Shown here piece by piece: positions 1-64,000 of a DNA stretch of 64,000 nt. The translations under genes and the position numbers were made by a program. The stretch is from Bacillota bacterium (GTDB lineage Bacteria; Bacillota; Dehalobacteriia; UBA4068; UBA4997): NCBI GenBank assembly GCA_017397935.1, contig JAFQHN010000021.1, positions 1 through 64,000 of the forward strand, in the 5' to 3' direction. The notes under the pieces were generated by a model, which worked only from the letters and a program-made list of their open reading frames with translations, had not been told where the DNA came from and ran no database searches. The first letter of the stretch is position 1. The number at the start of each line of letters is the position of its first letter.

Positions 1-234
1 CACATAGCCGCCGTAGGTATCAAGCTCCAACAGCATGGCATCGGCACCGGCCGCCTCGGCCTCATCATAGGCACGCTCCAAATAATTTACCATGTACTCG
101 CTGATCTCACCATTGAGCTCGGCACGGTAAACGGTATCCGCCGCCATAGCCGGTGTGGCCGCAAAGATTGCCAGCAGCAGCACCGCCGACAAAATCCGCC
201 AATATGACTTGATGTTAACTGTCATTTTCAGCAA
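1..234 (-). CDS. NfeD-family membrane-bound ClpP-type serine protease, N-terminal fragment
   Basis: Only the first 78 codons are in the window; the rest lies beyond base 1. The protein starts with a signal peptide or first membrane helix (IKSYWRILSAVLLLAIFAAT, then an A-M-A-A cleavage-like site). It continues into the start of a ClpP/crotonase-like fold: a YRAELNGEIS strand, a helix, and MLLELDTYGG, which matches the IxLDTPGG strand of NfeD/YqeZ proteins. In that family this domain is an extracytoplasmic serine protease-like module followed by membrane helices and an OB domain, often beside a flotillin-like gene. I chose a TTG start at 234 because GGAGG lies 9 nt upstream. The ATG at 225 would be 18 nt from it. 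Family call is fairly firm; substrate unknown. Confidence 0.75.
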   Translation of the reverse strand, partial: MLKMTVNIKSYWRILSAVLLLAIFAATPAMAADTVYRAELNGEISEYMVNYLERAYDEAEAAGADAMLLELDTYGGYV

Positions 235-264
235 GACAAAACACCTCCCAAAAAAATTTACAAC

Positions 265-294
265 TATCACAGATTTTCGTATCACAGATTTTCG
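265..294. repeat. Two tandem 15-bp repeats upstream of the NfeD gene
   Basis: TATCACAGATTTTCG occurs twice back to back, about 30-60 bp upstream of the TTG start of the NfeD-type gene and inside its leader. It may be an operator or simply a tandem duplication. Confidence 0.6.
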
Positions 295-317
295 CTGAAT
301 TTTACGAAAATTTGCAA

Positions 318-332
318 TGATAATCCTTATTA
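318..332. promoter_or_regulatory. Fur-box-like sequence
   Basis: TGATAATCCTTATTA matches the 7-1-7 Fur consensus TGATAATCATTATCA at 13 of 15 positions. It lies in the AT-rich region shared by the end of queF and the start of the NfeD-type gene. No clear promoter could be paired with it, so iron control is only a suggestion. Confidence 0.3.
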
Positions 333-415
333 TTGGCCATCATAACAAAAAAATATAAATATAATGTTAACTTTTGGCCCGATAATTTATTTTACTCTTA
401 TTATAATGGAGATTA

Positions 416-913
416 TCAGCGATTGTCAATTTTTTCGGGGTAGATATCGTGCATCAGCAGGCGTTGCTCGGCGGCTTTTTCCCAACGGGTGCCGGGTTTG
501 CCCCAGTTGGCGTAAGGGTCAATGGAGATGCCGCCGCGGGGGGTGAATTTGCCCCAGACCTCGATGTATTTGGGGTCAAGCAGGTTACGCAGATCTTTCA
601 TAATGATATTTACGCAGTCCTCGTGGAAGTCGCCGTGATTGCGGAAGCTAAACAGATAAATTTTCAGGCTTTTGCTCTCCACCAGGCGCTGATCGGGCAC
701 ATAGCTGATGTAAATGGTGGCGAAATCCGGCTGGCCGGTCATGGGGCACAGGCTGGTAAACTCCGGGCAGTTAAATTTGACAAAATAATCGTTATCGGGG
801 TGTTTGTTGACAAAAGACTCCAACACCTCGGGGGCATAATCCGTGGGGTAAGTATTTTTATGGTTGCCCAGCATGGTTACGCCGGACAATTCCTCTTGGC
901 TGCGTCCGCTCAT
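416..913 (-). CDS. queF: NADPH-dependent 7-cyano-7-deazaguanine reductase QueF
   Basis: Reduces the nitrile of preQ0 to the amine of preQ1, the base inserted into tRNA during queuosine synthesis. At 165 residues it is the short, unimodular YkvM type. It has the family signature [13 protein letters not shown], with the catalytic cysteine and following aspartate, then YISYVPD, the ESKSLK nucleotide-binding stretch, and [10 protein letters not shown]. The start was set at ATG 913: GGAGG precedes it, while the longer reading frame (to 940) lies inside queC. The queC stop codon and this start are separated by a single base, so translation is probably coupled. Last gene of the riboswitch-controlled queDECF operon. 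Confidence 0.93.
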
Positions 914-914
914 T

Positions 915-1625
915 TTAATTTTCCTCCGTATTTTCTGCATTATCAGTATATTTTATCGGGTCGGCCACGCCGTTGGCGGCAAACGCGGCAATTCTGTCAA
1001 TACAGGTACCGCAGACACCGCAGGCTTCCCCGCCGCCCTCATAACAGCTCCATGTCAGGTGATAAGGCACATTAAGGCGCAAACCCTCGGCCACCACCTG
1101 CGCTTTGTTCATCTCCACAAAAGGCGCTTCCAGCCGCAGATGTCCGCCCGTGCCCTCGCAGACGGCCAAATTCATAGCCTGCTTAAAAGCCTCGCTGCAA
1201 TCAGGGTAAGCGGCACCTGCCGCATCATCACGGTGCGCCCCGTAGAAAATCCGCTCACAGCCGCGGCTTTCGGCCACGCTGGCCGCCACCGCAATAAACA
1301 GGCCGTTTCGGAAGGGCACATAAGTGGAAACCGGCTCGCCGCTGCTTTCGGCCAACTGGTCGGCGTAACTCTCCTGCGGAATTTGCTTATCGGAATGAGC
1401 CAGCAGCGAGCAATTACTGTAACGAAAAATCGGCGCGAGGTCCAGCTCAATATGCTCTACACTGTAATGGGCGGCCACCGCACGGGCCGCCGCCAGCTCT
1501 TTATCGTGCTTTTGGCCGTAAAACATAGAAAGCGCCGTAACATTAGCCGCCCCAAACTGCTCCACCGCCAGCGCCAGGCAGGTTGTACTGTCTACACCGC
1601 CCGACGACAAAACCAAAACCTTCAT
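915..1625 (-). CDS. queC: 7-cyano-7-deazaguanine (preQ0) synthase QueC
   Basis: ATP-dependent conversion of 7-carboxy-7-deazaguanine to preQ0. The protein (236 residues) opens with the PP-loop [15 protein letters not shown] of N-type ATP pyrophosphatases and ends with the four-cysteine zinc site [15 protein letters not shown], both diagnostic of QueC. The start at ATG 1625 follows a strong GGGGGAGG site; the upstream in-frame codons are not plausible. It lies between queE and queF in the same transcript, with short intergenic gaps. Confidence 0.95.
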
Positions 1626-1654
1626 TATAAAATCCTCCCCCAAATAAAACACCG

Positions 1655-2323
1655 TTAAACGCCGCGCGCCTCCGGCGGCCAGATAAATTTATGCAGCTGC
1701 AACTGCAAGGTAACGCCGTTTAAGTTCTGCTCTTTGATAAATTCTACCATATCTGCCGGGTCAATGCGGCCGAAAACGGGGCTGAAATATATCCAAACCC
1801 TGTCCATCAGGTCATTATCGTTGATAACCTGCACCGCACGCTGCATATCGGCAATATCCGCGCAGACAAACTTTACCACATCGCGCCCGTCCAGCAGCCA
1901 GAGGGATTCCCGGTGCATTTGGGCCTCCATACCGCTCCCCGGCAGCTTATAATCCACCGTTAAGTGCGGGCGGTTGTCCATATCAATAATCGGCTGCAAA
2001 TCCTGCGTGCCGTTGGTTTCAATCTCCACCGAAAGCTCATCATCAGCCGCCAGAATTTGCAGCAGCTCCATAATGCCGTCTCTCAGCAGCGGCTCTCCGC
2101 CGGTTAAAGTAACGTTTCTGACGCCGGTTTGCTTGATGTAAGCATAAATCTCATCGGCCGTCATCTCCTCGGCAGGGGCGTCAAATTCCCACGCCCAGGC
2201 GGTATCACAGTAAGCGCAGCGCAGGTTGCAGCCGGCAAAGCGCACAAAAACCGCCAACTCTCCGGCCCGTCTGCCCTCGCCGTTGATACTGACAAATTTC
2301 TCGGCCACCTTAAATGTTATCAT
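1655..2323 (-). CDS. queE: 7-carboxy-7-deazaguanine synthase QueE (radical SAM)
   Basis: Radical SAM enzyme that contracts the ring of 6-carboxytetrahydropterin to give 7-carboxy-7-deazaguanine. The N-terminus has the substrate motif SINGEGRRAG, followed by the cluster-binding CNLRCAYC (CxxxCxxC) and the SAM-binding LTGGEPLL. Length (222 residues) is normal. An AGGGGG site precedes the ATG. It lies between queD, which supplies its substrate, and queC, which uses its product. Confidence 0.94.
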   Translation of the reverse strand: MITFKVAEKFVSINGEGRRAGELAVFVRFAGCNLRCAYCDTAWAWEFDAPAEEMTADEIYAYIKQTGVRNVTLTGGEPLLRDGIMELLQILAADDELSVEIETNGTQDLQPIIDMDNRPHLTVDYKLPGSGMEAQMHRESLWLLDGRDVVKFVCADIADMQRAVQVINDNDLMDRVWIYFSPVFGRIDPADMVEFIKEQNLNGVTLQLQLHKFIWPPEARGV

Positions 2324-2341
2324 AATGCCAACCCCCTGTTT

Positions 2342-2761
2342 TTATTCCCAATAAGCAGCGCAGTTTTCGGGAGTCTCGTAAACCCAAACCCTGGCAGGAG
2401 CAATACCTGCCGCCGCCAGCTTATGATAAAACCACTCGGACAAACGCTCGGCCGTAGGGCGGAAGGGCATTTCCACCAGCGCAAAACCCTCATCTTTAAG
2501 CGCCGCCACCGTCTGCGGGCGCAGGCTGCCTGCCTCATAAATCAGCTTATGGTCAAGCCCGGCCGCAAGCTCCCGCAGGGTGTGCTTGACATCGGCAAAA
2601 TCCAGCAGCATATCCCGTGCCGGGCCGCCCGGCTGCGGTTCCATACCTTCAATTTCCAGCACAACACGCCAGCGGTGGCCGTGCAGATTGCGGCAAGCCC
2701 CCTTATGCCCCTGCAAAAAATGGGCGGCATCAAATGTGGCCTCGGCCTGCAAAGCAAACAT
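2342..2761 (-). CDS. queD: 6-carboxytetrahydropterin synthase QueD
   Basis: First dedicated step of deazaguanine synthesis, making 6-carboxy-5,6,7,8-tetrahydropterin from dihydroneopterin triphosphate. The 139-residue protein has the zinc-binding histidines AAHFLQGHKGACRNLHGH and a C-terminal catalytic region typical of the PTPS/QueD family. The start is ATG 2761, behind GGAGGATAA. An apparent N-terminal extension to 2845 is not coding, because it would run through the terminator hairpin of the riboswitch leader. First gene of the operon. Confidence 0.94.
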   Translation of the reverse strand: MFALQAEATFDAAHFLQGHKGACRNLHGHRWRVVLEIEGMEPQPGGPARDMLLDFADVKHTLRELAAGLDHKLIYEAGSLRPQTVAALKDEGFALVEMPFRPTAERLSEWFYHKLAAAGIAPARVWVYETPENCAAYWE

Positions 2762-2817
2762 AAATTTATCCTCCTTCAACATAGCCTTAACAGCAGCCGC
2801 AAACCCCAAAATATAAT

Positions 2818-2843
2818 AAAAAAAGGGGCGCACATACGCCCCC
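2818..2843 (-). terminator. Intrinsic terminator in the queD leader
   Basis: On the minus strand a GGGGCG/CGCCCC stem with a 6-nt loop is followed by seven T. It sits between the preQ1 aptamer and queD, the expected place for ligand-controlled transcription termination. Confidence 0.85.
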
Positions 2844-2880
2844 ATACAAACACAATCTACTTATAATATAGATTAAAAAG

Positions 2881-2918
2881 CCTAGTTTTGTTTTGTGACA
2901 GGAGGTTTGCGAACTGTC
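2881..2918 (-). promoter_or_regulatory. preQ1-I riboswitch aptamer controlling queDECF
   Basis: The minus strand reads GACAG, then the loop TTCGCAAACCTC, then CTGTC, then an A-rich tail ACAAAACAAAACTAGG. This is the layout of the small H-type pseudoknot preQ1-I aptamer: 5-bp P1, a C-rich loop, and an A-rich tail whose end pairs back. It resembles the Thermoanaerobacter tengcongensis form. It lies 40 nt before an intrinsic terminator and upstream of preQ1-synthesis genes, so ligand-induced termination is the natural reading. Confidence 0.85.
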
Positions 2919-2950
2919 ATATTAAATTCTTACAAACTTTTCTACTATAT

Positions 2951-2979
2951 ATTGTAGCACAGGCAGCGGGTACTGTCAA
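2951..2979 (-). promoter_or_regulatory. Sigma-A promoter of the que operon
   Basis: TTGACA (2979-2974), a 17-bp spacer and TACAAT (2956-2951). The -35 box abuts the stop codon of yqfD. The start site falls about 25 nt before the preQ1 aptamer. Confidence 0.85.
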
Positions 2980-4212
2980 TTACTCCGCCGCATTTATGTC
3001 TTGGTTTAGATCACAGTTTAAGTCTGTATCGGCAGGTTGATTTTGATAATGCACCCCGATTTCCTCACGGCACTCCCACATTAAATTTACCGCCCACACG
3101 CCACCTTCCAGCAGTTGGTAATCGGCCTCCTCATTAAGCAGGGTGCTGTTTGGGTTTTGCTGGGCGGCGATGGTGGCCTTGGCCTGCTCATAAGCCGCCG
3201 CCTTGGCCTCAGCCTCACTTATCTGCCGCTGCGAAACAAGCCGGTGCTGCAAAACCTGCCGCTGCAAGACAAGCTGCATACCGCCGATATTCAGCATATA
3301 GGGCGTGGTTTCGCTGAGTATTTGCTCATCGGCCGCCAACCCTGCCACATCAGGCTCATCCCCCCACAAATTTAGCACTGCGCCGTCGGGTTTTTGCAGA
3401 TAATAACGGCAGGTGGGTTTACCCTGCGGCGTAACAACCTCCTCTTGCAGGGCACCCTCTCCGTAACCGCGATACCAGACACGGGCACGCACGATCGCAT
3501 CGGCTTTGCCGTCGGCCAGCGGGGATACCAGCAAATCACCCTTTTGCACCGTATCCCCGTGTGCCGCCACCGCCTGCCCGTGCTTGATAAGAACCTCCTC
3601 CACCAGCGCATCACGGTTGGCCCAGATGGCACCGCGGGTGGCGTTTTCCAGCTCATCGGGGTAGATAGAACGCTCGGCCACCTTGATATGCACCACCGTG
3701 CCGCTGCGCTCGATATACACCCACGAGACCTCGGGTATCTGCGCCTTGATTCGGCGGCTGATCTCATCAATATCAAGCTGCCGGTAAACGGCGCCGGGCT
3801 TTATCCCCAAATCAGCAGCCACACGCTGCACCTGCGCGGTGTCCAGCCGATGCAAAGTCTCCTGCGGCAGCACCTGCACCGCAAACACCAGTTGGGATAA
3901 AGCAAACAGGCCCAGCGCAAACAGCAGCATACCAACAGCCAGCGTTTTGCGCCCCCTTAAATACCGCAGGGCAAAGGGCAGCCCCTGCCGCCGCCTAAGC
4001 GCCATCTGACACCCGGTTATGGCGGCAATTTTACGCAGACTTTTAAGCTGCTGCCAATCCGCCTTCATTTCCAGCACATCATCCGCCAGCCAGTTTACAT
4101 CCCAAACCGCAATTTCCCGCTGCAAAACCAGGTTTAGAAAACGCTCTTGCCCGCCGCCGGAAAGGTGCAGCACCACATAACCGGCCAGCCAGCTCCACAG
4201 CACGGTCAGCAT
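2980..4212 (-). CDS. yqfD: Sporulation protein YqfD
   Basis: Homologue of the B. subtilis mother-cell protein YqfD (SpoIVFA/stage IV type), known from sporulation regulons; the molecular role is poorly defined. The 410-residue protein has a short N-terminal domain and one membrane helix near residues 92-112 (LAVGMLLFALGLFALSQLVF). The large outer domain contains the AQIPEVSWVYIERSGT segment typical of the family. AAAGGAGG lies just before the ATG, and the yqfC stop is 3 nt upstream, so the two are co-translated. The C-terminus ends in an Asn/Asp-rich tail. Confidence 0.88.
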   Translation of the reverse strand: MLTVLWSWLAGYVVLHLSGGGQERFLNLVLQREIAVWDVNWLADDVLEMKADWQQLKSLRKIAAITGCQMALRRRQGLPFALRYLRGRKTLAVGMLLFALGLFALSQLVFAVQVLPQETLHRLDTAQVQRVAADLGIKPGAVYRQLDIDEISRRIKAQIPEVSWVYIERSGTVVHIKVAERSIYPDELENATRGAIWANRDALVEEVLIKHGQAVAAHGDTVQKGDLLVSPLADGKADAIVRARVWYRGYGEGALQEEVVTPQGKPTCRYYLQKPDGAVLNLWGDEPDVAGLAADEQILSETTPYMLNIGGMQLVLQRQVLQHRLVSQRQISEAEAKAAAYEQAKATIAAQQNPNSTLLNEEADYQLLEGGVWAVNLMWECREEIGVHYQNQPADTDLNCDLNQDINAAE

Positions 4213-4214
4213 GG

Positions 4215-4634
4215 TTAAACCTCCTTTGTATCGGCAGCTTTATCGGCAGCATTTTCAGCATTTTCAGCTTCTTCGGCCAGTTCCTCGGCCAGCAGAGCAG
4301 ATAAATCAGCGTCACTTAATACTCCACCGTCACCGCGCATATCCAGCACGATGGCCAGATTGGTTATCTCCCCCTCCAAAAACACATCAGTTTTGCTGAT
4401 GCTGCGCAGGGCAAAATTATGGCCCCTTGCCACCAGATAACCGTCGCTGACACGCAGGCGCACCTCATCGGCAGCATAGCTGATGATACCCTTATGATTT
4501 TCCACATTAAGATTCAAGTTGCCCACCAGCGTTATCCTGGGCAGATCCAGCGCCAGCTCCTCCGGAATTTCCAGCGCATCGGCCAGCACCGAGCGCATAA
4601 ACTGTTTTTTTCGGCTGTTATTTTTTGCACGCAA
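4215..4634 (-). CDS. yqfC: Sporulation protein YqfC
   Basis: Small partner of YqfD. The core (roughly residues 10-95) carries the family pattern: ALEIPEELALDLPRITLVGN, then NLNVENHKGIISY, then the LEGEI strand. An extra C-terminal tail is rich in Ala and Glu (LLAEELAEEAENAENAADK), making it longer than usual. I prefer the TTG at 4634 (M-R-A-K-N-N), preceded by GGGGGTG. A longer frame to 4649 runs into the preceding terminator hairpin. The start is not certain; the ATG 13 codons in has no good ribosome site. Confidence 0.8.
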   Translation of the reverse strand: MRAKNNSRKKQFMRSVLADALEIPEELALDLPRITLVGNLNLNVENHKGIISYAADEVRLRVSDGYLVARGHNFALRSISKTDVFLEGEITNLAIVLDMRGDGGVLSDADLSALLAEELAEEAENAENAADKAADTKEV

Positions 4635-4682
4635 AAAACGCACCCCCAATCTCCGGTAATATATATGCCGAAGGAGGGTGCG
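4633..4682 (-). terminator. Terminator of the GNAT gene overlapping the yqfC start
   Basis: A minus-strand stem (CGCACCCTCC...CTTCGG pairing with CCGGAG...GGGGTGCG) is followed by six T. The 3' arm contains the GGGGGTG that serves as the likely ribosome site of yqfC, so terminator and translation signal share bases. Confidence 0.75.
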
Positions 4683-4712
4683 TAAATTACCAAATTTTTT
4701 AAGCCGATTTTT

Positions 4713-5336
4713 TTAAGCCAAAATCTGCGCCAGAACCTGCTTGTCCAGCGCGGCAAAGGGAATGAAAGCGGCCGGCGGAGTATCGGCGGTGTCCAGCAGT
4801 TTTTCCAGCCAGAAAACATCCAGCCAGCGGCCCAGCTTGTAACCGCAGCGGTGATTATGACCGACATCGACATAACCCAGCGCGCGGTGGAAAGCCAGAC
4901 TTTCCTCGTTCTCGCCGGTGATGCAGGCGTTTAAGCTGCGGATGCCCTGCGCGGCCAGCACGGCTTCCAGCTTTTGGTACAGCAGGCGGCCCAGGCCCTG
5001 CCCCATGGCTTCATCAGCCAGATAAACGGTGACCTCCACCGACCAATCATAGGCGGCACGGCTTTTATACGCACCTGCGTAAGCGTAACCCAGAATTTTG
5101 CGGCCGGCCTTTCCCTGCTGCTCCGCCACCAGATAAGGATACTTTTGGATAATCTGGCCGATACGCAGGGCAAATTCAGGCACCGTCGGCTCAACAACCT
5201 CGAAGCTGACGGTGGTTTCATTAACATAACGGCGGTAAATATCCATAATACCCCCGGCATCGGCAGGGCAGGCTGGACGGATATGTAAATTATTGATGGG
5301 GCAAGGCTTACCCCCTGCGGTAAAAAAATCGCTCAT
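4713..5336 (-). CDS. GNAT N-acetyltransferase, phosphinothricin/methionine-sulfoximine acetyltransferase-like
   Basis: Cytosolic acetyl-CoA-dependent acetyltransferase. Residues 17-180 carry the PAT/YwnH pattern: IRPACPADAGGIMDIYRRYV, then TVSFE, then the acetyl-CoA-binding V-x-L-x3-Q-G-x-G-x-G/A loop seen here as MGQGLGRLLYQKL. ITGENEESLAFHRALGY completes the family signature. The physiological substrate may be methionine sulfoximine or another amino-acid analogue. The C-terminal 25 residues are an extra helix. AGGAG lies 12 nt before the ATG. It stands alone, with a strong terminator after it. Confidence 0.85.
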   Translation of the reverse strand: MSDFFTAGGKPCPINNLHIRPACPADAGGIMDIYRRYVNETTVSFEVVEPTVPEFALRIGQIIQKYPYLVAEQQGKAGRKILGYAYAGAYKSRAAYDWSVEVTVYLADEAMGQGLGRLLYQKLEAVLAAQGIRSLNACITGENEESLAFHRALGYVDVGHNHRCGYKLGRWLDVFWLEKLLDTADTPPAAFIPFAALDKQVLAQILA

Positions 5337-5491
5337 ATTTTGCTTATTCTCCTGTATAATATCGGCCGTTTGGCGTGAAATGTCGGTAATTTAACATTGA
5401 TACCGTTGATTATAACATAAAATTTATTATAGCATAAAATTTATGCTGCGCCAAGAGTATAAATCCACACAGGTTTTACGCCGACAAACGC

Positions 5492-5520
5492 TTGTATTCA
5501 CGCTTTGGCTGTGCTATAAT
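5492..5520 (+). promoter_or_regulatory. Sigma-A promoter of alaS
   Basis: TTGTAT, a 17-bp spacer and TATAAT. The leader from here to the alaS start is about 85 nt, AT-rich, and shows no T-box motif. Confidence 0.7.
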
Positions 5521-5606
5521 GTTATAATGTTATATTATCAATAAATAGTTTTTTTATTTAATTGTATAATTTTTAATGTATATTTTTTATAGACTTGGAG
5601 GATAAC

Positions 5607-8282
5607 ATGACCGAGAAAATCAACAAGTACAGCGATTTGGTTACCGAAAAGCAAATCCGTGAGGCTTTTCTGAACTTCTTTGAGAGCAAAGGCCACACCC
5701 GTGTAGCCAGTTCTCCGCTGGTACCCCACAATGACCCCACCCTGCTGTTTGTAAACGCAGGCATGGTACAGTTTAAGGATACATTCCTGGGCTTGGAGAA
5801 GCGCCCTTATGTACGCGCAACCACCGCCCAGAAGTGTGTACGCGCCGGCGGCAAGCACAATGACCTTGATACCGTAGGCCGCACCGCCCGCCACCATACC
5901 TTCTTTGAGATGCTGGGCAACTTCTCTTTTGGCGATTACTTTAAGGAGGACGCCATTAAATACGCCTGGGAGTTCATCACCGAGGTGCTGAAACTGCCCA
6001 AGGACCGTTTGTATGTAACTGTTTATAAGGATGACGCCGAGGCCCGTGAAATCTGGAAGAAAGTAACCGGCTTCCCGGACTCCCGTATCTATAACATGGG
6101 CGAGAAGGATAACTTCTGGGCCATGGGCGAAACCGGCCCCTGCGGCCCCTGCTCCGAAATTTTCTTCGACCGCGGCGAAAAATACACCTGCGATGCCCCC
6201 GAATGTGCGATGGGCGTTTGCGACTGTGACCGCTGGATGGAAATTTGGAACCTGGTATTTATGCAGTTTGAGCGTGATGAACAGGGCAACCTGACTCCTC
6301 TGCCGCGCCCCAGCATCGACACCGGCATGGGCTTGGAGCGCATTACCTCCATCATGCAGGATGTTGACAGCAACTATGAGATCCCCGTTATGCGCCAGCT
6401 GATCAAATTTATCGAGGATTTGACCGGCACCACCTATGACCCCGGCAAGGCAGGCTTCCCCTACCGCGTAATTGCCGACCATATCCGTGCCTGCACCTTC
6501 CTGATTGCCGACGGTGTTATCCCCGGCAACGACGGCCGCAACTATGTTCTGCGCCGTATCTTCCGCCGTGCGGTGCGTTACGGCACCACCCTTGGCATTG
6601 CCGAGCCTTTTATGCACAAAATGGTGCCGCTGGTTTGCCGGCTGATGGGCGAGGCTTATCCCGAAATCTGCGCACAGCAGGAATTTATTGCCAAGGTTAT
6701 GTTGATGGAGGAAGAAAAGTTCCGCGAAACCATCAGCGACGGTCTGGCTATGGTAAACAACATCATCCGCAAAATGCGTGAGAATAACTGCTGCGTTTTC
6801 TGCGGTCAGGACGCCTTCCAGCTTTATGATACTTACGGCTTTCCGCTGGATTTGACCAAGGATATTTTGGAAGAAAACAATTTGCAGCTGGATGAAAAAC
6901 AGTTTGAGGAAGCATTGGAGGCGCAGCGTGAGCGTGCCCGTGCCGCCCGTAATGTGAAGAATAATGTGGAAGATTTGCAGGTTTTGACCGGCTTGCTGAC
7001 CGACATCCCCGCTACCAAATTTACCGGCTATGAACAGACCGAGGGCAAGGCCAAGGTGCGTGCCATTATTGTGGACAAGCAGATCACAGAAACCGTGACC
7101 GGCGGCCAGGACGGTTATCTGGTGCTGGATGAAACTCCCTTCTACGCCGAAAGCGGCGGCCAGCAGGGTGACAGCGGTGTAATTGAGTTTGACGGCGGCG
7201 AGCTGCTGATCAACGACACCACCAAACTGCCCAACGGTATCTTCCTGCACCACTTCCTCACTCAGAGCGGCGGCTTGAAGGTGGGCGACACCGTAACCTG
7301 CCGTATCAACACCACCCAGCGTCTGGATGCTGCCCGTAACCACTCGGCCACCCACCTGTTGCAAAATGCTCTGCGTAAAACTCTGGGCAACCATGTTCAT
7401 CAGGCCGGCTCTCTGGTTAAGGCTGACCGCCTGCGTTTTGACTTTGCCCACATCGCTCCGCTTTCTTCTGCCGAGATCGATGTTATCGAGGGTATGGTAA
7501 ACGCCGCCATCCTGCGTAATGTACCGGTGGAAACCGTGGTAATGACCAAGGACGAGGCCACCGAAAAGGGCTTTTTGGCGTTCTTTGGTGATAAATACGG
7601 CGACAGCGTACGCACCGTAACCATGGGAGAATCCATGGAGCTGTGCGGCGGCACCCATGTTAAGGCCACCGGCGATATCGGCTCCTTCAAGATCGTCAGC
7701 GAGGTTGGTATCGGCAGCGGCATCCGCCGTATTGAAGCCGTGACCGGCACCAAGGTACAGGAATTTATGCATGAGCATTTGGAGCACCTGTTTAAGTCCG
7801 CTGCTCTGCTGAAAACCTCCTGGAATAATCTGGAAACCAAGATTGCGGCTCTTATCGAGGACAACAAGGAGAAGGACCGCGAGATCAAGGCGCTGCGCTT
7901 GCAGCTCAGCCAGCAGGCTTTGGGCGATGTGACCCGAAATGCCCTGGATATCAACGGTGTTAAGGTGGTTGCGGCCAAAGTTCCGGCTGAGAATATGGAC
8001 GACCTGCGTTCTGCTCTGGACAGTATGCGTGACAAGCTGCAAAGCGGCGTGGTGGTGCTGGCAGCTGTAAGCCAGGACAAGGTTATGCTGGTGGCAGCCG
8101 TAAGCAAGGACCTGCTGGGCAAGGGCCTGAACGCCGGTGCTATCGTGAAGGCTGCGGCAACTGCCTGCGGCGGCGGCGGCGGCGGCCGTCCGGATATGGC
8201 ACAGGCAGGCGGCAAGGACCCGTCCAAGGTACAAGAGGCATTGGACGCTGCGGTTAAGCAGATCACCGGCCAGCTGGCATAA
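5607..8282 (+). CDS. alaS: Alanyl-tRNA synthetase
   Basis: Charges tRNA-Ala with alanine in the cytosol. The 891-residue protein has all AlaRS modules. The class II catalytic core begins with REAFLNFFESKGH and FVNAGMVQFK. The editing domain holds the HSATHLL zinc/editing histidines and CGGTHV. A coiled segment precedes the C-terminal DHHA1 domain, which has a Gly-rich ACGGGGGGRPDMAQAGG. The start was placed at ATG 5607, which follows GGAGGATAAC; the upstream in-frame TTG overlaps that ribosome site. Single-gene promoter upstream; ireB follows 77 nt downstream and is probably co-transcribed. Confidence 0.97.
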   Translation: MTEKINKYSDLVTEKQIREAFLNFFESKGHTRVASSPLVPHNDPTLLFVNAGMVQFKDTFLGLEKRPYVRATTAQKCVRAGGKHNDLDTVGRTARHHTFFEMLGNFSFGDYFKEDAIKYAWEFITEVLKLPKDRLYVTVYKDDAEAREIWKKVTGFPDSRIYNMGEKDNFWAMGETGPCGPCSEIFFDRGEKYTCDAPECAMGVCDCDRWMEIWNLVFMQFERDEQGNLTPLPRPSIDTGMGLERITSIMQDVDSNYEIPVMRQLIKFIEDLTGTTYDPGKAGFPYRVIADHIRACTFLIADGVIPGNDGRNYVLRRIFRRAVRYGTTLGIAEPFMHKMVPLVCRLMGEAYPEICAQQEFIAKVMLMEEEKFRETISDGLAMVNNIIRKMRENNCCVFCGQDAFQLYDTYGFPLDLTKDILEENNLQLDEKQFEEALEAQRERARAARNVKNNVEDLQVLTGLLTDIPATKFTGYEQTEGKAKVRAIIVDKQITETVTGGQDGYLVLDETPFYAESGGQQGDSGVIEFDGGELLINDTTKLPNGIFLHHFLTQSGGLKVGDTVTCRINTTQRLDAARNHSATHLLQNALRKTLGNHVHQAGSLVKADRLRFDFAHIAPLSSAEIDVIEGMVNAAILRNVPVETVVMTKDEATEKGFLAFFGDKYGDSVRTVTMGESMELCGGTHVKATGDIGSFKIVSEVGIGSGIRRIEAVTGTKVQEFMHEHLEHLFKSAALLKTSWNNLETKIAALIEDNKEKDREIKALRLQLSQQALGDVTRNALDINGVKVVAAKVPAENMDDLRSALDSMRDKLQSGVVVLAAVSQDKVMLVAAVSKDLLGKGLNAGAIVKAAATACGGGGGGRPDMAQAGGKDPSKVQEALDAAVKQITGQLA

Positions 8283-8359
8283 TTTAACTAAAATTGCAGA
8301 TAATTGCAGAAGCGGCATAAAAAACAACATTCCCGCTTAGATTAAAAGGAGGGCGTTAT

Positions 8360-8629
8360 ATGACTGACAACAAACTGGAAGAAACAATGTACTTCAAAGT
8401 CAGCAAGGAGGAAGAGCTTAATCCCCGTGATGTATTGCTCACCGTGTATGACGCGCTGGAAGAAAAAGGCTACAACTCTCTTAATCAGCTGGTCGGCTAT
8501 TTTATCTCCGGCGACCCGGCTTATATTACCAGCCATAAACAGGCCCGCAGTCTGATCCGCCGGGTGGAACGCGATGATTTGATTGAGGAGCTGCTGGTAA
8601 GCTACCTGAAAGGCAGGGGAAACCAGTGA
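8360..8629 (+). CDS. IreB family regulatory protein (UPF0297)
   Basis: Small cytosolic protein (89 residues) of the YrzL/IreB family. In Enterococcus faecalis IreB is a phosphorylation target of the Ser/Thr kinase IreK and affects cephalosporin resistance. The family pattern FKV-x-DVL-x3[28 protein letters not shown] is intact. A strong AAAAGGAGGG site precedes the ATG. It overlaps the ruvX start by 4 nt (GTGA), giving the conserved ireB-ruvX-DUF1292 trio. Confidence 0.92.
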
Positions 8630-9045
8630 GGCTGATCGGCCTGGACCTGGGCGATGCCACCATTGGCGTGGCCGTAAGCGATTTGCTGGGTTTTACCGCG
8701 CAGGGAGTCACCACCATCCGCCGCACCGCTTTTAAGCAGGATATGGCTGAGCTTAAAAAAATCGTGGCCGAATACGGTGGCGAGGCTTTTGTGCTGGGTT
8801 TGCCGCTGAACCTTAACGGAACACGCGGCCCTGCGGTGGATAAGGTGGAATCTTTTGCCGATATGCTGAAAAAAGAGTTTGGCCTGCCCGTGTATTTTCA
8901 GGATGAGCGGCTGACTACGGTGGCCGCCCATAAAATGCTGCTGGATAATGACACCAGCCGCAAAAAACGCCGTCAAGTGGTGGATAAGCTGGCGGCGGTG
9001 CTGATTCTGCAAACTTATTTAGACACCCCCAATACGCCAAAGTGA
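8626..9045 (+). CDS. ruvX: Putative pre-16S rRNA nuclease / Holliday junction resolvase-like RuvX (YqgF)
   Basis: RNase H-fold nuclease, 139 residues. It begins [17 protein letters not shown], with the first catalytic aspartate. [15 protein letters not shown] and [17 protein letters not shown] supply the rest of the active-site signature. In E. coli YqgF matures the 5' end of 16S rRNA. The GTG start overlaps the ireB stop, so it depends on translational coupling. Confidence 0.92.
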
Positions 9046-9055
9046 GGATTTGACA

Positions 9056-9340
9056 ATGACCCAGAACGAACTGATTAACGAAAACATCATTACCCTGCTG
9101 GACGATAACGACAACCCGATTGATTTTGAGATTATCGAGATGCTGGAAATTGAAGGCAAGCGTTATGCCTTTTTGCTGCCGCTGAATGATGAGGAGGAAG
9201 TGACCGAGGAGGACGAGGCTGTTATCTTCCGCATTGACACCGGCGACGACGGCGAGGAAATTTTTGCCTACATCGAAGATGACGAAGAATGGGAAATGGT
9301 TGTTGATGCCTACAACGATATGCTTTTTGAGGAAGAATAA
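9056..9340 (+). CDS. DUF1292 family acidic protein
   Basis: A small (94-residue) very acidic protein of the YrzB/DUF1292 family. It shows the typical LLDDNDNPIDFEIIEMLEIE opening and repeated Asp/Glu strands, ending in LFEEE. No biochemical function is known to me. Its constant place after ireB and ruvX suggests a link to the same regulatory or RNA-processing context. ATG 9056 is spaced well from a GAGG; a TTG two codons upstream is less likely. A terminator follows. Confidence 0.88.
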   Translation: MTQNELINENIITLLDDNDNPIDFEIIEMLEIEGKRYAFLLPLNDEEEVTEEDEAVIFRIDTGDDGEEIFAYIEDDEEWEMVVDAYNDMLFEEE

Positions 9341-9369
9341 TCATAACAGGCAAAAAATTGCAATAATAA

Positions 9370-9402
9370 ACCGGAGTGGCGTCAAGGCTGCTCCGGTTTT
9401 TT
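9370..9402 (+). terminator. Terminator of the alaS-ireB-ruvX-DUF1292 transcript
   Basis: ACCGGAG and CTCCGGT form the stem around a 14-nt loop, followed by six T. Confidence 0.85.
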
Positions 9403-9406
9403 GGCA

Positions 9407-9439
9407 TAAAATAACCCCCTTGGCATATACCAAGGGGGT
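9407..9439 (-). terminator. Terminator of the first rubrerythrin gene
   Basis: A 9-bp stem, CCCCCTTGG/CCAAGGGGG, with a 6-nt loop on the minus strand is followed by TTATTTT. Confidence 0.8.
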
Positions 9440-9458
9440 GTTATGTTGCGGGGTTATA

Positions 9459-10049
9459 TTAACCGAAGTATCTCTTCAACAGGCCTTCCAGAGCTTTACC
9501 GTGACGAGCTTCATCACGGGCCATTTCATGTACGGTGTCATGGATAGCATCCAGGCCGTTCTTCTTGGCACAGATAGCCAGGTCAGTTTTGCCCTGAGTA
9601 GCGCCAAATTCGCAGTCTACGCGCCATGCCAGGTTGGCTTTGGTGCTTGCCTTCATGTTGGGCTCCAATGCTTCACCCAACAGCTCGGCAAACTTGGCAG
9701 CGTGTTCAGCCTCTTCATAAGCGGCTTTCTCCCAGTACAGGCCGATTTCAGGATAGCCTTCGCGGTGAGCGATACGGGCCATGCACAGGTACATACCAAC
9801 CTCGGAACATTCACCGGCAAAGTTAGCCTTCAACTGTTCCAGAATATACATTTTATCTTCTTCGCTGATGTCAGCATTGTTGGCAACGGTTTTTTCATAA
9901 ATACCGTATTCATGCTCGGCAGCCAGCTTCATATCGCCAACCTGTTCCACAAACTTGGATGCGGGAACCTTACAAACCGGGCACTGTTCGGGAGCAGCGG
10001 TGCCCTCATGGACATAACCGCAAACGGTACAAACAAATTTCTTCTGCAT
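9459..10049 (-). CDS. Reverse-type rubrerythrin (rubredoxin domain first)
   Basis: Non-haem iron peroxidase that removes hydrogen peroxide in anaerobes. The order is inverted relative to classical rubrerythrin. A rubredoxin-like centre comes first (CTVCGY and CPVC, residues 7-10 and 23-26), and the ferritin-like four-helix domain follows with the carboxylate ligands in [22 protein letters not shown] and DEARH. Clostridial reverse rubrerythrins of this type act as NAD(P)H-dependent peroxidases with partner reductases. GGAGG precedes the ATG at 8 nt. Monocistronic, with its own promoter and terminator. Confidence 0.92.
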
Positions 10050-10216
10050 TTTTCATTCCTCCAATAATTTTAATTTCAGTTTGTTAATTTCTTACTTAAT
10101 ATTTTATTGCTCTTGCCGTGTTTTAATATTTTTGATAATCTTTACCGCTTATTTAATATGCAGTAAGTTTAACAAGAATCAAGCTTAATAAGAATGTTTA
10201 TCAATAAGCTGAAACT

Positions 10217-10245
10217 ATTATATAATAAATTCACCCTCATGTCAA
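10217..10245 (-). promoter_or_regulatory. Promoter of the reverse rubrerythrin gene
   Basis: TTGACA, a 17-bp spacer and TATAAT, giving a leader of about 165 nt. Several AT-rich dyads lie downstream, but none is a clear PerR box. Confidence 0.8.
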
Positions 10246-10297
10246 TAGGTTTGGTCGACATTTTATACAAAATTATTGCAACCTGCTGTAATTATCC

Positions 10298-10326
10298 TTG
10301 CAGATATTGCGAATTTACTATATAAT
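10298..10326 (+). promoter_or_regulatory. Promoter of purL
   Basis: TTGCAG, a 17-bp spacer and TATAAT. The leader is about 65 nt and shows no recognisable purine riboswitch. Confidence 0.7.
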
Positions 10327-10398
10327 AATAGCATGGATAAAAACGGCCTTGGCCGACGCTTATTTATACAGATTATACAACAGTAAGGAGATTATGCC

Positions 10399-13300
10399 AT
10401 GATCAATAACAAGGTATATCGCATTTATGTTGAAAAAAAGCCTCCGTTTGCGCGTACGCACTCGATGATTGAGGATATTCGCGGTTATTTGGGGGTAAGT
10501 GCCCTGCAAAACCTGCGGGTGCTGGAACGCTATGATGTACAGGGCATTGATGATGAAACCTTCCGTGCTGCATCGGTGACGATTTTTGCCGAGCCGCCGG
10601 TGGATAATATCTACGCCGAGCTGCCGCAGGTTGAGGGTGCCAAAATTTTTGCCACCGAGTATCAGCCTGGCCAGTTTGACCAGCGTGCCGACTCTTGCAG
10701 TCAATCTATTCAGCTGCTGACACAAAAAGAACGCCCGCTGGTGCGCCATGCCAAGGTTTATTTGCTGGAAGGCGATTTGACCGATGACGATCTGGCGCTG
10801 ATCAAAAGCAGCTTTATCAACCCGGTGGAATCGCGCGAGGCTTCTTTGGAAACCTATGCCACCTTGCAGGAGGAATACCCCGAACCGCAGCCCGTGGCGG
10901 TGCTTGACGGCTTTACTGCTATGGATGATGCCGCTTTGGAGGAATTGCGCCGTGAGTTGGGTTTGGCGATGGACTTTGATGATATTGCCTTCTGCCGTGA
11001 ATATTTTGCCGGCGAGGGCAAGAACCCGACCATTACCGAGATCCGCCTGATCGACACCTATTGGTCTGACCATTGCCGCCACACCACCTTCCTCACCACT
11101 TTGGGCAAGCCGGAAATCGAGGCCGACTATATTCAGGCATCTTATGACAAGTATCTGCACATCAAAGCCGATTTGGGGCGCGAAGCCAAGCCGGTGACTT
11201 TGATGGATGTGGCCACGGTTGCCACCCGTTATCTGAAAGCCGAAGGCATCCTGCAAGATTTGGATGAATCGGAAGAAATCAATGCCTGCTCGGTCTGCGT
11301 AAAGGTTGAGGTTGACGGCGAGACCGAGGATTGGCTGTTGATGTTTAAGAATGAAACCCACAACCACCCGACCGAGATCGAACCCTTCGGCGGTGCAGCC
11401 ACCTGTCTGGGCGGCGCTATCCGCGACCCGTTGTCCGGCCGTGTGTATGTTTACCAGGCCATGCGTGTTACCGGTGCGGCCAACCCGCTGACATCCCTGG
11501 CAGACACCATGCCCGGAAAATTGCCGCAGAAGAAGATTGTGACCACGGCAGCCGCCGGTTACTCCTCTTACGGCAACCAGATTGGTCTGGCAACCGGCCA
11601 GGTACAGGAGATTTATCATCCCGGTTATGTGGCCAAGCGTATGGAGATCGGTGCGGTGGTCGGTGCGGCCCCGGCCGAGAATGTGGTGCGGATGCGCCCT
11701 GCCGCCGGCGATGTGGTAATTTTGTTGGGCGGCTCCACCGGCCGTGACGGCTGCGGCGGTGCAACAGGTTCCAGCAAGAGCCATACCACCGAGAGTCTCA
11801 GCTCTTGCGGCGCCGAGGTACAGAAGGGCAACCCGCCGGAGGAACGCAAAATTCAGCGTTTGTTCCGTAATCCTGAGGTTACCCGCCTGATCAAACGCTG
11901 CAACGACTTTGGTGCAGGCGGCGTAAGTGTGGCGATTGGTGAGCTGGCTGACGGTCTGCAAATCAATCTGGACAGAGTACCGAAAAAATACGAAGGCCTG
12001 GACGGCACTGAGCTGGCTATCTCCGAATCGCAGGAGAGAATGGCCGTGGTGATTGCAGCCGAGGATACCGAGAAATTTCTGGCTGCGGCCAAGGACGAGA
12101 ACCTGCAAGCGGTGCAGGTGGCCGAGGTTACCGCCGAGCCGCGCATGAGAATGACCTGGCGCGGAGATACGATCGTTGACCTCTCGCGTGACTTTTTGAA
12201 CTCTAACGGTGCGCCCAAATACACCGAGGCTGCCGTTATCGCACCTGATTTGGCCGAGATTCCGCAGAGCTTTGCGGCCAAGGGTGAAAATTTTGCCGAG
12301 AAGCTGCAAAATATGCTGGCTGATTTGAATATCTGCTCGCAGAAAGGCCTGGTGGAACGCTTTGACAGCACCATTGGCGCCGGCACCGTAACCATGCCCT
12401 TCGGCGGCAAGCACCAGTTGACCCCCACCCCCTTTATGGCAGCCAAGCTGCCCGTTCTGCACGGCGAAACCAACACATCTTCTCTGATGGCCTATGGCTT
12501 TGACCCGTACCTGTCCTCGGCCAGCCCGTATCACGGTGCGATGCTGGCGGTGGTAGATTCGGTGGCCAAGCTGGTGGCCGCAGGTCTGGATTATCGCCGT
12601 TTGTGGCTGACTTTCCAGGAATATTTTGAGAAGCTGGGGCAGGACAAAAACCGTTGGGGCAAGCCGCTGGCTGCTCTGCTGGGTGCGTTGGAGGCCCAGT
12701 TGGAGCTGGGTCTGGCTGCCATCGGCGGCAAGGACAGTATGTCCGGCTCTTTTGAGAATATTGATGTACCGCCCACGCTGGTCAGCTTTGCGGTTGGTAC
12801 GCGTCAGGCACAGGATATTATCACCCCCGAATTTAAGCAGGCCGGCAGCACCGTTTGCCTGTTGAAACCCGCTTATAATGACCGCAAGCTGCCTGATTTT
12901 GCCAGCCTGCGTGAAGTGTTCGGGCAGGTATTTGCGCTGGCCGAATCCGGTGCCGTGCTTTCTGCCCAGGCGCTGGGCTTTGGCGGCGTGGCCGAGGCTG
13001 TGTGCAAGATGTGCTTCGGCAACAAGCTGGGCTTTGCGTTCTCGGCTGATTATGCGGCTGACAAGCTGTTTGACCGCTGCTATGGCGCCATTGTGCTGGA
13101 ACTGGCCCCCGGTGCGGAATTGCCGCAGGGCGCGGTAATGCTGGGCACCACCACTGCCGAGGCAGAAATTGCTGTGGCCGGTGAAACTGTGGCTCTGGAC
13201 AAGCTGCTGGCCGGCTGGCAGAGCACGCTGGAACCCATCTTCCCCACCCAGGCAGCAGCCGAAGGTGTGGCCGAGAAAATCACCTACACCGAACGCGCAG

Positions 13301-14127
13301 CCAAACGCCCTGCTGCCGGCTTTGCCAAACCGCGTGTATTGCTGCCCGTATTCCCCGGCACCAACTGCGAGTATGATTCGGCCCGCCAGTTTGAGAGATA
13401 CGGCGCCGAGTGCGAGACATTCATTATCGGCAACCAGACACAGGCCATGGTAGAAGATTCGGTTATCCGTCTGGCCGAGGCCATCCGCCGCAGCCAGATC
13501 GTAATGCTGCCCGGCGGCTTCTCCGGCGGCGATGAGCCCGACGGCAGCGGCAAATTTATCGCCACCTTCTTCCGCAATCCCCGCCTGAAAGAGGCCATTA
13601 TGGAGCTGCTGCAACAGCGTGACGGCCTGATGCTGGGTATCTGCAACGGCTTCCAGGCGCTGGTAAAACTTGGTTTGGTGCCTTTTGGTGAGATCCGCGA
13701 CATGACGGATGACAGCCCCACCCTTACCTTCAACAACATCGGCCGCCACCAGAGTATGCTGGTAAACACCCGTATCGCCAGCGTAAAATCGCCGTGGTTG
13801 GCCTACACCCAGGTGGACGATATTCACACCATCGCCATCTCTCACGGTGAGGGCAAATTTGTGGCACCGCCTGCTTATTTGCAGCAGATGATTGCCAACG
13901 GCCAGGTTTGTACCCAGTATGTGGACCTAGATGGCAACCCCACCATGCAGACGCCGTTTAACCCCAACGGCTCGCTCTGCGCGATTGAGGGTATTTGCAG
14001 CCCCGACGGCCGTGTGTTTGGCAAGATGGGCCACAGCGAGCGCTGCGGCAGCAATATCTTCAAGAATGTTCCCGGCAATAAGGAGCAGTTCATCTTCAAG
14101 GCCGGCGTAGATTACTTTAAGCTGTAA
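10399..14127 (+). CDS. purL: Phosphoribosylformylglycinamidine synthase, single-chain
   Basis: Converts FGAR, glutamine and ATP to FGAM in purine synthesis. The 1,242-residue chain combines the modules that many Firmicutes split into PurS, PurQ and PurL. An N-terminal PurS-like region is followed by two AIRS-type synthetase halves. Visible motifs are DTYWSDHCRHTTF, FKNETHNHPTEIEPFGGA and GGSTGRDGCGGATG. The C-terminal class I glutaminase carries PGGFSGGDEP, the nucleophile elbow LGICNGFQAL and a late HGEGKF histidine. An AAGGAG site precedes the ATG. It stands alone, without other pur genes. Confidence 0.96.
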   Translation: MINNKVYRIYVEKKPPFARTHSMIEDIRGYLGVSALQNLRVLERYDVQGIDDETFRAASVTIFAEPPVDNIYAELPQVEGAKIFATEYQPGQFDQRADSCSQSIQLLTQKERPLVRHAKVYLLEGDLTDDDLALIKSSFINPVESREASLETYATLQEEYPEPQPVAVLDGFTAMDDAALEELRRELGLAMDFDDIAFCREYFAGEGKNPTITEIRLIDTYWSDHCRHTTFLTTLGKPEIEADYIQASYDKYLHIKADLGREAKPVTLMDVATVATRYLKAEGILQDLDESEEINACSVCVKVEVDGETEDWLLMFKNETHNHPTEIEPFGGAATCLGGAIRDPLSGRVYVYQAMRVTGAANPLTSLADTMPGKLPQKKIVTTAAAGYSSYGNQIGLATGQVQEIYHPGYVAKRMEIGAVVGAAPAENVVRMRPAAGDVVILLGGSTGRDGCGGATGSSKSHTTESLSSCGAEVQKGNPPEERKIQRLFRNPEVTRLIKRCNDFGAGGVSVAIGELADGLQINLDRVPKKYEGLDGTELAISESQERMAVVIAAEDTEKFLAAAKDENLQAVQVAEVTAEPRMRMTWRGDTIVDLSRDFLNSNGAPKYTEAAVIAPDLAEIPQSFAAKGENFAEKLQNMLADLNICSQKGLVERFDSTIGAGTVTMPFGGKHQLTPTPFMAAKLPVLHGETNTSSLMAYGFDPYLSSASPYHGAMLAVVDSVAKLVAAGLDYRRLWLTFQEYFEKLGQDKNRWGKPLAALLGALEAQLELGLAAIGGKDSMSGSFENIDVPPTLVSFAVGTRQAQDIITPEFKQAGSTVCLLKPAYNDRKLPDFASLREVFGQVFALAESGAVLSAQALGFGGVAEAVCKMCFGNKLGFAFSADYAADKLFDRCYGAIVLELAPGAELPQGAVMLGTTTAEAEIAVAGETVALDKLLAGWQSTLEPIFPTQAAAEGVAEKITYTERAAKRPAAGFAKPRVLLPVFPGTNCEYDSARQFERYGAECETFIIGNQTQAMVEDSVIRLAEAIRRSQIVMLPGGFSGGDEPDGSGKFIATFFRNPRLKEAIMELLQQRDGLMLGICNGFQALVKLGLVPFGEIRDMTDDSPTLTFNNIGRHQSMLVNTRIASVKSPWLAYTQVDDIHTIAISHGEGKFVAPPAYLQQMIANGQVCTQYVDLDGNPTMQTPFNPNGSLCAIEGICSPDGRVFGKMGHSERCGSNIFKNVPGNKEQFIFKAGVDYFKL

Positions 14128-14148
14128 AATTAAATTTCGGCATAACAA

Positions 14149-14185
14149 AAGCCCCTCGGCACGATACCGGGGGGCTTAAATTTTT
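14149..14185 (+). terminator. Terminator after purL
   Basis: AAGCCCC(T)CGG pairs with CCGGGGGGCTT and is followed by AAATTTTT. Read on the minus strand it also has a T-rich tail, so it may serve the convergent rubrerythrin gene too. Confidence 0.75.
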
Positions 14186-14198
14186 ATTTAAGTTTGGC

Positions 14199-14741
14199 TT
14201 AATAGTTTTCAGCCTTGATCTGGAAATAAGCCTGGGGATGCTCACATACGGGGCACATAGCAGGAGCTTTCTCACCGATGTGGATATGGCCGCAGTTCAG
14301 GCACATCCAAACAGTTTCACCGGCACGGGCAAAAACCTCAGCCTTTTCAATGTTGGCCAGCAGCTTGCGATAACGCTCCTCATGCTCTTTTTCGATCTTG
14401 CCAACAGCCTCAAACAGGTAGGCAATCTTGGTGAAGCCTTCTTCTTTGGCGGTCTTGGCGAACTCATCATACATCTCGGTCCACTCGTAGTTCTCACCGG
14501 CAGCGGCATCCTTCAAGTTGGTGATGGTATCCGGCACAGCGCCGTCATGCAGCAGCTTGAACCAAATTTTAGCGTGCTCCTTCTCATTACCGGCAGTTTC
14601 CTCAAAGATATTGGCAATCTGCACATAGCCGTCCTTCTTGGCCTTGGCGGCATAATAGCGGTACTTGGTGTGAGCCTGAGATTCACCGGCAAATGCGGTC
14701 ATCAGATTTTGTTCAGTCTTGCTGCCTTTCAATTCAGTCAT
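14199..14741 (-). CDS. rbr: Rubrerythrin (classical domain order)
   Basis: Second di-iron peroxidase of the window, 180 residues. The ferritin-like domain comes first, with iron-ligand helices containing [26 protein letters not shown] and [10 protein letters not shown]. The C-terminal rubredoxin centre is [20 protein letters not shown]. This is the ordinary rubrerythrin layout, opposite to the one at 9.5-10.0 kb. AAGGAGG precedes the ATG. It is transcribed alone from a promoter placed at the 3' end of the HAD gene. Confidence 0.95.
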
Positions 14742-14871
14742 GGAAAAATCCTCCTTAGAAATTATTTTGGCGTCATCACAAAAACGCCTGTTGACTATAA
14801 ATTGCTTTTTCAGCTAATCTTGCATAACATGAACAATTTTTGCTGCAAATTATTCCTGTTATCCGTAGGAT

Positions 14872-14900
14872 ATTATAGCATACTGCTCAATTTTTGGCAA
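14872..14900 (-). promoter_or_regulatory. Promoter of the classical rubrerythrin gene
   Basis: TTGCCA, a 17-bp spacer and an extended TGcTATAAT. It overlaps the last codons of the HAD gene. The leader is about 125 nt. Confidence 0.75.
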
Positions 14901-15579
14901 CAGGCAACAGATTGGAAAATTCGCTGACAAAGCAAAAATCAGCCTGCAAATCTGCCGCCAGCTCCGCCAGGGGTGCATAATCATAATGTGGGTTGGGGAT
15001 AACCGCCACCGCAAAACCGGCCAGCAAAGCCGTGCGGATAGCCGTGCGGGAGTCCTCTACCACCAAAGTACGCTTGGGTGCACAACCAAAACGCTCCGCC
15101 GCCTGCAAAAAAATCTCCGGCCGCTCTTTGCCGATACCAACCTCCGGTGTGGTCAGCACAAAATCAAAAAACTCACCGATGCCGTGGGTTTTAAGCACCG
15201 TTTCCACCTGCGGGCGGTCAGTCATGGTGGCGATACAACAGGGTTTGCCGGCTGATTTCAGGGCTTGCAGCAGTTCCTTCACCCCCGGCCACATGGGAAT
15301 ATCCTCAGCGTAATGCTTGTCCATCTTGGCCTGAATTTCATCGTAAACCTGCTGTGTTGTCTCACCGCAGGGAGAATACTGCTCGGCCAGCAAAGTGGAG
15401 GCCTGCCACAAATCCAGCGTGCCCAACTCTACCTCCAAATCATCGGGCACCGGCAAATTACGCGCGCCAAACCAATCCTGCGGCAGAGTAACCCAATAAT
15501 GCATGGAATCCACCAGCGTACCGTCCATATCAAAAATTACAGCGTCAATGTTTTGCCAATCCGGCGTTTTTGCACTCAT
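14887..15579 (-). CDS. HAD-superfamily phosphatase (beta-phosphoglucomutase-like)
   Basis: A 230-residue HAD subfamily IA hydrolase. Motif I is VIFDMDGTLVDS with both catalytic aspartates, motif II ATMTDR, motif III lysine within GIGKERPEIF, and motif IV VVEDSRTAIRTAL. A helical cap sits between motifs I and II. It could be a phosphoglycolate-type, sugar-phosphate or beta-phosphoglucomutase-like enzyme; sequence alone does not settle the substrate. GAGG lies 10 nt upstream of ATG 15579. Single gene. Confidence 0.85.
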   Translation of the reverse strand: MSAKTPDWQNIDAVIFDMDGTLVDSMHYWVTLPQDWFGARNLPVPDDLEVELGTLDLWQASTLLAEQYSPCGETTQQVYDEIQAKMDKHYAEDIPMWPGVKELLQALKSAGKPCCIATMTDRPQVETVLKTHGIGEFFDFVLTTPEVGIGKERPEIFLQAAERFGCAPKRTLVVEDSRTAIRTALLAGFAVAVIPNPHYDYAPLAELAADLQADFCFVSEFSNLLPVAKN

Positions 15580-15700
15580 CAAATTATTTCCTCATAAATC
15601 TTTACTGTAAATAGTTATTGTTTTGTGCCTTTCAGGCGATTGTGCTTTATATTTTAGCACAAAAACTGCCAAATCTCAATGCTTATCTGCTGTTTTGATA

Positions 15701-15729
15701 TTGTATTGCCGCAAAATTTATAGTATAAT
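15701..15729 (+). promoter_or_regulatory. Promoter of the ACT/UPF0210 operon
   Basis: TTGTAT, a 17-bp spacer and TATAAT, with a leader of about 50 nt. Confidence 0.7.
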
Positions 15730-15784
15730 GTACGAATAAACATACATTTATATTTTCTACGAAATTTCAGGAGGTACACATACC

Positions 15785-16057
15785 ATGCGTGCAATTATTA
15801 CGGTGCTGGGCAAGGATAACAAGGGTATCATCTATAATGTAACCAAAATTGTTTCCGCTTACAGCATCAATATTCTGGACATCTCTCAGACCATTATGAA
15901 CAATGACATTTTTGCGATGATCATGCTGGTGGATACCAGCACCATGCAGGGCGAACTCCGTGATATGGTGGATGAGCTGAACGCTTACGGCGAATCCGGC
16001 GGTTATTCCATCCATGTGCAGCGTGAGGACATCTTCAACGCCATGCACCGCATTTAA
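15785..16057 (+). CDS. ACT-domain protein, UPF0237
   Basis: A 90-residue stand-alone ACT domain. The ligand-binding motif is ITVLGKDNKGIIYNVTKIVSAY with N-I-L-D-I-S-Q. The family is related to the glycine cleavage system regulator GcvR. In many Firmicutes it is always followed by a UPF0210 gene, as here 12 nt downstream. It may sense an amino acid or formate-related metabolite for its partner; that role is not established. AGGAGG precedes the ATG. Confidence 0.9.
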   Translation: MRAIITVLGKDNKGIIYNVTKIVSAYSINILDISQTIMNNDIFAMIMLVDTSTMQGELRDMVDELNAYGESGGYSIHVQREDIFNAMHRI

Positions 16058-16069
16058 GGAGGCCGCAAG

Positions 16070-17434
16070 ATGAGAAAAATTGTTCACAGCGATATTTTGG
16101 AAACCATCCAAATGGTGGACGACCATCATCTGGACATCCGTACCATCACCATGGGCATTACCCTGCTGGATTGTGTGGGCGATGATATTGACACCGTTTG
16201 CCGCAAGGTTTATGACAAAATCACCACCAAGGCCCAGAATCTGGTGCGCTGCGGTGAGGATATTGAGATGGAATTTGGTATCCCGATTGTTAACAAGCGC
16301 ATTTCCGTTACTCCTGTTTCGCTGCTGGCCAACCCCTTCTCTCCCGAGGAGTGCGTAAAGCTGGCCATTACTCTGGACAAGGCAGCCAAGGAAACCGGTG
16401 TAAACTTTCTGGGCGGCTATTCTGCGTTGGTGCATAAGGGCTACACCAAGGGTGACCGCGCTCTGATCGCTTCTATCCCCGAGGCGCTGGCCGTGACCGA
16501 GCGTGTTTGCAGCTCGGTCAACATCGGTACCACCAAGGCCGGTATCAACATGGACGCTGTTAAACAGATGGGCGAAATTATCAAGCATATTGCCGAGCGC
16601 ACCAAGGAATCCGCCGGTTTTGGCTGTGCCAAGCTGGTTGTTTTCTGCAACGCGCCCGAGGATAACCCCTTTATGGCCGGTGCTTTCCACGGCGTGGGAG
16701 AGCCGGAAACCGTTATCAATGTCGGCGTGTCCGGCCCCGGCGTAGTAAAATATGCGCTGGAAAAGGTTAAGGGCCAGGACTTTGGCGTGGTGGCGGAAAC
16801 CATCAAGAAAACTGCCTTCAAGGTTACCCGTATGGGCCAGCTGGTGGCACAAGAGGCCAGCCGCCGTTTGAATACTCAGTTTGGCATTGTGGACCTCTCG
16901 CTGGCTCCCACCCCTGCCGTCGGTGACAGCGTTGCCACCATTTTAGAGGAGATGGGCCTGGAATGCTGCGGCACCCACGGCACTACTGCGGCTCTGGCGC
17001 TGCTTAACGATGCCGTGAAAAAGGGCGGCGTAATGGCCAGCTCTTATGTCGGCGGTTTGTCCGGTGCGTTTATCCCCGTAAGTGAGGACGCCGGCATGAT
17101 TGCAGCTGTCCAAAAAGGCGTGCTGACGCTGGACAAGCTGGAAGCCATGACCTGCGTTTGCTCGGTTGGTCTGGATATGATCGTGGTGCCCGGTGACACA
17201 CCTGCTGCCACCATCTCGGCCATTATTGCGGACGAAGCGGCCATCGGCATGATTAACCAGAAAACCACCGCTGTACGCATCATCCCCGCCCCCGGCAAGC
17301 AGGTGGGCGATATGGTGGAATTTGGCGGCCTGCTGGGCAGCGGCCCCGTGCAGCCGGTTCACCCCCAAAGCAGCGCAGATTTTGTGGCCCGCGGCGGCAG
17401 AATCCCCGCACCTATTCACAGCCTGCGCAACTAA
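16070..17434 (+). CDS. UPF0210 (PFL family, DUF711) protein
   Basis: A 454-residue protein homologous to the DUF711/UPF0210 family, whose structures resemble a pyruvate formate-lyase/glycyl radical barrel without the radical chemistry being shown. The conserved blocks [35 protein letters not shown]-like (here [16 protein letters not shown]) and [19 protein letters not shown] are present. AGGAGG lies between it and the ACT gene, so both are made together. Function unknown. Confidence 0.9.
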
Positions 17435-17453
17435 AAATCATATACAAACAACA

Positions 17454-17493
17454 AACTCGGCTGAGCAGTTCACCTGCCCAACCGAGTTTTTTT
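17454..17493 (+). terminator. Terminator of the ACT/UPF0210 operon
   Basis: AACTCGG(C)TG and CAACCGAGTT form an imperfect stem, followed by seven T. On the minus strand it may also end the pdp transcript. Confidence 0.75.
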
Positions 17494-17502
17494 ATACCTG
17501 TT

Positions 17503-18879
17503 TCAGGCTTTTAAGCCGTACAGGGGCGCCAAATCTGCCCACGGGATAAAGCCCTCCGCCGTCACCGCACCGTGGATCAGCGGCGGCAAATTCAGCCTTT
17601 CCGCCGTGATTTGGCAGCAGGCAGCAAAGGCCGCAGCAGCCTGTTCTGCCTTGTCCTCAGAATTGGCGTAGATTATCGCCAACGGCTCACCGCTTGTCAA
17701 CTCATCGCCCACCTGCTTTTGCAGCCAAACGCCCACGCTGTGGTCAATTTCATCCTCCACACGCAGCCGCCCTGCGCCCAAATTCTGCACCAAAGTGGCC
17801 ACGGCCTCGGCATCAAGTGCGGCCAGCCAACCGCTTTGCGGCGCATAAACCTGCCGCACCACCGGCGCCGAAAGAATCGCACCGGTCTCCAAAGCCGCAG
17901 TATCACCGCCCTGCGCCCGCAGCAGATTAAGCAGCTTATCAAGCCCGCGCCCGTCATTTAAGGCAGCCGCAGCCTGCGCCAAACCTGCCCGGCGGCTGAC
18001 GGCCACGCCCCCCAGATACAGCATCTCCGCCGTCAGCACCAGCGATAGCTTGGTAACATCAGCCGCACCCCGGCCACGCAGTACCTCGGCAGCCTCCCAA
18101 ACCTCCACAGCGTTGCCCACCGCGCGTCCCAGAGGAGCCTGCATAGAGCTTATCACCGCCGAAACCCTGCGCCCCGCTGCCGTGCCGATTCTCACCATCA
18201 GCTCGGCCAGACGCACGGCACTTGCCGCATCGGCCATAAAAGCACCGCTGCCAAACTTTACATCCAGCACAATAACCTCGGCACCTGCCGCCAGTTTTTT
18301 GGACATCACGCTGGCCGCAATCAACGGCAGAGAATCCACCGTGGCCGTCAAATCACGCAGGGCATACAGGCGCTTGTCCGCCGGTGTCAAATTACGGCTT
18401 TGCGTTATCAGCACCAGACGGTCCTCCTCGGCCTGCCGCTGTAAATCCTCCGGCGAAAGTGCCAGCCGAAAACCGCTGACCGACTCCAATTTATCAGCCG
18501 TGCCGCCGGTTTTGCCCAAACTCCGCCCCGACATCTTAACCACCGTCAGTCCGCAGGCCGCCGCCAGCGGAATCGCCACCAGCGTGGTTTTATCACCCAC
18601 GCCGCCGGTGGAATGTTTGTCGGCCTTGCAGCCGGGCAGCCTGCTTAAATCCAGCACCTCGCCGGAGCGCACAATTTCTTCGGTGAGCAGGCAGGTTTCC
18701 TCATCGTCCAGCCCCTGAAAATAAATCGCCATCAGCATGGCCGCGGTCTGATAATCGGGAATATCCCCGTTAAGCATCCCGGCCAGCCAAAAGCGCAGTT
18801 CCGCCGCCGAGAGTTTGCCGCCATCCCGTTTTTTGGCAATCAGATCCACCATTTTATAGTCCTGTGTCAAAGCCGTCAT
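17503..18879 (-). CDS. pdp: Pyrimidine-nucleoside phosphorylase
   Basis: Phosphorolysis of (deoxy)uridine and thymidine to base and (deoxy)ribose-1-phosphate. The family signature KMSGRSLGKTGGTADKLES is intact, as are the phosphate loop KHSTGGVGDKTTL and the C-terminal VGDELTSGEPLAIIYAN lipoyl-like domain. Length (458) is normal. GGGGGTGA precedes ATG 18879. It follows deoB by 15 nt; together they turn nucleosides into pentose-5-phosphates. Either Pdp or DeoA naming would fit; the sequence looks closer to the Gram-positive Pdp type. Confidence 0.92.
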   Translation of the reverse strand: MTALTQDYKMVDLIAKKRDGGKLSAAELRFWLAGMLNGDIPDYQTAAMLMAIYFQGLDDEETCLLTEEIVRSGEVLDLSRLPGCKADKHSTGGVGDKTTLVAIPLAAACGLTVVKMSGRSLGKTGGTADKLESVSGFRLALSPEDLQRQAEEDRLVLITQSRNLTPADKRLYALRDLTATVDSLPLIAASVMSKKLAAGAEVIVLDVKFGSGAFMADAASAVRLAELMVRIGTAAGRRVSAVISSMQAPLGRAVGNAVEVWEAAEVLRGRGAADVTKLSLVLTAEMLYLGGVAVSRRAGLAQAAAALNDGRGLDKLLNLLRAQGGDTAALETGAILSAPVVRQVYAPQSGWLAALDAEAVATLVQNLGAGRLRVEDEIDHSVGVWLQKQVGDELTSGEPLAIIYANSEDKAEQAAAAFAACCQITAERLNLPPLIHGAVTAEGFIPWADLAPLYGLKA

Positions 18880-18894
18880 CAAATCACCCCCGGT

Positions 18895-20106
18895 TCATCG
18901 TGCACCAATTTCGGCCAAAAATGAAGTCCCCGTAAGCGGTTGGGCCGCCCCCAGATATTCCGCCGCCGTGGCCCCCACATCAGCAAAAGTCGCCCGTGTT
19001 CCCAAATCTACACCGGCAGCCGCCAAACCCACCGCCAACAGCGGCACATATTCGCGTGCATGGTCGGTGGACGATGTGGTGGGGTCATTACCGTGGTCGG
19101 CACAAATCAGCAGCAAATCAGCCGGTTTAAGTGCCGCCAGCAGCTGCGGCAGCCACGCATCAAACTCTTGCAGCGCCGCCGCATACCCCTCAACATCGTT
19201 TCGATGCCCATAAAGCATATCAAAATCCACCAAATTGGCCCAAATCAAGCCGTGGGGGTGCTTATCCAGCGCCGTCAGCAGCTTGTCCATGCCGTCGGCA
19301 TTACCCACAGTCGGGTAGCTGAAATCCATATCCATATCCGCAAAAATATCGTGAATTTTACCGATGGCCACAGTAGGAACCCCAGCCTCGGTCAGCCTTT
19401 GCCACAAATTGCCCTGCGGCGGCAGCAAAGAGAAATCCCGCCTGTTGGCCGTGCGCCGAAAATTACCCGGCTGCCCCACAAACGGCCGTGCAATCACCCT
19501 GCCCACACCGTGCGCACCCACCAGCAAGCCACGCGCCTGCTCGCACATTTGGTACAGCTGCGGCAGAGCAATGATCTCCTCATGCGCCGCCAGCTGGAAA
19601 ACGCTGTCCGCTGAGGTGTAGACAATGGGGAAGCCGGTACGAATATGCTCCTCCCCCAGCTCATCAATGATAACTGTGCCGGATGCCACCTTATTGCCCA
19701 GCGTTTTGCGGCCGATAAGCTGCTCAAACGCGGCAATAACATCAGCCGGGAAACCGTGGGGATAAGTGGGCAGCGGCGCCATGACCGGCGTACCTGCAAG
19801 CTCCCAATGGCCGGCGGTGGTGTCCTTTCCGCAGGAAACCTCCTGCATACGGCCAAAAGCGGCTGCCGGCCGCGGTGTCGGCGCCACACCTGCCAGCGGC
19901 AGAATATTACCCAAGCCCAGGCGCTGCAAATTGGGCAGGGCAAAACCGTCCGTCTGTTCGGCAATATGCCCCAGCGTATTGCTGCCCTCATCTCCGTAGG
20001 CCGCCGAATCAGGTGCCGCGCCTGCGCCAACGCTGTCCAGCACCAGTATGACCACCCGTTTTTCCTCATCTTTTATACTTTGCTTATCTTCCGCCGTTTT
20101 CAGCAT
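18895..20106 (-). CDS. deoB: Phosphopentomutase
   Basis: Interconverts (deoxy)ribose-1-phosphate and -5-phosphate; an alkaline-phosphatase-superfamily metalloenzyme. Metal ligands and signatures are visible: VVILVLDSVGAGAAPD, FANLVDFDMLYGHRND-like (here LVDFDMLYGHRND), and CADHGNDPTTSSTDHAREYVP. I start at ATG 20106 behind GAGGTG, giving 403 residues. The further upstream frame lacks a ribosome site. First gene of the deoB-pdp pair. Confidence 0.93.
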   Translation of the reverse strand: MLKTAEDKQSIKDEEKRVVILVLDSVGAGAAPDSAAYGDEGSNTLGHIAEQTDGFALPNLQRLGLGNILPLAGVAPTPRPAAAFGRMQEVSCGKDTTAGHWELAGTPVMAPLPTYPHGFPADVIAAFEQLIGRKTLGNKVASGTVIIDELGEEHIRTGFPIVYTSADSVFQLAAHEEIIALPQLYQMCEQARGLLVGAHGVGRVIARPFVGQPGNFRRTANRRDFSLLPPQGNLWQRLTEAGVPTVAIGKIHDIFADMDMDFSYPTVGNADGMDKLLTALDKHPHGLIWANLVDFDMLYGHRNDVEGYAAALQEFDAWLPQLLAALKPADLLLICADHGNDPTTSSTDHAREYVPLLAVGLAAAGVDLGTRATFADVGATAAEYLGAAQPLTGTSFLAEIGAR

Positions 20107-20228
20107 AATCAACACCTCATCACAACCAAAATTTGCCAATGTTTTATACGATTATAAATCTGCAATAAAAATCTTCTATTAACAAACTTTTCTATAAACA
20201 ACGGCAAACTCCTGCTGTGACGGCGTCT

Positions 20229-20639
20229 TTAATACGGCACCACCTGCGGCTCCTCACCAAAGATAACGGCCTTTAAGCGCACCCACAGGCTCGGTTCTTC
20301 CGCTTCTTCTGCGGTGATTTCGACATCGTCAGCGTTCTCGGTGCTATCGGCGTTTGCAGAATTTTCAGGCGTTTGGGCAGCGGCGGCTTCCGCCTGCTTG
20401 GCCGGCTCAGTGGCCTTATCCTGCACCATGGGTGCGTCCATCTCCATCTCCATTTCCATCTGCATTTCCATCGGCTCATCGGCAATCGCATCACCGGCCG
20501 CAAACAGGCTCATCGCCCCCACACCTGAGAGTGCCATATACACCCCAGGCACAAATACGCCCAGCAGCAGCACCAGCGCCCCTGCCGCCAGCATTTTTTT
20601 CAGCTTGCCCTTGGGTTTGGTAATCGTAAACATAATCAT
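20229..20639 (-). CDS. Hypothetical single-pass membrane protein with acidic Met/Glu repeats
   Basis: Unrecognised 136-residue protein. A short basic N-terminus (KPKGKLKK) is followed by one strong membrane helix (MLAAGALVLLLGVFVPGVYM). The predicted outer part is low-complexity: alternating Met-Glu (MEMQMEMEMEMD), then Ala/Glu/Pro-rich sequence, and a hydrophobic C-terminus LWVRLKAVIFGEEPQ. GAGGAGG precedes ATG 20639, 7 nt upstream. It lies between the spo0A terminator and deoB on the same strand. The ribosome site makes translation likely; no function can be given. Confidence 0.6.
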   Translation of the reverse strand: MIMFTITKPKGKLKKMLAAGALVLLLGVFVPGVYMALSGVGAMSLFAAGDAIADEPMEMQMEMEMEMDAPMVQDKATEPAKQAEAAAAQTPENSANADSTENADDVEITAEEAEEPSLWVRLKAVIFGEEPQVVPY

Positions 20640-20694
20640 CGCAATTCCTCCTCTTATTTTGGCCAAACTTACTAAATGATATTGCCGCCGCCCA

Positions 20695-20745
20695 TAAAAA
20701 ATGAGTGGCCATGCCATAAAAAGCTGCACAGCCACTCATTTTTAT
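20695..20745 (-). terminator. Terminator after spo0A
   Basis: A 12-bp stem (AAATGAGTGGCT/GCCACTCATTT) with a loop of about 20 nt and a run of T on the minus strand. Confidence 0.85.
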
Positions 20746-20823
20746 TAAATTTCGGCAGGTTTTGTCCGCTTATAAATCCTTAAATCATTTCAGCTTAAAT
20801 AACTTTTTAATTAAATTGCCTTA

Positions 20824-21603
20824 TTAAATAACCTTTTCTCCGATGCGCAGTCTGTCTGCCACCATCGCAATAAACTCGCTGTTGGTGGGCTTGCCGCGCT
20901 CCATGCTCACGGTATAGCCAAAAAAGCGGTTGATCATCTCCACATTACCACGGTCCCAGGCCAGCTCAATAGCGTGCCGAATCGCCCTCTCTACACGGCT
21001 GGCGGTGGTATCATATTTCTCGGCAATCAGCGGATACAGCTCTTTGGTCACCGCGCCCAGCAAATTCATCTCCTCCACCACCAAGATAATGGCGTCACGC
21101 AGATATTGATACCCCTTAACGTGCGCCGGCACACCCATCTGCTGGATAACCTTGGTGACCTCGATGTCCAGATTACGCACCATCGGAGCAAAACCGGTGG
21201 CCTCTCTGGCAGGACGGTTGAACAGGCTGATAATGCGGTTGCCCAAAATCTGGAAGTCCAGCGGCTTCATCAAATAATATTTTACGCCCATCTCGGCGGC
21301 ACGGCGCATCAAATCCTCCTGCCCAAAGCCGGACAGCATGATCACCTTGGGGCGGGCCTCCTGCGGCCGATCATTCAGCTCTTCCAGCACACCCAAACCG
21401 TCAATCTTGGGCATAACCACATCCAGCAGCACCACATCCGGATGCAAAGCGGCAATTTTCTCCAACGCCTGCTCGCCGTTATAGGCCACGCCGCAAACAT
21501 CTATCTCCTCATGCCCGTCAAAAAACATCTGAATTTGCTCACAAAAAGTACGGTTGTCATCCACCATCAGCACCTTGATTTTGTTCTTAAAATTCTCTGC
21601 CAT
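20824..21603 (-). CDS. spo0A: Sporulation master response regulator Spo0A
   Basis: Phosphorelay-activated DNA-binding regulator of sporulation entry. The 259-residue protein has a receiver domain with the acidic pair VDD (15-16) and phospho-acceptor D61 in [11 protein letters not shown] flexible linker leads to the Spo0A effector domain, whose recognition region [27 protein letters not shown] is nearly identical to the family. ATG 21603 follows AAAGGAAGG; the longer frame to 21687 lies in the promoter region. Two 0A-box cores upstream suggest autoregulation. It sits downstream of spoIVB, as in B. subtilis. Confidence 0.97.
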
Positions 21604-21744
21604 ATTCAATTTCCTTCCTTTACTCTTGTCCCAAGTATTTGTTGGTTTTTCCGCTTTTCGGTTAAGATAAGCATTTTTACCACGCATTGGGCCGTTTTAA
21701 TAATTTTAATACAATAATTTGAAGATTTATCTTGTAATAAAGTT

Positions 21745-21751
21745 TTCGACA
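21745..21751 (-). promoter_or_regulatory. 0A box, proximal
   Basis: A perfect TGTCGAA core, about 140 bp upstream of the spo0A start. It lies within TTGTCGAAAAC, matching the Spo0A consensus. Confidence 0.65.
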
Positions 21752-21807
21752 ACCCTTTTTGCTTTCCTTTTGTTCATTTGGCCAAAATGCTCCCATTTTT
21801 CTGCATT

Positions 21808-21835
21808 ATTCGACATTAAACGACACGACTCCTGC
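21808..21835 (-). promoter_or_regulatory. 0A box overlapping a sigma-H-like promoter
   Basis: A second perfect TGTCGAA core lies at 21815-21809. The same bases form GTCGAAT, matching the sigma-H -10 pattern RnnGAAT. GCAGGA lies 15 nt before it, the correct place for RnAGGA. The -35 extension is poor, so the promoter call is tentative. Confidence 0.45.
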
Positions 21836-21851
21836 CGTATTGGGTTAATAT

Positions 21852-22050
21852 TTGCCCAATCAACAATATAAGCAAAATTTTGCAGCGGCTGATAAGCATT
21901 TTCGGCAAAAGTTATCAAAATATTATCCACAACCACACGGTTCTGCACGCTTATACAGCAACCACCAGCAAGCGCTTTTCTGCACCAAAATGCTGTTTTA
22001 TCACCGTCAAATCGGGGCAAAAAGCAAGTTTTCCACAGGCATTTTCCGCC
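21852..22050. other. spoIVB-spo0A intergenic region, remainder
   Basis: Of the 489-bp gap, this distal part holds no convincing gene. It contains one perfect DnaA-box-like TTATCCACA (21923-21931). A minus-strand frame of 97 codons here has no ribosome site and crosses the Spo0A boxes, so I do not call it. Confidence 0.4.
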
Positions 22051-22082
22051 AAAAAATATGTATGGGGCGGCTTTACCGCCCC
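22051..22082 (-). terminator. Terminator after spoIVB
   Basis: A GGGGCGG/CCGCCCC stem with a 5-nt loop, then ATACATATTTTTT on the minus strand. Confidence 0.7.
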
Positions 22083-22092
22083 AGGTTTGGCT

Positions 22093-23139
22093 TTATAAAT
22101 TATTCGGCAGATTTACAGCCTCGGCCAGCATCCACTCGGCAAAACAGGCGTAGCCGGAGCTGCTCTCATTGACAAAAACGTGCGTAACAGCACCCACCAG
22201 CTTGCCGTTCTGGATAATCGGGCTGCCGCTCATCCCCTGCACAATGCCGCCGGCCTTGGCCAGCAGGCGCTCATCTGTCACCTTGATGACCATACCCTTG
22301 TCGGCGGTGTGTTTCTGCGGCGTTATGCGCTCAATCTCCACCGCAAATTCCTCAATCTGTTCATCTTCCAGCACCGTCAACATGGTCGCAGGGCCGGTTT
22401 GCACCTCATCAGCCTCGGCCACCGTCAGCGGCTGCGGATAAAGCGGATTTTGCGGCTCATCATCCAGCTTGCCGTAAATGCCCAGCTCACAGTTCAGCAA
22501 AATGCTGCCGTTTAAGTGCGTGTTATCAAAAACACCCACCTTCTCGCCCGGTTCTCCCTGGCGGCTGCTCTCCACATACTGCACATCGGCGGCCAGCACA
22601 TGGCCAAACACTTCGCCCTCGCTCTCTCCCTGCTCATCAATGCGGTGCCCCAGCGCGGCATAACTGCCGGTGGCCGGGTCATAAAAAGTCAGCGTGCCGA
22701 TACCCGCGTTGGCATCACGGATATAAAGCCCCAGACGATATTGCTCATCCTCGGTGCTTTTGGCCGGTGTGGCCTGCAAATCCAGCTGCTCGCTGCCGCG
22801 TTTGATTGTCAGCATCAGCGGCTCATCACCGCCAAGCGTGTTCACCAAATCAGCAACCTCCTGATTATAATTGACCGGCTGGCCGTTGATGGCCACCAAG
22901 CGATCCTCCAACTGCACACCGGCATCCCGGGCAGGATAAACCTCGCTGCCGTCTGCCTGCGGTACCGGCGTAAAACCCACCACCACGGCACCCTCACTTT
23001 TCAGCACGATGCCCAGCGATTGCCCGCCCACCAGCACATCATACGCCAAAACCGGCTGTGCCAGCAGTATAACCGCCGCCAATAGCGCACAAACTAACCG
23101 TATCAGCCTGTTAAATGCTTGGTTAACAGAATTTGGCAA
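22093..23139 (-). CDS. spoIVB: SpoIVB peptidase (S55)
   Basis: Forespore-secreted serine protease that signals across the intermembrane space to activate pro-sigma-K processing. The 348-residue protein has a membrane/signal helix (LVCALLAAVILLAQPVLA), a PDZ domain (about residues 60-120) and the S55 peptidase domain. That domain carries histidine in YAALGHRIDE and the nucleophile in GMSGSPIIQNGKLVGAVTH. A TTG start at 23139 is supported by AAAGGAGGTG at 7 nt; no ATG is available nearby. A terminator after recN separates it from the genes upstream, so it should have its own (possibly forespore) promoter. Confidence 0.94.
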   Translation of the reverse strand: MPNSVNQAFNRLIRLVCALLAAVILLAQPVLAYDVLVGGQSLGIVLKSEGAVVVGFTPVPQADGSEVYPARDAGVQLEDRLVAINGQPVNYNQEVADLVNTLGGDEPLMLTIKRGSEQLDLQATPAKSTEDEQYRLGLYIRDANAGIGTLTFYDPATGSYAALGHRIDEQGESEGEVFGHVLAADVQYVESSRQGEPGEKVGVFDNTHLNGSILLNCELGIYGKLDDEPQNPLYPQPLTVAEADEVQTGPATMLTVLEDEQIEEFAVEIERITPQKHTADKGMVIKVTDERLLAKAGGIVQGMSGSPIIQNGKLVGAVTHVFVNESSSGYACFAEWMLAEAVNLPNNL

Positions 23140-23337
23140 AATATTACACCTCCTTTTGCAAATTTTTCATCAATCATTAAAAAATTTCTTAAAAAATCCG
23201 AGGTCAAAAGCGCCAACTTTCGGCCTCATCAATTACCTTAACCAGAGCCGGCAAGGTTTATCCCGGAGAAAATTCAGCAGAACTATCAGAAGTTTGCAGA
23301 ATTTCCTGCTGATATTTTGCCGACCGTGCAGGCACAA

Positions 23338-23376
23338 CAAAAAATCCGGCAGACCACACAGGTTTACCGGATTTTA
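23338..23376 (-). terminator. Terminator after recN
   Basis: AAAATCCGG/CCGGATTTT stem with a T-rich tail on the minus strand, 45-80 nt after the recN stop. Confidence 0.75.
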
Positions 23377-23420
23377 CCAACTTTTGTTTGATTTTTTATT
23401 TGATTTTTAATTGTTGATTT

Positions 23421-25112
23421 TTAATTTGATTTTAAGGCAGCGCCGGCCGCAATCAATTCCTCGGCCTGCCTGCGCGTGGTGTCGGTGATGTTATCGCCCG
23501 CCAGCATACGGCTGATTTCCGCCACCTTATCCTGCGGCGGCAGCACCCGCACGGTTGTTACGGTGCGCCCGTCAACCTCCTGCTTTTCCACCTGCAAATT
23601 GTTATCGGCATAAGCGGCCAGCACAGGGGCATGAGTTACGCAAACCGCCTGAGAATCCGCCGCCACCTGCACCAGCTTCTCGGCCACGCTGACCAGCGCC
23701 CTGCCGCCCAAACCGGTATCGATCTCATCAAAAATCAGCGTCGGCACTTCATCCAGGCCGGCCAAAATCACCTTGATCGCCAGCATAATGCGTGACATCT
23801 CGCCGCCCGAGGCAATCCGCGCCACCGGTTTCATTTCCTCACCGGCGTTGGGGCTGATCATAAAGGCAACCTCATCGCAGCCGTCGGCCGCCGGGTTCTT
23901 CGGCAGCAAATCCACCGCCAGGTGCGCCTTGGGCATCTGCAAATAGGCCAGCTCTGCCGTAATGCGCTCGCCCAGCTCACGGCCGGTTTGCTCACGCAGT
24001 CGGTGCATCTCATCCGCCTGCCGCTGATACTCGGCCAGCAGCCTATCAGCCTGCTTTTGCAGCCCAGCCAGATATTCCTCACGGTTCTCACGGCGGCTTA
24101 ATTCCTCACGGTTATTGGCCAAAATTTCCAGCAAACGCTCCTCGGTGGCATTATATTTTTTGCCCAGCACCTTCAACTCATACTGCCGCGCGCTGATTTC
24201 CTCCAACCGCTCAGGGTCATCCACAATGCCCTCCTTATAAGAGCGCAATTCCAGCGCCGCGTCCTCCAACTCAAAATACAGACCTTGCAGACGCCCCAGC
24301 AGGGGTGCAACGCTCTCATCCAGCGCCGATAACGCCGTCAACTCACGCACGGCCTCATCCAGCAGCGGCAGGGCGGCCTGATTACCGCCGTACACCGCCT
24401 GATATGCCGCCAAAACATGGTCCCGACGCTTCTGCACCGTGGCCAGGGCCTGCTCCTCCGCCGCCAGCTCGTCAGTTTCACCGGCACGCAGATTAGCCGC
24501 CTCCAACTCGTTGATCTGAAACTCTAAAAAACGCCGTCTTTCGGCATCATCAACCAACTCTTTGGCCGCCTGTCTGCGGGCATTTTCCGCCTGCTGCCAT
24601 GCATGATATGCTGCCGCCACCTGCTCACGCTGCTGACGGTGCGGCTCTCCGCCAAAGCTGTCCAGCAGGTGCAGCTGACTTTCCGGCTCCAACAGCAGTA
24701 TATGCTCGCGCTGGCCGTGGATATTGATAAGCAGCCTGCCAATCTCTTTCAGCGCAGACAAGGGCACCGGACGCAGATTTATGCGGCTGACCGAGCGGCC
24801 GTTAAGCGCAATCTCCCGGCTTAAAATCAACTCCTCCGGCTCGCCCTCATCATCCAACAGGCCAAGCTCCGCCAATTTTGCCGACAGGGCGGACGAAAAC
24901 GGCGGCAGAAATACACCCTGCACCCGGCACACATCGGCACCACGGCGGATATAATCACGATCTCCTCTGCTGCCCAACAGCAGCGATACCGCATCCAGCA
25001 GCATGGATTTACCGGCACCTGTCTCGCCGGACAGAACATTAAGGCCGGGCTGCAATACCAGACCGACCTTTTCAATCAACGCCAGATTTTCAATGTAAAG
25101 CTCCGCAAACAT
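23421..25112 (-). CDS. recN: DNA repair protein RecN
   Basis: SMC-like ATPase of double-strand-break repair. 563 residues: N-terminal half ATPase LYIENLALIEKVGL with Walker A SGETGAGKS, long coiled-coil arms (residues about 150-350), then the signature ASGGEMSRIMLAIK and Walker B TLIFDEIDTGLGG. ATG 25112 was chosen over a GTG two codons upstream because GAGGTG lies 5 nt before it. It follows argR by 23 nt in the conserved argR-recN-spoIVB-spo0A order. Confidence 0.95.
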   Translation of the reverse strand: MFAELYIENLALIEKVGLVLQPGLNVLSGETGAGKSMLLDAVSLLLGSRGDRDYIRRGADVCRVQGVFLPPFSSALSAKLAELGLLDDEGEPEELILSREIALNGRSVSRINLRPVPLSALKEIGRLLINIHGQREHILLLEPESQLHLLDSFGGEPHRQQREQVAAAYHAWQQAENARRQAAKELVDDAERRRFLEFQINELEAANLRAGETDELAAEEQALATVQKRRDHVLAAYQAVYGGNQAALPLLDEAVRELTALSALDESVAPLLGRLQGLYFELEDAALELRSYKEGIVDDPERLEEISARQYELKVLGKKYNATEERLLEILANNREELSRRENREEYLAGLQKQADRLLAEYQRQADEMHRLREQTGRELGERITAELAYLQMPKAHLAVDLLPKNPAADGCDEVAFMISPNAGEEMKPVARIASGGEMSRIMLAIKVILAGLDEVPTLIFDEIDTGLGGRALVSVAEKLVQVAADSQAVCVTHAPVLAAYADNNLQVEKQEVDGRTVTTVRVLPPQDKVAEISRMLAGDNITDTTRRQAEELIAAGAALKSN

Positions 25113-25135
25113 CCCCACACCTCAGGCGGCTATGC

Positions 25136-25585
25136 CTACTCCACATAATCCTGCAATTTCTTCACAATCTCCTGCGCCTTCTGCTTGCCGGGAGTCAGCG
25201 CAAAAATGGTATCGTCACCGGCCACCGAGCCCAGCAGAGAACTCCAATTCATCGAATCCAGGCAGGCAGCCACCGCAGATGCCATACCGGGCAGGGTTTT
25301 TATCAGCACAATATTATCGGCCGCCACCACTTTCAGCACATTATCACGGAACATTCGGCGCGAACGGTCAACATTGTTCACCACCACCGAAGTCGGCAGG
25401 CTGTAACGGAAGGTGTTCTCGCCCGAAACCACCTTGATGAGGCCCAGCTCCTTAATATCGCGGGAGATGGTGGCCTGAGTAACATCAAAGCCAAAATTTT
25501 TCAGCTCCTGAGTCAGCTGCAACTGGGTTTCAATGCTCTGATTCTCCACAATTTCTCTGATTGTGCGATGTCTTTTATTTTTCAT
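25136..25585 (-). CDS. argR: Arginine repressor ArgR/AhrC
   Basis: Hexameric arginine-responsive repressor, 149 residues. The winged-helix domain shows QEELVEELKN-type helices (here LQLTQELKNFGFDVTQATIS) with the recognition SRDIKELGL. The C-terminal oligomerisation/arginine domain has VVAADNIVLIKTLPGMASAV, which includes the conserved GTIAGDD-like VAGDDTIFAL. AAAGGGAG precedes the ATG. No arginine genes are nearby; its position before recN is a standard Firmicutes arrangement. Confidence 0.93.
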   Translation of the reverse strand: MKNKRHRTIREIVENQSIETQLQLTQELKNFGFDVTQATISRDIKELGLIKVVSGENTFRYSLPTSVVVNNVDRSRRMFRDNVLKVVAADNIVLIKTLPGMASAVAACLDSMNWSSLLGSVAGDDTIFALTPGKQKAQEIVKKLQDYVE

Positions 25586-25717
25586 ACTGCGTTCTCCCTT
25601 TCTTAACCGCCCTGCATGACGGCAAACTTAAAAATTGCGCATTATTTACTGCAAAATATTCCGCCGCCTCGGTATTCGATACCGTTTTAAGACGTTTTTA
25701 AGGCTGTTTTGGCGTAT

Positions 25718-26620
25718 TTACACCGTCAGCTTGGTCTTTAATTTATCGAAAAACAACCCCGGCTGCGGCCAGGCAAAAACGGCGCTGTGCCCATTCTTGC
25801 GGACGACCACCTCATCACCGGCCTGCAAAGCCAAAAACTGCTGGCCGTCAAAAGCCACACCGGCATTGGCCGAAAGATTGTTAAACCTCATACGCAGCAC
25901 GCTGCCCGATGATACCACCAGCGGCCGGGAATGCAGGCTGTGCGCCGCCACCGGCGTCACCAGCATAACATCCGTCTCAGGCATCACAATGGAGCCGCCC
26001 GCCGACAGCGAATAAGCCGTGGACCCCGTAGGCGTGGCGATAACCACACCGTCACCCTTGATCTCCAACGCCAGCTGGTCATCCACCCACAGGCTGACGC
26101 CAATCATGCGGCTGATACCACCGTTGTTGATAACCACATCGTTCTGGGCAACCTCGCAGGCAATTTGGCGGCCGCCGCGCAGCAGCTCGCCCACAATTTG
26201 CGTACGATGCTCCAAATAATAATCACCCTGCACCATTTTCAGCAGGCTCTGCGGCATATCGGCCAGTTCCAGCGACATTAAAAAACCCAGCCGCCCCAGA
26301 TTTACCCCCACCAGCGGTATGCCATAAGCAGACAAACAACGGGCTGCGGCAATCAAAGTGCCGTCCCCACCAAAGACCACCGCCAGCTGCGGCCAATCCT
26401 CAGTGCGGCTCTGCTGCAAATCCGCCAGCATTTGCGCCTGCCCCCGGCTGGGGTAAGCCGGCAAATCAGCCGCCATATCAGCAGGTGAATGCGGCGCAAA
26501 AAACTGCACCCCATGCTGCCGCAGCAAATCGGCAGCCTCTTTTGCCGCAGCAATCGCCGCCTCCTTGTTATCGTTAACCAAAAAAACCACTCGGCTGACC
26601 GCGGTATTTTTATGCTCCAT
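25718..26620 (-). CDS. nadK: NAD kinase
   Basis: Phosphorylates NAD to NADP. The 300-residue protein has the kinase GGDGT loop (VVFGGDGTLIAAARCL), VNLGRLGFL, the NE/D-like NNGGISRMIGV and the C-terminal GDGVVIATPTGSTAYSLSAGG. ATG 26620 is preceded by TGAGG; the upstream extension to 26719 has no support. It lies between tlyA and argR in the oapA-dxs-tlyA-nadK-argR-recN block. Confidence 0.95.
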   Translation of the reverse strand: MEHKNTAVSRVVFLVNDNKEAAIAAAKEAADLLRQHGVQFFAPHSPADMAADLPAYPSRGQAQMLADLQQSRTEDWPQLAVVFGGDGTLIAAARCLSAYGIPLVGVNLGRLGFLMSLELADMPQSLLKMVQGDYYLEHRTQIVGELLRGGRQIACEVAQNDVVINNGGISRMIGVSLWVDDQLALEIKGDGVVIATPTGSTAYSLSAGGSIVMPETDVMLVTPVAAHSLHSRPLVVSSGSVLRMRFNNLSANAGVAFDGQQFLALQAGDEVVVRKNGHSAVFAWPQPGLFFDKLKTKLTV

Positions 26621-26908
26621 ATCAGACCTCAAAACAGCAAAAAAAATTTCACATCCAAACCCACTTCGGCAGCCATCTAAACAGCCGTGGTTTATACATT
26701 CACATTCTATAATATACAATAAGATTTTCGCTTGGATTTGTCAAGCATTTTATGCAAAAAGGCGGAAAAATCGTGAATAATCTTTCACAATTTACCGCCT
26801 TACAGCCAATATTACAGTATATTTAATTATCTAAATTATACCAATTTTCATTACGCCGCACTTTAACGGCATATTCACTCATAGAATAAATATGCGTTTA
26901 TGCGCTTT

Positions 26909-27712
26909 TTATTCGCCCGACAAGCCTGCCGCCGAAGCCGCCACCACCGCCTGCGGATTTAGCTCGGCACGGAATTTTTCATCCTTGCCCAGCCACAGCA
27001 GATATTCAATGTTTCCCTCCGGCCCCTTGATAGGCGAGAAATCCAGACCGCGGCAGACAAAACCCAACTCCTCGGCCGCCGCCATCACCTTCTCGATGAC
27101 CTCCAAGTGCACCGCGTGGTCACGCACCACGCCTTTTTTGCCCACCTTGTCACGCCCGGCCTCAAACTGCGGCTTAATCAGCGCCACCAGCGAGCCGTCC
27201 TGCTTCAACAGCGGGAAAAGTGCCGGCAGCAGCTTGGTCAGCGAGATAAAGGAGGCGTCAATTGTGATAATATCCAGCGGTTCGGGTATCTCAGCCTCGG
27301 TAAGATAACGGGCATTGGTTTTCTCCAACACCACCACACGCTCATCCTGCCGCAGCTTCCACGCCAGCTGACCATAGCCAACATCCACCGCATACACACG
27401 TGCCGCACCGTTTTGCAGCGCACAATCAGTAAAACCGCCCGTGCTGGCCCCAATATCGGCCATCACATAACCGGTCAAATCCAGCGCAAAGCTTTTAACC
27501 GCCTTGTCCAGCTTTAAGCCGCCGCGGCTGACAAACGGCAAATCGTTGCCGCTTACCGCAATCGCCGCATCCTCGGCCACAGGGCTGCCTGCCTTATCCA
27601 CAATCTGCCCGTTTACACTCACCCGCCGAGACATAATGGCGGTTCTGGCCTGCTCTCGGCTGGGAAAATACCCCTGCTCCACCAACAGCACATCTAATCG
27701 CATTTTTGCCAT
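26909..27712 (-). CDS. tlyA: TlyA family rRNA (cytidine-2'-O)-methyltransferase
   Basis: Predicted 2'-O-methyltransferase of 16S/23S rRNA. Residues 3-65 are an S4 RNA-binding domain (RLDVLLVEQGYFPSREQART). The FtsJ-like Rossmann methyltransferase follows, with SAM loop MADIGASTGGFTDCALQNGA and catalytic K within GGLKLDKA. ATG 27712 gives the standard 267-residue length; its ribosome site (AGGT) is weak. The dxs stop lies 40 nt upstream, so coupling is possible. A gap of about 190 bp to nadK holds no gene. Confidence 0.92.
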   Translation of the reverse strand: MAKMRLDVLLVEQGYFPSREQARTAIMSRRVSVNGQIVDKAGSPVAEDAAIAVSGNDLPFVSRGGLKLDKAVKSFALDLTGYVMADIGASTGGFTDCALQNGAARVYAVDVGYGQLAWKLRQDERVVVLEKTNARYLTEAEIPEPLDIITIDASFISLTKLLPALFPLLKQDGSLVALIKPQFEAGRDKVGKKGVVRDHAVHLEVIEKVMAAAEELGFVCRGLDFSPIKGPEGNIEYLLWLGKDEKFRAELNPQAVVAASAAGLSGE

Positions 27713-27752
27713 AACATTATACCTGTCAATTCTCAATATGTCTTTATATTTT

Positions 27753-29618
27753 TTATGCAAACCAACGCTGCATAACCCTCTCATACAGGGCCTCAGCCGT
27801 CAGGCCGTATTTCTCAAACAACTGCTGCGGCTTGGCCTGCGGCACAAATTCATCGGGGAAGGCCGCCAGCTCTACCTGTGCCGAAAGCTGCCGTGCCGCC
27901 AAAATTGCCAGCACACCCTCACCGACACCGCCGGGCCGCACTCCGTCCTCCATTACCAACAGACGGCCGTATTGCTGTGCCATATCGGCAATCAAATCCT
28001 CATCCAACGGCTTGGCAAACCGCAAATCCACCACCGCCGCAGAGATTTGCTGAGCCGCCAACAATTTTTGCAGCTGCAAGGCAGGCGCCACCATATCACC
28101 CAACGCCAGCAAGGCCAACTGCGCCCCCTGCGGTTGGGATAACACCTCTCCCTTGCCCAAAACCAGGGGCTGCGGCGGATATTCGGCCAACTCTGCCGCC
28201 TCGCCGCGGGGATAACGCAGCGCCACCGGACGAAAAGCCGCCAAGGCAAAGTCCAGCATCGGCGGCAGAGTCAATGCGTCACGCGGGGCCATCAGCGTCA
28301 TATTGGGCATAGCACGCAGCATGGCAATATCCCACAGACCCTGGTGCGTTTCACCGTCCTCGCCCACAATACCGGCCCTGTCCACCGCCAGCACCAACGG
28401 CGCCTCGGCCAGACAAACATCCTGCATCAGCTGGTCATACGCCCGCTGCAAAAAGGTGGAATATACCGCCGCCACCGGCCGCATACCCCGCAGCGCCAGC
28501 GCACCGCCAAAGGTCACCATGTGCTGCTCGGCAATACCCACATCATAAAAACGCTTGGGGAATTTTTTGGCAAAAGCTGCCAATCCCGTACCCTGCGGCA
28601 TGGCCGCCGTGATAGCCACAATGCGCTCATCCTGCTCGGCCAGTTGCAGCAGCCGTGCCGAGAAGCAATCCGTATAGCTGGGCTTTTTCGGCTTGGTGCT
28701 GCCGGTTGCCAAATCAAAGCTGCCGATACCGTGAAAGGTTTCCGGATTTTGTTCGGCCGGCAAATACCCCTTGCCCTTCTGGGTGATGACGTGCAACAGC
28801 ACCGGTTTGTCGATCTGCGCCGCCAGCTTTAAGGTTTCCAGCAGCTCGTCAATATTATGACCGTCCACCGGGCCCAGATAAACAAAACCCATCTCCTCAA
28901 AAAACACGCCGCGCACCAAAAAATATTTAATGGCATCACGAAAATGCTCCAATCCGTAATACAGAGAGCGCCCCAACTGCTTGCGCTTCAACAAAAACTT
29001 GGTTACGCGGTCTTTCAGCCGCCGATAACGCCGATTGGTCCTCAGCCTGGTCAGATAGCGGCTCATCGCACCCACATTGGCGGCAATCGACATCTCGTTG
29101 TCATTCAGGATAACGGTAAAGGGTGTGTGCAGATCGCCGCCGTGGTTCATGGCCTCATACACCATGCCACCGCTCATCGCACCGTCACCAATCACCGCAT
29201 AAACCCGTTTCTTCTGCCCCTGCAAGCGCGCCGCCTGGCTGATACCCACCGCCACCGAGACAGATGTGCTGCTGTGGCCGGCCACATAAGCATCGGCTGC
29301 GCTCTCCCTGGGCTTGGGGAAGCCGCTTAAACCGTCGGCCTGCCGCAGAGTATCAAACTGCGCCTGCCGCCCCGTAAGCAGCTTGTGGGCATAGCATTGA
29401 TGCCCCACATCCCAGACAATTTCATCATTCGGCAAATCCAAAAAGGCGTGCAGAGCCACCGTCAACTCCACGATCCCCAGATTAGAGGACAAATGGCCGC
29501 CGTTGGCGCTTACCACCCGCAAAATTTCGGCCCGAAGCTCGTCCGCCAGCTGCGGCAGCTGCTCCCGGCTTAGATTTTTGACATCCGCCGAACTGTTTAT
29601 CTTCTGCAAAAGTACCAT
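27753..29618 (-). CDS. dxs: 1-deoxy-D-xylulose-5-phosphate synthase
   Basis: First enzyme of the MEP isoprenoid pathway; thiamine-diphosphate transketolase fold. Motifs: GHQCYAHKLLTGR, the ThDP site GDGAMSGGMVYEAMN, DGHNIDELLE, and the pyrimidine-domain DRAGIVGEDGETHQG. 621 residues from the second ATG (29618), which sits 9 nt from AAGGA; the first ATG is directly against that site. dxs next to oapA and OLE RNA is the arrangement described for OLE-bearing Firmicutes. Confidence 0.96.
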   Translation of the reverse strand: MVLLQKINSSADVKNLSREQLPQLADELRAEILRVVSANGGHLSSNLGIVELTVALHAFLDLPNDEIVWDVGHQCYAHKLLTGRQAQFDTLRQADGLSGFPKPRESAADAYVAGHSSTSVSVAVGISQAARLQGQKKRVYAVIGDGAMSGGMVYEAMNHGGDLHTPFTVILNDNEMSIAANVGAMSRYLTRLRTNRRYRRLKDRVTKFLLKRKQLGRSLYYGLEHFRDAIKYFLVRGVFFEEMGFVYLGPVDGHNIDELLETLKLAAQIDKPVLLHVITQKGKGYLPAEQNPETFHGIGSFDLATGSTKPKKPSYTDCFSARLLQLAEQDERIVAITAAMPQGTGLAAFAKKFPKRFYDVGIAEQHMVTFGGALALRGMRPVAAVYSTFLQRAYDQLMQDVCLAEAPLVLAVDRAGIVGEDGETHQGLWDIAMLRAMPNMTLMAPRDALTLPPMLDFALAAFRPVALRYPRGEAAELAEYPPQPLVLGKGEVLSQPQGAQLALLALGDMVAPALQLQKLLAAQQISAAVVDLRFAKPLDEDLIADMAQQYGRLLVMEDGVRPGGVGEGVLAILAARQLSAQVELAAFPDEFVPQAKPQQLFEKYGLTAEALYERVMQRWFA

Positions 29619-29676
29619 AGACTTCATTCCTTAATATACACAAAGGCCGCCGACACCCGGAGACCCTTGGCAGCGG

Positions 29677-30390
29677 TTATTTTTTGCCGCCCTTTGGCTG
29701 TTTTTTTGCTGCCAGCTCTCGATTTTTTAAGTGACAGCGCACCACCGCCGGCAAATCCAACAGCTGCCCCACCTTAAAGATAATGGTGTCAGCCTGTTCC
29801 AGCGCAAAGTTTTTGCCCAAAGCCTTGCCGGCCACCGTCATGGCCGCAATACAGCCGGAAATCCCCACGCTGGCCGCCAACCCCAGCCAGCCGCCCGATG
29901 AAACCAGCACCGCCGCCAAAGCAGTGCCAATACCGCCGGAAACCGTGCCGCAAATATCGCCCACCACATCGTTGCAGATGTTGGCCACACGGCTGGCATT
30001 TTTTACCAGACCAATGGCTTTTTTAGCGCCGGGTATGCGTCTGGATGCCTTGGAGTTAAGCGATGCCATACCGCAAACACCAATGGCCGTGCCCACAATA
30101 TCAAACAGCACGCCGACAAAAATTACCAACAGCAGGATCACCAAACCAACGGTAAAGGTCTCCATCTGCTCCAACACCAGAGAAGATACCAGCGTCATCA
30201 GGCAGGCAGTAAAAAAAGTGCCGATGAACACAATAAATGTGTAAACAGCGGCACTGTTATGCTTATTATTCGCTTTGCTCGCCGGCTTGGCGCCGCTTTT
30301 TTTGTTTTCAACAGTTTGCCCGGCCGCCTCGTCGGTTGCAGACGCAGGAGGTTCGGCATTATCAGTAGATTTCAAAATTTGTTTCTCCAA
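29677..30390 (-). CDS. oapA: OLE-associated membrane protein OapA
   Basis: Assigned by sequence character and position. The 237-residue protein has a soluble N-terminus of about 45 residues and a basic C-terminus (KKQPKGGKK). Between them are paired membrane helices: AAVYTFIVFIGTFFTACLM, FTVGLVILLLVIFVGVLFDI, and two later Gly/Ala-rich ones around GTALAAVLVSSGGWLGLAAS. Between the pairs lies a conserved-looking loop, GVCGMASLNSKASRRIPGAK and NDVVGDICGTVSGG. OapA is the known membrane partner of OLE RNA, and the RNA lies immediately upstream. The TTG start is supported by GGGGAG at 8 nt. Fourth gene of the yraN-OLE-oapA-dxs string. The loop loosely recalls DUF21/CNNM proteins; that is my inference only. 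Confidence 0.8.
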   Translation of the reverse strand: MEKQILKSTDNAEPPASATDEAAGQTVENKKSGAKPASKANNKHNSAAVYTFIVFIGTFFTACLMTLVSSLVLEQMETFTVGLVILLLVIFVGVLFDIVGTAIGVCGMASLNSKASRRIPGAKKAIGLVKNASRVANICNDVVGDICGTVSGGIGTALAAVLVSSGGWLGLAASVGISGCIAAMTVAGKALGKNFALEQADTIIFKVGQLLDLPAVVRCHLKNRELAAKKQPKGGKK

Positions 30391-30439
30391 AATAAATTCT
30401 CCCCAAACAAATACCGTTCATCACAAATATAAATAATAT

Positions 30440-31033
30440 GTGACAGGCCGCCAAGTTAACTCTATGGCTTAGGTCTGGCAGTTTTTCACATTGGCCGCAC
30501 CACAGCGTCACCGCCGTGGTGGTTCCCACTTACGGGCCAATCCGGGGCGTCACCGCTTCCGGAGCCAAATCACCACTTAGTCCATACTTTAATCCCTGAC
30601 GACACAACAGCCTAGGAGCTTTCCTCAACAACATAACCATATTTTTAGCCTCTTTTGCACCAGTGGTTTCATCAGGAGGGCTGCCGGTCTGGTCTAACCT
30701 GAACAGTCTCTGTTTCGGTAATTGCTTACCCACTCCACCACTCGCACTCAAGGCAGGCTACACTGCACCCAGCATTTAACCGAATGCAGGTTTAATCCCA
30801 AGCCATAGTTATCATACCCGACCAAAGGTATCTCCCCACGAACTTGGGTCTCCACGGTAGTTGGGTCGTCCTCCGTATGCCATTACAGAGCGCCCAAAAA
30901 CCTTAACTCCCACTACCAGCCCCCGACTGGGCGTCAGAAGCCAGCACCAGAAACTTCATCGATGTGCCCTTAACGGATTTTTAGCCCCGCCTTCAAAATA
31001 TGGCCTGTCGACTAGGATACTGCGTCACATATC
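30440..31033 (-). ncRNA. ole: OLE RNA (ornate large extremophilic RNA)
   Basis: A 720-base gap between yraN and oapA with no believable reading frame but dense base-pairing. Near the 3' end, ATTGGCC/GGCCAAT (30541-30535 with 30496-30490) encloses CCACCAC/GTGGTG. A long-range helix pairs AACTATGGCTT-GGG (30809-30797) with CC-TAAGCCATAG (30473-30460) across about 330 nt. The length of about 590 nt, placement directly upstream of an OapA-like gene and dxs, and a block continuing with tlyA, nadK, argR, recN, spoIVB and spo0A match published OLE loci. In Bacillus halodurans OLE forms a membrane ribonucleoprotein needed under cold, alcohol and other stresses. Ends are estimates: the 5' end from the promoter, the 3' end from the last helix. 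Confidence 0.85.
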
Positions 31034-31039
31034 ATTTTT

Positions 31040-31068
31040 ATTATATCACCTTTTCGGCAAAATATCAA
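31040..31068 (-). promoter_or_regulatory. Promoter of OLE RNA
   Basis: TTGATA, a 17-bp spacer and an extended TGaTATAAT, inside the yraN-OLE gap. It would start transcription near 31033, just before the structured region, so OLE (and oapA onward) need not depend on read-through from yraN. Confidence 0.75.
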
Positions 31069-31112
31069 CAGTTTCCCATGTCATCTTTTACTGGTGGGGA
31101 TACCAGGCCAAA

Positions 31113-31478
31113 TCACCAGAGCAAAAAGTCCTCAATCAAATCAATTTTTGGTGTACCGCCGGGCGTATTCTCCACCGTTATCAGGATAAAGCTGCAATCC
31201 GCCTCTCCGCCGCGCATTTGATACAACCAGGCCTCAGCCGCAGCCGCCAGCCTGCGCTTTTTATTCGGGGTAACCGCCTCGATAGCCGTCACTTGGGAAC
31301 CCGACCTGCGCGCCTTAACCTCCACAAAATATACCACGCCGTCTTTCTCGGCGATAATGTCCAGCTCGCCGCCCCCGCCGCGGAAGTTGCGCCCCAAAAC
31401 AGTATAGCCGCAGTTTGTCAGATAAGCTGCGGCCAATTCTTCATTTTCCTGCCCGATCCGGGCGCTGATTTTGCCCAT
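31113..31478 (-). CDS. yraN: YraN family protein (UPF0102)
   Basis: A 121-residue restriction-endonuclease-fold protein of the UPF0102 family. Core residues: GQENEELAAAYL, NFRGGGGELDIIAEKDGVVYFVEVKAR, where the E-L-D-I-I and V-E-V-K residues form the PD-(D/E)XK-like site. Function is unproven; a role in DNA processing has been suggested from the fold. GAGG precedes the ATG. It is 18 nt after rnhB, part of rbgA-rnhB-yraN. Confidence 0.9.
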   Translation of the reverse strand: MGKISARIGQENEELAAAYLTNCGYTVLGRNFRGGGGELDIIAEKDGVVYFVEVKARRSGSQVTAIEAVTPNKKRRLAAAAEAWLYQMRGGEADCSFILITVENTPGGTPKIDLIEDFLLW

Positions 31479-31496
31479 ATCCGTTCCTCATCCCAA

Positions 31497-32216
31497 TTAC
31501 TTGGCCGGCTGTTTAGCTGCCTTTTTAATCGGCTTCAATACAAAACTTTTGCGGTGAATCGGCGAATATCCTATGTCAAAAACGGCCTGCTTATGGGCCG
31601 GTGTGGGGTATCCCGCATGACCGGCCAGACCGTAACCGGGGTATATCTCATCATAAACCGCCATCATGCGGTCACGGTGGCACTTGGCCAAAATGCTGGC
31701 CGCCCCAATACTGATACTCAGCGCATCACCCTTCACCAGTACGGTCTGCGGCAAAGCCACCGGCAGGCGCAGAGCATCCAGCATCAGGTGCTGCGACGGC
31801 ACCGGCAGAGCCTTGATTGCCCGCTGCATGGCCAGCTTGGTCGCCTCCAAGATGTTAATGCGGTCGATCTCCGTCGGCCCAACGGCACCCAGCGCCCACG
31901 CCACCGACGCCCGTTTAATTTCCGGCTCCAGGGCGTAACGCTTTTTGGCAGAGAGTTTTTTGGAATCATTGATACCGGACAGCAAACAATGCGGCGGCAA
32001 AATCACCGCGGCCGCCACCACCGGGCCGGCAATCGGGCCGCGGCCCACCTCATCCAAACCGGCAATAAATTGCACGCCGCCGCCCCAAATTTCCTCCTCA
32101 TACCGGGAAATCGAGCGCAGACGTTCAATCTCGGCAGCGGGTGCAGAAAAATCAATTATCCCCTCACCGCAGCCGCACATTTGCAAGTCAGCAGGTGATA
32201 AATCCGTCAGCTTCAT
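31497..32216 (-). CDS. rnhB: Ribonuclease HII
   Basis: Removes misincorporated ribonucleotides from DNA. The 239-residue protein has an N-terminal extension of about 48 residues before the catalytic core AGLDEVGRGPIAGPVVAAAV (DEVGRG with two catalytic acids). NDSKKLSAKKR and the late LMLDALRLP follow. The N-terminal extension is common in Firmicutes RNase HII. The ATG overlaps the rbgA stop (ATGA), indicating translational coupling. Confidence 0.93.
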   Translation of the reverse strand: MKLTDLSPADLQMCGCGEGIIDFSAPAAEIERLRSISRYEEEIWGGGVQFIAGLDEVGRGPIAGPVVAAAVILPPHCLLSGINDSKKLSAKKRYALEPEIKRASVAWALGAVGPTEIDRINILEATKLAMQRAIKALPVPSQHLMLDALRLPVALPQTVLVKGDALSISIGAASILAKCHRDRMMAVYDEIYPGYGLAGHAGYPTPAHKQAVFDIGYSPIHRKSFVLKPIKKAAKQPAK

Positions 32217-33106
32217 TCGGCATCACCCTCTGCTTTATCTTTCTTGACACCCGGCAGCTCGTCCAGCGTAAAACGCCCAATTTTGCCGTTGCGGAACTCC
32301 GCCAGCAGCAAACGCGCAGTTTCTTCCTCTCTCACCACGCCGCCGGCCCCCAGCAGCCCACGGGATTTGCCAACCGCAGCCAGCACCTCCTCCACGGGGC
32401 AGGTCTGCAAATCCGGCAAATTCAGCTTATAGCGCGCCATAAGCTGGGCCGCACCGTGCTTGCGCAGCCAATCCAGCATCTCCAAGGCAACCTGATAATA
32501 GTCATAAACCGTCTCGCTGATAGCACCGGTAGCCGCCAGACGCAAGGCCACGCTGTGCTGCTCAAACTTCGGCCAGAGTACACCGGGAGTGTCCAGCAGC
32601 TCAATCTGCTCACCGATACGCACCCATTGTTTACCGCGGGTAACGCCGGGCTTGTTGCCGGTTTTGCTCACGGCCTTGGGCACCAGAGAGTTGATCAGCG
32701 TACTTTTGCCCGTATTGGGGGAACCCACCACCATGGCACGCACCGGGCGGCGGCGGCGTCCTTTGGCCTCCAACTCGGCAAACAGCGGCTCGGCCGTCTG
32801 CATGATTGCCTTTTCCAGATCCTTAATGCCCTGCGTCTGCTGGGCGTTGATGGCCACCGCCCCCAAACCGCGCTTGCGGAAGTAAGACAGCCAGCGTTTG
32901 GTCATCTCGGCGTTGGCCAGGTCCTGCTTGTTCAGCACCATAATCACCGGTTTTTTGGCCAGGATACGGTCGAAATCGGGGTTATAGCTGGATAACGGGA
33001 TACGCGCATCCAGCACCACCAGCGACATATCCACAATTTTAATATCTTCTTCCATCAATCTTCTGGCCTTGGCCATATGGCCGGGATACCATTGAATTAC
33101 TGTCAT
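32213..33106 (-). CDS. rbgA: Ribosome biogenesis GTPase RbgA (YlqF)
   Basis: Circularly permuted GTPase needed for late 50S assembly. The motif order is permuted as expected: G4 LNKQDLA first, then G1 GSPNTGKSTLINSL, G2 within KPGVTRGKQW, and G3 DTPGVLWP. The opening QWYPGHMAKARR is diagnostic. 297 residues. GTGAGG precedes the ATG. It leads the rbgA-rnhB-yraN string, with an extended -10 (TGGTATAAT) about 60 nt upstream. Confidence 0.94.
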   Translation of the reverse strand: MTVIQWYPGHMAKARRLMEEDIKIVDMSLVVLDARIPLSSYNPDFDRILAKKPVIMVLNKQDLANAEMTKRWLSYFRKRGLGAVAINAQQTQGIKDLEKAIMQTAEPLFAELEAKGRRRRPVRAMVVGSPNTGKSTLINSLVPKAVSKTGNKPGVTRGKQWVRIGEQIELLDTPGVLWPKFEQHSVALRLAATGAISETVYDYYQVALEMLDWLRKHGAAQLMARYKLNLPDLQTCPVEEVLAAVGKSRGLLGAGGVVREEETARLLLAEFRNGKIGRFTLDELPGVKKDKAEGDAE

Positions 33107-33218
33107 TATTTATCATCCTCACTAAAAAATCAACAACACAAAATTTTCAGGATTTTTTATTTATTATACCACATTATTATAGCACATTATCGGCAATTTC
33201 ACAATGCGGGTAAAATCA

Positions 33219-33264
33219 CAAAGCAAGCCGCCCCTCTGCACGCAAAACAGCAGAAAAGCGGCTT
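33219..33264 (-). terminator. Probable terminator after citC
   Basis: AAGCCGC/GCGGCTT with an inner CTGC/GCAG stem on the minus strand, followed by a broken T-rich tail (GCTTTGTGATTTT). Confidence 0.5.
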
Positions 33265-33280
33265 ACAGCACAAATCATAT

Positions 33281-34324
33281 TTAATAGTGAATAACATTCT
33301 CCTCGGCGCAGATAGCGGCACGCACAGCGGCACTCTCCGGCCCGGCAAAATAGGCGTAAGTGGTGGGCGGCAGCATATCCTTAACATCGTCCAGACAGCC
33401 GTCATGAATGGCCTTGCGCACAGTGCTGGCGCTGATGATCCGTGAATCGGATTCCTTACGCTTGATTTCGATAAACTCTATACCCATCTTGGGCAGCTCC
33501 ACCTCCATCGTCTGATTATACAGGCTGGTAACATGGCTGGTCAACTCCTGCCCCACATAACGCCGCTGGATGCCCAATTCTTTGGCCAGCTTGCCGAAAA
33601 CCTGCAAATCCAGGGCGGCCTGCGTGCGGATAACCAAATCGCCGTCTTTCAGAAAGTAACTGGGGAAGGTGGCAGAACTGATAATATACGGGCCGGAATC
33701 ATGGCAAACCACATTGGGCAGATGCGCCACACCCTGATGCACCAGCATACGGCGTACCGCAAAAGGAATCGGCCCTGCATCCTCGGAGAGAATGAACAAA
33801 TGCAGTACATCGTTCTCGGCAGCAGCAGTTTCCACCAGATATTTATGGCCGTTGGTAAAGGGATTGGCATTCATCACAATACCGGCAATTCGCTTGCCCT
33901 CGCGGTAAGTGGCCGCCAAATCGGCGCAATAATCAGCAAAACCGTTGGGGGTATTCTCCATAAAAACCAAACTGTCCGCCACACGGGCAATTTCATAGAA
34001 ACCGGAGCTGGCCATATACTTGGAGGCAGCAACCTTGGTATACAGAAACAAATGCGTATTACCCCGCGCACTCTGCACTTCTTTCAGGTGGGCAATAACC
34101 ATCTTCATATAACCCTGCCGGCGGTGGTTTTTATCCACGGCCAGGCAGCGCAGAGTATTATCAAAACAACTGCCGGTAGCAATCATTTTGCCGTCATCGT
34201 CAAAAACGCCGCAGGTATAATCCAAATTGCCGTCCCGCTGGATGCCCTCATCCTGCAAGAGTATATCCACCCGCTTGTTCAGCGCTTCATCATCTCTGGG
34301 TATCTGTTTAATTATTGCTGTCAT
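33281..34324 (-). CDS. citC: [Citrate (pro-3S)-lyase] ligase CitC
   Basis: Acetylates the prosthetic group of citrate lyase acyl carrier protein using ATP and acetate. The 347-residue protein has the N-terminal GNAT-like domain (RCLAVDKNHRRQGYMKMVIA) and the C-terminal nucleotidyltransferase domain, with VMNANPFTNGHKYLVETAA (HxGH-type site) and a late ISASTVRKAI (ISSTxxR-like). ATG 34324 follows AGAGGG. No citDEF genes accompany it in the window, so the lyase must be elsewhere or the gene acts on another target. It is the last host gene before the prophage end. Confidence 0.88.
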   Translation of the reverse strand: MTAIIKQIPRDDEALNKRVDILLQDEGIQRDGNLDYTCGVFDDDGKMIATGSCFDNTLRCLAVDKNHRRQGYMKMVIAHLKEVQSARGNTHLFLYTKVAASKYMASSGFYEIARVADSLVFMENTPNGFADYCADLAATYREGKRIAGIVMNANPFTNGHKYLVETAAAENDVLHLFILSEDAGPIPFAVRRMLVHQGVAHLPNVVCHDSGPYIISSATFPSYFLKDGDLVIRTQAALDLQVFGKLAKELGIQRRYVGQELTSHVTSLYNQTMEVELPKMGIEFIEIKRKESDSRIISASTVRKAIHDGCLDDVKDMLPPTTYAYFAGPESAAVRAAICAEENVIHY

Positions 34325-34489
34325 GCCAATCCCTCTTTTCATTCAAATTTTATAGCATAAATTTACTTCTGATAATTTCTTTTTGCTGAATATTATTCTT
34401 CCGACAATTTACACATATAAGGTTATAATTATGGTATTATTCTCCATAAAAAACAATATTCCCTGCTATAAAGACAAGAAAAAAAATAA

Positions 34490-34535
34490 ACAAGAAAAAG
34501 CCGCAAGACCGCCATAAAAATGGCAGCCCGGCGGC
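34490..34535 (-). terminator. Hairpin with T-rich tail between citC and the att site
   Basis: GCCGCC...GCGGC outer stem with inner GCCAT/ATGGC on the minus strand, followed by TTTTTCTTG. The rest of the 34343-34560 stretch is AT-rich and shows no gene. Confidence 0.5.
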
Positions 34536-34554
34536 TGATAAGCAAATTTTTGGC

Positions 34555-34590
34555 AAATAAAAAACCGCTGTTATAAAAACAACGGTTTTA
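34555..34590 (-). terminator. Terminator of the original tRNA-Pro gene
   Basis: AAAACCG(T)TGTT/AACAGCGGTTTT stem followed by TTTTTTATTT on the minus strand, 3 nt past the CCA end of the tRNA fragment. Confidence 0.7.
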
Positions 34591-34592
34591 TA

Positions 34593-34637
34593 TGGTCGGA
34601 GCGACACGACTTGAACGTGCGGCCTCTACCACCCCAA
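34593..34637 (-). other. 3' half of tRNA-Pro(GGG): prophage attachment site (attR side)
   Basis: The minus strand reads anticodon loop TTGGGGT, anticodon-stem half GGTAG, variable loop AGGCC, T-arm GCACG-TTCAAGT-CGTGT, acceptor CGCTCCG, discriminator A and CCA. Upstream bases (tttttaggagc) cannot form the matching CTACC half, so the gene is cut exactly at the anticodon loop. This is the typical crossover point of tRNA-targeting tyrosine integrases. The intact tRNA should stand at the far prophage end, beyond base 64000. Confidence 0.8.
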
Positions 34638-34763
34638 GCTCCTAAAAAGATGGCATTTAGCAGGTGTTATTAAAAAAATGTTGCAGGCTGGTTGCGAATT
34701 GCAATAACCCACTTTTTATAAAAAAATGGGTTATAAAATAATCTAACGATTACTCCGTAACGC

Positions 34764-35129
34764 TTATATATCATCAAAGGAAGCCATATGCTTATCTTTA
34801 CGAGAAGTCTCCTTTGCTGTAACATGCATAAAAACAATACATGCCACACTAGCGATAATAAACACCAGCAGCAACTCAAAAATATTATCACCCGTTTGCT
34901 CTGTAAGTGCTCTATTACAAATAGAAGCAACTATTCTGGCAACCGAAACTACTGAATTGGTAGATATATAAAGCACAATAATCATAGCCAATGCAAAGTC
35001 AAACAATAAATTTGCCTTACCTGCCAAAGTGTTTGTTTCCTGTAATACAGATAAATACAGTTCCTGAATAAATTTGTATAAAGGCTCTTTCATATCTGAT
35101 TTATGTGCGTTTTTTCCCCTCTTTGTCAT
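34764..35129 (-). CDS. Hypothetical two-helix membrane protein (moron cassette gene 3)
   Basis: Unrecognised 121-residue protein. A basic N-terminus (MTKRGKNAHK) and an amphipathic stretch lead to two predicted membrane helices, LLFDFALAMIIVLYISTNSV and IFELLLVFIIASVACIVFMH, and a charged tail. It overlaps the end of the preceding gene by 29 nt. The region is markedly more AT-rich than host or phage late genes. Its place between the late-operon terminator and the att site is typical of lysogenic-conversion genes. The two-helix layout resembles small membrane effectors of defence systems, but I see no motif to prove it. Confidence 0.6.
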   Translation of the reverse strand: MTKRGKNAHKSDMKEPLYKFIQELYLSVLQETNTLAGKANLLFDFALAMIIVLYISTNSVVSVARIVASICNRALTEQTGDNIFELLLVFIIASVACIVFMHVTAKETSRKDKHMASFDDI

Positions 35130-35673
35130 TACTCCGCGATCTCCATTCTTGCATTGCTACCAAAACTGTAATAGTCATACCCCAAGAGGCCACGCACAAC
35201 ATACAATTCAACCAAGGTCCGATAATAAAAATACCTGTATAAATTGCATAAGCAAGCATAACCGTAGTAATCAAGGCCAATGCTAAACATATCCCGCCCC
35301 ACAATACATATGAAACCGGCAATACATTCTTCATGAACTCCAACTCTCGCTTTTTCCATTGTTCCAAATCAATCTCATTATTGTTTGCAACAGTGATTTT
35401 GCTTTGAGTATACACATTATCTGCCAAATTTATGATAGGATTAGGTACATTTAATGGATTAGGGGCATTTAATTTTTTCTTCCATTGTTCTATATAATCC
35501 GCTATATCCTTGACATAGGCATACTTCTTTGTAGCATGCGTCTGCCCCACACTAACAATCTGCTTAATTAATTCATAATTAGGTTCACTACTAACACCCG
35601 ATGTAATATTTTCAATATTATTATATTGGGTAATATCGATAACCTCAGCAGTAGAAAATGTATTAGATGGCAA
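35101..35673 (-). CDS. Hypothetical membrane protein (moron cassette gene 2)
   Basis: Unrecognised 190-residue protein. The N-terminal 110 residues are soluble, Asn/Ile-rich, with two similar EQWKK segments (residues about 67 and 103). Two membrane helices follow (VLWGGICLALALITTVMLAYA and IIGPWLNCMLCVASWGMTITV), then a basic tail (EWRSRSNDKEGKKRT). A TTG start is supported by AAAGGAGGTG at 7 nt. AT-rich codon use suggests recent transfer. Together with the downstream gene it could form a membrane complex. Confidence 0.65.
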   Translation of the reverse strand: MPSNTFSTAEVIDITQYNNIENITSGVSSEPNYELIKQIVSVGQTHATKKYAYVKDIADYIEQWKKKLNAPNPLNVPNPIINLADNVYTQSKITVANNNEIDLEQWKKRELEFMKNVLPVSYVLWGGICLALALITTVMLAYAIYTGIFIIGPWLNCMLCVASWGMTITVLVAMQEWRSRSNDKEGKKRT

Positions 35674-35688
35674 GATACTGCACCTCCT

Positions 35689-35985
35689 TTACATCAACTC
35701 TTCATCTCGCATTTCCGGTAATCGAAGCCCCTTGCCATTATTGTATGCATTCTCATATTCTATCAATGACTGAATCACATCTGAGCAAAAAGATAGCATT
35801 TTGTCTGCTGGCACGACAACAGACTGCTTAACTATCAATTCCAATTTATTTTTGTTGCTTTCATTGGATTGTGCAAAATCAATCCTCAGGCCTTCCTCGC
35901 TATTACTCATAAGAAAATAATCATATTTACTTGGAGTATCGCCCACTCTTTCAATTATAACAGCCAAATCTCTTTTTTTGGCCAT
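35689..35985 (-). CDS. Hypothetical protein (moron cassette gene 1)
   Basis: Unrecognised 98-residue soluble protein and first gene of the AT-rich cassette. It begins MAKKRDLAVIIERVGD and is predicted mixed alpha/beta, with an acidic C-terminus (MRDEELM). ATG 35985 sits 5 nt from GAAGGTGG. A promoter and three 16-bp repeats lie just upstream, so the three genes probably form one regulated transcript. Confidence 0.65.
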   Translation of the reverse strand: MAKKRDLAVIIERVGDTPSKYDYFLMSNSEEGLRIDFAQSNESNKNKLELIVKQSVVVPADKMLSFCSDVIQSLIEYENAYNNGKGLRLPEMRDEELM

Positions 35986-36022
35986 AAATACCACCTTCTA
36001 AAACTTATTTATATCTGTGCAA

Positions 36023-36079
36023 GAAATATGGAAACATATCACTATGTAAACATATCACTATGTAAACATATCCCAATGT
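36023..36079. repeat. Three tandem 16-bp repeats, operator-like
   Basis: AAACATATCACTATGT occurs at 36032-36047 and 36048-36063, and as AAACATATCCCAATGT at 36064-36079. The array starts right after the -10 box, where a bound repressor would block transcription. The 19 bp at 36023-36041 recur at 57488-57506 with 17 matches. Confidence 0.75.
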
Positions 36080-36080
36080 T

Positions 36081-36109
36081 ATTTTAGCATAAAGTTATAA
36101 TTTATTCAA
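36081..36109 (-). promoter_or_regulatory. Promoter of the moron cassette
   Basis: TTGAAT, a 17-bp spacer and an extended TGcTAAAAT. Transcription would start inside the tandem repeats. Confidence 0.7.
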
Positions 36110-36224
36110 TAAAATACATAACTTTTGTCTATGAATGACCTAAAAATCATCATTTTATCGTCAATTAAATTACCAAGCTATATTCCACCACACATCCATC
36201 CACTCCCCCACCAAAGAAACCACC

Positions 36225-36260
36225 AACCCCCAAGCAGCACATTAACGCTGCTCGGGGGTT
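36225..36260 (-). terminator. Terminator of the phage late operon
   Basis: AACCCCCGAGCAGC pairs with GCTGCTTGGGGGTT around an 8-nt loop, a few bases past the stop of the polyvalent protein gene. The T-tract is weak, but the stem is long. Confidence 0.75.
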
Positions 36261-36268
36261 GCTTCATT

Positions 36269-39200
36269 TTACCACACTTTTTCCGATACTCCCATATCCA
36301 CGTAAAGCTGCTGTTTGCCTCGCTGACCAATATCTTTGGCCATACGGTCAATCAGCTGCTTCTTTTTCAGGCTGGCACTCTTGCCTTCGCCCTTTTGTTC
36401 CTTGGCAGAGCCGGGCTGGATACTGTTGCCTTTTTTATCCTTATCACCCTTAACATCCCTTGCCGCCTTATAAATTGCTGCATAGTCTGCCAGCTCCATA
36501 CCGTACTCATCACGGAAGCTTCTTGCCGCCTCAGTCACCTTTTCGCTCAGCGGGTTCATACCGTCCTCAATATAGGCCTGCGCCTCGGCGGTACCCCAGC
36601 GGCCCAATGCCAGACCCTTGGCCACATTCGTCAGGGTATCCACATTCATAAGATTATCCGTATCAATACTAAAACGATACCGTCCGCTGTCAGAGAACGA
36701 GCCTTTCTCCACATCAAACTTAAAGCCGTCCTTTACGCCCAGCGTTACCTTCGGCGCCCAGCCCATATCTTGCAGAGTGCCCAGAGTTTTGCCAAGCTGT
36801 CCGCCGTATCCGGGCATCAGCAAAGATGTTGCCAACTCAAAACCGCTGTCGGATACATCCTCGCCGGTTAAAATATCAAAAGTAAAGGCGCCCAGTTTTT
36901 GCCCCAACAGGCTGCCGGTGCCAAACCTGGTCGGGTCCGCCTCGCCAAACAGCTTTTGGCGGTCGCTCTCCTCGGTAAATATGGCCGCAGCCACCTCGGC
37001 GCCCATCGGCATAGCAGACAATGTTTCACCCATCAGGCGCAAACCCAGCTGCTGCGCTCTACCGGCCAGCGTGATTTCCTCCTCGTCATCCGCACCGCTT
37101 ACGGCGTCCATCACCACATCCACCACGGCGCCCAAGAAGTCAGAACCCACACCGCTGCCGCGCAGATATTCCGCCAGCGAGTTCATCACAAACATCAGCA
37201 GCATCATCCGCGCCCAGGCACCGGCCTTTTGCCTGCCGGATAATTCTTTGCCCACCAGCATTTCCTTCATCAGCTGCCATTGGTTGTTAACCTCCAACTG
37301 GAAGGGTGCCACTATCTTCATCAGCTCGGCCTGCTGGTTCAGCGGCACTTCGCCAACTCCCCGGCCGCCCACACAGCGCCTGGTTATCTCATCCGCATAG
37401 GCCACAGGGTCAAGTTGCATCTGTTCGTCACCCAGCAGCACTCTCTGCTTTTGCCGCACCGCCGCAAACCAAATCAGCCTGCTCACCATCTCATCACCAA
37501 AGGTCAGCAGCCATTCGGCAAATCTGCCGGGTACTGCCATCACACCGGTATTAAAGCGGCTGATTTTCCTGTCCATAAACCGCTCGGTCAAAAAACCGCT
37601 CATATCCTGCAATTCCCGGGCGCTGCCCTGCTTAAACAGATATTCGGCCAAATCCTTAAAAGCCCCAGCCCAGGCTTTGGGGCTGCCAATATAAAACATA
37701 GCATTGGGCAGATTAAACCATTGGGCCACAAAGCTGCCCAGATTACCCAAAATCATATTCTTTCGCGCCTGAGAATGGGCAATTTTGGCAATCCGCACCA
37801 CCTTACGGTTGGCCTGGTCGGTCAAAATACGGTCCACGGGGTGGCTTTTGCCGGCCAGATTATTCAGATATTCGGTGTACCATTTCAAAAATCTGTTGGC
37901 ATTTCGGGTGTCCTCGGTCGCCTCGGCCACGCCTTTTACAATCTTTCGCCCACCGGCAATGTACGGGTCAATATAAATCTTGTTGCAAGCCGCAGGTATA
38001 TATCTCAGCAAACCGCCCACCGCATCCTCACGGTATCTTGCCCCTTTCCGCTGCTCCATAGCACCCCAAAAGCGGCTGTATGGCTTGGTATCGGCGCTGA
38101 TGGCCGCCAGCTTGCTGTCAATCTCGGCCGGTTCAATGATCGCCTGCCACAGATTATGCACCGCGCCCTCCTCATTGTAGTGGTGGAAGTAATTCGCCCG
38201 CTTGGTCAGCCGATGCCGCCGTAGCGCATCACCGCTTTCGTACAGGTGATGCAGGTGCATCGCCATACTCTCATACCTGTCGGCCGCTGTCAGGCTGTTC
38301 TCCAACTGCCGCTGCATATTCTCGGTGGTCTTTTTCAGCATACGGATAACTGCCGCCGTCCGTTTGGCCTTTTCCTGCAAGCCCCGCACCTCATATCGGG
38401 CATATTCCTGCTCGGCTCGCTCCAATCGCTCACGGTTGGTGGCAATATCTTCCGAAAGCCGTCTGGCTCTCAGTTTGCACCGGTCACGGCTGGCCAGCTT
38501 ATCCGCCACCTGCCGCTCCACTTCTTCTGCCGAGTGCGGATAGATCCGCTGTAATGTTTCATTGGTGCTGTCAAAAAGCTCATCATACACGCCGCGTATG
38601 TATTCGCTGGCCTCCACGATCTTCTGCCACTTATCGGGGAACTCTCTTTGCAGGTCAGCCAGAGTATACGGCACCGTCTCGTTGCCCTTATACGGCCTTT
38701 TACCGTCAGCCAGCCACTTTTTATACTCGCGTTTCAGCTTGGCCACCTTGGCTTTGGCGTATGTGCTGTCCAGCTTTACCTCGGCAAGCTGCTTCATATC
38801 CTCGTCAAAGTCCTGCTGTGTATACGGCAGCTTCCCGTCCTTATTGGTAGCCAGCCTGCGCCCCTCACCATATTTTTGCACCGCGGCGCTTTCATCGCTC
38901 CCGGCCTTAATTCCCAGCTCGCCCATCTTAACATAAAGGTCGTCCAACAGCTGCTGCTCGTGCATGGCCCGCTGCCGTTTCAGTTCCAGCAGCGGCCGCT
39001 CAATCAGCGCACCCATGGTTTTCCTAAGCTCAGCATTATCTCCGGCCAGCTTGTCCAGCGCTCGCCCCAGGTCCTTGTTATACAGCGTCATACCCATTGT
39101 CGGGCTGGTCATTTCCCTGGCCCAGAGGAACTCCCTGGCATCTACATCGGCGTTTTTGCTTTCCTCCTCGTTCAAAAACTCCTTCACATCGGGTATGTCT

Positions 39201-42200
39201 TTGGGTTTGGCGTCTGCCTCGTTCCGGTTTTTCTCGGCCAGCTTTTGCAGGCGCAGCTTCACATACTCGGCCGCCTCCCGTTTCAGCTCACTCAGCAGGT
39301 AGCCGTGGCTGTCCGTTCCGTGGCGCTCGTCCATCTCCGTCCAGCTCTCAAAGCTCGGCTCCAATCTATCCCGCACCGCCAGCAGCTGCCGCAACTTGGC
39401 CGTCTGGTTATCCTGATCCGGGAAGCTTGCCGCCCCATACTCCGCTTGCAGCTCATCATACACCTCGTCAATAGAAAGCGGCTGCTGCTTTTGCGTGGTA
39501 TGCAGGTTAAGCCGTCTGCGCTTTTTAATAGCGTCAAAATCACCCACATTGGCCCGCACATCTGCCGGCACATAGATTTTATACCCCAGCATTTGCTCTT
39601 TAAGCCCGGGGTTTTCTTCGGCATAGCTGTTATCCTCCTTGCCGCCCATCTCATAAAGCACGCAGGATAACTCATAACATTCCTTGCCCGATACCACATT
39701 CCCCACCGTCATTCGCTTGGCAAAGTCCCGGATTAAGTTTCTGGCCTCGCCGCGCCTTCCTTTGGGCACACCGTACATCCGCAAAACCGCATTTTCAAAC
39801 TCGTTGCGGTCATACCCTGCCCAGTTCTCACGGTATACCTCATTCTTCACCGCCTCGGCCGATATTTTCTCCTTTACTTTCTCCGCCGCCTCGGCCGCCA
39901 GCATTTCGGCCTCCTCACGGGCGGCTGCCCGCTGCTGCTTCGCCAACTCATCAAAAGAACTGCCCAGCGATTTTTGGCCGTTTTGGTCCGTGCTTTTTTG
40001 GCCATTATTGTTTACATTTTTATTCTGGCTATTGCTTTCTTGCCCGGAATCGGCTATACTATTAGTGGAGACTGATGCAGTGCTTCTGGCAGCTCCCGGT
40101 GACGGGTTCGTGCTTATTGCTGCATTAGTCTCTTTTTCTGTAAAAGATGTCGGCAGCAGGTTTAACACATCGTACAACACCATAGTACCATTTTTACGAG
40201 TTCCCACCACGACATCTGCCGAATAGTCCTGGCTGCCCACTCGCAACAATACATTGCCACGTGCAAAATCCACAATTCTGTCTTTGCGTGGATGATTCAA
40301 ACCTTCATTTACCCAATCTGCCGCAGCAAGCAATATCTCATCGGCATTATTCGTTGCACGCAGCTTATCTGCTTGCAGTTGTGGGTCATTGTTATACAGC
40401 CATTGCATATACTTGGAATAAGTCATCTCCTGCCTACTCTGACCATCAATTACGATTTCGTTATTACCCACAATTATGCCATCAGGGAATTTTTGTTTAA
40501 GATTTTTCTTTACAACTGATACCCATTCCTCCTGCGGTATCCCGGCAAGTATATCATCTTCTACCTCTACAAAACTTTGGTTTCTGCTTGTTCTGCCAAT
40601 CCTGTACTGCACCCCGCTTCTGTCCGTGCTGCCGGTACTGTGTGCCGCCTTTATGTATAGCTTTTCCATACGGCGCAGTTCGGCCTCGGCCGCAGTTCCC
40701 CGCAAGCGCACCAGCATATCCTGCACCCACTCATATATCCGCTCAAAAAGGCTCCGCTCGGTATTCGCCAGCCGCTCAATCGCCGCCTCATCGCCAAATA
40801 GCTTCTGCTCACAGAACTTTGCCACCAGCTCACGCCGGGCACCCTCCTCATCCAGCTTCACACCGCCGGCCGCATATTCTGCTGCCAAATCACGCTGCAT
40901 CGTCTTGGCGTCCAGCTTCAATACGCCGCTTATGTATCTTTCCGCATAATCGGCCAGCGCAGCATAATACCCGCTACTCTCAATGTGATGTGTCAGTTCG
41001 TGCACCAGCAATCTCATCAACGGCTGCTCACTGTTCACATTCAGCCTTACCACGCCGTCAGCATATTCACCGTCGGCCACACCTTCCATCGGTGCCAACT
41101 TTACCCCCAGCGAGGCCGCAACTTTCTCGGCTTTGCTCCATTCCTCGGCTCTGGCCGCAGGTACTGCCACAGTTTCATTCTCACTCTGCCCGATAAATTC
41201 CTCTGCTCCACCGTTGCTTTTTACCACGGCATTTGCTATACTGTTATTAACAGGAGCATTTGTATGCTGCGTTTCCGGACGTAACGCAGGGGCTTGGCCA
41301 CTGACGGGCTGCAAGCTCCTGTTTTTGTATGCCGAAACAACATATGCAGTCTTAGCCTTTGTATCAGGCACAGCCTCTACAACATAGTAATGTCCGTCTA
41401 TTTTTTTGGTAAACGTTACCGTTTTGGCAGTTTTGCTACGGCCGTTTTCATTTGTTGTATACGCCTCACTTCGCCCGGAATATTCCACATTGTCATAATT
41501 ATCTAAAACATATTGAACACGCGCAATATCAGCACTATCTGCCATACTTTGGTCTGCCTGCCCGTTTGCCCCATGCCTGTTTACGATGTGCTGTACGGCC
41601 CGCGGTTCTATCGCAGTTTTGAATCCATATGTGTTCACACCAGTCAGACGCCATATATCTTCCGCCGCCCTATTCGACATACCCTTCAACTCGAAACGTT
41701 TAGGAATATCCGCAGCCTTGCTGATGACCTTTTGCACAAAACCAAGCAGTTTACTATCTACTGCCGCTTGGTACTCCGTCATCACCTGTAACTCCGCTGG
41801 TGTGTGTTTATCCTCCTGCCCTACCAACGGCGCATTTGCCCCCGTCTCGGCTTGGTTTTCTGCCGCCGTGGGTGTTTGTTCCTCTTTCGTCTCTGCCACG
41901 CTTGCAGGGGTGTTTTTTTGTGCCTGCATATCGGCATTCACGTTCATCACAGCCGCAGGCGCACCCATAGCACCGCCCACCACGGCACCCAGCACGCCGG
42001 AGTACGCCATCTCTTTCAGCGTAGCCGCCAGCCATTCGTTCATATTCAGCTCCGGGTTTTGCTCCTTCTCCCAAATCGCCAGGTCCGCCAGATTCTGGGC
42101 GTATGTTGTCAGCATTTCCGTGCTACCCTCAATCCCTGCCTGCTTGGCCACCGCCGCCAGGTACACCGCCGCATTACCGCTGATTACTCCCTTGGCGCCC

Positions 42201-43297
42201 TTGCCATAAAGCTTATACAGGTTATCCAGCGGCAGCTTTTCAAAAGCCGCCTCCACCGTGCCCTGCACCAAACCGGAAAGCAGGGCTTGTTGGTCGCTTG
42301 CACCCTGCTGCTTAGCCTTCTGCACTCCCTGCCCTGCGGCCGCAGCACCCATCGTCAGCAAAGGGTTTACCGCACCGCCCGTGGCTCCTGCCACCGCCAG
42401 CGCCGCCAAATTGCCTGTCACCGTCTGCGCCGCATCATATGCCAGCCGTCCAATGCCGTTTAAGCCCTCTTTGCCCTTCACATCGGCCGCCGCCACATTA
42501 CGCATAACCTCCTCAGCCTTACCCTCGCCCAAGGGGTTAAGTGCCTTTGCCACTCCTGCCTCCATGCCGGCAATACCACCGCCCACAGCACCCTGCACCC
42601 GGCTCATTCGCTTATAACTCTCGGGTAGATACCCCCTAAGCGTTTTCAGCTCCCTCTCTGCGCTTGCTCTTTCCTCGGCCGTACCGGCGTTTAAGTATTT
42701 CTGTATCAGCTCACTTTCCCGTGCATAAAGCTGCATACTCTGCCGCTGTTCGGGTGTTACCGCCGCATCCACCGTCTGCTTAATTCGGGCATTGTACCCC
42801 TCATTGATAAGCTCACTTTCGTTCTGCAAAATCCGCTCACGCCGATTATCCCCGTATTCCTGCAATTTGCCGCTTACCGTTTGCGCCCCTTTGGCCACCG
42901 CCAGCAGCGCCGCCTGTGCGTTTTCCTGCCGCAGCTTCTGCATTTGGCTGTTTATTTTGTCCTCGGCAGTCTCCTGCGGAAGATAGTTTTGCCCCAGCTC
43001 GCTTGCCTTTCTTCTTTCCAGCCATTTGGCGAACAATCCCCTTTCCTCCTGGGTGTTTGTCCGTGTGTTTATTTGGTGGGTTTGGGGCGAATTTGCCCCT
43101 CCCTCGCCCATTTTAATCACGTTTACGGGTGTTTGTGCCTTTTGGGGCTCTGCGCCCTTGGTAGAGAGCGAATTTGCCGCCGCCCGGATTTTACCCCGCT
43201 CTTCCCCGGCTTTCAAAGCCTTCATCAGCTCGGCATTTCTCTTTTGCCCTCTCTTTTCACCTGCTTTCAGCAGTTCTGCGTTTATGTTAATTGTCAT
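36269..43297 (-). CDS. Giant phage polyvalent protein (nuclease, protease and LPD-type domains)
   Basis: A 2,342-residue protein that I read as a polyvalent protein, likely packaged and injected with the genome. Domains by eye: charged coiled N-terminus (1-230); Gly/Ala-rich hydrophobic stretches (230-460); a PBECR-type (Barnase/EndoU/Colicin/RelE-fold) nuclease-like region (about 510-660), with IVNRHG, GRSEAY, KKIDGHYYVVE and VVSAYK; a zincin-like site VHELTHHIE (about 764); and an LPD3-like beta domain (about 950-1080), with GSQDYSADVVVGTRKNG and LYDVLNLLP. Next is a low-complexity Asn/Gln linker, long coiled coils (1300-1750), and an LPD38-like C-terminus with amphipathic helices. GGGGAGG precedes the ATG. 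Last gene of the late operon, where short-tailed phages keep ejection proteins. Confidence 0.75.
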   Translation of the reverse strand: MTININAELLKAGEKRGQKRNAELMKALKAGEERGKIRAAANSLSTKGAEPQKAQTPVNVIKMGEGGANSPQTHQINTRTNTQEERGLFAKWLERRKASELGQNYLPQETAEDKINSQMQKLRQENAQAALLAVAKGAQTVSGKLQEYGDNRRERILQNESELINEGYNARIKQTVDAAVTPEQRQSMQLYARESELIQKYLNAGTAEERASAERELKTLRGYLPESYKRMSRVQGAVGGGIAGMEAGVAKALNPLGEGKAEEVMRNVAAADVKGKEGLNGIGRLAYDAAQTVTGNLAALAVAGATGGAVNPLLTMGAAAAGQGVQKAKQQGASDQQALLSGLVQGTVEAAFEKLPLDNLYKLYGKGAKGVISGNAAVYLAAVAKQAGIEGSTEMLTTYAQNLADLAIWEKEQNPELNMNEWLAATLKEMAYSGVLGAVVGGAMGAPAAVMNVNADMQAQKNTPASVAETKEEQTPTAAENQAETGANAPLVGQEDKHTPAELQVMTEYQAAVDSKLLGFVQKVISKAADIPKRFELKGMSNRAAEDIWRLTGVNTYGFKTAIEPRAVQHIVNRHGANGQADQSMADSADIARVQYVLDNYDNVEYSGRSEAYTTNENGRSKTAKTVTFTKKIDGHYYVVEAVPDTKAKTAYVVSAYKNRSLQPVSGQAPALRPETQHTNAPVNNSIANAVVKSNGGAEEFIGQSENETVAVPAARAEEWSKAEKVAASLGVKLAPMEGVADGEYADGVVRLNVNSEQPLMRLLVHELTHHIESSGYYAALADYAERYISGVLKLDAKTMQRDLAAEYAAGGVKLDEEGARRELVAKFCEQKLFGDEAAIERLANTERSLFERIYEWVQDMLVRLRGTAAEAELRRMEKLYIKAAHSTGSTDRSGVQYRIGRTSRNQSFVEVEDDILAGIPQEEWVSVVKKNLKQKFPDGIIVGNNEIVIDGQSRQEMTYSKYMQWLYNNDPQLQADKLRATNNADEILLAAADWVNEGLNHPRKDRIVDFARGNVLLRVGSQDYSADVVVGTRKNGTMVLYDVLNLLPTSFTEKETNAAISTNPSPGAARSTASVSTNSIADSGQESNSQNKNVNNNGQKSTDQNGQKSLGSSFDELAKQQRAAAREEAEMLAAEAAEKVKEKISAEAVKNEVYRENWAGYDRNEFENAVLRMYGVPKGRRGEARNLIRDFAKRMTVGNVVSGKECYELSCVLYEMGGKEDNSYAEENPGLKEQMLGYKIYVPADVRANVGDFDAIKKRRRLNLHTTQKQQPLSIDEVYDELQAEYGAASFPDQDNQTAKLRQLLAVRDRLEPSFESWTEMDERHGTDSHGYLLSELKREAAEYVKLRLQKLAEKNRNEADAKPKDIPDVKEFLNEEESKNADVDAREFLWAREMTSPTMGMTLYNKDLGRALDKLAGDNAELRKTMGALIERPLLELKRQRAMHEQQLLDDLYVKMGELGIKAGSDESAAVQKYGEGRRLATNKDGKLPYTQQDFDEDMKQLAEVKLDSTYAKAKVAKLKREYKKWLADGKRPYKGNETVPYTLADLQREFPDKWQKIVEASEYIRGVYDELFDSTNETLQRIYPHSAEEVERQVADKLASRDRCKLRARRLSEDIATNRERLERAEQEYARYEVRGLQEKAKRTAAVIRMLKKTTENMQRQLENSLTAADRYESMAMHLHHLYESGDALRRHRLTKRANYFHHYNEEGAVHNLWQAIIEPAEIDSKLAAISADTKPYSRFWGAMEQRKGARYREDAVGGLLRYIPAACNKIYIDPYIAGGRKIVKGVAEATEDTRNANRFLKWYTEYLNNLAGKSHPVDRILTDQANRKVVRIAKIAHSQARKNMILGNLGSFVAQWFNLPNAMFYIGSPKAWAGAFKDLAEYLFKQGSARELQDMSGFLTERFMDRKISRFNTGVMAVPGRFAEWLLTFGDEMVSRLIWFAAVRQKQRVLLGDEQMQLDPVAYADEITRRCVGGRGVGEVPLNQQAELMKIVAPFQLEVNNQWQLMKEMLVGKELSGRQKAGAWARMMLLMFVMNSLAEYLRGSGVGSDFLGAVVDVVMDAVSGADDEEEITLAGRAQQLGLRLMGETLSAMPMGAEVAAAIFTEESDRQKLFGEADPTRFGTGSLLGQKLGAFTFDILTGEDVSDSGFELATSLLMPGYGGQLGKTLGTLQDMGWAPKVTLGVKDGFKFDVEKGSFSDSGRYRFSIDTDNLMNVDTLTNVAKGLALGRWGTAEAQAYIEDGMNPLSEKVTEAARSFRDEYGMELADYAAIYKAARDVKGDKDKKGNSIQPGSAKEQKGEGKSASLKKKQLIDRMAKDIGQRGKQQLYVDMGVSEKVW

Positions 43298-43339
43298 AGC
43301 TTCCTCCCCGTGTCTGATTCCTACCCATTCCTCATGCGC

Positions 43340-44323
43340 TTACAGGCTGCCCAGCTTGGCCGCCGCTTCCTCGGCGCTAAGCTCACCCATTTCCAGCTGA
43401 TAAAGCACATTTTTCAGCCAAATCTTTTCCGCCGCATTAGCTCCGGCAAACAATTCGGCATATTTGCTCTCCAAATACGCTGTTGGGTTGTTATCCAATG
43501 TAGCCTCCCCGGCCTGCGCCTTGGCAGGCTGTTCGGGCGCTGCCTGTCTTGTTGCCGTCTGTGCTGCCGCTCCGTTCACCGCCGCTGTTGCCTGCGGTAC
43601 CCCCAGCGTTCTGGCAATCTGCTCATTGTTATACCCCAGCTTCAAAAGCTGCAAAGCCAAATCCCGCTCACTCTCCTGCTTATACCGGGCGTCGGCCACC
43701 GCATCCCTCTCACGCTGGTATGCCCTCTCGGCCTCCTGCTCCTGCTGCTGCAAATACATCTGTTCCAGCTCACTTTGCTGCTTATATTCCGCCTCGGCCG
43801 CCTCCATCGCCCGGTCGGCACGGTATTGGTTAATCTGGTTGATGATGTTCTGCTCGGCACTCATCAGGTTTTGGTTGTTGCTGTTTACGGTGTTCTGCCA
43901 ATTAAGTTCATTTTGCAGGCGGGCAGTCTCGCTCATACCTCCGCTGCCCAGTCCCGCCGCCGCCAGCTGCTGCCCAATGTTCTTTTCGGCAATCCTCTTG
44001 GCCGCATACGCCTGGGCGTTGGCCTCCTCATTCTGCCGTCTGGCTGCGGCCACCTGCTCGGTCATCGCCCGCACCGTCTGCTCGGTCTGCTGCTCTTTGG
44101 CCTCCCTTATCGCATTGTTATACTGCTCGGCCACCGCCTTATATCTGTCATAGCCGCTGGGGTTGGCACTCTGTTGGGCCTGCCGGTTCTGCTGTGCCCG
44201 GTATTCGGCGGCAATCCCCTCATATCTCCCCAGGCTGTCATTTTCGGCCACCGTGCCCATAGCTTTCCCCTGCTCATTCAATCGGGTATAGGTTCTGTTC
44301 TTTTCGTCATATTTAATCACCAT
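43340..44323 (-). CDS. Coiled-coil internal virion protein (putative)
   Basis: Unrecognised 327-residue protein, dominated by Gln/Glu/Ala-rich coiled coil (about residues 50-230, for example KQQSELEQMYLQQQEQEAER). A Gly-rich break (LAAAGLGSGGMSETARLQ) and a C-terminal helical domain follow, with YNNEQIARTLGVPQ and YLESKYAELFAGANAAEK. This composition and place between portal and the giant protein suggest an ejection or internal virion component. ATG 44323 lies 9 nt from GGAGGAGG and overlaps the end of the zinc-ribbon gene. Confidence 0.7.
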   Translation of the reverse strand: MVIKYDEKNRTYTRLNEQGKAMGTVAENDSLGRYEGIAAEYRAQQNRQAQQSANPSGYDRYKAVAEQYNNAIREAKEQQTEQTVRAMTEQVAAARRQNEEANAQAYAAKRIAEKNIGQQLAAAGLGSGGMSETARLQNELNWQNTVNSNNQNLMSAEQNIINQINQYRADRAMEAAEAEYKQQSELEQMYLQQQEQEAERAYQRERDAVADARYKQESERDLALQLLKLGYNNEQIARTLGVPQATAAVNGAAAQTATRQAAPEQPAKAQAGEATLDNNPTAYLESKYAELFAGANAAEKIWLKNVLYQLEMGELSAEEAAAKLGSL

Positions 44324-44468
44324 CGTTTTCGGCCTCCTCCGTCTGCTCATCTTCCAGCTTCACCACAATCCTGTCATACTGCTCACAACGGGGGTTGCGG
44401 CAGATAAGCGCTGCCGCCCCCTCTTTTTCTTCACAGCGCAGCTCAATCTTACACCTCGGGCACAGCAT
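44313..44468 (-). CDS. 51-residue zinc-ribbon protein
   Basis: A very small gene between portal and the coiled-coil gene. It encodes MLCPRCKIELRCEEKEG, then an ICRNPRCEQYDR knuckle and an acidic tail. Two C-P/N-x-C pairs (residues 3/6 and 23/28) make a zinc ribbon. The portal stop TAA and its ATG overlap as ATGTAATG, with GGAGGTGGG just upstream; its own stop overlaps the next start. Such tight packing argues that it is translated. Role unknown, perhaps binding nucleic acid or another virion protein. Confidence 0.75.
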   Translation of the reverse strand: MLCPRCKIELRCEEKEGAAALICRNPRCEQYDRIVVKLEDEQTEEAENDGD

Positions 44469-46117
44469 TACATCCCACCTCCGTTTACCGTCGGCATTTC
44501 GGCCGCCGCTTTTGCCTTTTCACGCACTCTTTCCAGCAGTTTGGCCTTGTTCTTCAAATATCCGTCCGGCAGGCATTCCAGATAAGTCTCGGCGTCAGGC
44601 ATAATACCTGCGTTCAGCAGATTATCCAGCATTTGCACCTGCACCAGCTCGCTCCACCTTGCCGCCGCGCCAATATCCACCGTCATATGCCAGCGGCAGC
44701 GGCCGATTTCCGCATAATTAAACTTGGTTGCAATCTCTGCTGTCTGCCCGTCTGCCGTTTGGTTCGGGAGCGTAACCGTGCGCCAGCCGTAATCCACACT
44801 CATCATATCCAGCCAAATCCGCACATTGGCCTCCACAAAGCGGTAAAAATCCTGCCGCTGCAAGTCCAGCGGTGTTGCCGCCGCCTGCTGCACCGCCAAT
44901 ATGGCTGATGTATTATCCGGCTTTGCATTACCCAGCGCCGCATCATAAATGCCCATACTGCTCTTGGTACGCTCCTCGATGTCACCAATCAGCTGCAATA
45001 CCTGTGCGCTCATATCCTTCGGCCGAAAATCACTTACCACATCGCGCACATCGCCGCTTACCCCAATCGCCATACCGGGGTCGGGATTCCAGCCCTCCGT
45101 CAGACGGTTGCGGTCATAAATCACCTTGGGGAAGCTGTAATTCTGTCGGTCAAGGCTGGCCAGCGCATACATCTTGTTTAAGATAATCTGGTTGTTAATT
45201 TTGCCCGTCACCGGCGATACCCCGTGGTAGTTATTAAGCTCCGCCTCCCAGCTGGCATAGGCCACCGGGTACAGCTTGTACCCCAGGTCGGTTTCTTTTC
45301 GGATAACCGCCCTCTCGGTCACCTGCATATAATGCACACTCAGCTCCCCGCTGATTATCTCGCCAAAGGCCTCCATTTCCTTTTCGGCAAATTCGGGATC
45401 ATACTTGGTTCTCTGCTTAAAATATTTGGTCAGTACCGTCACATACTGCTTGTTGATGTCCTCATCCTCGCCCACCTCGTTGTCGGGCATAATCTCCTCG
45501 GGGTCACAGCCGTTATTTTTGGCCAGCTCTCTGGCCTCACTCAGCAGCAGCCGCTGCCGAATAATAATATACGGCTGTCTTTCCACCTCATTGGTGGCAG
45601 GGTTGCCAAAGAAAATATCCGTATTCTTGATGATTTCGGTGCGTATCGCTCCCATCGCCCCGTTATCTGCCACATCCACCGTCGGGTCAAAATAGCTGTG
45701 CAGCGCCATATCCCCATCCAGCGCCATTCTCTTTAACAGCAATCGGTGCTTATATCCTGCCTCGGTGGTTTCCAGCACCTCGGCCACCGCCTGCTGCATA
45801 ATCCGCCCCAGATACTCACCCGGCTGCAAAACACCTTCGTCTGCGCCCACCGGTGGCAGATTACCCAAATTCTTATCCACCTCAATGCTCACGCCAATAT
45901 CGTCCGATACCAACTGCGACACATAATAATTCACCGCCGGCTTGATGATATTAAAACAGGGTTTGTCCAAATCCGGGGCGTCCACTCCCAGCCATTGGCG
46001 GTCATTGTAAAAATCGCTGTTTATTTTAACCGTTTCCTCCAATCCCAGCCGGCTGTTAAACCCCAACGCATCCTGGTACTCGCGCCAAATACCCTCACAG
46101 CTTTTCACGATCTCCAT
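44468..46117 (-). CDS. Portal protein
   Basis: Dodecameric channel through which phage DNA enters and leaves the head. 549 residues with the P22/podovirus-like portal pattern: FYNDRQWLGVD, KPCFNIIKPAVNYYVSQL near the N-terminus, then DGDMALHSYFDP. FGNPATNEVERQPYIIIRQR and a helical C-terminal part (PLDLQRQDFYRFVEANVRIW) follow. AAAGGAG precedes the ATG. In most phages it follows terL directly; here a large hub-like gene is between them. Confidence 0.88.
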   Translation of the reverse strand: MEIVKSCEGIWREYQDALGFNSRLGLEETVKINSDFYNDRQWLGVDAPDLDKPCFNIIKPAVNYYVSQLVSDDIGVSIEVDKNLGNLPPVGADEGVLQPGEYLGRIMQQAVAEVLETTEAGYKHRLLLKRMALDGDMALHSYFDPTVDVADNGAMGAIRTEIIKNTDIFFGNPATNEVERQPYIIIRQRLLLSEARELAKNNGCDPEEIMPDNEVGEDEDINKQYVTVLTKYFKQRTKYDPEFAEKEMEAFGEIISGELSVHYMQVTERAVIRKETDLGYKLYPVAYASWEAELNNYHGVSPVTGKINNQIILNKMYALASLDRQNYSFPKVIYDRNRLTEGWNPDPGMAIGVSGDVRDVVSDFRPKDMSAQVLQLIGDIEERTKSSMGIYDAALGNAKPDNTSAILAVQQAAATPLDLQRQDFYRFVEANVRIWLDMMSVDYGWRTVTLPNQTADGQTAEIATKFNYAEIGRCRWHMTVDIGAAARWSELVQVQMLDNLLNAGIMPDAETYLECLPDGYLKNKAKLLERVREKAKAAAEMPTVNGGGM

Positions 46118-46138
46118 CTGCTCACTCCTTTGTCTTCT

Positions 46139-48544
46139 TTATCCCCTGTATTTTCCGCTTACCGTATACAGCACCGTCAATCCATAAATGCCAAAAGCCT
46201 TGCCCGGTTCGTTTTCAATCTTAAACTTCACAAACATCACCTTCTTGGCTTTGGCATTGCTGGCCAGGTTTCTCGGCATATCGTCTGTCTCAAAACCAAA
46301 ATCTGCAAAATCTATGTTGTTAAAATCAAACACGCCCATACTTCGGTCTAACACTCTCGTTTCCAAACCCTGCACAATATAAGAGAGTTTGGCGTGGCTG
46401 CTGTTAAAGGGCTCGGCAATCACATAGGCATTTTTAATCTTCTTGCAATATGCACGGCTGCCCAAGTCCAGCACCCCGGTAAACCAATGGCAGGCAATAG
46501 CCTTCGTTCCACTTGGCCAAATATCGCTGTATGTTCCGGGGGATAGGCTCATAATCTCACCATTTTCGGTGCCAAAGCAAATCTCACTCTCGCCCTGCAC
46601 CCAAACCCGCACCGGGAGGCTCTCCCACAGCCACCAGTCATATTGGTAACCGCCGCCTCCGTCCTCATAGGTTCTGGGCGCCAGCGCATCGGCCACATAC
46701 ACCCGACCGTTCACCGCCAGATAGCACCTGCCGCTTTTCGTCATCATCTGCGCCTCGCGCAAATTTTCCTCTTGGGTAAGCTTCGGGTTAATATACCAGC
46801 TGCGGTTCTTGGCAAATCGCTCATTGGCCGCCTCATTGGCCACTCTGGTTATCGCAAACACTCCGTCATTGGATAAGCACAGGTTGTCGTCACCAAAATC
46901 GGCAAAACAGTCACTTGATACCGCGCCCACACCCACAGCACCCTGTGTCAGGCTAAACTCGGCCTCTCCGTCTGCCCCAAGCGTGCCTCTGCGGTACCAG
47001 ATAGTCGGCTCGCTGCCGTTTGCCTCCTTGTGTATGGCCAGCGTGCCGTCGGTCAGCCAGCTGTACCCCACCACCGGGGTGGCCTCACTCCCCACCTTGG
47101 TATATCCCACATCCGGCCAGTATGTCATATCCTCAAAGCCGCTCATCCAGTCCATATTGGGCATATTGCGGTTGCCGGTCACAAACAATCGGTCGGCATT
47201 ACCGCCCACACCGTACACCACCGGCACCGTACAGCCGTTAATTCTGGACGTATACAGGTTCACGCCACTCTCCCGCCAGCCGATCTGCACTCCACTCAAA
47301 TCCCTTACGTATATGCGTGAGGTAATGCCGCCGCCGTGGTAGGCCGTATGCGGCTCTGTAACCGTCAGGTACCAAATACCGTCCTGCTGTACCAGCTGCA
47401 CCTCACAGCACATTTCCTCCGCCCACAGATAATCGTGCGCTTCAACCTCGCCCGCACTCATCTCATAATATTCGGATAACCAGCCAAGGTCTACCGTCTG
47501 CTCCTCTGTGGTCACCGTCACCGCATAATCACGGGGGTATGGGTAATCCACCTTATAGTCAAAGCCATCGTCATATATGCTTTGGAATTTATAGTAAGTT
47601 TGCGCCACAGTTATCACCGCTTCGCAGCTTTCCTTTGGCAGACTCTCACCCAGCTTAAAATAATACTTGGTGGCATAAGATGTTTTGTCGGTTTCCGACC
47701 AATACCACACTGCGCAGCCCTCTTCATCCACTATCGCCGCATCAGCAGCCGTATATTCAGCCTGTCTGTCCTCATCACCTATATTTTGTGCTTCAAAGGT
47801 CACTTCATAGTTATCCATACCGCTTACCGCCGTTACCTGCAAACCCTCACCAAAGGTCAGTTTGCCCAGCACACCGTCAAGTGTCCAGCCGGTAACCTCA
47901 ATCCACATACCGTTTTCCAGCAGGCGCCTCACTCCCAGCACCTCTTTCACGGGGGCGCTGTCCAGCCACAGCACGGTTTGCCCTTCCTCAGCCACACAAA
48001 AGCTGTTTTTGCGGCGGTCACTCAGCAGATTAACCGCCTCCAAAGCCGTGCCGCCCATAGCTGCACCGGCCTTGCGCCCAATGGTGGTGGTCGGCACATA
48101 GGCTGCCTCCGTCATCGGCTTTACACTAAGCTTTCCGTCTGCGTCCACCTCGGCCAGCAAAGCGCACAGCCCGTCAAAAATACCCAATTTCCCCTCCAAC
48201 TGGGCACTTCTGCTTCGGGCATTGTTCATTCCCTCATAAACCACCGTCTGCGTGCCGTCCGCCGCCCACAGACTCAATTTTTCGCCGTGGTGCACCAGCC
48301 GAAATTTACCCGCCGCCACCTGCAAAATATGTACTCCGTTAATTCGGCCGTCAAACTCTGCCTTCACCCTCGCACCCGGTCGGCATACCGGGAAGCCGTC
48401 CTTATCCGGTATCAGGTTAACACAGTCGGGGCTTCTCTCGGCCGATACCGAAAGCGGAGACGATGCCATATCGCACCCCCGAAAACGCTCAATGTTAAAA
48501 GTACGCTTAGCCGCTCCTCCGCCGCCAAAATTAAACTTACTCAT
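46139..48544 (-). CDS. Large beta-rich head-tail hub/stabilisation protein (putative)
   Basis: 801-residue protein rich in Trp, Tyr, Gly and Asp, with many short beta strands and repeated W-x-S/A-x-G-T blade-like segments (LSLWAADGTQTVVYEG, YSWLTDGTLAIHKE). A beta-propeller or beta-barrel virion protein is likely. Content and location (between terL and portal) resemble packaged-DNA stabilisation or tail-hub proteins of P22-like phages, such as gp10. I cannot demonstrate homology by eye. ATG 48544 sits behind AGAGGTGATGTG; the upstream M of the frame is not needed. Confidence 0.6.
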   Translation of the reverse strand: MSKFNFGGGGAAKRTFNIERFRGCDMASSPLSVSAERSPDCVNLIPDKDGFPVCRPGARVKAEFDGRINGVHILQVAAGKFRLVHHGEKLSLWAADGTQTVVYEGMNNARSRSAQLEGKLGIFDGLCALLAEVDADGKLSVKPMTEAAYVPTTTIGRKAGAAMGGTALEAVNLLSDRRKNSFCVAEEGQTVLWLDSAPVKEVLGVRRLLENGMWIEVTGWTLDGVLGKLTFGEGLQVTAVSGMDNYEVTFEAQNIGDEDRQAEYTAADAAIVDEEGCAVWYWSETDKTSYATKYYFKLGESLPKESCEAVITVAQTYYKFQSIYDDGFDYKVDYPYPRDYAVTVTTEEQTVDLGWLSEYYEMSAGEVEAHDYLWAEEMCCEVQLVQQDGIWYLTVTEPHTAYHGGGITSRIYVRDLSGVQIGWRESGVNLYTSRINGCTVPVVYGVGGNADRLFVTGNRNMPNMDWMSGFEDMTYWPDVGYTKVGSEATPVVGYSWLTDGTLAIHKEANGSEPTIWYRRGTLGADGEAEFSLTQGAVGVGAVSSDCFADFGDDNLCLSNDGVFAITRVANEAANERFAKNRSWYINPKLTQEENLREAQMMTKSGRCYLAVNGRVYVADALAPRTYEDGGGGYQYDWWLWESLPVRVWVQGESEICFGTENGEIMSLSPGTYSDIWPSGTKAIACHWFTGVLDLGSRAYCKKIKNAYVIAEPFNSSHAKLSYIVQGLETRVLDRSMGVFDFNNIDFADFGFETDDMPRNLASNAKAKKVMFVKFKIENEPGKAFGIYGLTVLYTVSGKYRG

Positions 48545-48585
48545 CACATCACCTCTGTCCGTCACTTATATAGCGTTTATATAGC

Positions 48586-49920
48586 TTACCGCCCCAGCCG
48601 CATAAAGCTTCGTGCCCCTGCCGCAAATCTGCTCTCCTGCCTCGGCTTTTCCGCCCAGGGTCTGCCTGCCACCAAATACCTGAGAGCATCCGGGGCGTGG
48701 GTCAGCTCGTGCGGGTCCTTGGCGCAGTCGTTGGGGTTTCTCTCACTTCGCTGCAAAGCAGGCAGCGTCCTCAGCAGGTTCAAACAGTTACTGCCGATTT
48801 TCAGCTTTGCCGTTTTTGCCCCCTGCTCATCGTCATATACCCTCAGCCATTCGGCCAAATCATACCATCCCTGCACACGGTCATTGTTGGCTCTGGTCAG
48901 CCCCATACCCTTGGCCGCAAAGATGTCCGCCGTACTTCGGCCGGTGTCGCTGTGCTTGTTCCACAGGTCAGGCGGTGCAAAGAAGGCAGAAATCTTCTCC
49001 CCCTCATCAATACGGCTTTGCAGCAGCTCGGCCGCCTCACTCGCCAGCAGCTTGTCCTTATAGACTTCCTTGTATACCCAGATGTTTTCCCGCTCATCAA
49101 TCGCCGCAAAGTATGCCGCAAACATATCCTGTCCATAGTCAAAGGCCACATAGCGCCGCCAGCTTGCAGGTATAGCAAAGGGTTCAAAACAATGCACCTC
49201 ACGCCGGAACATCTCAAAATACTGCCCCTCAAAAATATCCCAGTTGCCCTCTCTCAGCGCCTTTCTTTCCTTCTCCGGCAGCAGATTAAGCCGCTTGGCA
49301 TAACCGGGGTCACCTTGCAGCAGAAAAGGATTGTCGTCCAGCTTAGACGGTATAAAAACTCTGGTACTCACTTCCCCGGTGTTCTCATCCCGCACCTTAT
49401 GCTCCACGCCTTCCGCCCCAATGTCGATAAACCGCGCCTTCACCCAATAATGCCCCACTCCGCCGGGGTTGGTGCTGCTCTTTATCTGTCTGGGGTAAGG
49501 CTTAGAACCTCTCAGTCGGCTCAGCAGATACACATACATATATTCAGAGAAATGCGTCAGCTCATCAAAGCGGATAACATCATATTCCGCACCCTGGTAG
49601 CGGTGTACATCCTTCTCATTATCGCAATAGCCAAACTCAATGATAGAGCCGTTGACAAAATACCAGCGGTGTTGGCTGCTGTTATATGCCGCCACCTCAC
49701 GGCTGAAAAGCCCCAGACTGGTGAGTATCAAAGAGCGCTCCAAGTCCGGGAAGGTGCGCCGCAAAGCCAACTGCTTGCTTTCCGGGTATTTCAGCGCATA
49801 CAGCCACGCATCCACCAACTGCCCATAGCTTTTACCGCCGCCGGCCGCTCCGCCAAACAGTACCTCATCGGCCTCGGCCTGTATAAAACTCTGCTGCCTT
49901 CTGGTTATCTGCAAATCCAC
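48586..49920 (-). CDS. terL: Terminase large subunit
   Basis: ATP-driven DNA-packaging motor and nuclease. 444 residues: Walker A EVLFGGAAGGGKSYG near the start (residues about 19-33), Walker B IRFDELTHF, the coupling motif SSTNPGG, then the RNase H-like nuclease opening VAFDYGQDMFA, and a late acidic patch HAPDALRYL. The GTG start at 49920 (V-D-L-Q-I) has AGGGGGAG at 7 nt. The frame further upstream passes through a terminator hairpin. It sits after the lysis genes, about 6.5 kb from terS, which is unusual. Confidence 0.93.
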   Translation of the reverse strand: MDLQITRRQQSFIQAEADEVLFGGAAGGGKSYGQLVDAWLYALKYPESKQLALRRTFPDLERSLILTSLGLFSREVAAYNSSQHRWYFVNGSIIEFGYCDNEKDVHRYQGAEYDVIRFDELTHFSEYMYVYLLSRLRGSKPYPRQIKSSTNPGGVGHYWVKARFIDIGAEGVEHKVRDENTGEVSTRVFIPSKLDDNPFLLQGDPGYAKRLNLLPEKERKALREGNWDIFEGQYFEMFRREVHCFEPFAIPASWRRYVAFDYGQDMFAAYFAAIDERENIWVYKEVYKDKLLASEAAELLQSRIDEGEKISAFFAPPDLWNKHSDTGRSTADIFAAKGMGLTRANNDRVQGWYDLAEWLRVYDDEQGAKTAKLKIGSNCLNLLRTLPALQRSERNPNDCAKDPHELTHAPDALRYLVAGRPWAEKPRQESRFAAGARSFMRLGR

Positions 49921-49935
49921 CTGTTCTCTCCCCCT

Positions 49936-49971
49936 GCAATAACAGCCCCGGGCAACCTTCACCCGGGGCTG
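49936..49971 (-). terminator. Hairpin between the lysis genes and terL
   Basis: A 9-bp GC stem, AGCCCCGGG/CCCGGGGCT, with a loop of about 9 nt, followed on the minus strand by GTTATT. It may partly terminate or stabilise the mRNA. Confidence 0.6.
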
Positions 49972-49988
49972 CTGTTTTCAGCCAATAT

Positions 49989-50555
49989 TTACTTTACCTT
50001 AATAACGGGCATCTTCTCGGCCGCATCATACTCCACCGCAATCCGCTCATCCCGCAAATCCTGCAAGCGCACATAGTTATAGCCTGCGTGTTCAATGGCC
50101 TGCACCTGCTTTTTCACGCCGTTTAAGGAAATTTTCAGCACTTTGCTCACTTCCATCCGCTCCTTCAAAAATTTATACGGGTCAATGGTTGACGGGTACT
50201 TGTATTCACCCTTATGCACCTCCAAATGCAGGTGCTTGCCGGTAGCGTGGCCTGTCATACCCTCAATGCCCAGCGCAGTCCGCTCGCTCACCATATCGCC
50301 CTTCTGCACAAAAACACTTTTCAGGTGGGCATACAGGCTCACATAGCCGTCAGGGTGCTTCACCAGCAGATAATTGCCGTAGCTTTCCGACCAGCTCGCC
50401 TTAATCACGTTTCCGTGCTGAATGGGGTAAACCACGCCGTTACCGCCATAATTGGCCGAGCATAAATCCAAACCGCTGTGCCAACCACACTTCCAAAACC
50501 GCCCCTTATGCCCATATCTGGTGCCAAGGCGGTATGTATCAAAAGGGAATCGCAT
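49989..50555 (-). CDS. M23-family peptidoglycan endopeptidase (endolysin)
   Basis: 188-residue LytM/lysostaphin-type zinc peptidase. The ligands H26 and D30 (HSGLDL) and H108/H110 (GKHLHLEV), with YAHLKSV, form the M23 core. A C-terminal extension of about 50 residues (LNGVKKQVQAIEHAGYNYVR) resembles a copper-amine-oxidase-like stalk domain. It has no signal peptide and lies next to a small membrane protein, so it is probably the endolysin released by a holin; a virion role is also possible. Confidence 0.85.
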   Translation of the reverse strand: MRFPFDTYRLGTRYGHKGRFWKCGWHSGLDLCSANYGGNGVVYPIQHGNVIKASWSESYGNYLLVKHPDGYVSLYAHLKSVFVQKGDMVSERTALGIEGMTGHATGKHLHLEVHKGEYKYPSTIDPYKFLKERMEVSKVLKISLNGVKKQVQAIEHAGYNYVRLQDLRDERIAVEYDAAEKMPVIKVK

Positions 50556-50559
50556 TTGT

Positions 50560-50775
50560 TTATCCCTCCTTGTTCTGGCCGCCGTTCAGGTTCTTGCCAA
50601 AGAAGAACCCCAGCACCAGCATTATGCAGCTGTTAAACAGTTCTCCCGTTTCTTTTTCGGTTACTGTCATTATGCACATAACGCCCACCAAAGCCAGCGT
50701 GACAATAGACTTTACATCAATCAGCCTGGCCACACGGCTTATAATGCTCTCGGACCTGTTTTCTGTCTCCTGCAT
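50560..50775 (-). CDS. Small holin-like membrane protein
   Basis: 71 residues: an N-terminal polar helix, then two hydrophobic helices (IVTLALVGVMCIMTVTE and FNSCIMLVLGFFFGKNL) and a short polar tail. Size, topology and its position 4 nt before the endolysin gene fit a holin. Its sequence is not diagnostic. Confidence 0.65.
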   Translation of the reverse strand: MQETENRSESIISRVARLIDVKSIVTLALVGVMCIMTVTEKETGELFNSCIMLVLGFFFGKNLNGGQNKEG

Positions 50776-50789
50776 AAGCTCGCCCCCTC

Positions 50790-51062
50790 TTAGGCCTTAC
50801 CCTGCAAAATCAGCACCTTGGTGGTGTTGATGGTTTCATCATCCAACAGCATTTCACGGTCACCCGAAGCCACCGAGCGCATCTGCATATACACGTTATA
50901 ACAGGCCTGCACCAGCGCACGGTTGTTCACATCCGCCAGATTTTCGGTTGCCTTGGCAAAACGCCCCTGCATTTTTTCGGTCAGCGCCTTGGTTAGCTCC
51001 ACAATGTCATAGCCATATGTTTCAACGCCCCAGGTTTTAATATCTTCATAAAAGTTAGTCAT
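50790..51062 (-). CDS. Hypothetical phage protein
   Basis: Unrecognised 90-residue soluble protein, mostly helical (MTNFYEDIKTWGVETYGYDIVELTKALTEKM is split over two helices, with ACYNVYMQMRSVASGDREM later). AAAGGAG-type ribosome site upstream. It sits in the lysis cluster between two membrane proteins, so a lysis-timing or tail-associated role is possible. Confidence 0.65.
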   Translation of the reverse strand: MTNFYEDIKTWGVETYGYDIVELTKALTEKMQGRFAKATENLADVNNRALVQACYNVYMQMRSVASGDREMLLDDETINTTKVLILQGKA

Positions 51063-51076
51063 AATTTTCTTCTCCT

Positions 51077-51643
51077 TTAATCGTTTTCTTTATAGCCTTG
51101 CAGCACCTTATCATGCGCTGCCAGCCTCAAATCGTGCTCTGCAAATTTCAAATCGTGTTCATCCACTCGCCGGTCCAGCTCGCTGCTGTGCTCCCATAGC
51201 TTCCGATGGCTCTCTCTGCTCTTTTCTTTCTGTTCCCGCAGGTCTTCGTCCAAAGATTCCACAATTACTGTTAATTTTGTAATTGCCTGCGTCAGCGGTG
51301 TGGCAATCTTAAAGATAACCACCAAAAAGCCGACAACAGCAACAATAAGCTCAAACACTTCCCATTCCGTCACCGGTAATCTACCCCCTTTCTTTAACAT
51401 AAACAGTCCCCATATATGCCACATACCCAATGCCGCATAAACCGCCGTACATACCAACAGGCCAACTCTGGCAATCGGCTCTTTACGATTAGCCGCCCAC
51501 CAGCAAAGCACACCCACAATCACAGTTTTATAAAACACCATAACCGGGACATTCTGTATCAGCAGATTTAATTCCTTAACACCCAAGTTCAAAGCAAACA
51601 GGGTGCAAGCAAGGTCAAACAGGTTAAGAATGTAGGCGGTCAC
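51077..51643 (-). CDS. DUF5658-like membrane domain fused to a coiled-coil lysis-type protein
   Basis: 188 residues. The first 90 form three membrane helices with YILNLFDLACTLFALNLGVKELN, the pattern of DUF5658 proteins. Residues from about 91 add another helix (VFELIVAVVGFLVVIFKIATP) and a heptad coil (HSSELDRRVDEHDLKFAEHD). That part looks like a free-standing XhlA-type phage membrane protein. A GTG at 51373, with AAAGGGGG upstream, could start it separately. The gene itself starts at GTG 51643, whose GTGA overlaps the preceding stop. Probable lysis or membrane-anchor function. Confidence 0.65.
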   Translation of the reverse strand: MTAYILNLFDLACTLFALNLGVKELNLLIQNVPVMVFYKTVIVGVLCWWAANRKEPIARVGLLVCTAVYAALGMWHIWGLFMLKKGGRLPVTEWEVFELIVAVVGFLVVIFKIATPLTQAITKLTVIVESLDEDLREQKEKSRESHRKLWEHSSELDRRVDEHDLKFAEHDLRLAAHDKVLQGYKEND

Positions 51644-52371
51644 GATGCGGCAATACAATAACCGTAAACGTCATAAAGCAGTACAAATTTTTTGTCACCA
51701 CAATAAAATTCTTCAAAAAGAGTATTGGGATGAACCGAAGCGCAGTAAATCACCTCATTGGCAAATGTGATATACCCCAAAGAAAAAGTGTTCGCCGTTG
51801 CTGTGGCCGGTGCAAGAATAGTCATACCAGCCGGCGTTTGGGCAGGTTTGTTTGCAGGGAAATTCAAACTTTCCGGCACACTCATGCCCCCTCCAAAAAC
51901 ATAGCCCGTTACTGGGAATGCTTCGCCAAAATAAAGCAAAGTATAGGGCAAGCCGTCACAAGCACCTTGCCCAAAACCAAGCCACAAACGCACACCGGTA
52001 CTTGTCGAGGACGAATATATTTGATAGCGTGCTAAATCCGAATTAACGGCTCTCTTTTCTACATATACGGTTACGCTCGAAGTAACAATGTTTGATTGAC
52101 TTGTTCCTGTTACCGATGTAAACACGCCATCCAGCATATAACCCATGTAATGATAAAATAGTTTGCCAGAATTATAATGACGAATATACCATCCGTCATT
52201 TCCAATCTTCAAAACCACATCATACACACTTGTTGTATCGGTGTTGACTTGCTGGATAGTGGCTTCCGGGCAAAGTTCCATAAATGCGGCTACAACCTCT
52301 TTCGCCATTGTGCCATAATCACTCCTGTCCGAAGTAAATACAATGGTTTTTGTGGTGGTTTCAACGCTCAT
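51640..52371 (-). CDS. Hypothetical tail-fibre-linked protein
   Basis: Unrecognised 243-residue beta-rich protein with Ser/Thr-rich strands (SVTGTSQSNIVTSSVTVYVE) and aromatic patches (YIRHYNSGKLFYHYMGYML). It starts within the stop of the preceding fibre gene (ATGA overlap). Composition and position suggest a receptor-binding or fibre-tip protein, or a fibre chaperone. Confidence 0.65.
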   Translation of the reverse strand: MSVETTTKTIVFTSDRSDYGTMAKEVVAAFMELCPEATIQQVNTDTTSVYDVVLKIGNDGWYIRHYNSGKLFYHYMGYMLDGVFTSVTGTSQSNIVTSSVTVYVEKRAVNSDLARYQIYSSSTSTGVRLWLGFGQGACDGLPYTLLYFGEAFPVTGYVFGGGMSVPESLNFPANKPAQTPAGMTILAPATATANTFSLGYITFANEVIYCASVHPNTLFEEFYCGDKKFVLLYDVYGYCIAAS

Positions 52372-53297
52372 TCTGTTACCTCCTCATATACTCCACATAA
52401 AATATCAGGCAGAATAACGCCGTCCAGATACTGCCCGTATTGACCGCATAAAATACCCGTACCCTGCGAAAACACCGCATAGGGATATGCTTGCGTTTGC
52501 TTTCCAAAATACAAAACACGGGTAGAATACACAATATTTCTGGTGTAGTGTTCGCCCGTGGACGCTTCTGCCCGATAGTCCAACACTTCCCAAGTTTCGG
52601 CACTCTGGGTGTATTTGCAATACACAGCACCCTGCATAGAAATCCAAGTTGTGCCTTTGTCATAGTCCTTAATAAGAAAATCGTCCATCAAGAACACAAC
52701 GCCGATATAGTTTGCACCGTCTACCATAACCATAAGGCCGCTATATGGCCCGGTATACAGCGTTTTTGCCGCCTCTACATAGGCTTCATACCCCGTGGGG
52801 ATTACCTCCGTGTCAGCCGCACCGCCACCCTCGGCCGTACCCGTAACACCGTAAATGGTTACATCTTTCTTGATGTTTTCGGGGATAAGGTTTTCGTCAC
52901 CCTCAACCGTTACGGATGAAAAACCGTCACCGTCCGGGTATTCCGTAAAATCATCACCCGTGGGGGTAACTGTGATGGGGGACAGGTCGGGTTCTTTATC
53001 TTCCTTACTGCCCTCTACGCCGAAGATGGTCACACCAGCAACGATGTTCTTCGGGACAAGGTTTGCATCACCGGCTACCGTGACAGAGGAAAAACCATCG
53101 CCGTTTGGATACACCGTAAATTTCTCACCGGTAGGCGTAACATATCCAACTTCTAATTCTACGTCCTCGATAGTGGGTATTTCGGTGATTGCCGCTGCCA
53201 TTTCCGAGGGGAAATATTTTGTTTCCCCTCCGTTCTTTTCCCGGATAGCATTTGCAATATCGGTGTAGTGCTTATCATTGGTAATTACAATACCCAT
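52368..53297 (-). CDS. Tail fibre / receptor-binding protein with duplicated module
   Basis: 309 residues. After a short start domain (TNDKHYTDIANAIREKNGG, a common phage fibre opening) come two copies of a 50-residue module: YPNGDGFSSVTVAGDANLVP and YPDGDGFSSVTVEGDENLIP, each followed by N-I-x(3)V-T-I-x-GV-x-G. The C-terminal half is a beta-rich, Cys/Tyr-containing domain (residues about 165-309), likely the variable host-contact part. Its start codon overlaps the previous stop (TGATG). Confidence 0.75.
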   Translation of the reverse strand: MGIVITNDKHYTDIANAIREKNGGETKYFPSEMAAAITEIPTIEDVELEVGYVTPTGEKFTVYPNGDGFSSVTVAGDANLVPKNIVAGVTIFGVEGSKEDKEPDLSPITVTPTGDDFTEYPDGDGFSSVTVEGDENLIPENIKKDVTIYGVTGTAEGGGAADTEVIPTGYEAYVEAAKTLYTGPYSGLMVMVDGANYIGVVFLMDDFLIKDYDKGTTWISMQGAVYCKYTQSAETWEVLDYRAEASTGEHYTRNIVYSTRVLYFGKQTQAYPYAVFSQGTGILCGQYGQYLDGVILPDILCGVYEEVTE

Positions 53298-53800
53298 CAA
53301 TAACTCACCTCGTCTGCACTCACCAAAGCCACATTGCCGCTTTCATCCGGGGCAACACCATTCACGGCCTTTACCACATTAGCCATCTCTTGCTGTACTT
53401 TTTCGCTCAGCTCACGTTGTGCCTCACTCAAAGCCTGCTGTGCTTCACCCAGCTGCCGCACTGCCTCACTCAACCCCTGTTGTGCTTCACCCATTTCCTG
53501 CTGGGTGCCACCTATTCCCTGCTGGGTTTCGCCCATTTCCTGCACCGCTTCGTCCAGCGCGCTCAATACCTCCGCCAGTGTCGCACCGTCCATACCCGGC
53601 ACACTCATCTCATTCAGCGCCTCGCCGCTTATCAGACTGTCAATCAGCTGGTTAAACCGCCCCAGCGCCAGCATCGCCTTGCCAATGTTGTCAAAGCGCT
53701 TTTTCAGTTCGGCCGCCGATATTTTCGGTCGGTCGTCCAGACTGGCTATATCCTGCCCCTCAAAGTCACTCTCTGCAAATTTCAGCTCACTTAACGTCAT
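53297..53800 (-). CDS. Coiled-coil fibre/stalk protein
   Basis: 167 residues. A short N-terminal domain is followed by a continuous coiled coil with seven-residue near-repeats of the type M-G-E-T/A-Q-Q-G/E (residues 87-140). The C-terminal VVKAVNGVAPDESGNVAL motif is widespread at the ends of phage tail fibre proteins. Probably a trimeric stalk acting with the next gene. Overlaps its neighbours by 4 nt and 1 nt. Confidence 0.7.
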   Translation of the reverse strand: MTLSELKFAESDFEGQDIASLDDRPKISAAELKKRFDNIGKAMLALGRFNQLIDSLISGEALNEMSVPGMDGATLAEVLSALDEAVQEMGETQQGIGGTQQEMGEAQQGLSEAVRQLGEAQQALSEAQRELSEKVQQEMANVVKAVNGVAPDESGNVALVSADEVSY

Positions 53801-54027
53801 ACGCCTCTCCTGCTCTCTCTGGCCGCCCGTCTGGCATCGTCCACGCCATAATTCAGCATGGCCGCCAACTGCCGCTGCCGCTTATCCTCATCCTGCACCG
53901 CAGGCTCGCTTTTGGGTTTTCCCTTCGGCCAAAACACAAACGGCTCTCTCACCCAGGCACCCAGCCAAAAGGCCGCAAGATATGTCACGGCAATCGCAAA
54001 TTGGCCCACAATCTCCCAACAGTACAT
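53797..54027 (-). CDS. Small membrane-anchored phage protein
   Basis: 76 residues from ATG 54027 (GCAGGTGATC upstream). An N-terminal helix (VGQFAIAVTYLAAFWLGAWV) is followed by a basic, charged tail (DDARRAARESRRG). Unrecognised. It lies between coat and fibre genes; a strong hairpin precedes it. Confidence 0.6.
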   Translation of the reverse strand: MYCWEIVGQFAIAVTYLAAFWLGAWVREPFVFWPKGKPKSEPAVQDEDKRQRQLAAMLNYGVDDARRAARESRRGV

Positions 54028-54045
54028 ATGATCACCTGCCCTTAA

Positions 54046-54076
54046 TGCAAAGGGGGAAGTTATTTCCCCCTTTGCA
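54046..54076 (-). other. Perfect 13-bp inverted repeat after the coat gene
   Basis: TGCAAAGGGGGAA and TTCCCCCTTTGCA flank a 5-nt loop, with no T-tract behind. Such hairpins after coat genes can protect the mRNA 3' end or reduce read-through, letting coat be made in excess. Confidence 0.75.
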
Positions 54077-54090
54077 CTCACATACCTTGC

Positions 54091-54930
54091 TTAGCCTCTG
54101 GCCGCAGTCAGACCGGCATAAACGCCCATTTCCTTGGCCTTGATAACAAAGGCGTCATAGTACCAACGACCCTGCAACAGCCAGCCGTCCACATCCTTAA
54201 CCTCGGTCAGAATTCTGGCCGTTTTCAGCTTCACAGGGCGCAGAAGCGAGCCCTTATAGGTCAGCAAAAATTCGACGTCAGCGGGCAAATAGCTGTCGGG
54301 CACCTTAACAATACGCATATTGCCCACATTGCCCACTTCGCCCTTCTTCACAGCCTTAACGCCCAGCGCCTCCAAATTCATAAACTCCGAAGACTGGCGG
54401 AGATAGTTATAGTTTCTAACCGGCAGGTAAACCACACGGTTGTCATCAGGCACCAGCGCATTGTCCAGCGCAGCACCCGCATCCAGCAGTTTGCCCACCA
54501 CATTGGTCTTGGTCAGCGCACCGGTTGCCGCCTTGGTACCGGCCGCATTCACCCAGGCGTTAAAGGTGTACTTGTCCATCATCGGTACCACCTTCTCCGC
54601 AATCTGCAAATTCATCATGCGGCCTGCTCTTTTCATCATCATCTGGTCGCTGTAATTGCCGCGGTCAATGCTGATGGAGAAGCTCTTTTCCTCGTTCATA
54701 GTCAAGGTCTGCAAGCTGTCCTCCATCTCGGTCATCTGGCCAAAGCGGTCGGCGGTTGCAGTACGGTCATAATCCACCAAATCCACCGTTTTGGGGGTCC
54801 AGATGTTCAGGCTGCGTACACCCTCAAAGCTGTAATCGTTACTGTAATTGCCGGCCACATAGCTCGCCTTGGTAAAGGCAGTTGCAATCTTGCCGGAGTA
54901 AGAAGTTGCCAGGTTAATAGAAGTTGCCAT
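54091..54930 (-). CDS. Major capsid (coat) protein
   Basis: 279-residue coat protein of the HK97-fold/P5 (P22-like) group. It follows the scaffold gene and shows INLATSYSGKIATAF, then the LNIWTPKTVDLVDYD loop. The TMNEEKSFSISIDRGNYSDQM strand, a helical spine (RMMNLQIAEKVVPMMDKYTFN) and PDDNRVVYLPVRNYNYL complete the pattern. TGAGGAG precedes the ATG. Strong identification from position and architecture, though not from a single motif. Confidence 0.85.
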   Translation of the reverse strand: MATSINLATSYSGKIATAFTKASYVAGNYSNDYSFEGVRSLNIWTPKTVDLVDYDRTATADRFGQMTEMEDSLQTLTMNEEKSFSISIDRGNYSDQMMMKRAGRMMNLQIAEKVVPMMDKYTFNAWVNAAGTKAATGALTKTNVVGKLLDAGAALDNALVPDDNRVVYLPVRNYNYLRQSSEFMNLEALGVKAVKKGEVGNVGNMRIVKVPDSYLPADVEFLLTYKGSLLRPVKLKTARILTEVKDVDGWLLQGRWYYDAFVIKAKEMGVYAGLTAARG

Positions 54931-54959
54931 AGTTTTATCTCCTCATTTCTGTTTTCATT

Positions 54960-54998
54960 TTCTGTTGTTTTGTTCCGTTATTCTGTTGTTTTGTTCCG
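54960..54998. repeat. 18-bp direct repeat in the scaffold-coat gap
   Basis: TTCTGTTGTTTTGTTCCG occurs at 54960-54977 and 54981-54998, in the leader before the coat ribosome site. Probably a small tandem duplication. Confidence 0.7.
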
Positions 54999-55008
54999 CT
55001 TTCGGCTG

Positions 55009-56013
55009 TTACCAGCCCATCATATCCATCCCGTCGGCAAACCAATCCTTGCCGCCGCCCACGCTGTTTTCCAATCTTCCGGGGCTTTTGGCCAGGTTTC
55101 GTTTGTTAAGCCTTTCCTGTTCCAGCTGTCTGCCAAGCTCGGCCTTTTCGGCCTCCGCCTTTTGCAGCAGCCAGTTCTGGTAGGCTTCAAACGGGGGCAG
55201 CTGCTTCTCGACCGAAAGCTGGATAACTTCCGGCGGCAGCTCGTTCACACCGTACACCGCCACCAGTTTGCGGATACTCTCCGCCAGCGCCTCACCGTGT
55301 CCGTCTTTGTCAGCGCCGCTGTCCTTGGTTTCCTCGGTGTTCGGCTCCCCTTCCTCCTCTGCCACATTGGCAGGGGAAGATTGGTTTTTGGCTTGCAGCA
55401 TCTCACGCACGGTAATCTGGTTTTCGGCCAGCAGCCTTGCCAGCGCCTCATCCATACCGTTTTCCATCAGCTCACCGGCAAGCTTGTCAACCTTATCCGC
55501 TGCCTGCCGGGCTTTCAGTTCCGTCAGCAATTCTGCCGTGCTCTTTCCTCGCTCGGCCGCCAGCTCACGCAAAGCCATTGCCTCCACCCGGAACTCATCA
55601 TACCCCTGCCGCACACGGTCATAATCGCCGCCCTTGCTGGCCAGCTGCAAAATATCCTGCAAGCCGTATTCCTGCTCCTTCCCCCGAATTTTCAGGGTAT
55701 ATCGGGGCTCACTCTTATCCTCGGTGTTCTTTGGTTCTGCCTCTGCCTCTGCGGTGGTGTCCGCGGCCCTGGCATCCCCTGTTTCGGCATCTGTGTCACC
55801 TGCGGGGGTGTCCGCCGGCTGTCCATCGGTACCGTTCATATCATCAACGAAGGTGGTGTCCTCCGTGGTGTTATCTGCATCGCTGTTATCTTCATTTTGG
55901 GGCACATATTGCCCAAAATCCTCGGCGGCATCATCAAAGCCGCTGTCAAAAAACTCTCCCAAATCATTCTCGGTCACAGTTTCGGTCATATCGCCCATCA
56001 TTTCCAAATCCAC
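55009..56013 (-). CDS. Scaffold protein
   Basis: 334 residues. The first 110 are extremely acidic and low-complexity (Asp, Glu, Thr, Ala), then a short TLKIRGKEQEYGLQDILQLA domain and a long helical region rich in Ala, Glu and Leu. The Lys/Arg-containing C-terminus ends DGMDMMGW. This charge layout and the place directly before coat are typical of podovirus scaffolds. The GTG start has GGGAGG at 8 nt. Confidence 0.85.
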   Translation of the reverse strand: MDLEMMGDMTETVTENDLGEFFDSGFDDAAEDFGQYVPQNEDNSDADNTTEDTTFVDDMNGTDGQPADTPAGDTDAETGDARAADTTAEAEAEPKNTEDKSEPRYTLKIRGKEQEYGLQDILQLASKGGDYDRVRQGYDEFRVEAMALRELAAERGKSTAELLTELKARQAADKVDKLAGELMENGMDEALARLLAENQITVREMLQAKNQSSPANVAEEEGEPNTEETKDSGADKDGHGEALAESIRKLVAVYGVNELPPEVIQLSVEKQLPPFEAYQNWLLQKAEAEKAELGRQLEQERLNKRNLAKSPGRLENSVGGGKDWFADGMDMMGW

Positions 56014-56016
56014 CGT

Positions 56017-56403
56017 TTATTCCTCCCTGCCAAAAGTTCTTTTAACCGCCACATATTCGGCCTTGGTAAAGCGGGTTTTCCCGGCCTCATAGCAGCTTTC
56101 CAAAAATCCCACCATATTGGCTTCGTCTCCGGCCTCATCCACATACAGTCTGGCCGCACAACCATACGCCGCACAGCCCATCAGCAGGCCCCGGTCAAAA
56201 GGCAGCTCGTCAGCCGCCGCATAAATTCTTACCCCCGGCGCTTCCTCACCTGCCGCCAGCCGCAATCGGTCATTCAGCGGCGCCAGTTCCGTCAACACCG
56301 CATTTACCACGGCCACAAACTGCTCACCGTATGCCCCTGCCGCACTCTGCTTTTCCGCCATCAACGGCAGCACACACTTGATATAAAACTCATTTAATGT
56401 CAA
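56017..56403 (-). CDS. Small head protein (putative)
   Basis: Unrecognised 128-residue protein between terS and scaffold. It is mainly helical, with LNEFYIKCVLPLMAEKQS, a central FDRGLLMGCAAYGCAARLY helix and a C-terminal FTKAEYVAVKRTFGREE. Length and location suggest a head-tail connector or small terminase-region protein. A TTG start is supported by AAGGAG at 9 nt. Confidence 0.65.
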   Translation of the reverse strand: MTLNEFYIKCVLPLMAEKQSAAGAYGEQFVAVVNAVLTELAPLNDRLRLAAGEEAPGVRIYAAADELPFDRGLLMGCAAYGCAARLYVDEAGDEANMVGFLESCYEAGKTRFTKAEYVAVKRTFGREE

Positions 56404-56423
56404 TTAGCGTCACTCCTTGTTTA

Positions 56424-56882
56424 TCACTTGTCCAATACGGTAATATTCACCTCAAAAGGCTTTTCCGTGCCAATCTTCACACTCTCGGTAAAAATCTGAT
56501 GGTGCTTACCCAACAGCTCCAACGCTTTCAGCCGCTGGGATAACGACGCAGGTCTTGGCACCAGCTCCTCGCCGTCCGCACCGTACACCGGGCAAACACC
56601 CGTACCGCCGGCAATTCTGGTCAACTCTTGCAGCACCTCCACCCGGCTCATCACCGCCGCCGCCTCAGAGGTTTTGCGCACTTTATCTTTCAGCTTTTCC
56701 ACTCTGGCCGCCACCTTGGGGTTTTGCAGCAGCTCGTATGCTTTTCTCCGCACCGTGGCCTCCTTCATCCGTCCGGCATTGTACGCCGCCCGATAAGCCC
56801 CACACACATCATCACTCGCCACCAATGCCTCGCAAAAACTGCTCATAGCCGGTGTCAAACCGTCTTTGTCCTTTACACCCAC
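56424..56882 (-). CDS. terS: Terminase small subunit
   Basis: 152 residues. The N-terminal HTH domain has the classic small-terminase pattern: LTPAMSSFCEALVASDDVCGAYRAAYNAGRMK, here written as two helices, then KEATVRRKAYELLQNPKVAARVEKL. It is followed by an oligomerisation helix and a C-terminal LSQRLKALELLGKHHQIF segment. I place the start at GTG 56882 behind AGGTG. The longer frame to 57014 would cross an intrinsic terminator. First gene of the late operon. Confidence 0.88.
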   Translation of the reverse strand: MGVKDKDGLTPAMSSFCEALVASDDVCGAYRAAYNAGRMKEATVRRKAYELLQNPKVAARVEKLKDKVRKTSEAAAVMSRVEVLQELTRIAGGTGVCPVYGADGEELVPRPASLSQRLKALELLGKHHQIFTESVKIGTEKPFEVNITVLDK

Positions 56883-56992
56883 ATTCTCACCTGCCTTTTG
56901 CTTTATTCCTCGCTTGTGCCGTATTTGCGCCGTATTTGGGCCGTTTTTTGGCCGTATTCCGGGCAAAACCACACCACCCTGTTTTTGGGCAT

Positions 56993-57022
56993 AAAAAAAG
57001 AGCACCGGCGTCAACCGGTGCC
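56993..57022 (-). terminator. Promoter-proximal terminator of the late operon
   Basis: GCACCGG/CCGGTGC stem with a 6-nt loop, followed by T-C-T7 on the minus strand. It lies only about 17 nt past the predicted late start site, so late genes need antitermination or read-through. Confidence 0.85.
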
Positions 57023-57044
57023 CTCATTCATATCCTCTATCTCC

Positions 57045-57074
57045 ATTTTAAGCGCATTTTTCGCGTTCTGTCAA
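57045..57074 (-). promoter_or_regulatory. Phage late promoter
   Basis: TTGACA (57074-57069) with TTAAAA at 17 bp (or TAAAAT at 18). Two AAAGATTACAGTT repeats lie just upstream. Confidence 0.7.
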
Positions 57075-57082
57075 CCCCAGAA

Positions 57083-57116
57083 AACTGTAATCTTTCAAAA
57101 ATTAACTGTAATCTTT
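57083..57116. repeat. Two 13-bp direct repeats upstream of the late promoter
   Basis: AAAGATTACAGTT (minus strand) occurs at 57116-57104 and 57095-57083, exactly 21 bp apart (two helical turns), ending 8 bp before the -35 box. This is the expected form of a two-site activator target. Confidence 0.75.
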
Positions 57117-57149
57117 TTGCAGAAGGCCTTTTTTGCCCCTCAAAACCAT

Positions 57150-57190
57150 AAAAAAAACAGCCGCACTTAACCCTCGGTCAAGCACGGCTT
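57150..57190 (-). terminator. Terminator ending the early (replication) operon
   Basis: AGCCGTGCTT pairs with AAGTGCGGCT around an 11-nt loop, followed by eight T on the minus strand. It separates the early genes from the late promoter. Confidence 0.85.
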
Positions 57191-57217
57191 GTCAAATTTT
57201 GTCAGATGTGTTAAAAT
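57189..57217 (+). promoter_or_regulatory. Promoter of the type I toxin mRNA
   Basis: TTGTCA, a 17-bp spacer and TAAAAT on the plus strand, opposite to all nearby genes. Confidence 0.8.
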
Positions 57218-57248
57218 TAAAAGGCAATCAAAAGGACGGGGCCAAACT

Positions 57249-57268
57249 CCTCACAGAAGGGAGTGAGG
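57249..57268 (+). promoter_or_regulatory. Hairpin covering the toxin ribosome site
   Basis: CCTCAC and GTGAGG form a stem whose loop and 3' arm contain AGAAGGGAG, 8 nt before the ATG at 57272. Hidden ribosome sites are common in type I toxin mRNAs. Confidence 0.65.
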
Positions 57269-57271
57269 CTT

Positions 57272-57349
57272 ATGACAGTGATGGAAGTACTTACTTTTAC
57301 ACTTGTCGTTATAGCGGCAATCACTCTGGGCAACCAGACAAAGAAATAG
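57272..57349 (+). CDS. Type I toxin peptide, holin-like (Hol-Tox) type
   Basis: A 25-residue peptide: MTVMEVLTFTLVVIAAI followed by a short polar, Lys-ending tail. A single hydrophobic helix after MTV-x-E and a Lys-rich end is the pattern of the putative holin-like toxins related to TxpA/BsrG. These insert in the membrane and harm the cell when the antisense RNA is lost. It has AGAAGGGAG upstream and its own promoter. It lies on the strand opposite to every gene around it, in a 510-bp gap. Confidence 0.75.
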   Translation: MTVMEVLTFTLVVIAAITLGNQTKK

Positions 57350-57364
57350 CCGCCCCCTAACAGC

Positions 57365-57449
57365 TAAAAAGAGAAGCGGCAATTTCAAGACTTAAAATTT
57401 TCAAGTTGGCCGTTTCCCTGCGGCAACAGGGATACCGTCCTTTTGTTTG
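57365..57449 (-). ncRNA. Antisense antitoxin RNA
   Basis: A predicted RNA of about 85 nt from the strong promoter at 57455-57483. It contains CCCTG/CAGGG and then a terminator-like stem (CGGCCAACTTG...CAAG-AAATTGCCG) followed by CTTCTCTTTTT. It is fully complementary to the 3' untranslated part of the toxin mRNA and starts from the opposite end, as in bsrG/SR4-type pairs. Ends are estimates. Confidence 0.7.
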
Positions 57450-57454
57450 CACCT

Positions 57455-57483
57455 ATTATACCAAAACCGCCTAAACCTGTCAA
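57455..57483 (-). promoter_or_regulatory. Promoter of the antitoxin RNA
   Basis: TTGACA, a 17-bp spacer and TATAAT: both boxes match the consensus fully, as expected for an abundant antitoxin. Confidence 0.85.
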
Positions 57484-57487
57484 TAAA

Positions 57488-57506
57488 GAAACATAGAAAC
57501 ATATCA
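57488..57506. promoter_or_regulatory. 19-bp motif shared with the moron operator
   Basis: The 19 bp differ at only two positions from 36023-36041. They lie 5 bp upstream of the antitoxin -35 box. Confidence 0.5.
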
Positions 57507-57525
57507 ACAAAGCAACATTAGCCGC

Positions 57526-57789
57526 TCACTCACGGGCGGCCTTTTTTTCTGCCCTCAGCCGCCGCAAAACTCTCCGCCGCAGCTGGTACACCCTGCTCTC
57601 ACTATACCCCATACGCTTGGCCACCTGCCGCCAGCTCAGACGCTCAACATACCGCATCCTTATCAGCCGCCCATCCGTGGCATTAAGCCTCTCCACGCAA
57701 CGGCTTAAAATCGCCAGCTGCTCCGCAGATACCCCTCCTTTACCATCCAAATCTGCCGCCAGCCGCCGCAGCGCTTTCAGCTCCTCCAT
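57526..57789 (-). CDS. Sigma-70 region-4-like HTH protein, candidate late regulator
   Basis: About 87 residues. The C-terminal half is a clear sigma region 4: LIRMRYVERLSWRQVAKRMG, then YSESRVYQLRRRVLRRL as recognition helix. The N-terminus is a short coil. Phage proteins of this type (ArpU/DUF1492-like) activate late transcription. It is the last early gene and sits just before the late promoter, so it is the best candidate for binding the 13-bp repeats. The ribosome site is weak; the start may be ATG 57789 or TTG 57795. Confidence 0.75.
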   Translation of the reverse strand: MEELKALRRLAADLDGKGGVSAEQLAILSRCVERLNATDGRLIRMRYVERLSWRQVAKRMGYSESRVYQLRRRVLRRLRAEKKAARE

Positions 57790-57798
57790 CTTCAACGC

Positions 57799-58266
57799 TT
57801 ATCGCCACCTTTGCACCTTATCATTCCAACACAACCGACAAAAATGCCGCAGCTTATCACTCACCCCTGCCAGGTCGGGCCCTTCATACTCCACGCTGCC
57901 ATCCTCGGCAAACAACGGGCACTCCTTCACCACATACTGTTCCGCGAATCTCGGATGTCGGCCATAATCCATCTGCCTGGTCACCCTGTCTGCCGCCCAC
58001 CCCTCCACCGGCGTTTCTCCGCTGGGGAATCCATCCACAAACGGGCAACCCATTCCGCCGCCGGCCCTTGCGCACCGCCAGCAAATAGATAGCTTACCGG
58101 GTTTCCCCGTTGCCTTCTTTACTCCCAGATATTTACTGCGTATTGCCCCCACATAACCCGCTCCAAAACCCACCAACTCTGCAATCTCCCGGTCTGTCGC
58201 CTCAGGGTGCTTGGCATAAGCCGCTTTTACCAGTTCAACCGCCTTGTCACTTGCATACACCGTCAT
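57799..58266 (-). CDS. Phage protein with HTH-like start and cysteine clusters
   Basis: 155 residues from ATG 58266 (AGGGTGA upstream). The N-terminus resembles a DNA-binding helix-turn-helix (AYAKHPEATDREIAELVGFG). The middle and end carry CWRCARAGGGMGCPF, ECPLF and CRLCW, suggesting zinc binding. It overlaps the preceding gene by 20 nt. Function unknown; a transcription or RNA-binding role is plausible. Confidence 0.7.
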   Translation of the reverse strand: MTVYASDKAVELVKAAYAKHPEATDREIAELVGFGAGYVGAIRSKYLGVKKATGKPGKLSICWRCARAGGGMGCPFVDGFPSGETPVEGWAADRVTRQMDYGRHPRFAEQYVVKECPLFAEDGSVEYEGPDLAGVSDKLRHFCRLCWNDKVQRWR

Positions 58267-58747
58267 CACGTTCACCCTGTCTTTCGGTGTAATCATCCAA
58301 TTCAGGCTTGTTTTCCATAGTCCAGATACAGCACATTAAATTCCAGCAAAAAGCCGCAGCGTGCGGCTCATCCTCCCACTTATCCAGATATTTCACATAA
58401 TGGCGTATCGCGCTGTCAATGTAACAATGTATGTTAATACCCTTTTCCCAGTTGCGCTCTCCATACTTCTCGGCCCCGGCCTCAAAATGCTTGGCCACCT
58501 CCATCAGCATCGGCAGCACACCGCCCATATATTCATTGGCAAACCAACGCAGGGCATAATACAAATGCACCACGCATCCATCACGCCGAAAAGTCTCAAT
58601 ACCGCGCAGGGGCGTATATTCACCGGCCTTGCCAACCAACATTTCCATTACCAACAGGGGCATCAAATCAAATCTGCCCTTGCCCTCCTGAATATCCCGC
58701 ACCGCACCGGTTGCAAACTCTCTGCGGGTTCCGCTGTCCAAAATCAT
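58247..58747 (-). CDS. dATP/dGTP diphosphohydrolase-like phage protein
   Basis: 166 residues. The signature GAVRDIQEGKGRFDLMP at the start, then EVAKHFEAGAEKYGERNWEKG and SAIRHYVKYLDKWEDEPHAAAFCWNL, matches the N-terminal dATP/dGTP diphosphohydrolase (MazG-like all-alpha NTP hydrolase) family. Acidic and lysine residues of the metal site are present. Such enzymes adjust the dNTP pool during phage replication. Strong GGAGGTG ribosome site; the ATGA overlaps the preceding gene. Confidence 0.8.
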   Translation of the reverse strand: MILDSGTRREFATGAVRDIQEGKGRFDLMPLLVMEMLVGKAGEYTPLRGIETFRRDGCVVHLYYALRWFANEYMGGVLPMLMEVAKHFEAGAEKYGERNWEKGINIHCYIDSAIRHYVKYLDKWEDEPHAAAFCWNLMCCIWTMENKPELDDYTERQGERDDGVCK

Positions 58748-59064
58748 TTATCCACACCTCCACGCAAGCTTTTTAACAAAAATGGTATTTTACTTCCCTT
58801 TATGCTGCAAAACTCATCACCCTTACGGCCCGCCAGCATCAGCGGGCCATAACACTCCATTCCGCAAAATTTACAGTTATACGTCAAGCCTTTTATCCGT
58901 GCCTCTTCGTTGCAGATAACCACGCAGCCTGACGCCACCGTCACGGTTTCAATCTTGCCGCCCACCCAGTCCTGTAAGGCCGCCAGCTCGTTCGGCATCA
59001 GGGGCTCAATCTCCGGCTCACATCCCGGCCGTTTAACAATCACCAGCATTTGTTTTTCTTTCAT
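58744..59064 (-). CDS. DUF3846 family protein
   Basis: 106 residues with the DUF3846 pattern: MLVIVKRPGCEPEIEPL, LQDWVGGKIETVTV, ICNEEARIKGLTYN and CGPLMLAG-like (here YGPLMLAGRKGDEF). DUF3846 proteins occur on phages and mobile elements, sometimes linked with ArdA-type antirestriction genes, but no activity is known to me. It also has C-x2-C (NCKFCGMEC). Overlaps both neighbours by 4 nt. Confidence 0.8.
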   Translation of the reverse strand: MKEKQMLVIVKRPGCEPEIEPLMPNELAALQDWVGGKIETVTVASGCVVICNEEARIKGLTYNCKFCGMECYGPLMLAGRKGDEFCSIKGSKIPFLLKSLRGGVDK

Positions 59065-59246
59065 TCCACTCCGCCCTCACATAAATCCTTATTGTCAAAT
59101 TCCCAAAGAGCCGGATACCTTGTGGTAGGGCATATAGAACCCTGCAACATACAGATATTGCCGTCAACATAACATCTATGTGTCTGGCAATACTCTTTTA
59201 CCTCCGCAAGTGTCCATTCGCCCAAAGGCTTATTGTTATCTGTCAT
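59061..59246 (-). CDS. Small cysteine-containing phage protein
   Basis: 61 residues with four cysteines (CQTHRCYVDGNICMLQGSIC), perhaps a small zinc or disulfide-stabilised fold. ATG 59246 uses a GGAGGTAATGAGTG site that is a copy of the end of the preceding gene. Unrecognised. Confidence 0.6.
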   Translation of the reverse strand: MTDNNKPLGEWTLAEVKEYCQTHRCYVDGNICMLQGSICPTTRYPALWEFDNKDLCEGGVE

Positions 59247-59284
59247 CACTCATTACCTCCAATGCCATCACTCATTACCTCCAA
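59244..59284. repeat. 22-bp tandem duplication
   Basis: The 19 bp at 59244-59262 recur exactly at 59266-59284. One copy forms the end of the hexapeptide-repeat gene and the other the ribosome site of the next gene. Confidence 0.85.
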
Positions 59285-59894
59285 ACCGTACCTTTGCCAA
59301 CTCAATAGCCGCCATATACTCTTTGGCGTGCTGGTTATCGCCGTGGGTTTCTTTTACTTTGGCTGCAAACTCGTCCAGATCGCCATAGAAGCACCCGCAG
59401 CGTACTCGACATTTACCATCTTCGCATTTGAAAAAAGTCGTGCAGGCATTTCGGCTGCCGATAGGCGCAATCCACAAAATGTCGGTGGTGTCACAGACCA
59501 TCGCCGAATCACAGACCTCCGCCGAACCAAAGACCATCGCCGAACCATAGACCATCGCCGAATCACAGACCATCGCCGAATCATAGACCATCGCCGAATC
59601 ACAGACCTCCGCCGAACCAAAGACCCTCGCCGAACCAAAGACCTCCGCCGAATCACAGACCCTCGCCGAACCAAAGACCCTCGCCGAATCACAGACCATC
59701 GCCGAATCACAGACCCACGCCGAACCCTCTTGGCTCAAATTTTCCTCTTTCTCAATCCAACCGCCCAGCGTACCTGCCTTAATCTCAAAGCCGCCAGCCA
59801 ATTTGAAGTCAATAACCGCTCTGATGCGGTGCAATGTTCTGCCCAACCATTCTTTGGTTTCGCCTGTAAATTCGTATTTCTTCATTCCGCTCAT
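59268..59894 (-). CDS. Hexapeptide-repeat (left-handed beta-helix) phage protein
   Basis: 208 residues in three parts. The N-terminal domain (MKKYEFTGETKEWLGRTLHR) is followed by 13 tandem six-residue units (residues 57-134) of the form D/G-S-A-M/R/E-V-C/Y/F. The C-terminal domain (DILWIAPIGSRNACTTFFKC, then VRCGCFYGDLDEFAAKVKE) completes it. Hexads with A/V at fixed places build a left-handed parallel beta-helix. The ends resemble phage proteins often found beside DUF3846-type genes. No catalytic site is visible. GGGAGG precedes the ATG. Part of the early operon. Confidence 0.8.
   Translation of the reverse strand: MSGMKKYEFTGETKEWLGRTLHRIRAVIDFKLAGGFEIKAGTLGGWIEKEENLSQEGSAWVCDSAMVCDSARVFGSARVCDSAEVFGSARVFGSAEVCDSAMVYDSAMVCDSAMVYGSAMVFGSAEVCDSAMVCDTTDILWIAPIGSRNACTTFFKCEDGKCRVRCGCFYGDLDEFAAKVKETHGDNQHAKEYMAAIELAKVRFGGNE
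59493..59726. repeat. 18-bp coding minisatellite, 13 units
   Basis: In-frame 18-bp units inside the hexapeptide-repeat gene. Units differ mainly at third positions and at the M/R/E and C/Y/F codons, so unit number can change by slippage without breaking the frame. Confidence 0.85.
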
Positions 59895-59906
59895 CGCCCT
59901 TCCTCC

Positions 59907-60269
59907 CTATTCCAACTCTTTCATACTGCTTATCAAATAGTCCACAGCTTCTTTAATGCTATTGATAGCCAAATCGGCGTTTTCAAATGTCGCATACTTT
60001 GCTATCCACATAGCTACTATCGTTTCTTCACCCGGAATAAGCATTGCCATCAAAACGGCAATCCCTGTAACCCAAAGCATCGGTTTTAAGAATTTCGTTG
60101 CCATTGCCATAATATCTTCGTCCTCGTTCATTAAGGCTGCGATTGTAATAGCCATCAAGACTGCTATAAAAACAATCCCGATTACTGCAAGTATTATTGC
60201 CGCTTCCTCCAAATCGCACACACAATCCATCAGGTAAAAAATCATCGGGCTTACAATGTATTCGTTCAT
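59907..60269 (-). CDS. Hypothetical phage membrane protein
   Basis: 120 residues with two or three hydrophobic helices (AAIILAVIGIVFIAVLMAIT and MLWVTGIAVLMAMLIPG) and an acidic, helical C-terminus (SIKEAVDYLISSMKELE). AGGAGGGG precedes the ATG, which overlaps the preceding stop. Unrecognised. Confidence 0.65.
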   Translation of the reverse strand: MNEYIVSPMIFYLMDCVCDLEEAAIILAVIGIVFIAVLMAITIAALMNEDEDIMAMATKFLKPMLWVTGIAVLMAMLIPGEETIVAMWIAKYATFENADLAINSIKEAVDYLISSMKELE

Positions 60270-60634
60270 CGCCCCTCCTCCTTATATTCCCAGCCTTGCA
60301 GCTCTCCTGCGGCTGTTCTTGTCCGCATATCCACACCCGTCTCCTCATAAAGCTGCTCGGCAATGTCCTCAAAGGTCACATACTTCCCGATAATCGCCTC
60401 AAAGTCATTGGTGCAGCCTTGCAGCAGCTTGATTATCCGCTTTCTCCCCCAGTCATATTCTTTTCGCATATACCAGCACATCACCAGAGAGAATTTATAC
60501 ACCACTTCATCAACAGCACTTTCCTGCATTTCACGCAGCAGCCGCTCACTCTGTTTCCTCACCATCTCGTGCACGGCATCCTTAACCTCTTTTCGGGTGT
60601 GGCCGGGCACCGGGTTTTTCCGCTTTTTGCTCAT
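60266..60634 (-). CDS. Hypothetical early phage protein
   Basis: 122-residue, basic, helical protein (KVDAVHEMVRKQSERLL-like start, seen as VKDAVHEMVRKQSERLLREM). CWYMRKEYDWGRKRIIKLLQG follows, and a C-terminus FEDIAEQLYEETG. The WGRKRI stretch and length recall small phage proteins next to replication genes. GGGAGG ribosome site. No function assigned. Confidence 0.65.
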   Translation of the reverse strand: MSKKRKNPVPGHTRKEVKDAVHEMVRKQSERLLREMQESAVDEVVYKFSLVMCWYMRKEYDWGRKRIIKLLQGCTNDFEAIIGKYVTFEDIAEQLYEETGVDMRTRTAAGELQGWEYKEEGR

Positions 60635-60646
60635 CTCATCCTCCCA

Positions 60647-61297
60647 TCAAAACGGCAGCTCTGCCGCCAGCTTATCGCCCAGTTCAGCAGCGGAGAATAA
60701 CCCGTCCTGCCGCTCGGCCGCCTCTCTCGTCATTTTGCCCTGCTCGTTTACAAAGCCGCGCAGCACCTTGGCCACAATTCCCTCACCGGGCACATAACGC
60801 AATTCCAAATCTCCGGCATAAACAATACCGCCATCATTCCTGCGCTTGCCCACCTTGCGGCAGACTTTCCGCCCATCCCGTAAGGCTTTGGCCTCGACCG
60901 GGCGGCGGCAGGGGCAGGGTATACCCAAATTCACATAATTGCCCCAAAAACCTCGCCGCTTATCCTCGGCACTTATCAACACAAAAGCATTATTCCGCCC
61001 GGGCATCCCTCCGCAAAACGGGCATTTCAGCACCATATCTTCCGGCATGGTGCTCCGCCGCTGCTGTTTTTCCTCCAACTCACGGTAGATTTTCAGCAGC
61101 TGGTTGGGCTTGGGTGCATAAATTCCGCCCTCCCGGTTATACAGCGTCAACGCCTCATTAAGTCTGGCCGCCGTACAAAAACCAACGGCTTTCAGCCACT
61201 CCACCGCATACTCCTTCAATTCTTCCTCGCTGCGCTTTTTGCTACCATAAAGCACATCGATCCGCCTTATCAGGCTCAAAACCTCCTGCCTATCCAT
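60647..61297 (-). CDS. Putative replicative helicase loader with zinc finger
   Basis: 216 residues. The N-terminal 75 (SLIRRIDVLYGSKKRSEEEL, WLKAVGFCTAARLNEALTLY, IYAPKPNQLLKIY) resemble the G39P-type loader/inhibitor of phage helicases. Residues about 90-135 hold CPFCGG and CPCRRP, a likely zinc-binding module, and a helical C-terminus follows. It stands just after the DnaD-like gene, where a loader is expected. No helicase gene is seen in the window, so host DnaB may be its target. Confidence 0.6.
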   Translation of the reverse strand: MDRQEVLSLIRRIDVLYGSKKRSEEELKEYAVEWLKAVGFCTAARLNEALTLYNREGGIYAPKPNQLLKIYRELEEKQQRRSTMPEDMVLKCPFCGGMPGRNNAFVLISAEDKRRGFWGNYVNLGIPCPCRRPVEAKALRDGRKVCRKVGKRRNDGGIVYAGDLELRYVPGEGIVAKVLRGFVNEQGKMTREAAERQDGLFSAAELGDKLAAELPF

Positions 61298-61301
61298 CTG
61301 C

Positions 61302-62225
61302 TCACCACCCCTCCTGCTCCATCAGCGCCAACACTCTGGCTGTTCGGGCCGCTTCATCATCCTTTTTGGCCTGTCTGGATGCGTCCTTGCCGTTTGCCTT
61401 CCACCGTTTCAGCACTCCCTCGGCATAATTCAGCCTACATTTACCGGCATTACCCATAATCTGCAATGCCTCGTCAACCCACTTGCCGCCGTATTCATCC
61501 ACCAGCTGCACCAGCTTGTCCAATTCATAAGGGCTTAGCGGCGCCGCCTTTACATCCTCAAACAGGCTGATACTCGCACCGTATTTCTCCCTGCGGCTCT
61601 CAATATCCAAATCCGCCTCATCACCGGCGTAGTCACCACCACCACCGCCACTATCCAAGCTATTATCAGTAGTAGCAGTAGTAACCTCATTTACTTTTAC
61701 TTTAACTTTACTTTGCGGCAAACTTGTCTCATCATCTTTTTTATCGGCTTGATTATCCTCGTTTTTTGGCTCATTAACCGTTTTCAGGTAATAGCAATGC
61801 TTGGCTGATATACCCCGCATTTCTTCGAGGTCTAAAAGCCACCAATTTTTGTCTATGTCAACGGCCTTCCTGGTCACAGTCGCCCGGTAGAAGTTGCGCT
61901 GCGCCGCTCTGCAAGTAATTATTCCAACTTGGTAAAGGTCGGTGTCAAATAACTTTGCCGCCACCAAGTCAGTAATTATCTTCTCGGCCGTATCCTGGTT
62001 GGGTTGCCATTTGCCCTGCAAATCGCTCATCACCTGCCAGACTACCGCGCTCCGGTCACGGTAATCTATATAATAACCCTTGTCTTTATAAAGCTGCCCC
62101 AGCAATGATACATACACCATCACCGCCAAATAACCGTATTTCATCTTGGGCGTTCTCAGCTTCGGGTCGTCCAGCAAGTCAACCGACATCGGGTAATAAT
62201 CAAGCCCCTGTTTCATTCGGGGCAT
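61302..62225 (-). CDS. DnaD-type replication initiation protein (DUF4373 start)
   Basis: 307 residues. The N-terminus GLDYYPMSVDLLDDPKLRTP with KYGYLAVMVYVSLLGQLYKDKGYYIDY is the DUF4373 (Lin1244/Lin1753-like) winged-helix domain of phage replication proteins. A hydrophilic linker with Gly and Thr/Val runs follows. The C-terminal DnaD-like domain has SLFEDVKAAPLSPYELDKL, WVDEALQIMGNAGKCRLNYA and VLKRWKANG. It probably binds the phage origin and brings in the helicase loader. AAGGAGG upstream. Confidence 0.8.
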   Translation of the reverse strand: MPRMKQGLDYYPMSVDLLDDPKLRTPKMKYGYLAVMVYVSLLGQLYKDKGYYIDYRDRSAVVWQVMSDLQGKWQPNQDTAEKIITDLVAAKLFDTDLYQVGIITCRAAQRNFYRATVTRKAVDIDKNWWLLDLEEMRGISAKHCYYLKTVNEPKNEDNQADKKDDETSLPQSKVKVKVNEVTTATTDNSLDSGGGGGDYAGDEADLDIESRREKYGASISLFEDVKAAPLSPYELDKLVQLVDEYGGKWVDEALQIMGNAGKCRLNYAEGVLKRWKANGKDASRQAKKDDEAARTARVLALMEQEGW

Positions 62226-62252
62226 TTTATCCTGTCCTCCTTAAACCTTTCC

Positions 62253-62651
62253 TTAAAACGGCAAATCATCCGCCGCCATCGTCTCTGCCTTGGGCCAACA
62301 CTCCGGCTCAACGTTTTCCACCTGCTGCTTATCAGCCGGGGATAAAAACCGCACCTGCTCGGCAATCACCTCAGTCACCCACCGTCTGGTTCCCGTGTTG
62401 TCCTCATAGCTTCTAATCTGCAATCTGCCGTCCACCGCCGCCAGCTTGCCCTTGGCCAGGTATCTGGCCGCACTCTCTCCGGCCTTTCCCCACACCACAA
62501 TGGGGATGAAGTCCGCCGTGCGGTTGCCTTCGGCATCGGTAAAATTCCTGTCCACCGCCAGCGTAAAACTGGCCACTCCCTTGCCGCTCTGGGTAAATCT
62601 AAGCTCCGGGGCAGCCGTAAGCCGCCCAATCAACACAATTCGGTTAAGCAT
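62253..62651 (-). CDS. ssb: Single-stranded DNA-binding protein
   Basis: 132-residue OB-fold SSB: MLNRIVLIGRLTAAPELRFT, FTLAVDRNF, ADFIPIVVWGKAGESAARYL, then VDGRLQIRSYE. The linker is short, and the acidic tip DDLPF recruits partner proteins. AAAGGAG precedes the ATG. Phage copy, within the replication operon. Confidence 0.93.
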   Translation of the reverse strand: MLNRIVLIGRLTAAPELRFTQSGKGVASFTLAVDRNFTDAEGNRTADFIPIVVWGKAGESAARYLAKGKLAAVDGRLQIRSYEDNTGTRRWVTEVIAEQVRFLSPADKQQVENVEPECWPKAETMAADDLPF

Positions 62652-62653
62652 TG

Positions 62654-63373
62654 TTACTCTCTCCTTTTATCCTCTGCACTCTTTTCCTGTACCGGCCCGG
62701 CCTTCAACCCATACACCCGGCACAAAGCACGGTCCATTATTATACCGCCCGGCAAATGGTATTTGCCGAAGAATTCCTTGTCCGGCATAGTGTGCGCCTC
62801 CCCGTGGTGCAGGCAGCACAGCGGCAGCACCTCCAAACCCTCGTGTATAACATCCCCTCTGTCACGCCCCATACCAATACGGTCAATATGATGCAGTTCG
62901 GTGGGCCCGCCGCACAGGCAGCATTTCTTGGTCGCCAGGCATCGGTATATATAGTCCGGAATATCATCCACATAATTCAGCAGCGGCAACCGGCAGGGTA
63001 TATCCCATTCCAAAATAAAGCGTATTAAGTACCGCTGAAAGGCGAATATAAGGCTCATCGGCGCATTCCCCAGCGAGAATATCCTGCCGGCCGTCTCCTG
63101 CAAATCCTCAGCCAAAAACTTAATCTTCATCCATTCCTTGGTCTGGTCTGGGCCCTGCCCGGTAAACTCACCAATTTCCCGCAGCAAGGCATAACACATC
63201 CTGCGCTGCTTATCAGACAGCAGCCTCGAATCAATCGGCTGTATCAGGCACTCTTTATACTCACGGTGCAGCATTGTCGCCCAGTTCGCATACACAGCCT
63301 TTATCGTCAGCTCCTGCGTCTGGGGGTTATAGTCCACAATTTTTCCCTTTACGGTTTCAACCGGCTTTTGCAT
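62654..63373 (-). CDS. Putative HNH nuclease
   Basis: 239 residues. The C-terminal third holds a zinc HNH core: KKCCLCGGPTELHHIDRIG, LEVLPLCCLHHGEAH and EFFGKYHLPG. The N-terminal part is a helical/beta domain typical of the putative HNHc nucleases of Firmicutes phages (IDSRLLSDKQRRMCYALLREI). A role in replication or recombination is suggested by its place before ssb. Confidence 0.83.
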   Translation of the reverse strand: MQKPVETVKGKIVDYNPQTQELTIKAVYANWATMLHREYKECLIQPIDSRLLSDKQRRMCYALLREIGEFTGQGPDQTKEWMKIKFLAEDLQETAGRIFSLGNAPMSLIFAFQRYLIRFILEWDIPCRLPLLNYVDDIPDYIYRCLATKKCCLCGGPTELHHIDRIGMGRDRGDVIHEGLEVLPLCCLHHGEAHTMPDKEFFGKYHLPGGIIMDRALCRVYGLKAGPVQEKSAEDKRRE

Positions 63374-63376
63374 TGG

Positions 63377-63601
63377 TCACACAAGCCCCAACATAGTAAT
63401 CACCACGCAGGCCGTCATAGCTCCGGCAGCGCCCATCATAAAGCAATCAAACACTTTATTCCATTGCCGAAGCTCCCTTTGCTCCTGTTCGGCTCTCGCA
63501 CTCTCACACCTTGCCAGATATTCCGCCGCACGCTGTTCTCGCCGCAGCTGCTCTTTGCCCTCCGCCCAGTCAATCGGCGGCAGGTTAATTGTCTTAATCA
63601 T
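63377..63601 (-). CDS. Small membrane-anchored phage protein
   Basis: 74 residues: a charged coiled helix (EGKEQLRREQRAAEYLARCE) and a C-terminal membrane helix (CFMMGAAGAMTACVVITMLG). GAGAGGTAGGAAA precedes the ATG. Unrecognised. Confidence 0.6.
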   Translation of the reverse strand: MIKTINLPPIDWAEGKEQLRREQRAAEYLARCESARAEQEQRELRQWNKVFDCFMMGAAGAMTACVVITMLGLV

Positions 63602-63605
63602 TTTC

Positions 63606-64000
63606 CTACCTCTCCTCTCTGTTAAATCTCACACGCCAACCGGCTCCTGCACCGTCACGCAGCACGAATTGCAATTCGTCCACCGCACCGCTCTGCATAA
63701 TCGCCGCCAGCACCTCCATCACACCCGCACCACAGGGCGTCACCTGCATAACCGGCTGGGCCATCTCCTCCAATGCGGCCGCAGCCCCCCTGCCTCGGGC
63801 TTGTCCTTATGTGTTTTGGCCGCCCTCGCAGCGCCAAACAGATAGCCGGCCCTTACCAGCCGTGCCCTTTTGGTTCTCACCTGTTCTTTTTCCAAACCAA
63901 GCTTTACCGCAATCTCACCGTTGGGCAATCCCGCCTCAAACAGCTTAATAATCTCTTTTTCCAGCTCCGGTGTCCATTTCAGGCGCCCTGCGCTGTCCAA
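63606..64000 (-). pseudogene. HTH regulator gene with probable frameshift, 5' end beyond the window
   Basis: The upstream frame (64000 to 63740) gives a Myb/SANT-like HTH: LKWTPELEKEIIKLFEAGLP, then KLGLEKEQVRTKRARL. After a run of six G (63790-63785) it degenerates into WRRWPSRLCR and stops. The +1 frame continues smoothly from the same point as AAAALEEMAQPVMQV and reaches a stop at 63606, a natural C-terminal domain with VMEVLAAIMQSGAVDELQFV. One extra G would restore a single gene. If the break is real, a separate 52-residue protein could start at ATG 63764, whose ribosome site is too close. Confidence 0.6.

Follow-up and report, generated by a model that had tools for sequence, protein, structure and literature searches.

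OLE RNA, which is associated with the membrane, is to our knowledge one of the largest conserved RNAs of bacteria whose biochemical function is not known. In Halalkalibacterium the OLE ribonucleoprotein aids stress survival and magnesium handling. In the known systems OapA binds OLE RNA in a 2:1 ratio and brings it to the membrane. The OLE dimer structures that we know of come only from Clostridium RNAs. The solved dimers have a symmetric, self-complementary P9 kissing loop (L9.3, bridge B3) (Kretsch et al. 2025, PMC12286853), and the only switches reported for L9.3 are between the palindromes GGCC, GAUC and AGCU (PMC12286853). The gut lineages TANB77 and RF39 have a shortened OLE RNA, with OapB and OapC largely missing (PMC11332333).

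The DNA analysed here is a stretch of 64,000 nucleotides of a Bacillota contig, which we call the window. A preliminary description, made from the letters of the sequence, had proposed that the yraN-oapA gap at 30391-31112 holds an OLE RNA next to an OapA-like gene. Scanning the whole window with Rfam produced a minus-strand match to OLE (RF01071), at 31044-30424 and with 446.1 bits (E=1e-127, against a score threshold of 50 bits). The match spans model positions 1-616 of 616 and is not truncated, and OLE was the only family above threshold in the scan. The RNA therefore does lie within the gap, but the RNA proper, judged by the positions of the promoter and of the P1 helix, is narrower, at about 31032-30436. 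That the gap has no usable frame also holds, as it contains no minus-strand ORF of at least 80 aa. A plus-strand ORF of 445 aa with a TTG start was rejected as a shadow of yraN and rnhB.

The genome (1.59 Mb, 99.4% complete) carries a single copy of OLE, and the same Rfam scan found none in 14 control genomes. Full-length OLE is present in 10/10 genomes of the window’s family, while its distribution across the order is patchy (19/35 genomes). In one other family of the order (f4, G014-G033) most genomes have no detected OLE, including several that are 91-98% complete, and a few genera keep a full-length copy, apparently a pattern of repeated loss. The named relatives are Peptococcaceae genomes from gut metagenomes, including Candidatus Avidehalobacter gallistercoris. 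We considered whether the window belongs to a lineage not known for OLE, Negativicutes being the published exception, and rejected this because the relatives are Peptococcaceae and Candidatus Avidehalobacter MAGs.

A sigma-A-type promoter, TTGATA-17-TATAAT with an upstream TG, lies at 31068-31040 on the minus strand and matches the consensus at 11/12 positions. Its -10 element occupies the same position in sequences of the window’s genus, and the start that the promoter predicts, at about 31033-31032, coincides with the opening base pair of P1. The terminator scan found no terminator-like site between OLE and oapA on this strand. It is therefore likely that OLE is co-transcribed with oapA and that its 3' end is made by processing, as has been reported for the OLE RNA of H. 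halodurans (PMC11332333, PMC12265935).

The gap had been described as rich in structure, with helices expected to covary among relatives, and the comparative data agree. The Rfam structure, taken from the window’s own Rfam alignment, is paired in 82.7% of cells across 42 OLE sequences, against 39-46% when every pairing partner is slid by 1-3 columns. It carries 831 double-sided changes, which fall in 106 of its 153 pairs. The OLE structure is far beyond chance. The closing helix P1, in which AUAUGUGAC (31032-31024) pairs with GUCACAUAU (30444-30436) on the minus strand, is paired in 95.5% of cells with 84 double-sided changes, the slid controls giving 28-54%. A second long-range stem joins P3.1 (31010-31005) and P3 (31003-30995) in its 5' arm to P3 (30645-30637) and P3.1 (30634-30629) in its 3' arm, and here 88.1% of cells are paired with 178 double-sided changes (slid controls 44-59%). 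Both P1 and P3/P3.1, names we assigned from the text of PMC12265935, are open in the Rfam structure line, yet they are as strongly supported by covariation. P3 and P3.1 together form 14 standard pairs of a possible 15 in the window, in agreement with the approximately 12 bp quoted for the OLE stem proposed to cross the membrane, P3/P3.1 (PMC12265935). The window’s OLE RNA keeps P1 and P3, including the proposed membrane-crossing stem, with strong covariation.

The segments that meet partners in the described systems are also kept. The A-rich loop CUAAAAAU (30984-30977, minus strand), the L4 dimer contact of the published structures (PMC12286853), is unchanged, as are the L5 and L6 contact sequences. 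The J4a/5 segment GCACAUCGAUGAAG (30967-30954), one strand of the OapC kink turn region (PMC9723947, PMC12286853), is nearly invariant. GNRA-type GGUGAC loops close both P12.2 (30554-30549) and P13 (30512-30507), helices named here by their order, in what PMC9723947 gives as the OapB-binding region. Across the window’s family, a small consensus hairpin of OLE (Rfam model 425-436), at 30607-30603 in the window, is down to a few bases.

The next gene, oapA (30390-29677, minus strand), has a TTG start and encodes 237 aa. It had been described as an OapA-like gene for a multi-helix protein, and its features place it in the OapA family. The product has one DxxxD motif, D141-VVG-D145 (coded at 29970-29956), the motif that tells OapA from CNNM domains, which lack it (PMC11332333), and both aspartates are invariant in an alignment of 29 sequences. 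Four membrane helices can be read from its hydropathy (segments within residues 45-192), and its pI is 9.4. The protein had no match in the PDB by sequence and only matches far below cut-off in NCBIfam. Pfam gave CNNM at 19.2 bits, below the cut-off of 28.4, and found no CBS or CorC domain. The AlphaFold2 model (mean pLDDT 79.8) has CNNM proteins (CorB/CorC) as its top five Foldseek matches in the PDB, with probability 1.00 and weak E-values of 0.003-0.12, in line with what has been published for OapA. In the DxxxD motif, the hydropathy, the basic character, the CNNM relationship and the position right after ole it resembles known OapA. It differs in a longer, low-confidence N-terminus in the window’s species, and is about 30-44% identical to the aligned OapA proteins from outside the genus.

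The CNNM magnesium transporters MpfA, CorC and CorB share with this protein the fold of its top structural matches and the weak CNNM similarity, but the 237-aa protein is without CBS or CorC domains and stays below the CNNM cut-off. We rejected MpfA as its identity, since it has only the sub-threshold CNNM match and no further domain. A scan of the named genomes found 73 OapA homologues, 71 of them with OLE directly upstream; the other two start close to a contig end, at distances of 474 and 281 bases.

Further downstream on the minus strand come dxs (29627-27753) and a block of tlyA, nadK, argR, recN, spoIVB and spo0A (27784-20824), and yraN (UPF0102; 31478-31113) lies upstream. These are the neighbours given in the preliminary description. 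Pfam confirms rnhB, yraN, dxs, a tlyA-like gene, nadK, argR, spoIVB and spo0A; ylqF and recN were named from reading their translations and from their co-linear position in relatives. The common order is ole-oapA-dxs-tlyA-nadK-argR-recN, with dxs present at 62 of the 73 loci and tlyA at 54. The tie to isoprenoid, DNA-repair and sporulation genes to which the preliminary description pointed is thus present but is not new, having been published for hundreds of OLE species (PMC12265935).

Compared with the full-length type of OLE RNA (RF01071), the window has all the conserved blocks, the site before oapA and dxs, and the partner genes. It differs in its upstream genes, which are ylqF-rnhB-yraN in the window’s family and in one further sequence (L063), whereas in Desulforamulus xseA, folD, xseB and ispA, read from translations, are among the genes before ole. 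It also differs in being without the small hairpin at model 425-436, and in a non-palindromic P9 apical loop that the P7 loop matches. The large subunit of exonuclease VII (PF02601, xseA) was found in none of nine genomes of the window’s genus (G000, G001-G008); in the sister genus (G009) it is present elsewhere.

Candidates for the remaining partners of the ribonucleoprotein are encoded elsewhere in the genome. The OapB candidate is a KOW-type protein of 100 aa, encoded in a translation operon, with map and infA on either side (L039:1197-1499); OLE-associated protein B is the one PDB entry that it matches significantly (7k9b, E=1.4e-6, 82 aa aligned). Directly before rpsL (L011:1468-1713) is a gene for a YbxF-like protein of the L7Ae family, its best PDB match being YbxF itself (4lck, E=3.7e-12), which by homology is a candidate OapC. 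A bS21 candidate is also encoded. No MpfA-type CNNM protein rose above cut-off in 9/10 genomes of the family, the window’s own genome among them, which fits the published anticorrelation of OLE/OapA with MpfA. One member of the genus has both OapA and a full CNNM of MpfA type above cut-off (G001:C34:7517-8101), against that usual anticorrelation. The window shares with the carriers of OLE variants 1 and 2 (TANB77, RF39; PMC11332333) that they are gut bacteria with reduced genomes. Those variants shorten P7-P9 or lose P7/P8 and are mostly without OapB/OapC, whereas the window keeps all of these. Judged by homology, this small gut genome has a complete set of OLE partners, unlike TANB77 and RF39.

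Beside the ole block the window holds a prophage-like segment (35000-63000). Reading the translations by eye, we noted terminase-like (48586-49962), portal-like (44468-46117) and capsid-like (54091-54930) genes. In a 2342-aa protein (36269-43297, minus strand) residues 545-660 form a PBECR3 nuclease-like domain, and the protein has no PHROG match. An ORF at 59178-60089 on the plus strand consists largely of RRITDHRR-like repeat units and probably represents a tandem DNA repeat, not a gene.

The locus is a genuine, full-length ole-oapA locus. Three observations could have spoken against OLE and OapA here (no OLE covariance match, no covariation of the helices among relatives, or a membrane protein outside the OapA family); we looked for each and none was made, and nothing else contradicts the identity. 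The OLE-OapA pairing is the expected, standard and already known arrangement. The first reading of the locus is supported, but it missed that the P9 loop is non-palindromic and matches the P7 loop.

The P7 apical hairpin of the window (30831-30814, minus strand) is AUACC-UUUGGUCG-GGUAU, with the loop segment UGGUC at 30824-30820; a hairpin at this place, its stem varying, is seen in 24/24 OLE RNAs of the class. The P9 apical hairpin (30699-30686) has the loop segment GACCA at 30694-30690, which is complementary to the P7 loop and not to itself. Full self-pairing of its GACC (30694-30691) is impossible and the palindrome of L9.3 is absent, a palindrome that is a structural feature of the solved dimers and not a criterion for membership of the OLE family. 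All 24 OLE RNAs examined from the window’s GTDB class, which represent 15 genera, have complementary P7 and P9 loops, with standard pairs in 118 of 120 cells. UGGUC with GACCA or a one-base variant occurs in 21 of the 24. Two sequences have compensated states, UGGAC/GUCCA in L125 and UGGCC/GGCCA in L122, and a third, L136, combines UGGUC with GGCCA in an intermediate with one U-G pair. Because most class members share UGGUC/GACCA by descent, the covariation comes to two clear double changes and the one U-G intermediate. The stem of the P7 hairpin varies across the 24 RNAs, while its loop is kept.

Predicted duplex energies, which are free-duplex values and not kissing-loop energies, are -7.8 kcal/mol for the window’s P7 loop with its P9 loop and +1.1 kcal/mol for P9 with itself. 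L125 gives -8.9 kcal/mol for its own pair, and cross-pairings between the window and L125 give -4.6 and -5.0 kcal/mol. Shuffling within the class reached the observed number of Watson-Crick pairs 72 times in 20000, and 202 times in 20000 when each genus gave a single sequence; both controls ignore relatedness. GACCC, which is conserved at the base of P7, was also considered as the partner of GGUC in the P7 loop. This was ruled out, as L125 keeps GACCC with the loop GGAC, which matches GUCC in its P9.

The class seems to use the same P9 apical loop as bridge B3 of the published structures (PMC12286853), but there the loop pairs with itself and here it is GACC (or GUCC) with its complement in P7. 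The contact would therefore be heterotypic. As a physical pairing we infer L7-L9 from these loops, and it might form within one molecule or between two. We found no description of an L7-L9 contact in the main texts of the OLE papers covered, which include one of the two cryo-EM papers.

To compare the loops within and outside the class we matched the most deeply nested loop of P7 with mid-P9, using mismatched pairs as controls, in place of an automatic choice of the single best hairpin in P7 and P9, which took the wrong loops. The P9 apical loop was chosen partly by eye. A P9 palindrome (GGCC, AGCU, UGCA or GAUC in mid-P9) is kept in 137 of the 142 OLE RNAs outside the class. Matches of at least 5 nt between P7 and P9 occur in 13 of these 142 (9%) and in 8-10% of mismatched-species pairings, and being at the chance rate the 13 are not counted as contacts. 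Within the class such matches are found in 20/24, with three more of 4 nt; L124, where the P7 loop folded differently, was missed. Fisher’s exact test of the class against the rest gives 1.4e-13, a value that overstates independence because the sequences are related. Two groups outside the class also combine a non-palindromic P9 loop with a matching P7 loop: L186 with 7 complementary nucleotides, and family f20 (L187/L207/L246-L252) with 4-6 nt in 8/9 members. In L224-L230 and L253, P9 is shortened to a stub without an apical kissing loop.

The same loops could also belong to an ordinary OLE RNA in which the P7/P9 match is a founder effect, both loops being fixed for other reasons, such as protein contact or unrelated tertiary contacts, and P9 either kissing itself weakly or leaving the dimer to other bridges (L4, L5-L6). 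With the L4, L5 and L6 contact sequences unchanged in the window, the dimer need not depend on P9, and the single loop pair shared by most of the class is also in keeping with common descent. Descent does not so easily account for the two exact compensations in L125 and L122, or for a P7 stem that varies freely around a fixed loop. The predicted self-duplex of the window’s P9 is also unfavourable where that with the P7 loop is not, and the non-palindromic P9 loops outside the class match their own P7 loops too. We therefore think the founder effect unlikely, though it is the strongest of the alternatives.

It is very improbable that the conserved stretch is no trans-acting RNA but a riboswitch-like 5' UTR that regulates oapA in cis. 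Its place just before oapA, on the same strand and with no terminator found between the two, would suit a leader, but it matches over its full length a family of abundant trans-acting membrane RNAs (PMC12265935). The terminal P1 helix closes the structure, as is typical of a discrete RNA, and the regions that bind OapB and OapC are kept, with the partner genes elsewhere in the genome. Least credible of all is the reading that a small host-associated genome holds OLE only as a decaying remnant. In its favour, the genome has 1.6 Mb, 16/35 genomes of the order, several of them near-complete, gave no OLE, and one Rfam hairpin is missing. But the loss of that hairpin is common to the whole family and so is not recent decay, full-length OLE is in every genome of the family, the conserved positions are intact, and OapA, OapB, OapC and bS21 candidates are all present.

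We consider it very probable, taken as a whole, that this is an ole-oapA locus with its own promoter, encoding a membrane ribonucleoprotein in which the P9 dimer contact has been rebuilt as L7-L9. What the data show directly is the identity and structure of the RNA, its partner genes and the covariation of the loops. An OLE RNA of about 597 nt would be transcribed from its own sigma-A-type promoter, with transcription reading through into oapA, and processing at P1 would probably define the 3' end of OLE. The RNA would fold and dimerise through its 5' domain, and the CNNM-like OapA would hold it at the membrane. Together with OapB on P12.2/P13 and OapC on the kink turn, and joined by bS21, this would make up the OLE ribonucleoprotein. 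In the window’s class the P9 loop, which in most OLE RNAs is GGCC and kisses its own copy, would have become GACC, pairing with UGGUC at the tip of P7.

It is likely, with rather less confidence, that OLE RNAs of the class went from symmetric P9-P9 kissing to heterotypic P7-P9 pairing (UGGNC with GN'CCA), and that similar swaps arose separately in L186 and in the L187/L207/L246-L252 group. In that case a large RNA would repeatedly have switched the partner of a quaternary contact during evolution. If L7-L9 is intermolecular, each dimer would have two symmetric contacts; if it is intramolecular, the P9-P9 contact of the published dimer would be gone from the class.

The complete partner set in a small gut genome runs counter to the shedding of OapB and OapC in reduced genomes. 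The new element seems to be a lineage-specific change of one quaternary contact in an otherwise standard locus. A lineage without the palindromic dimer loop, but with a new matching loop, makes it possible to test directly if this contact is important and if it can be rewired.
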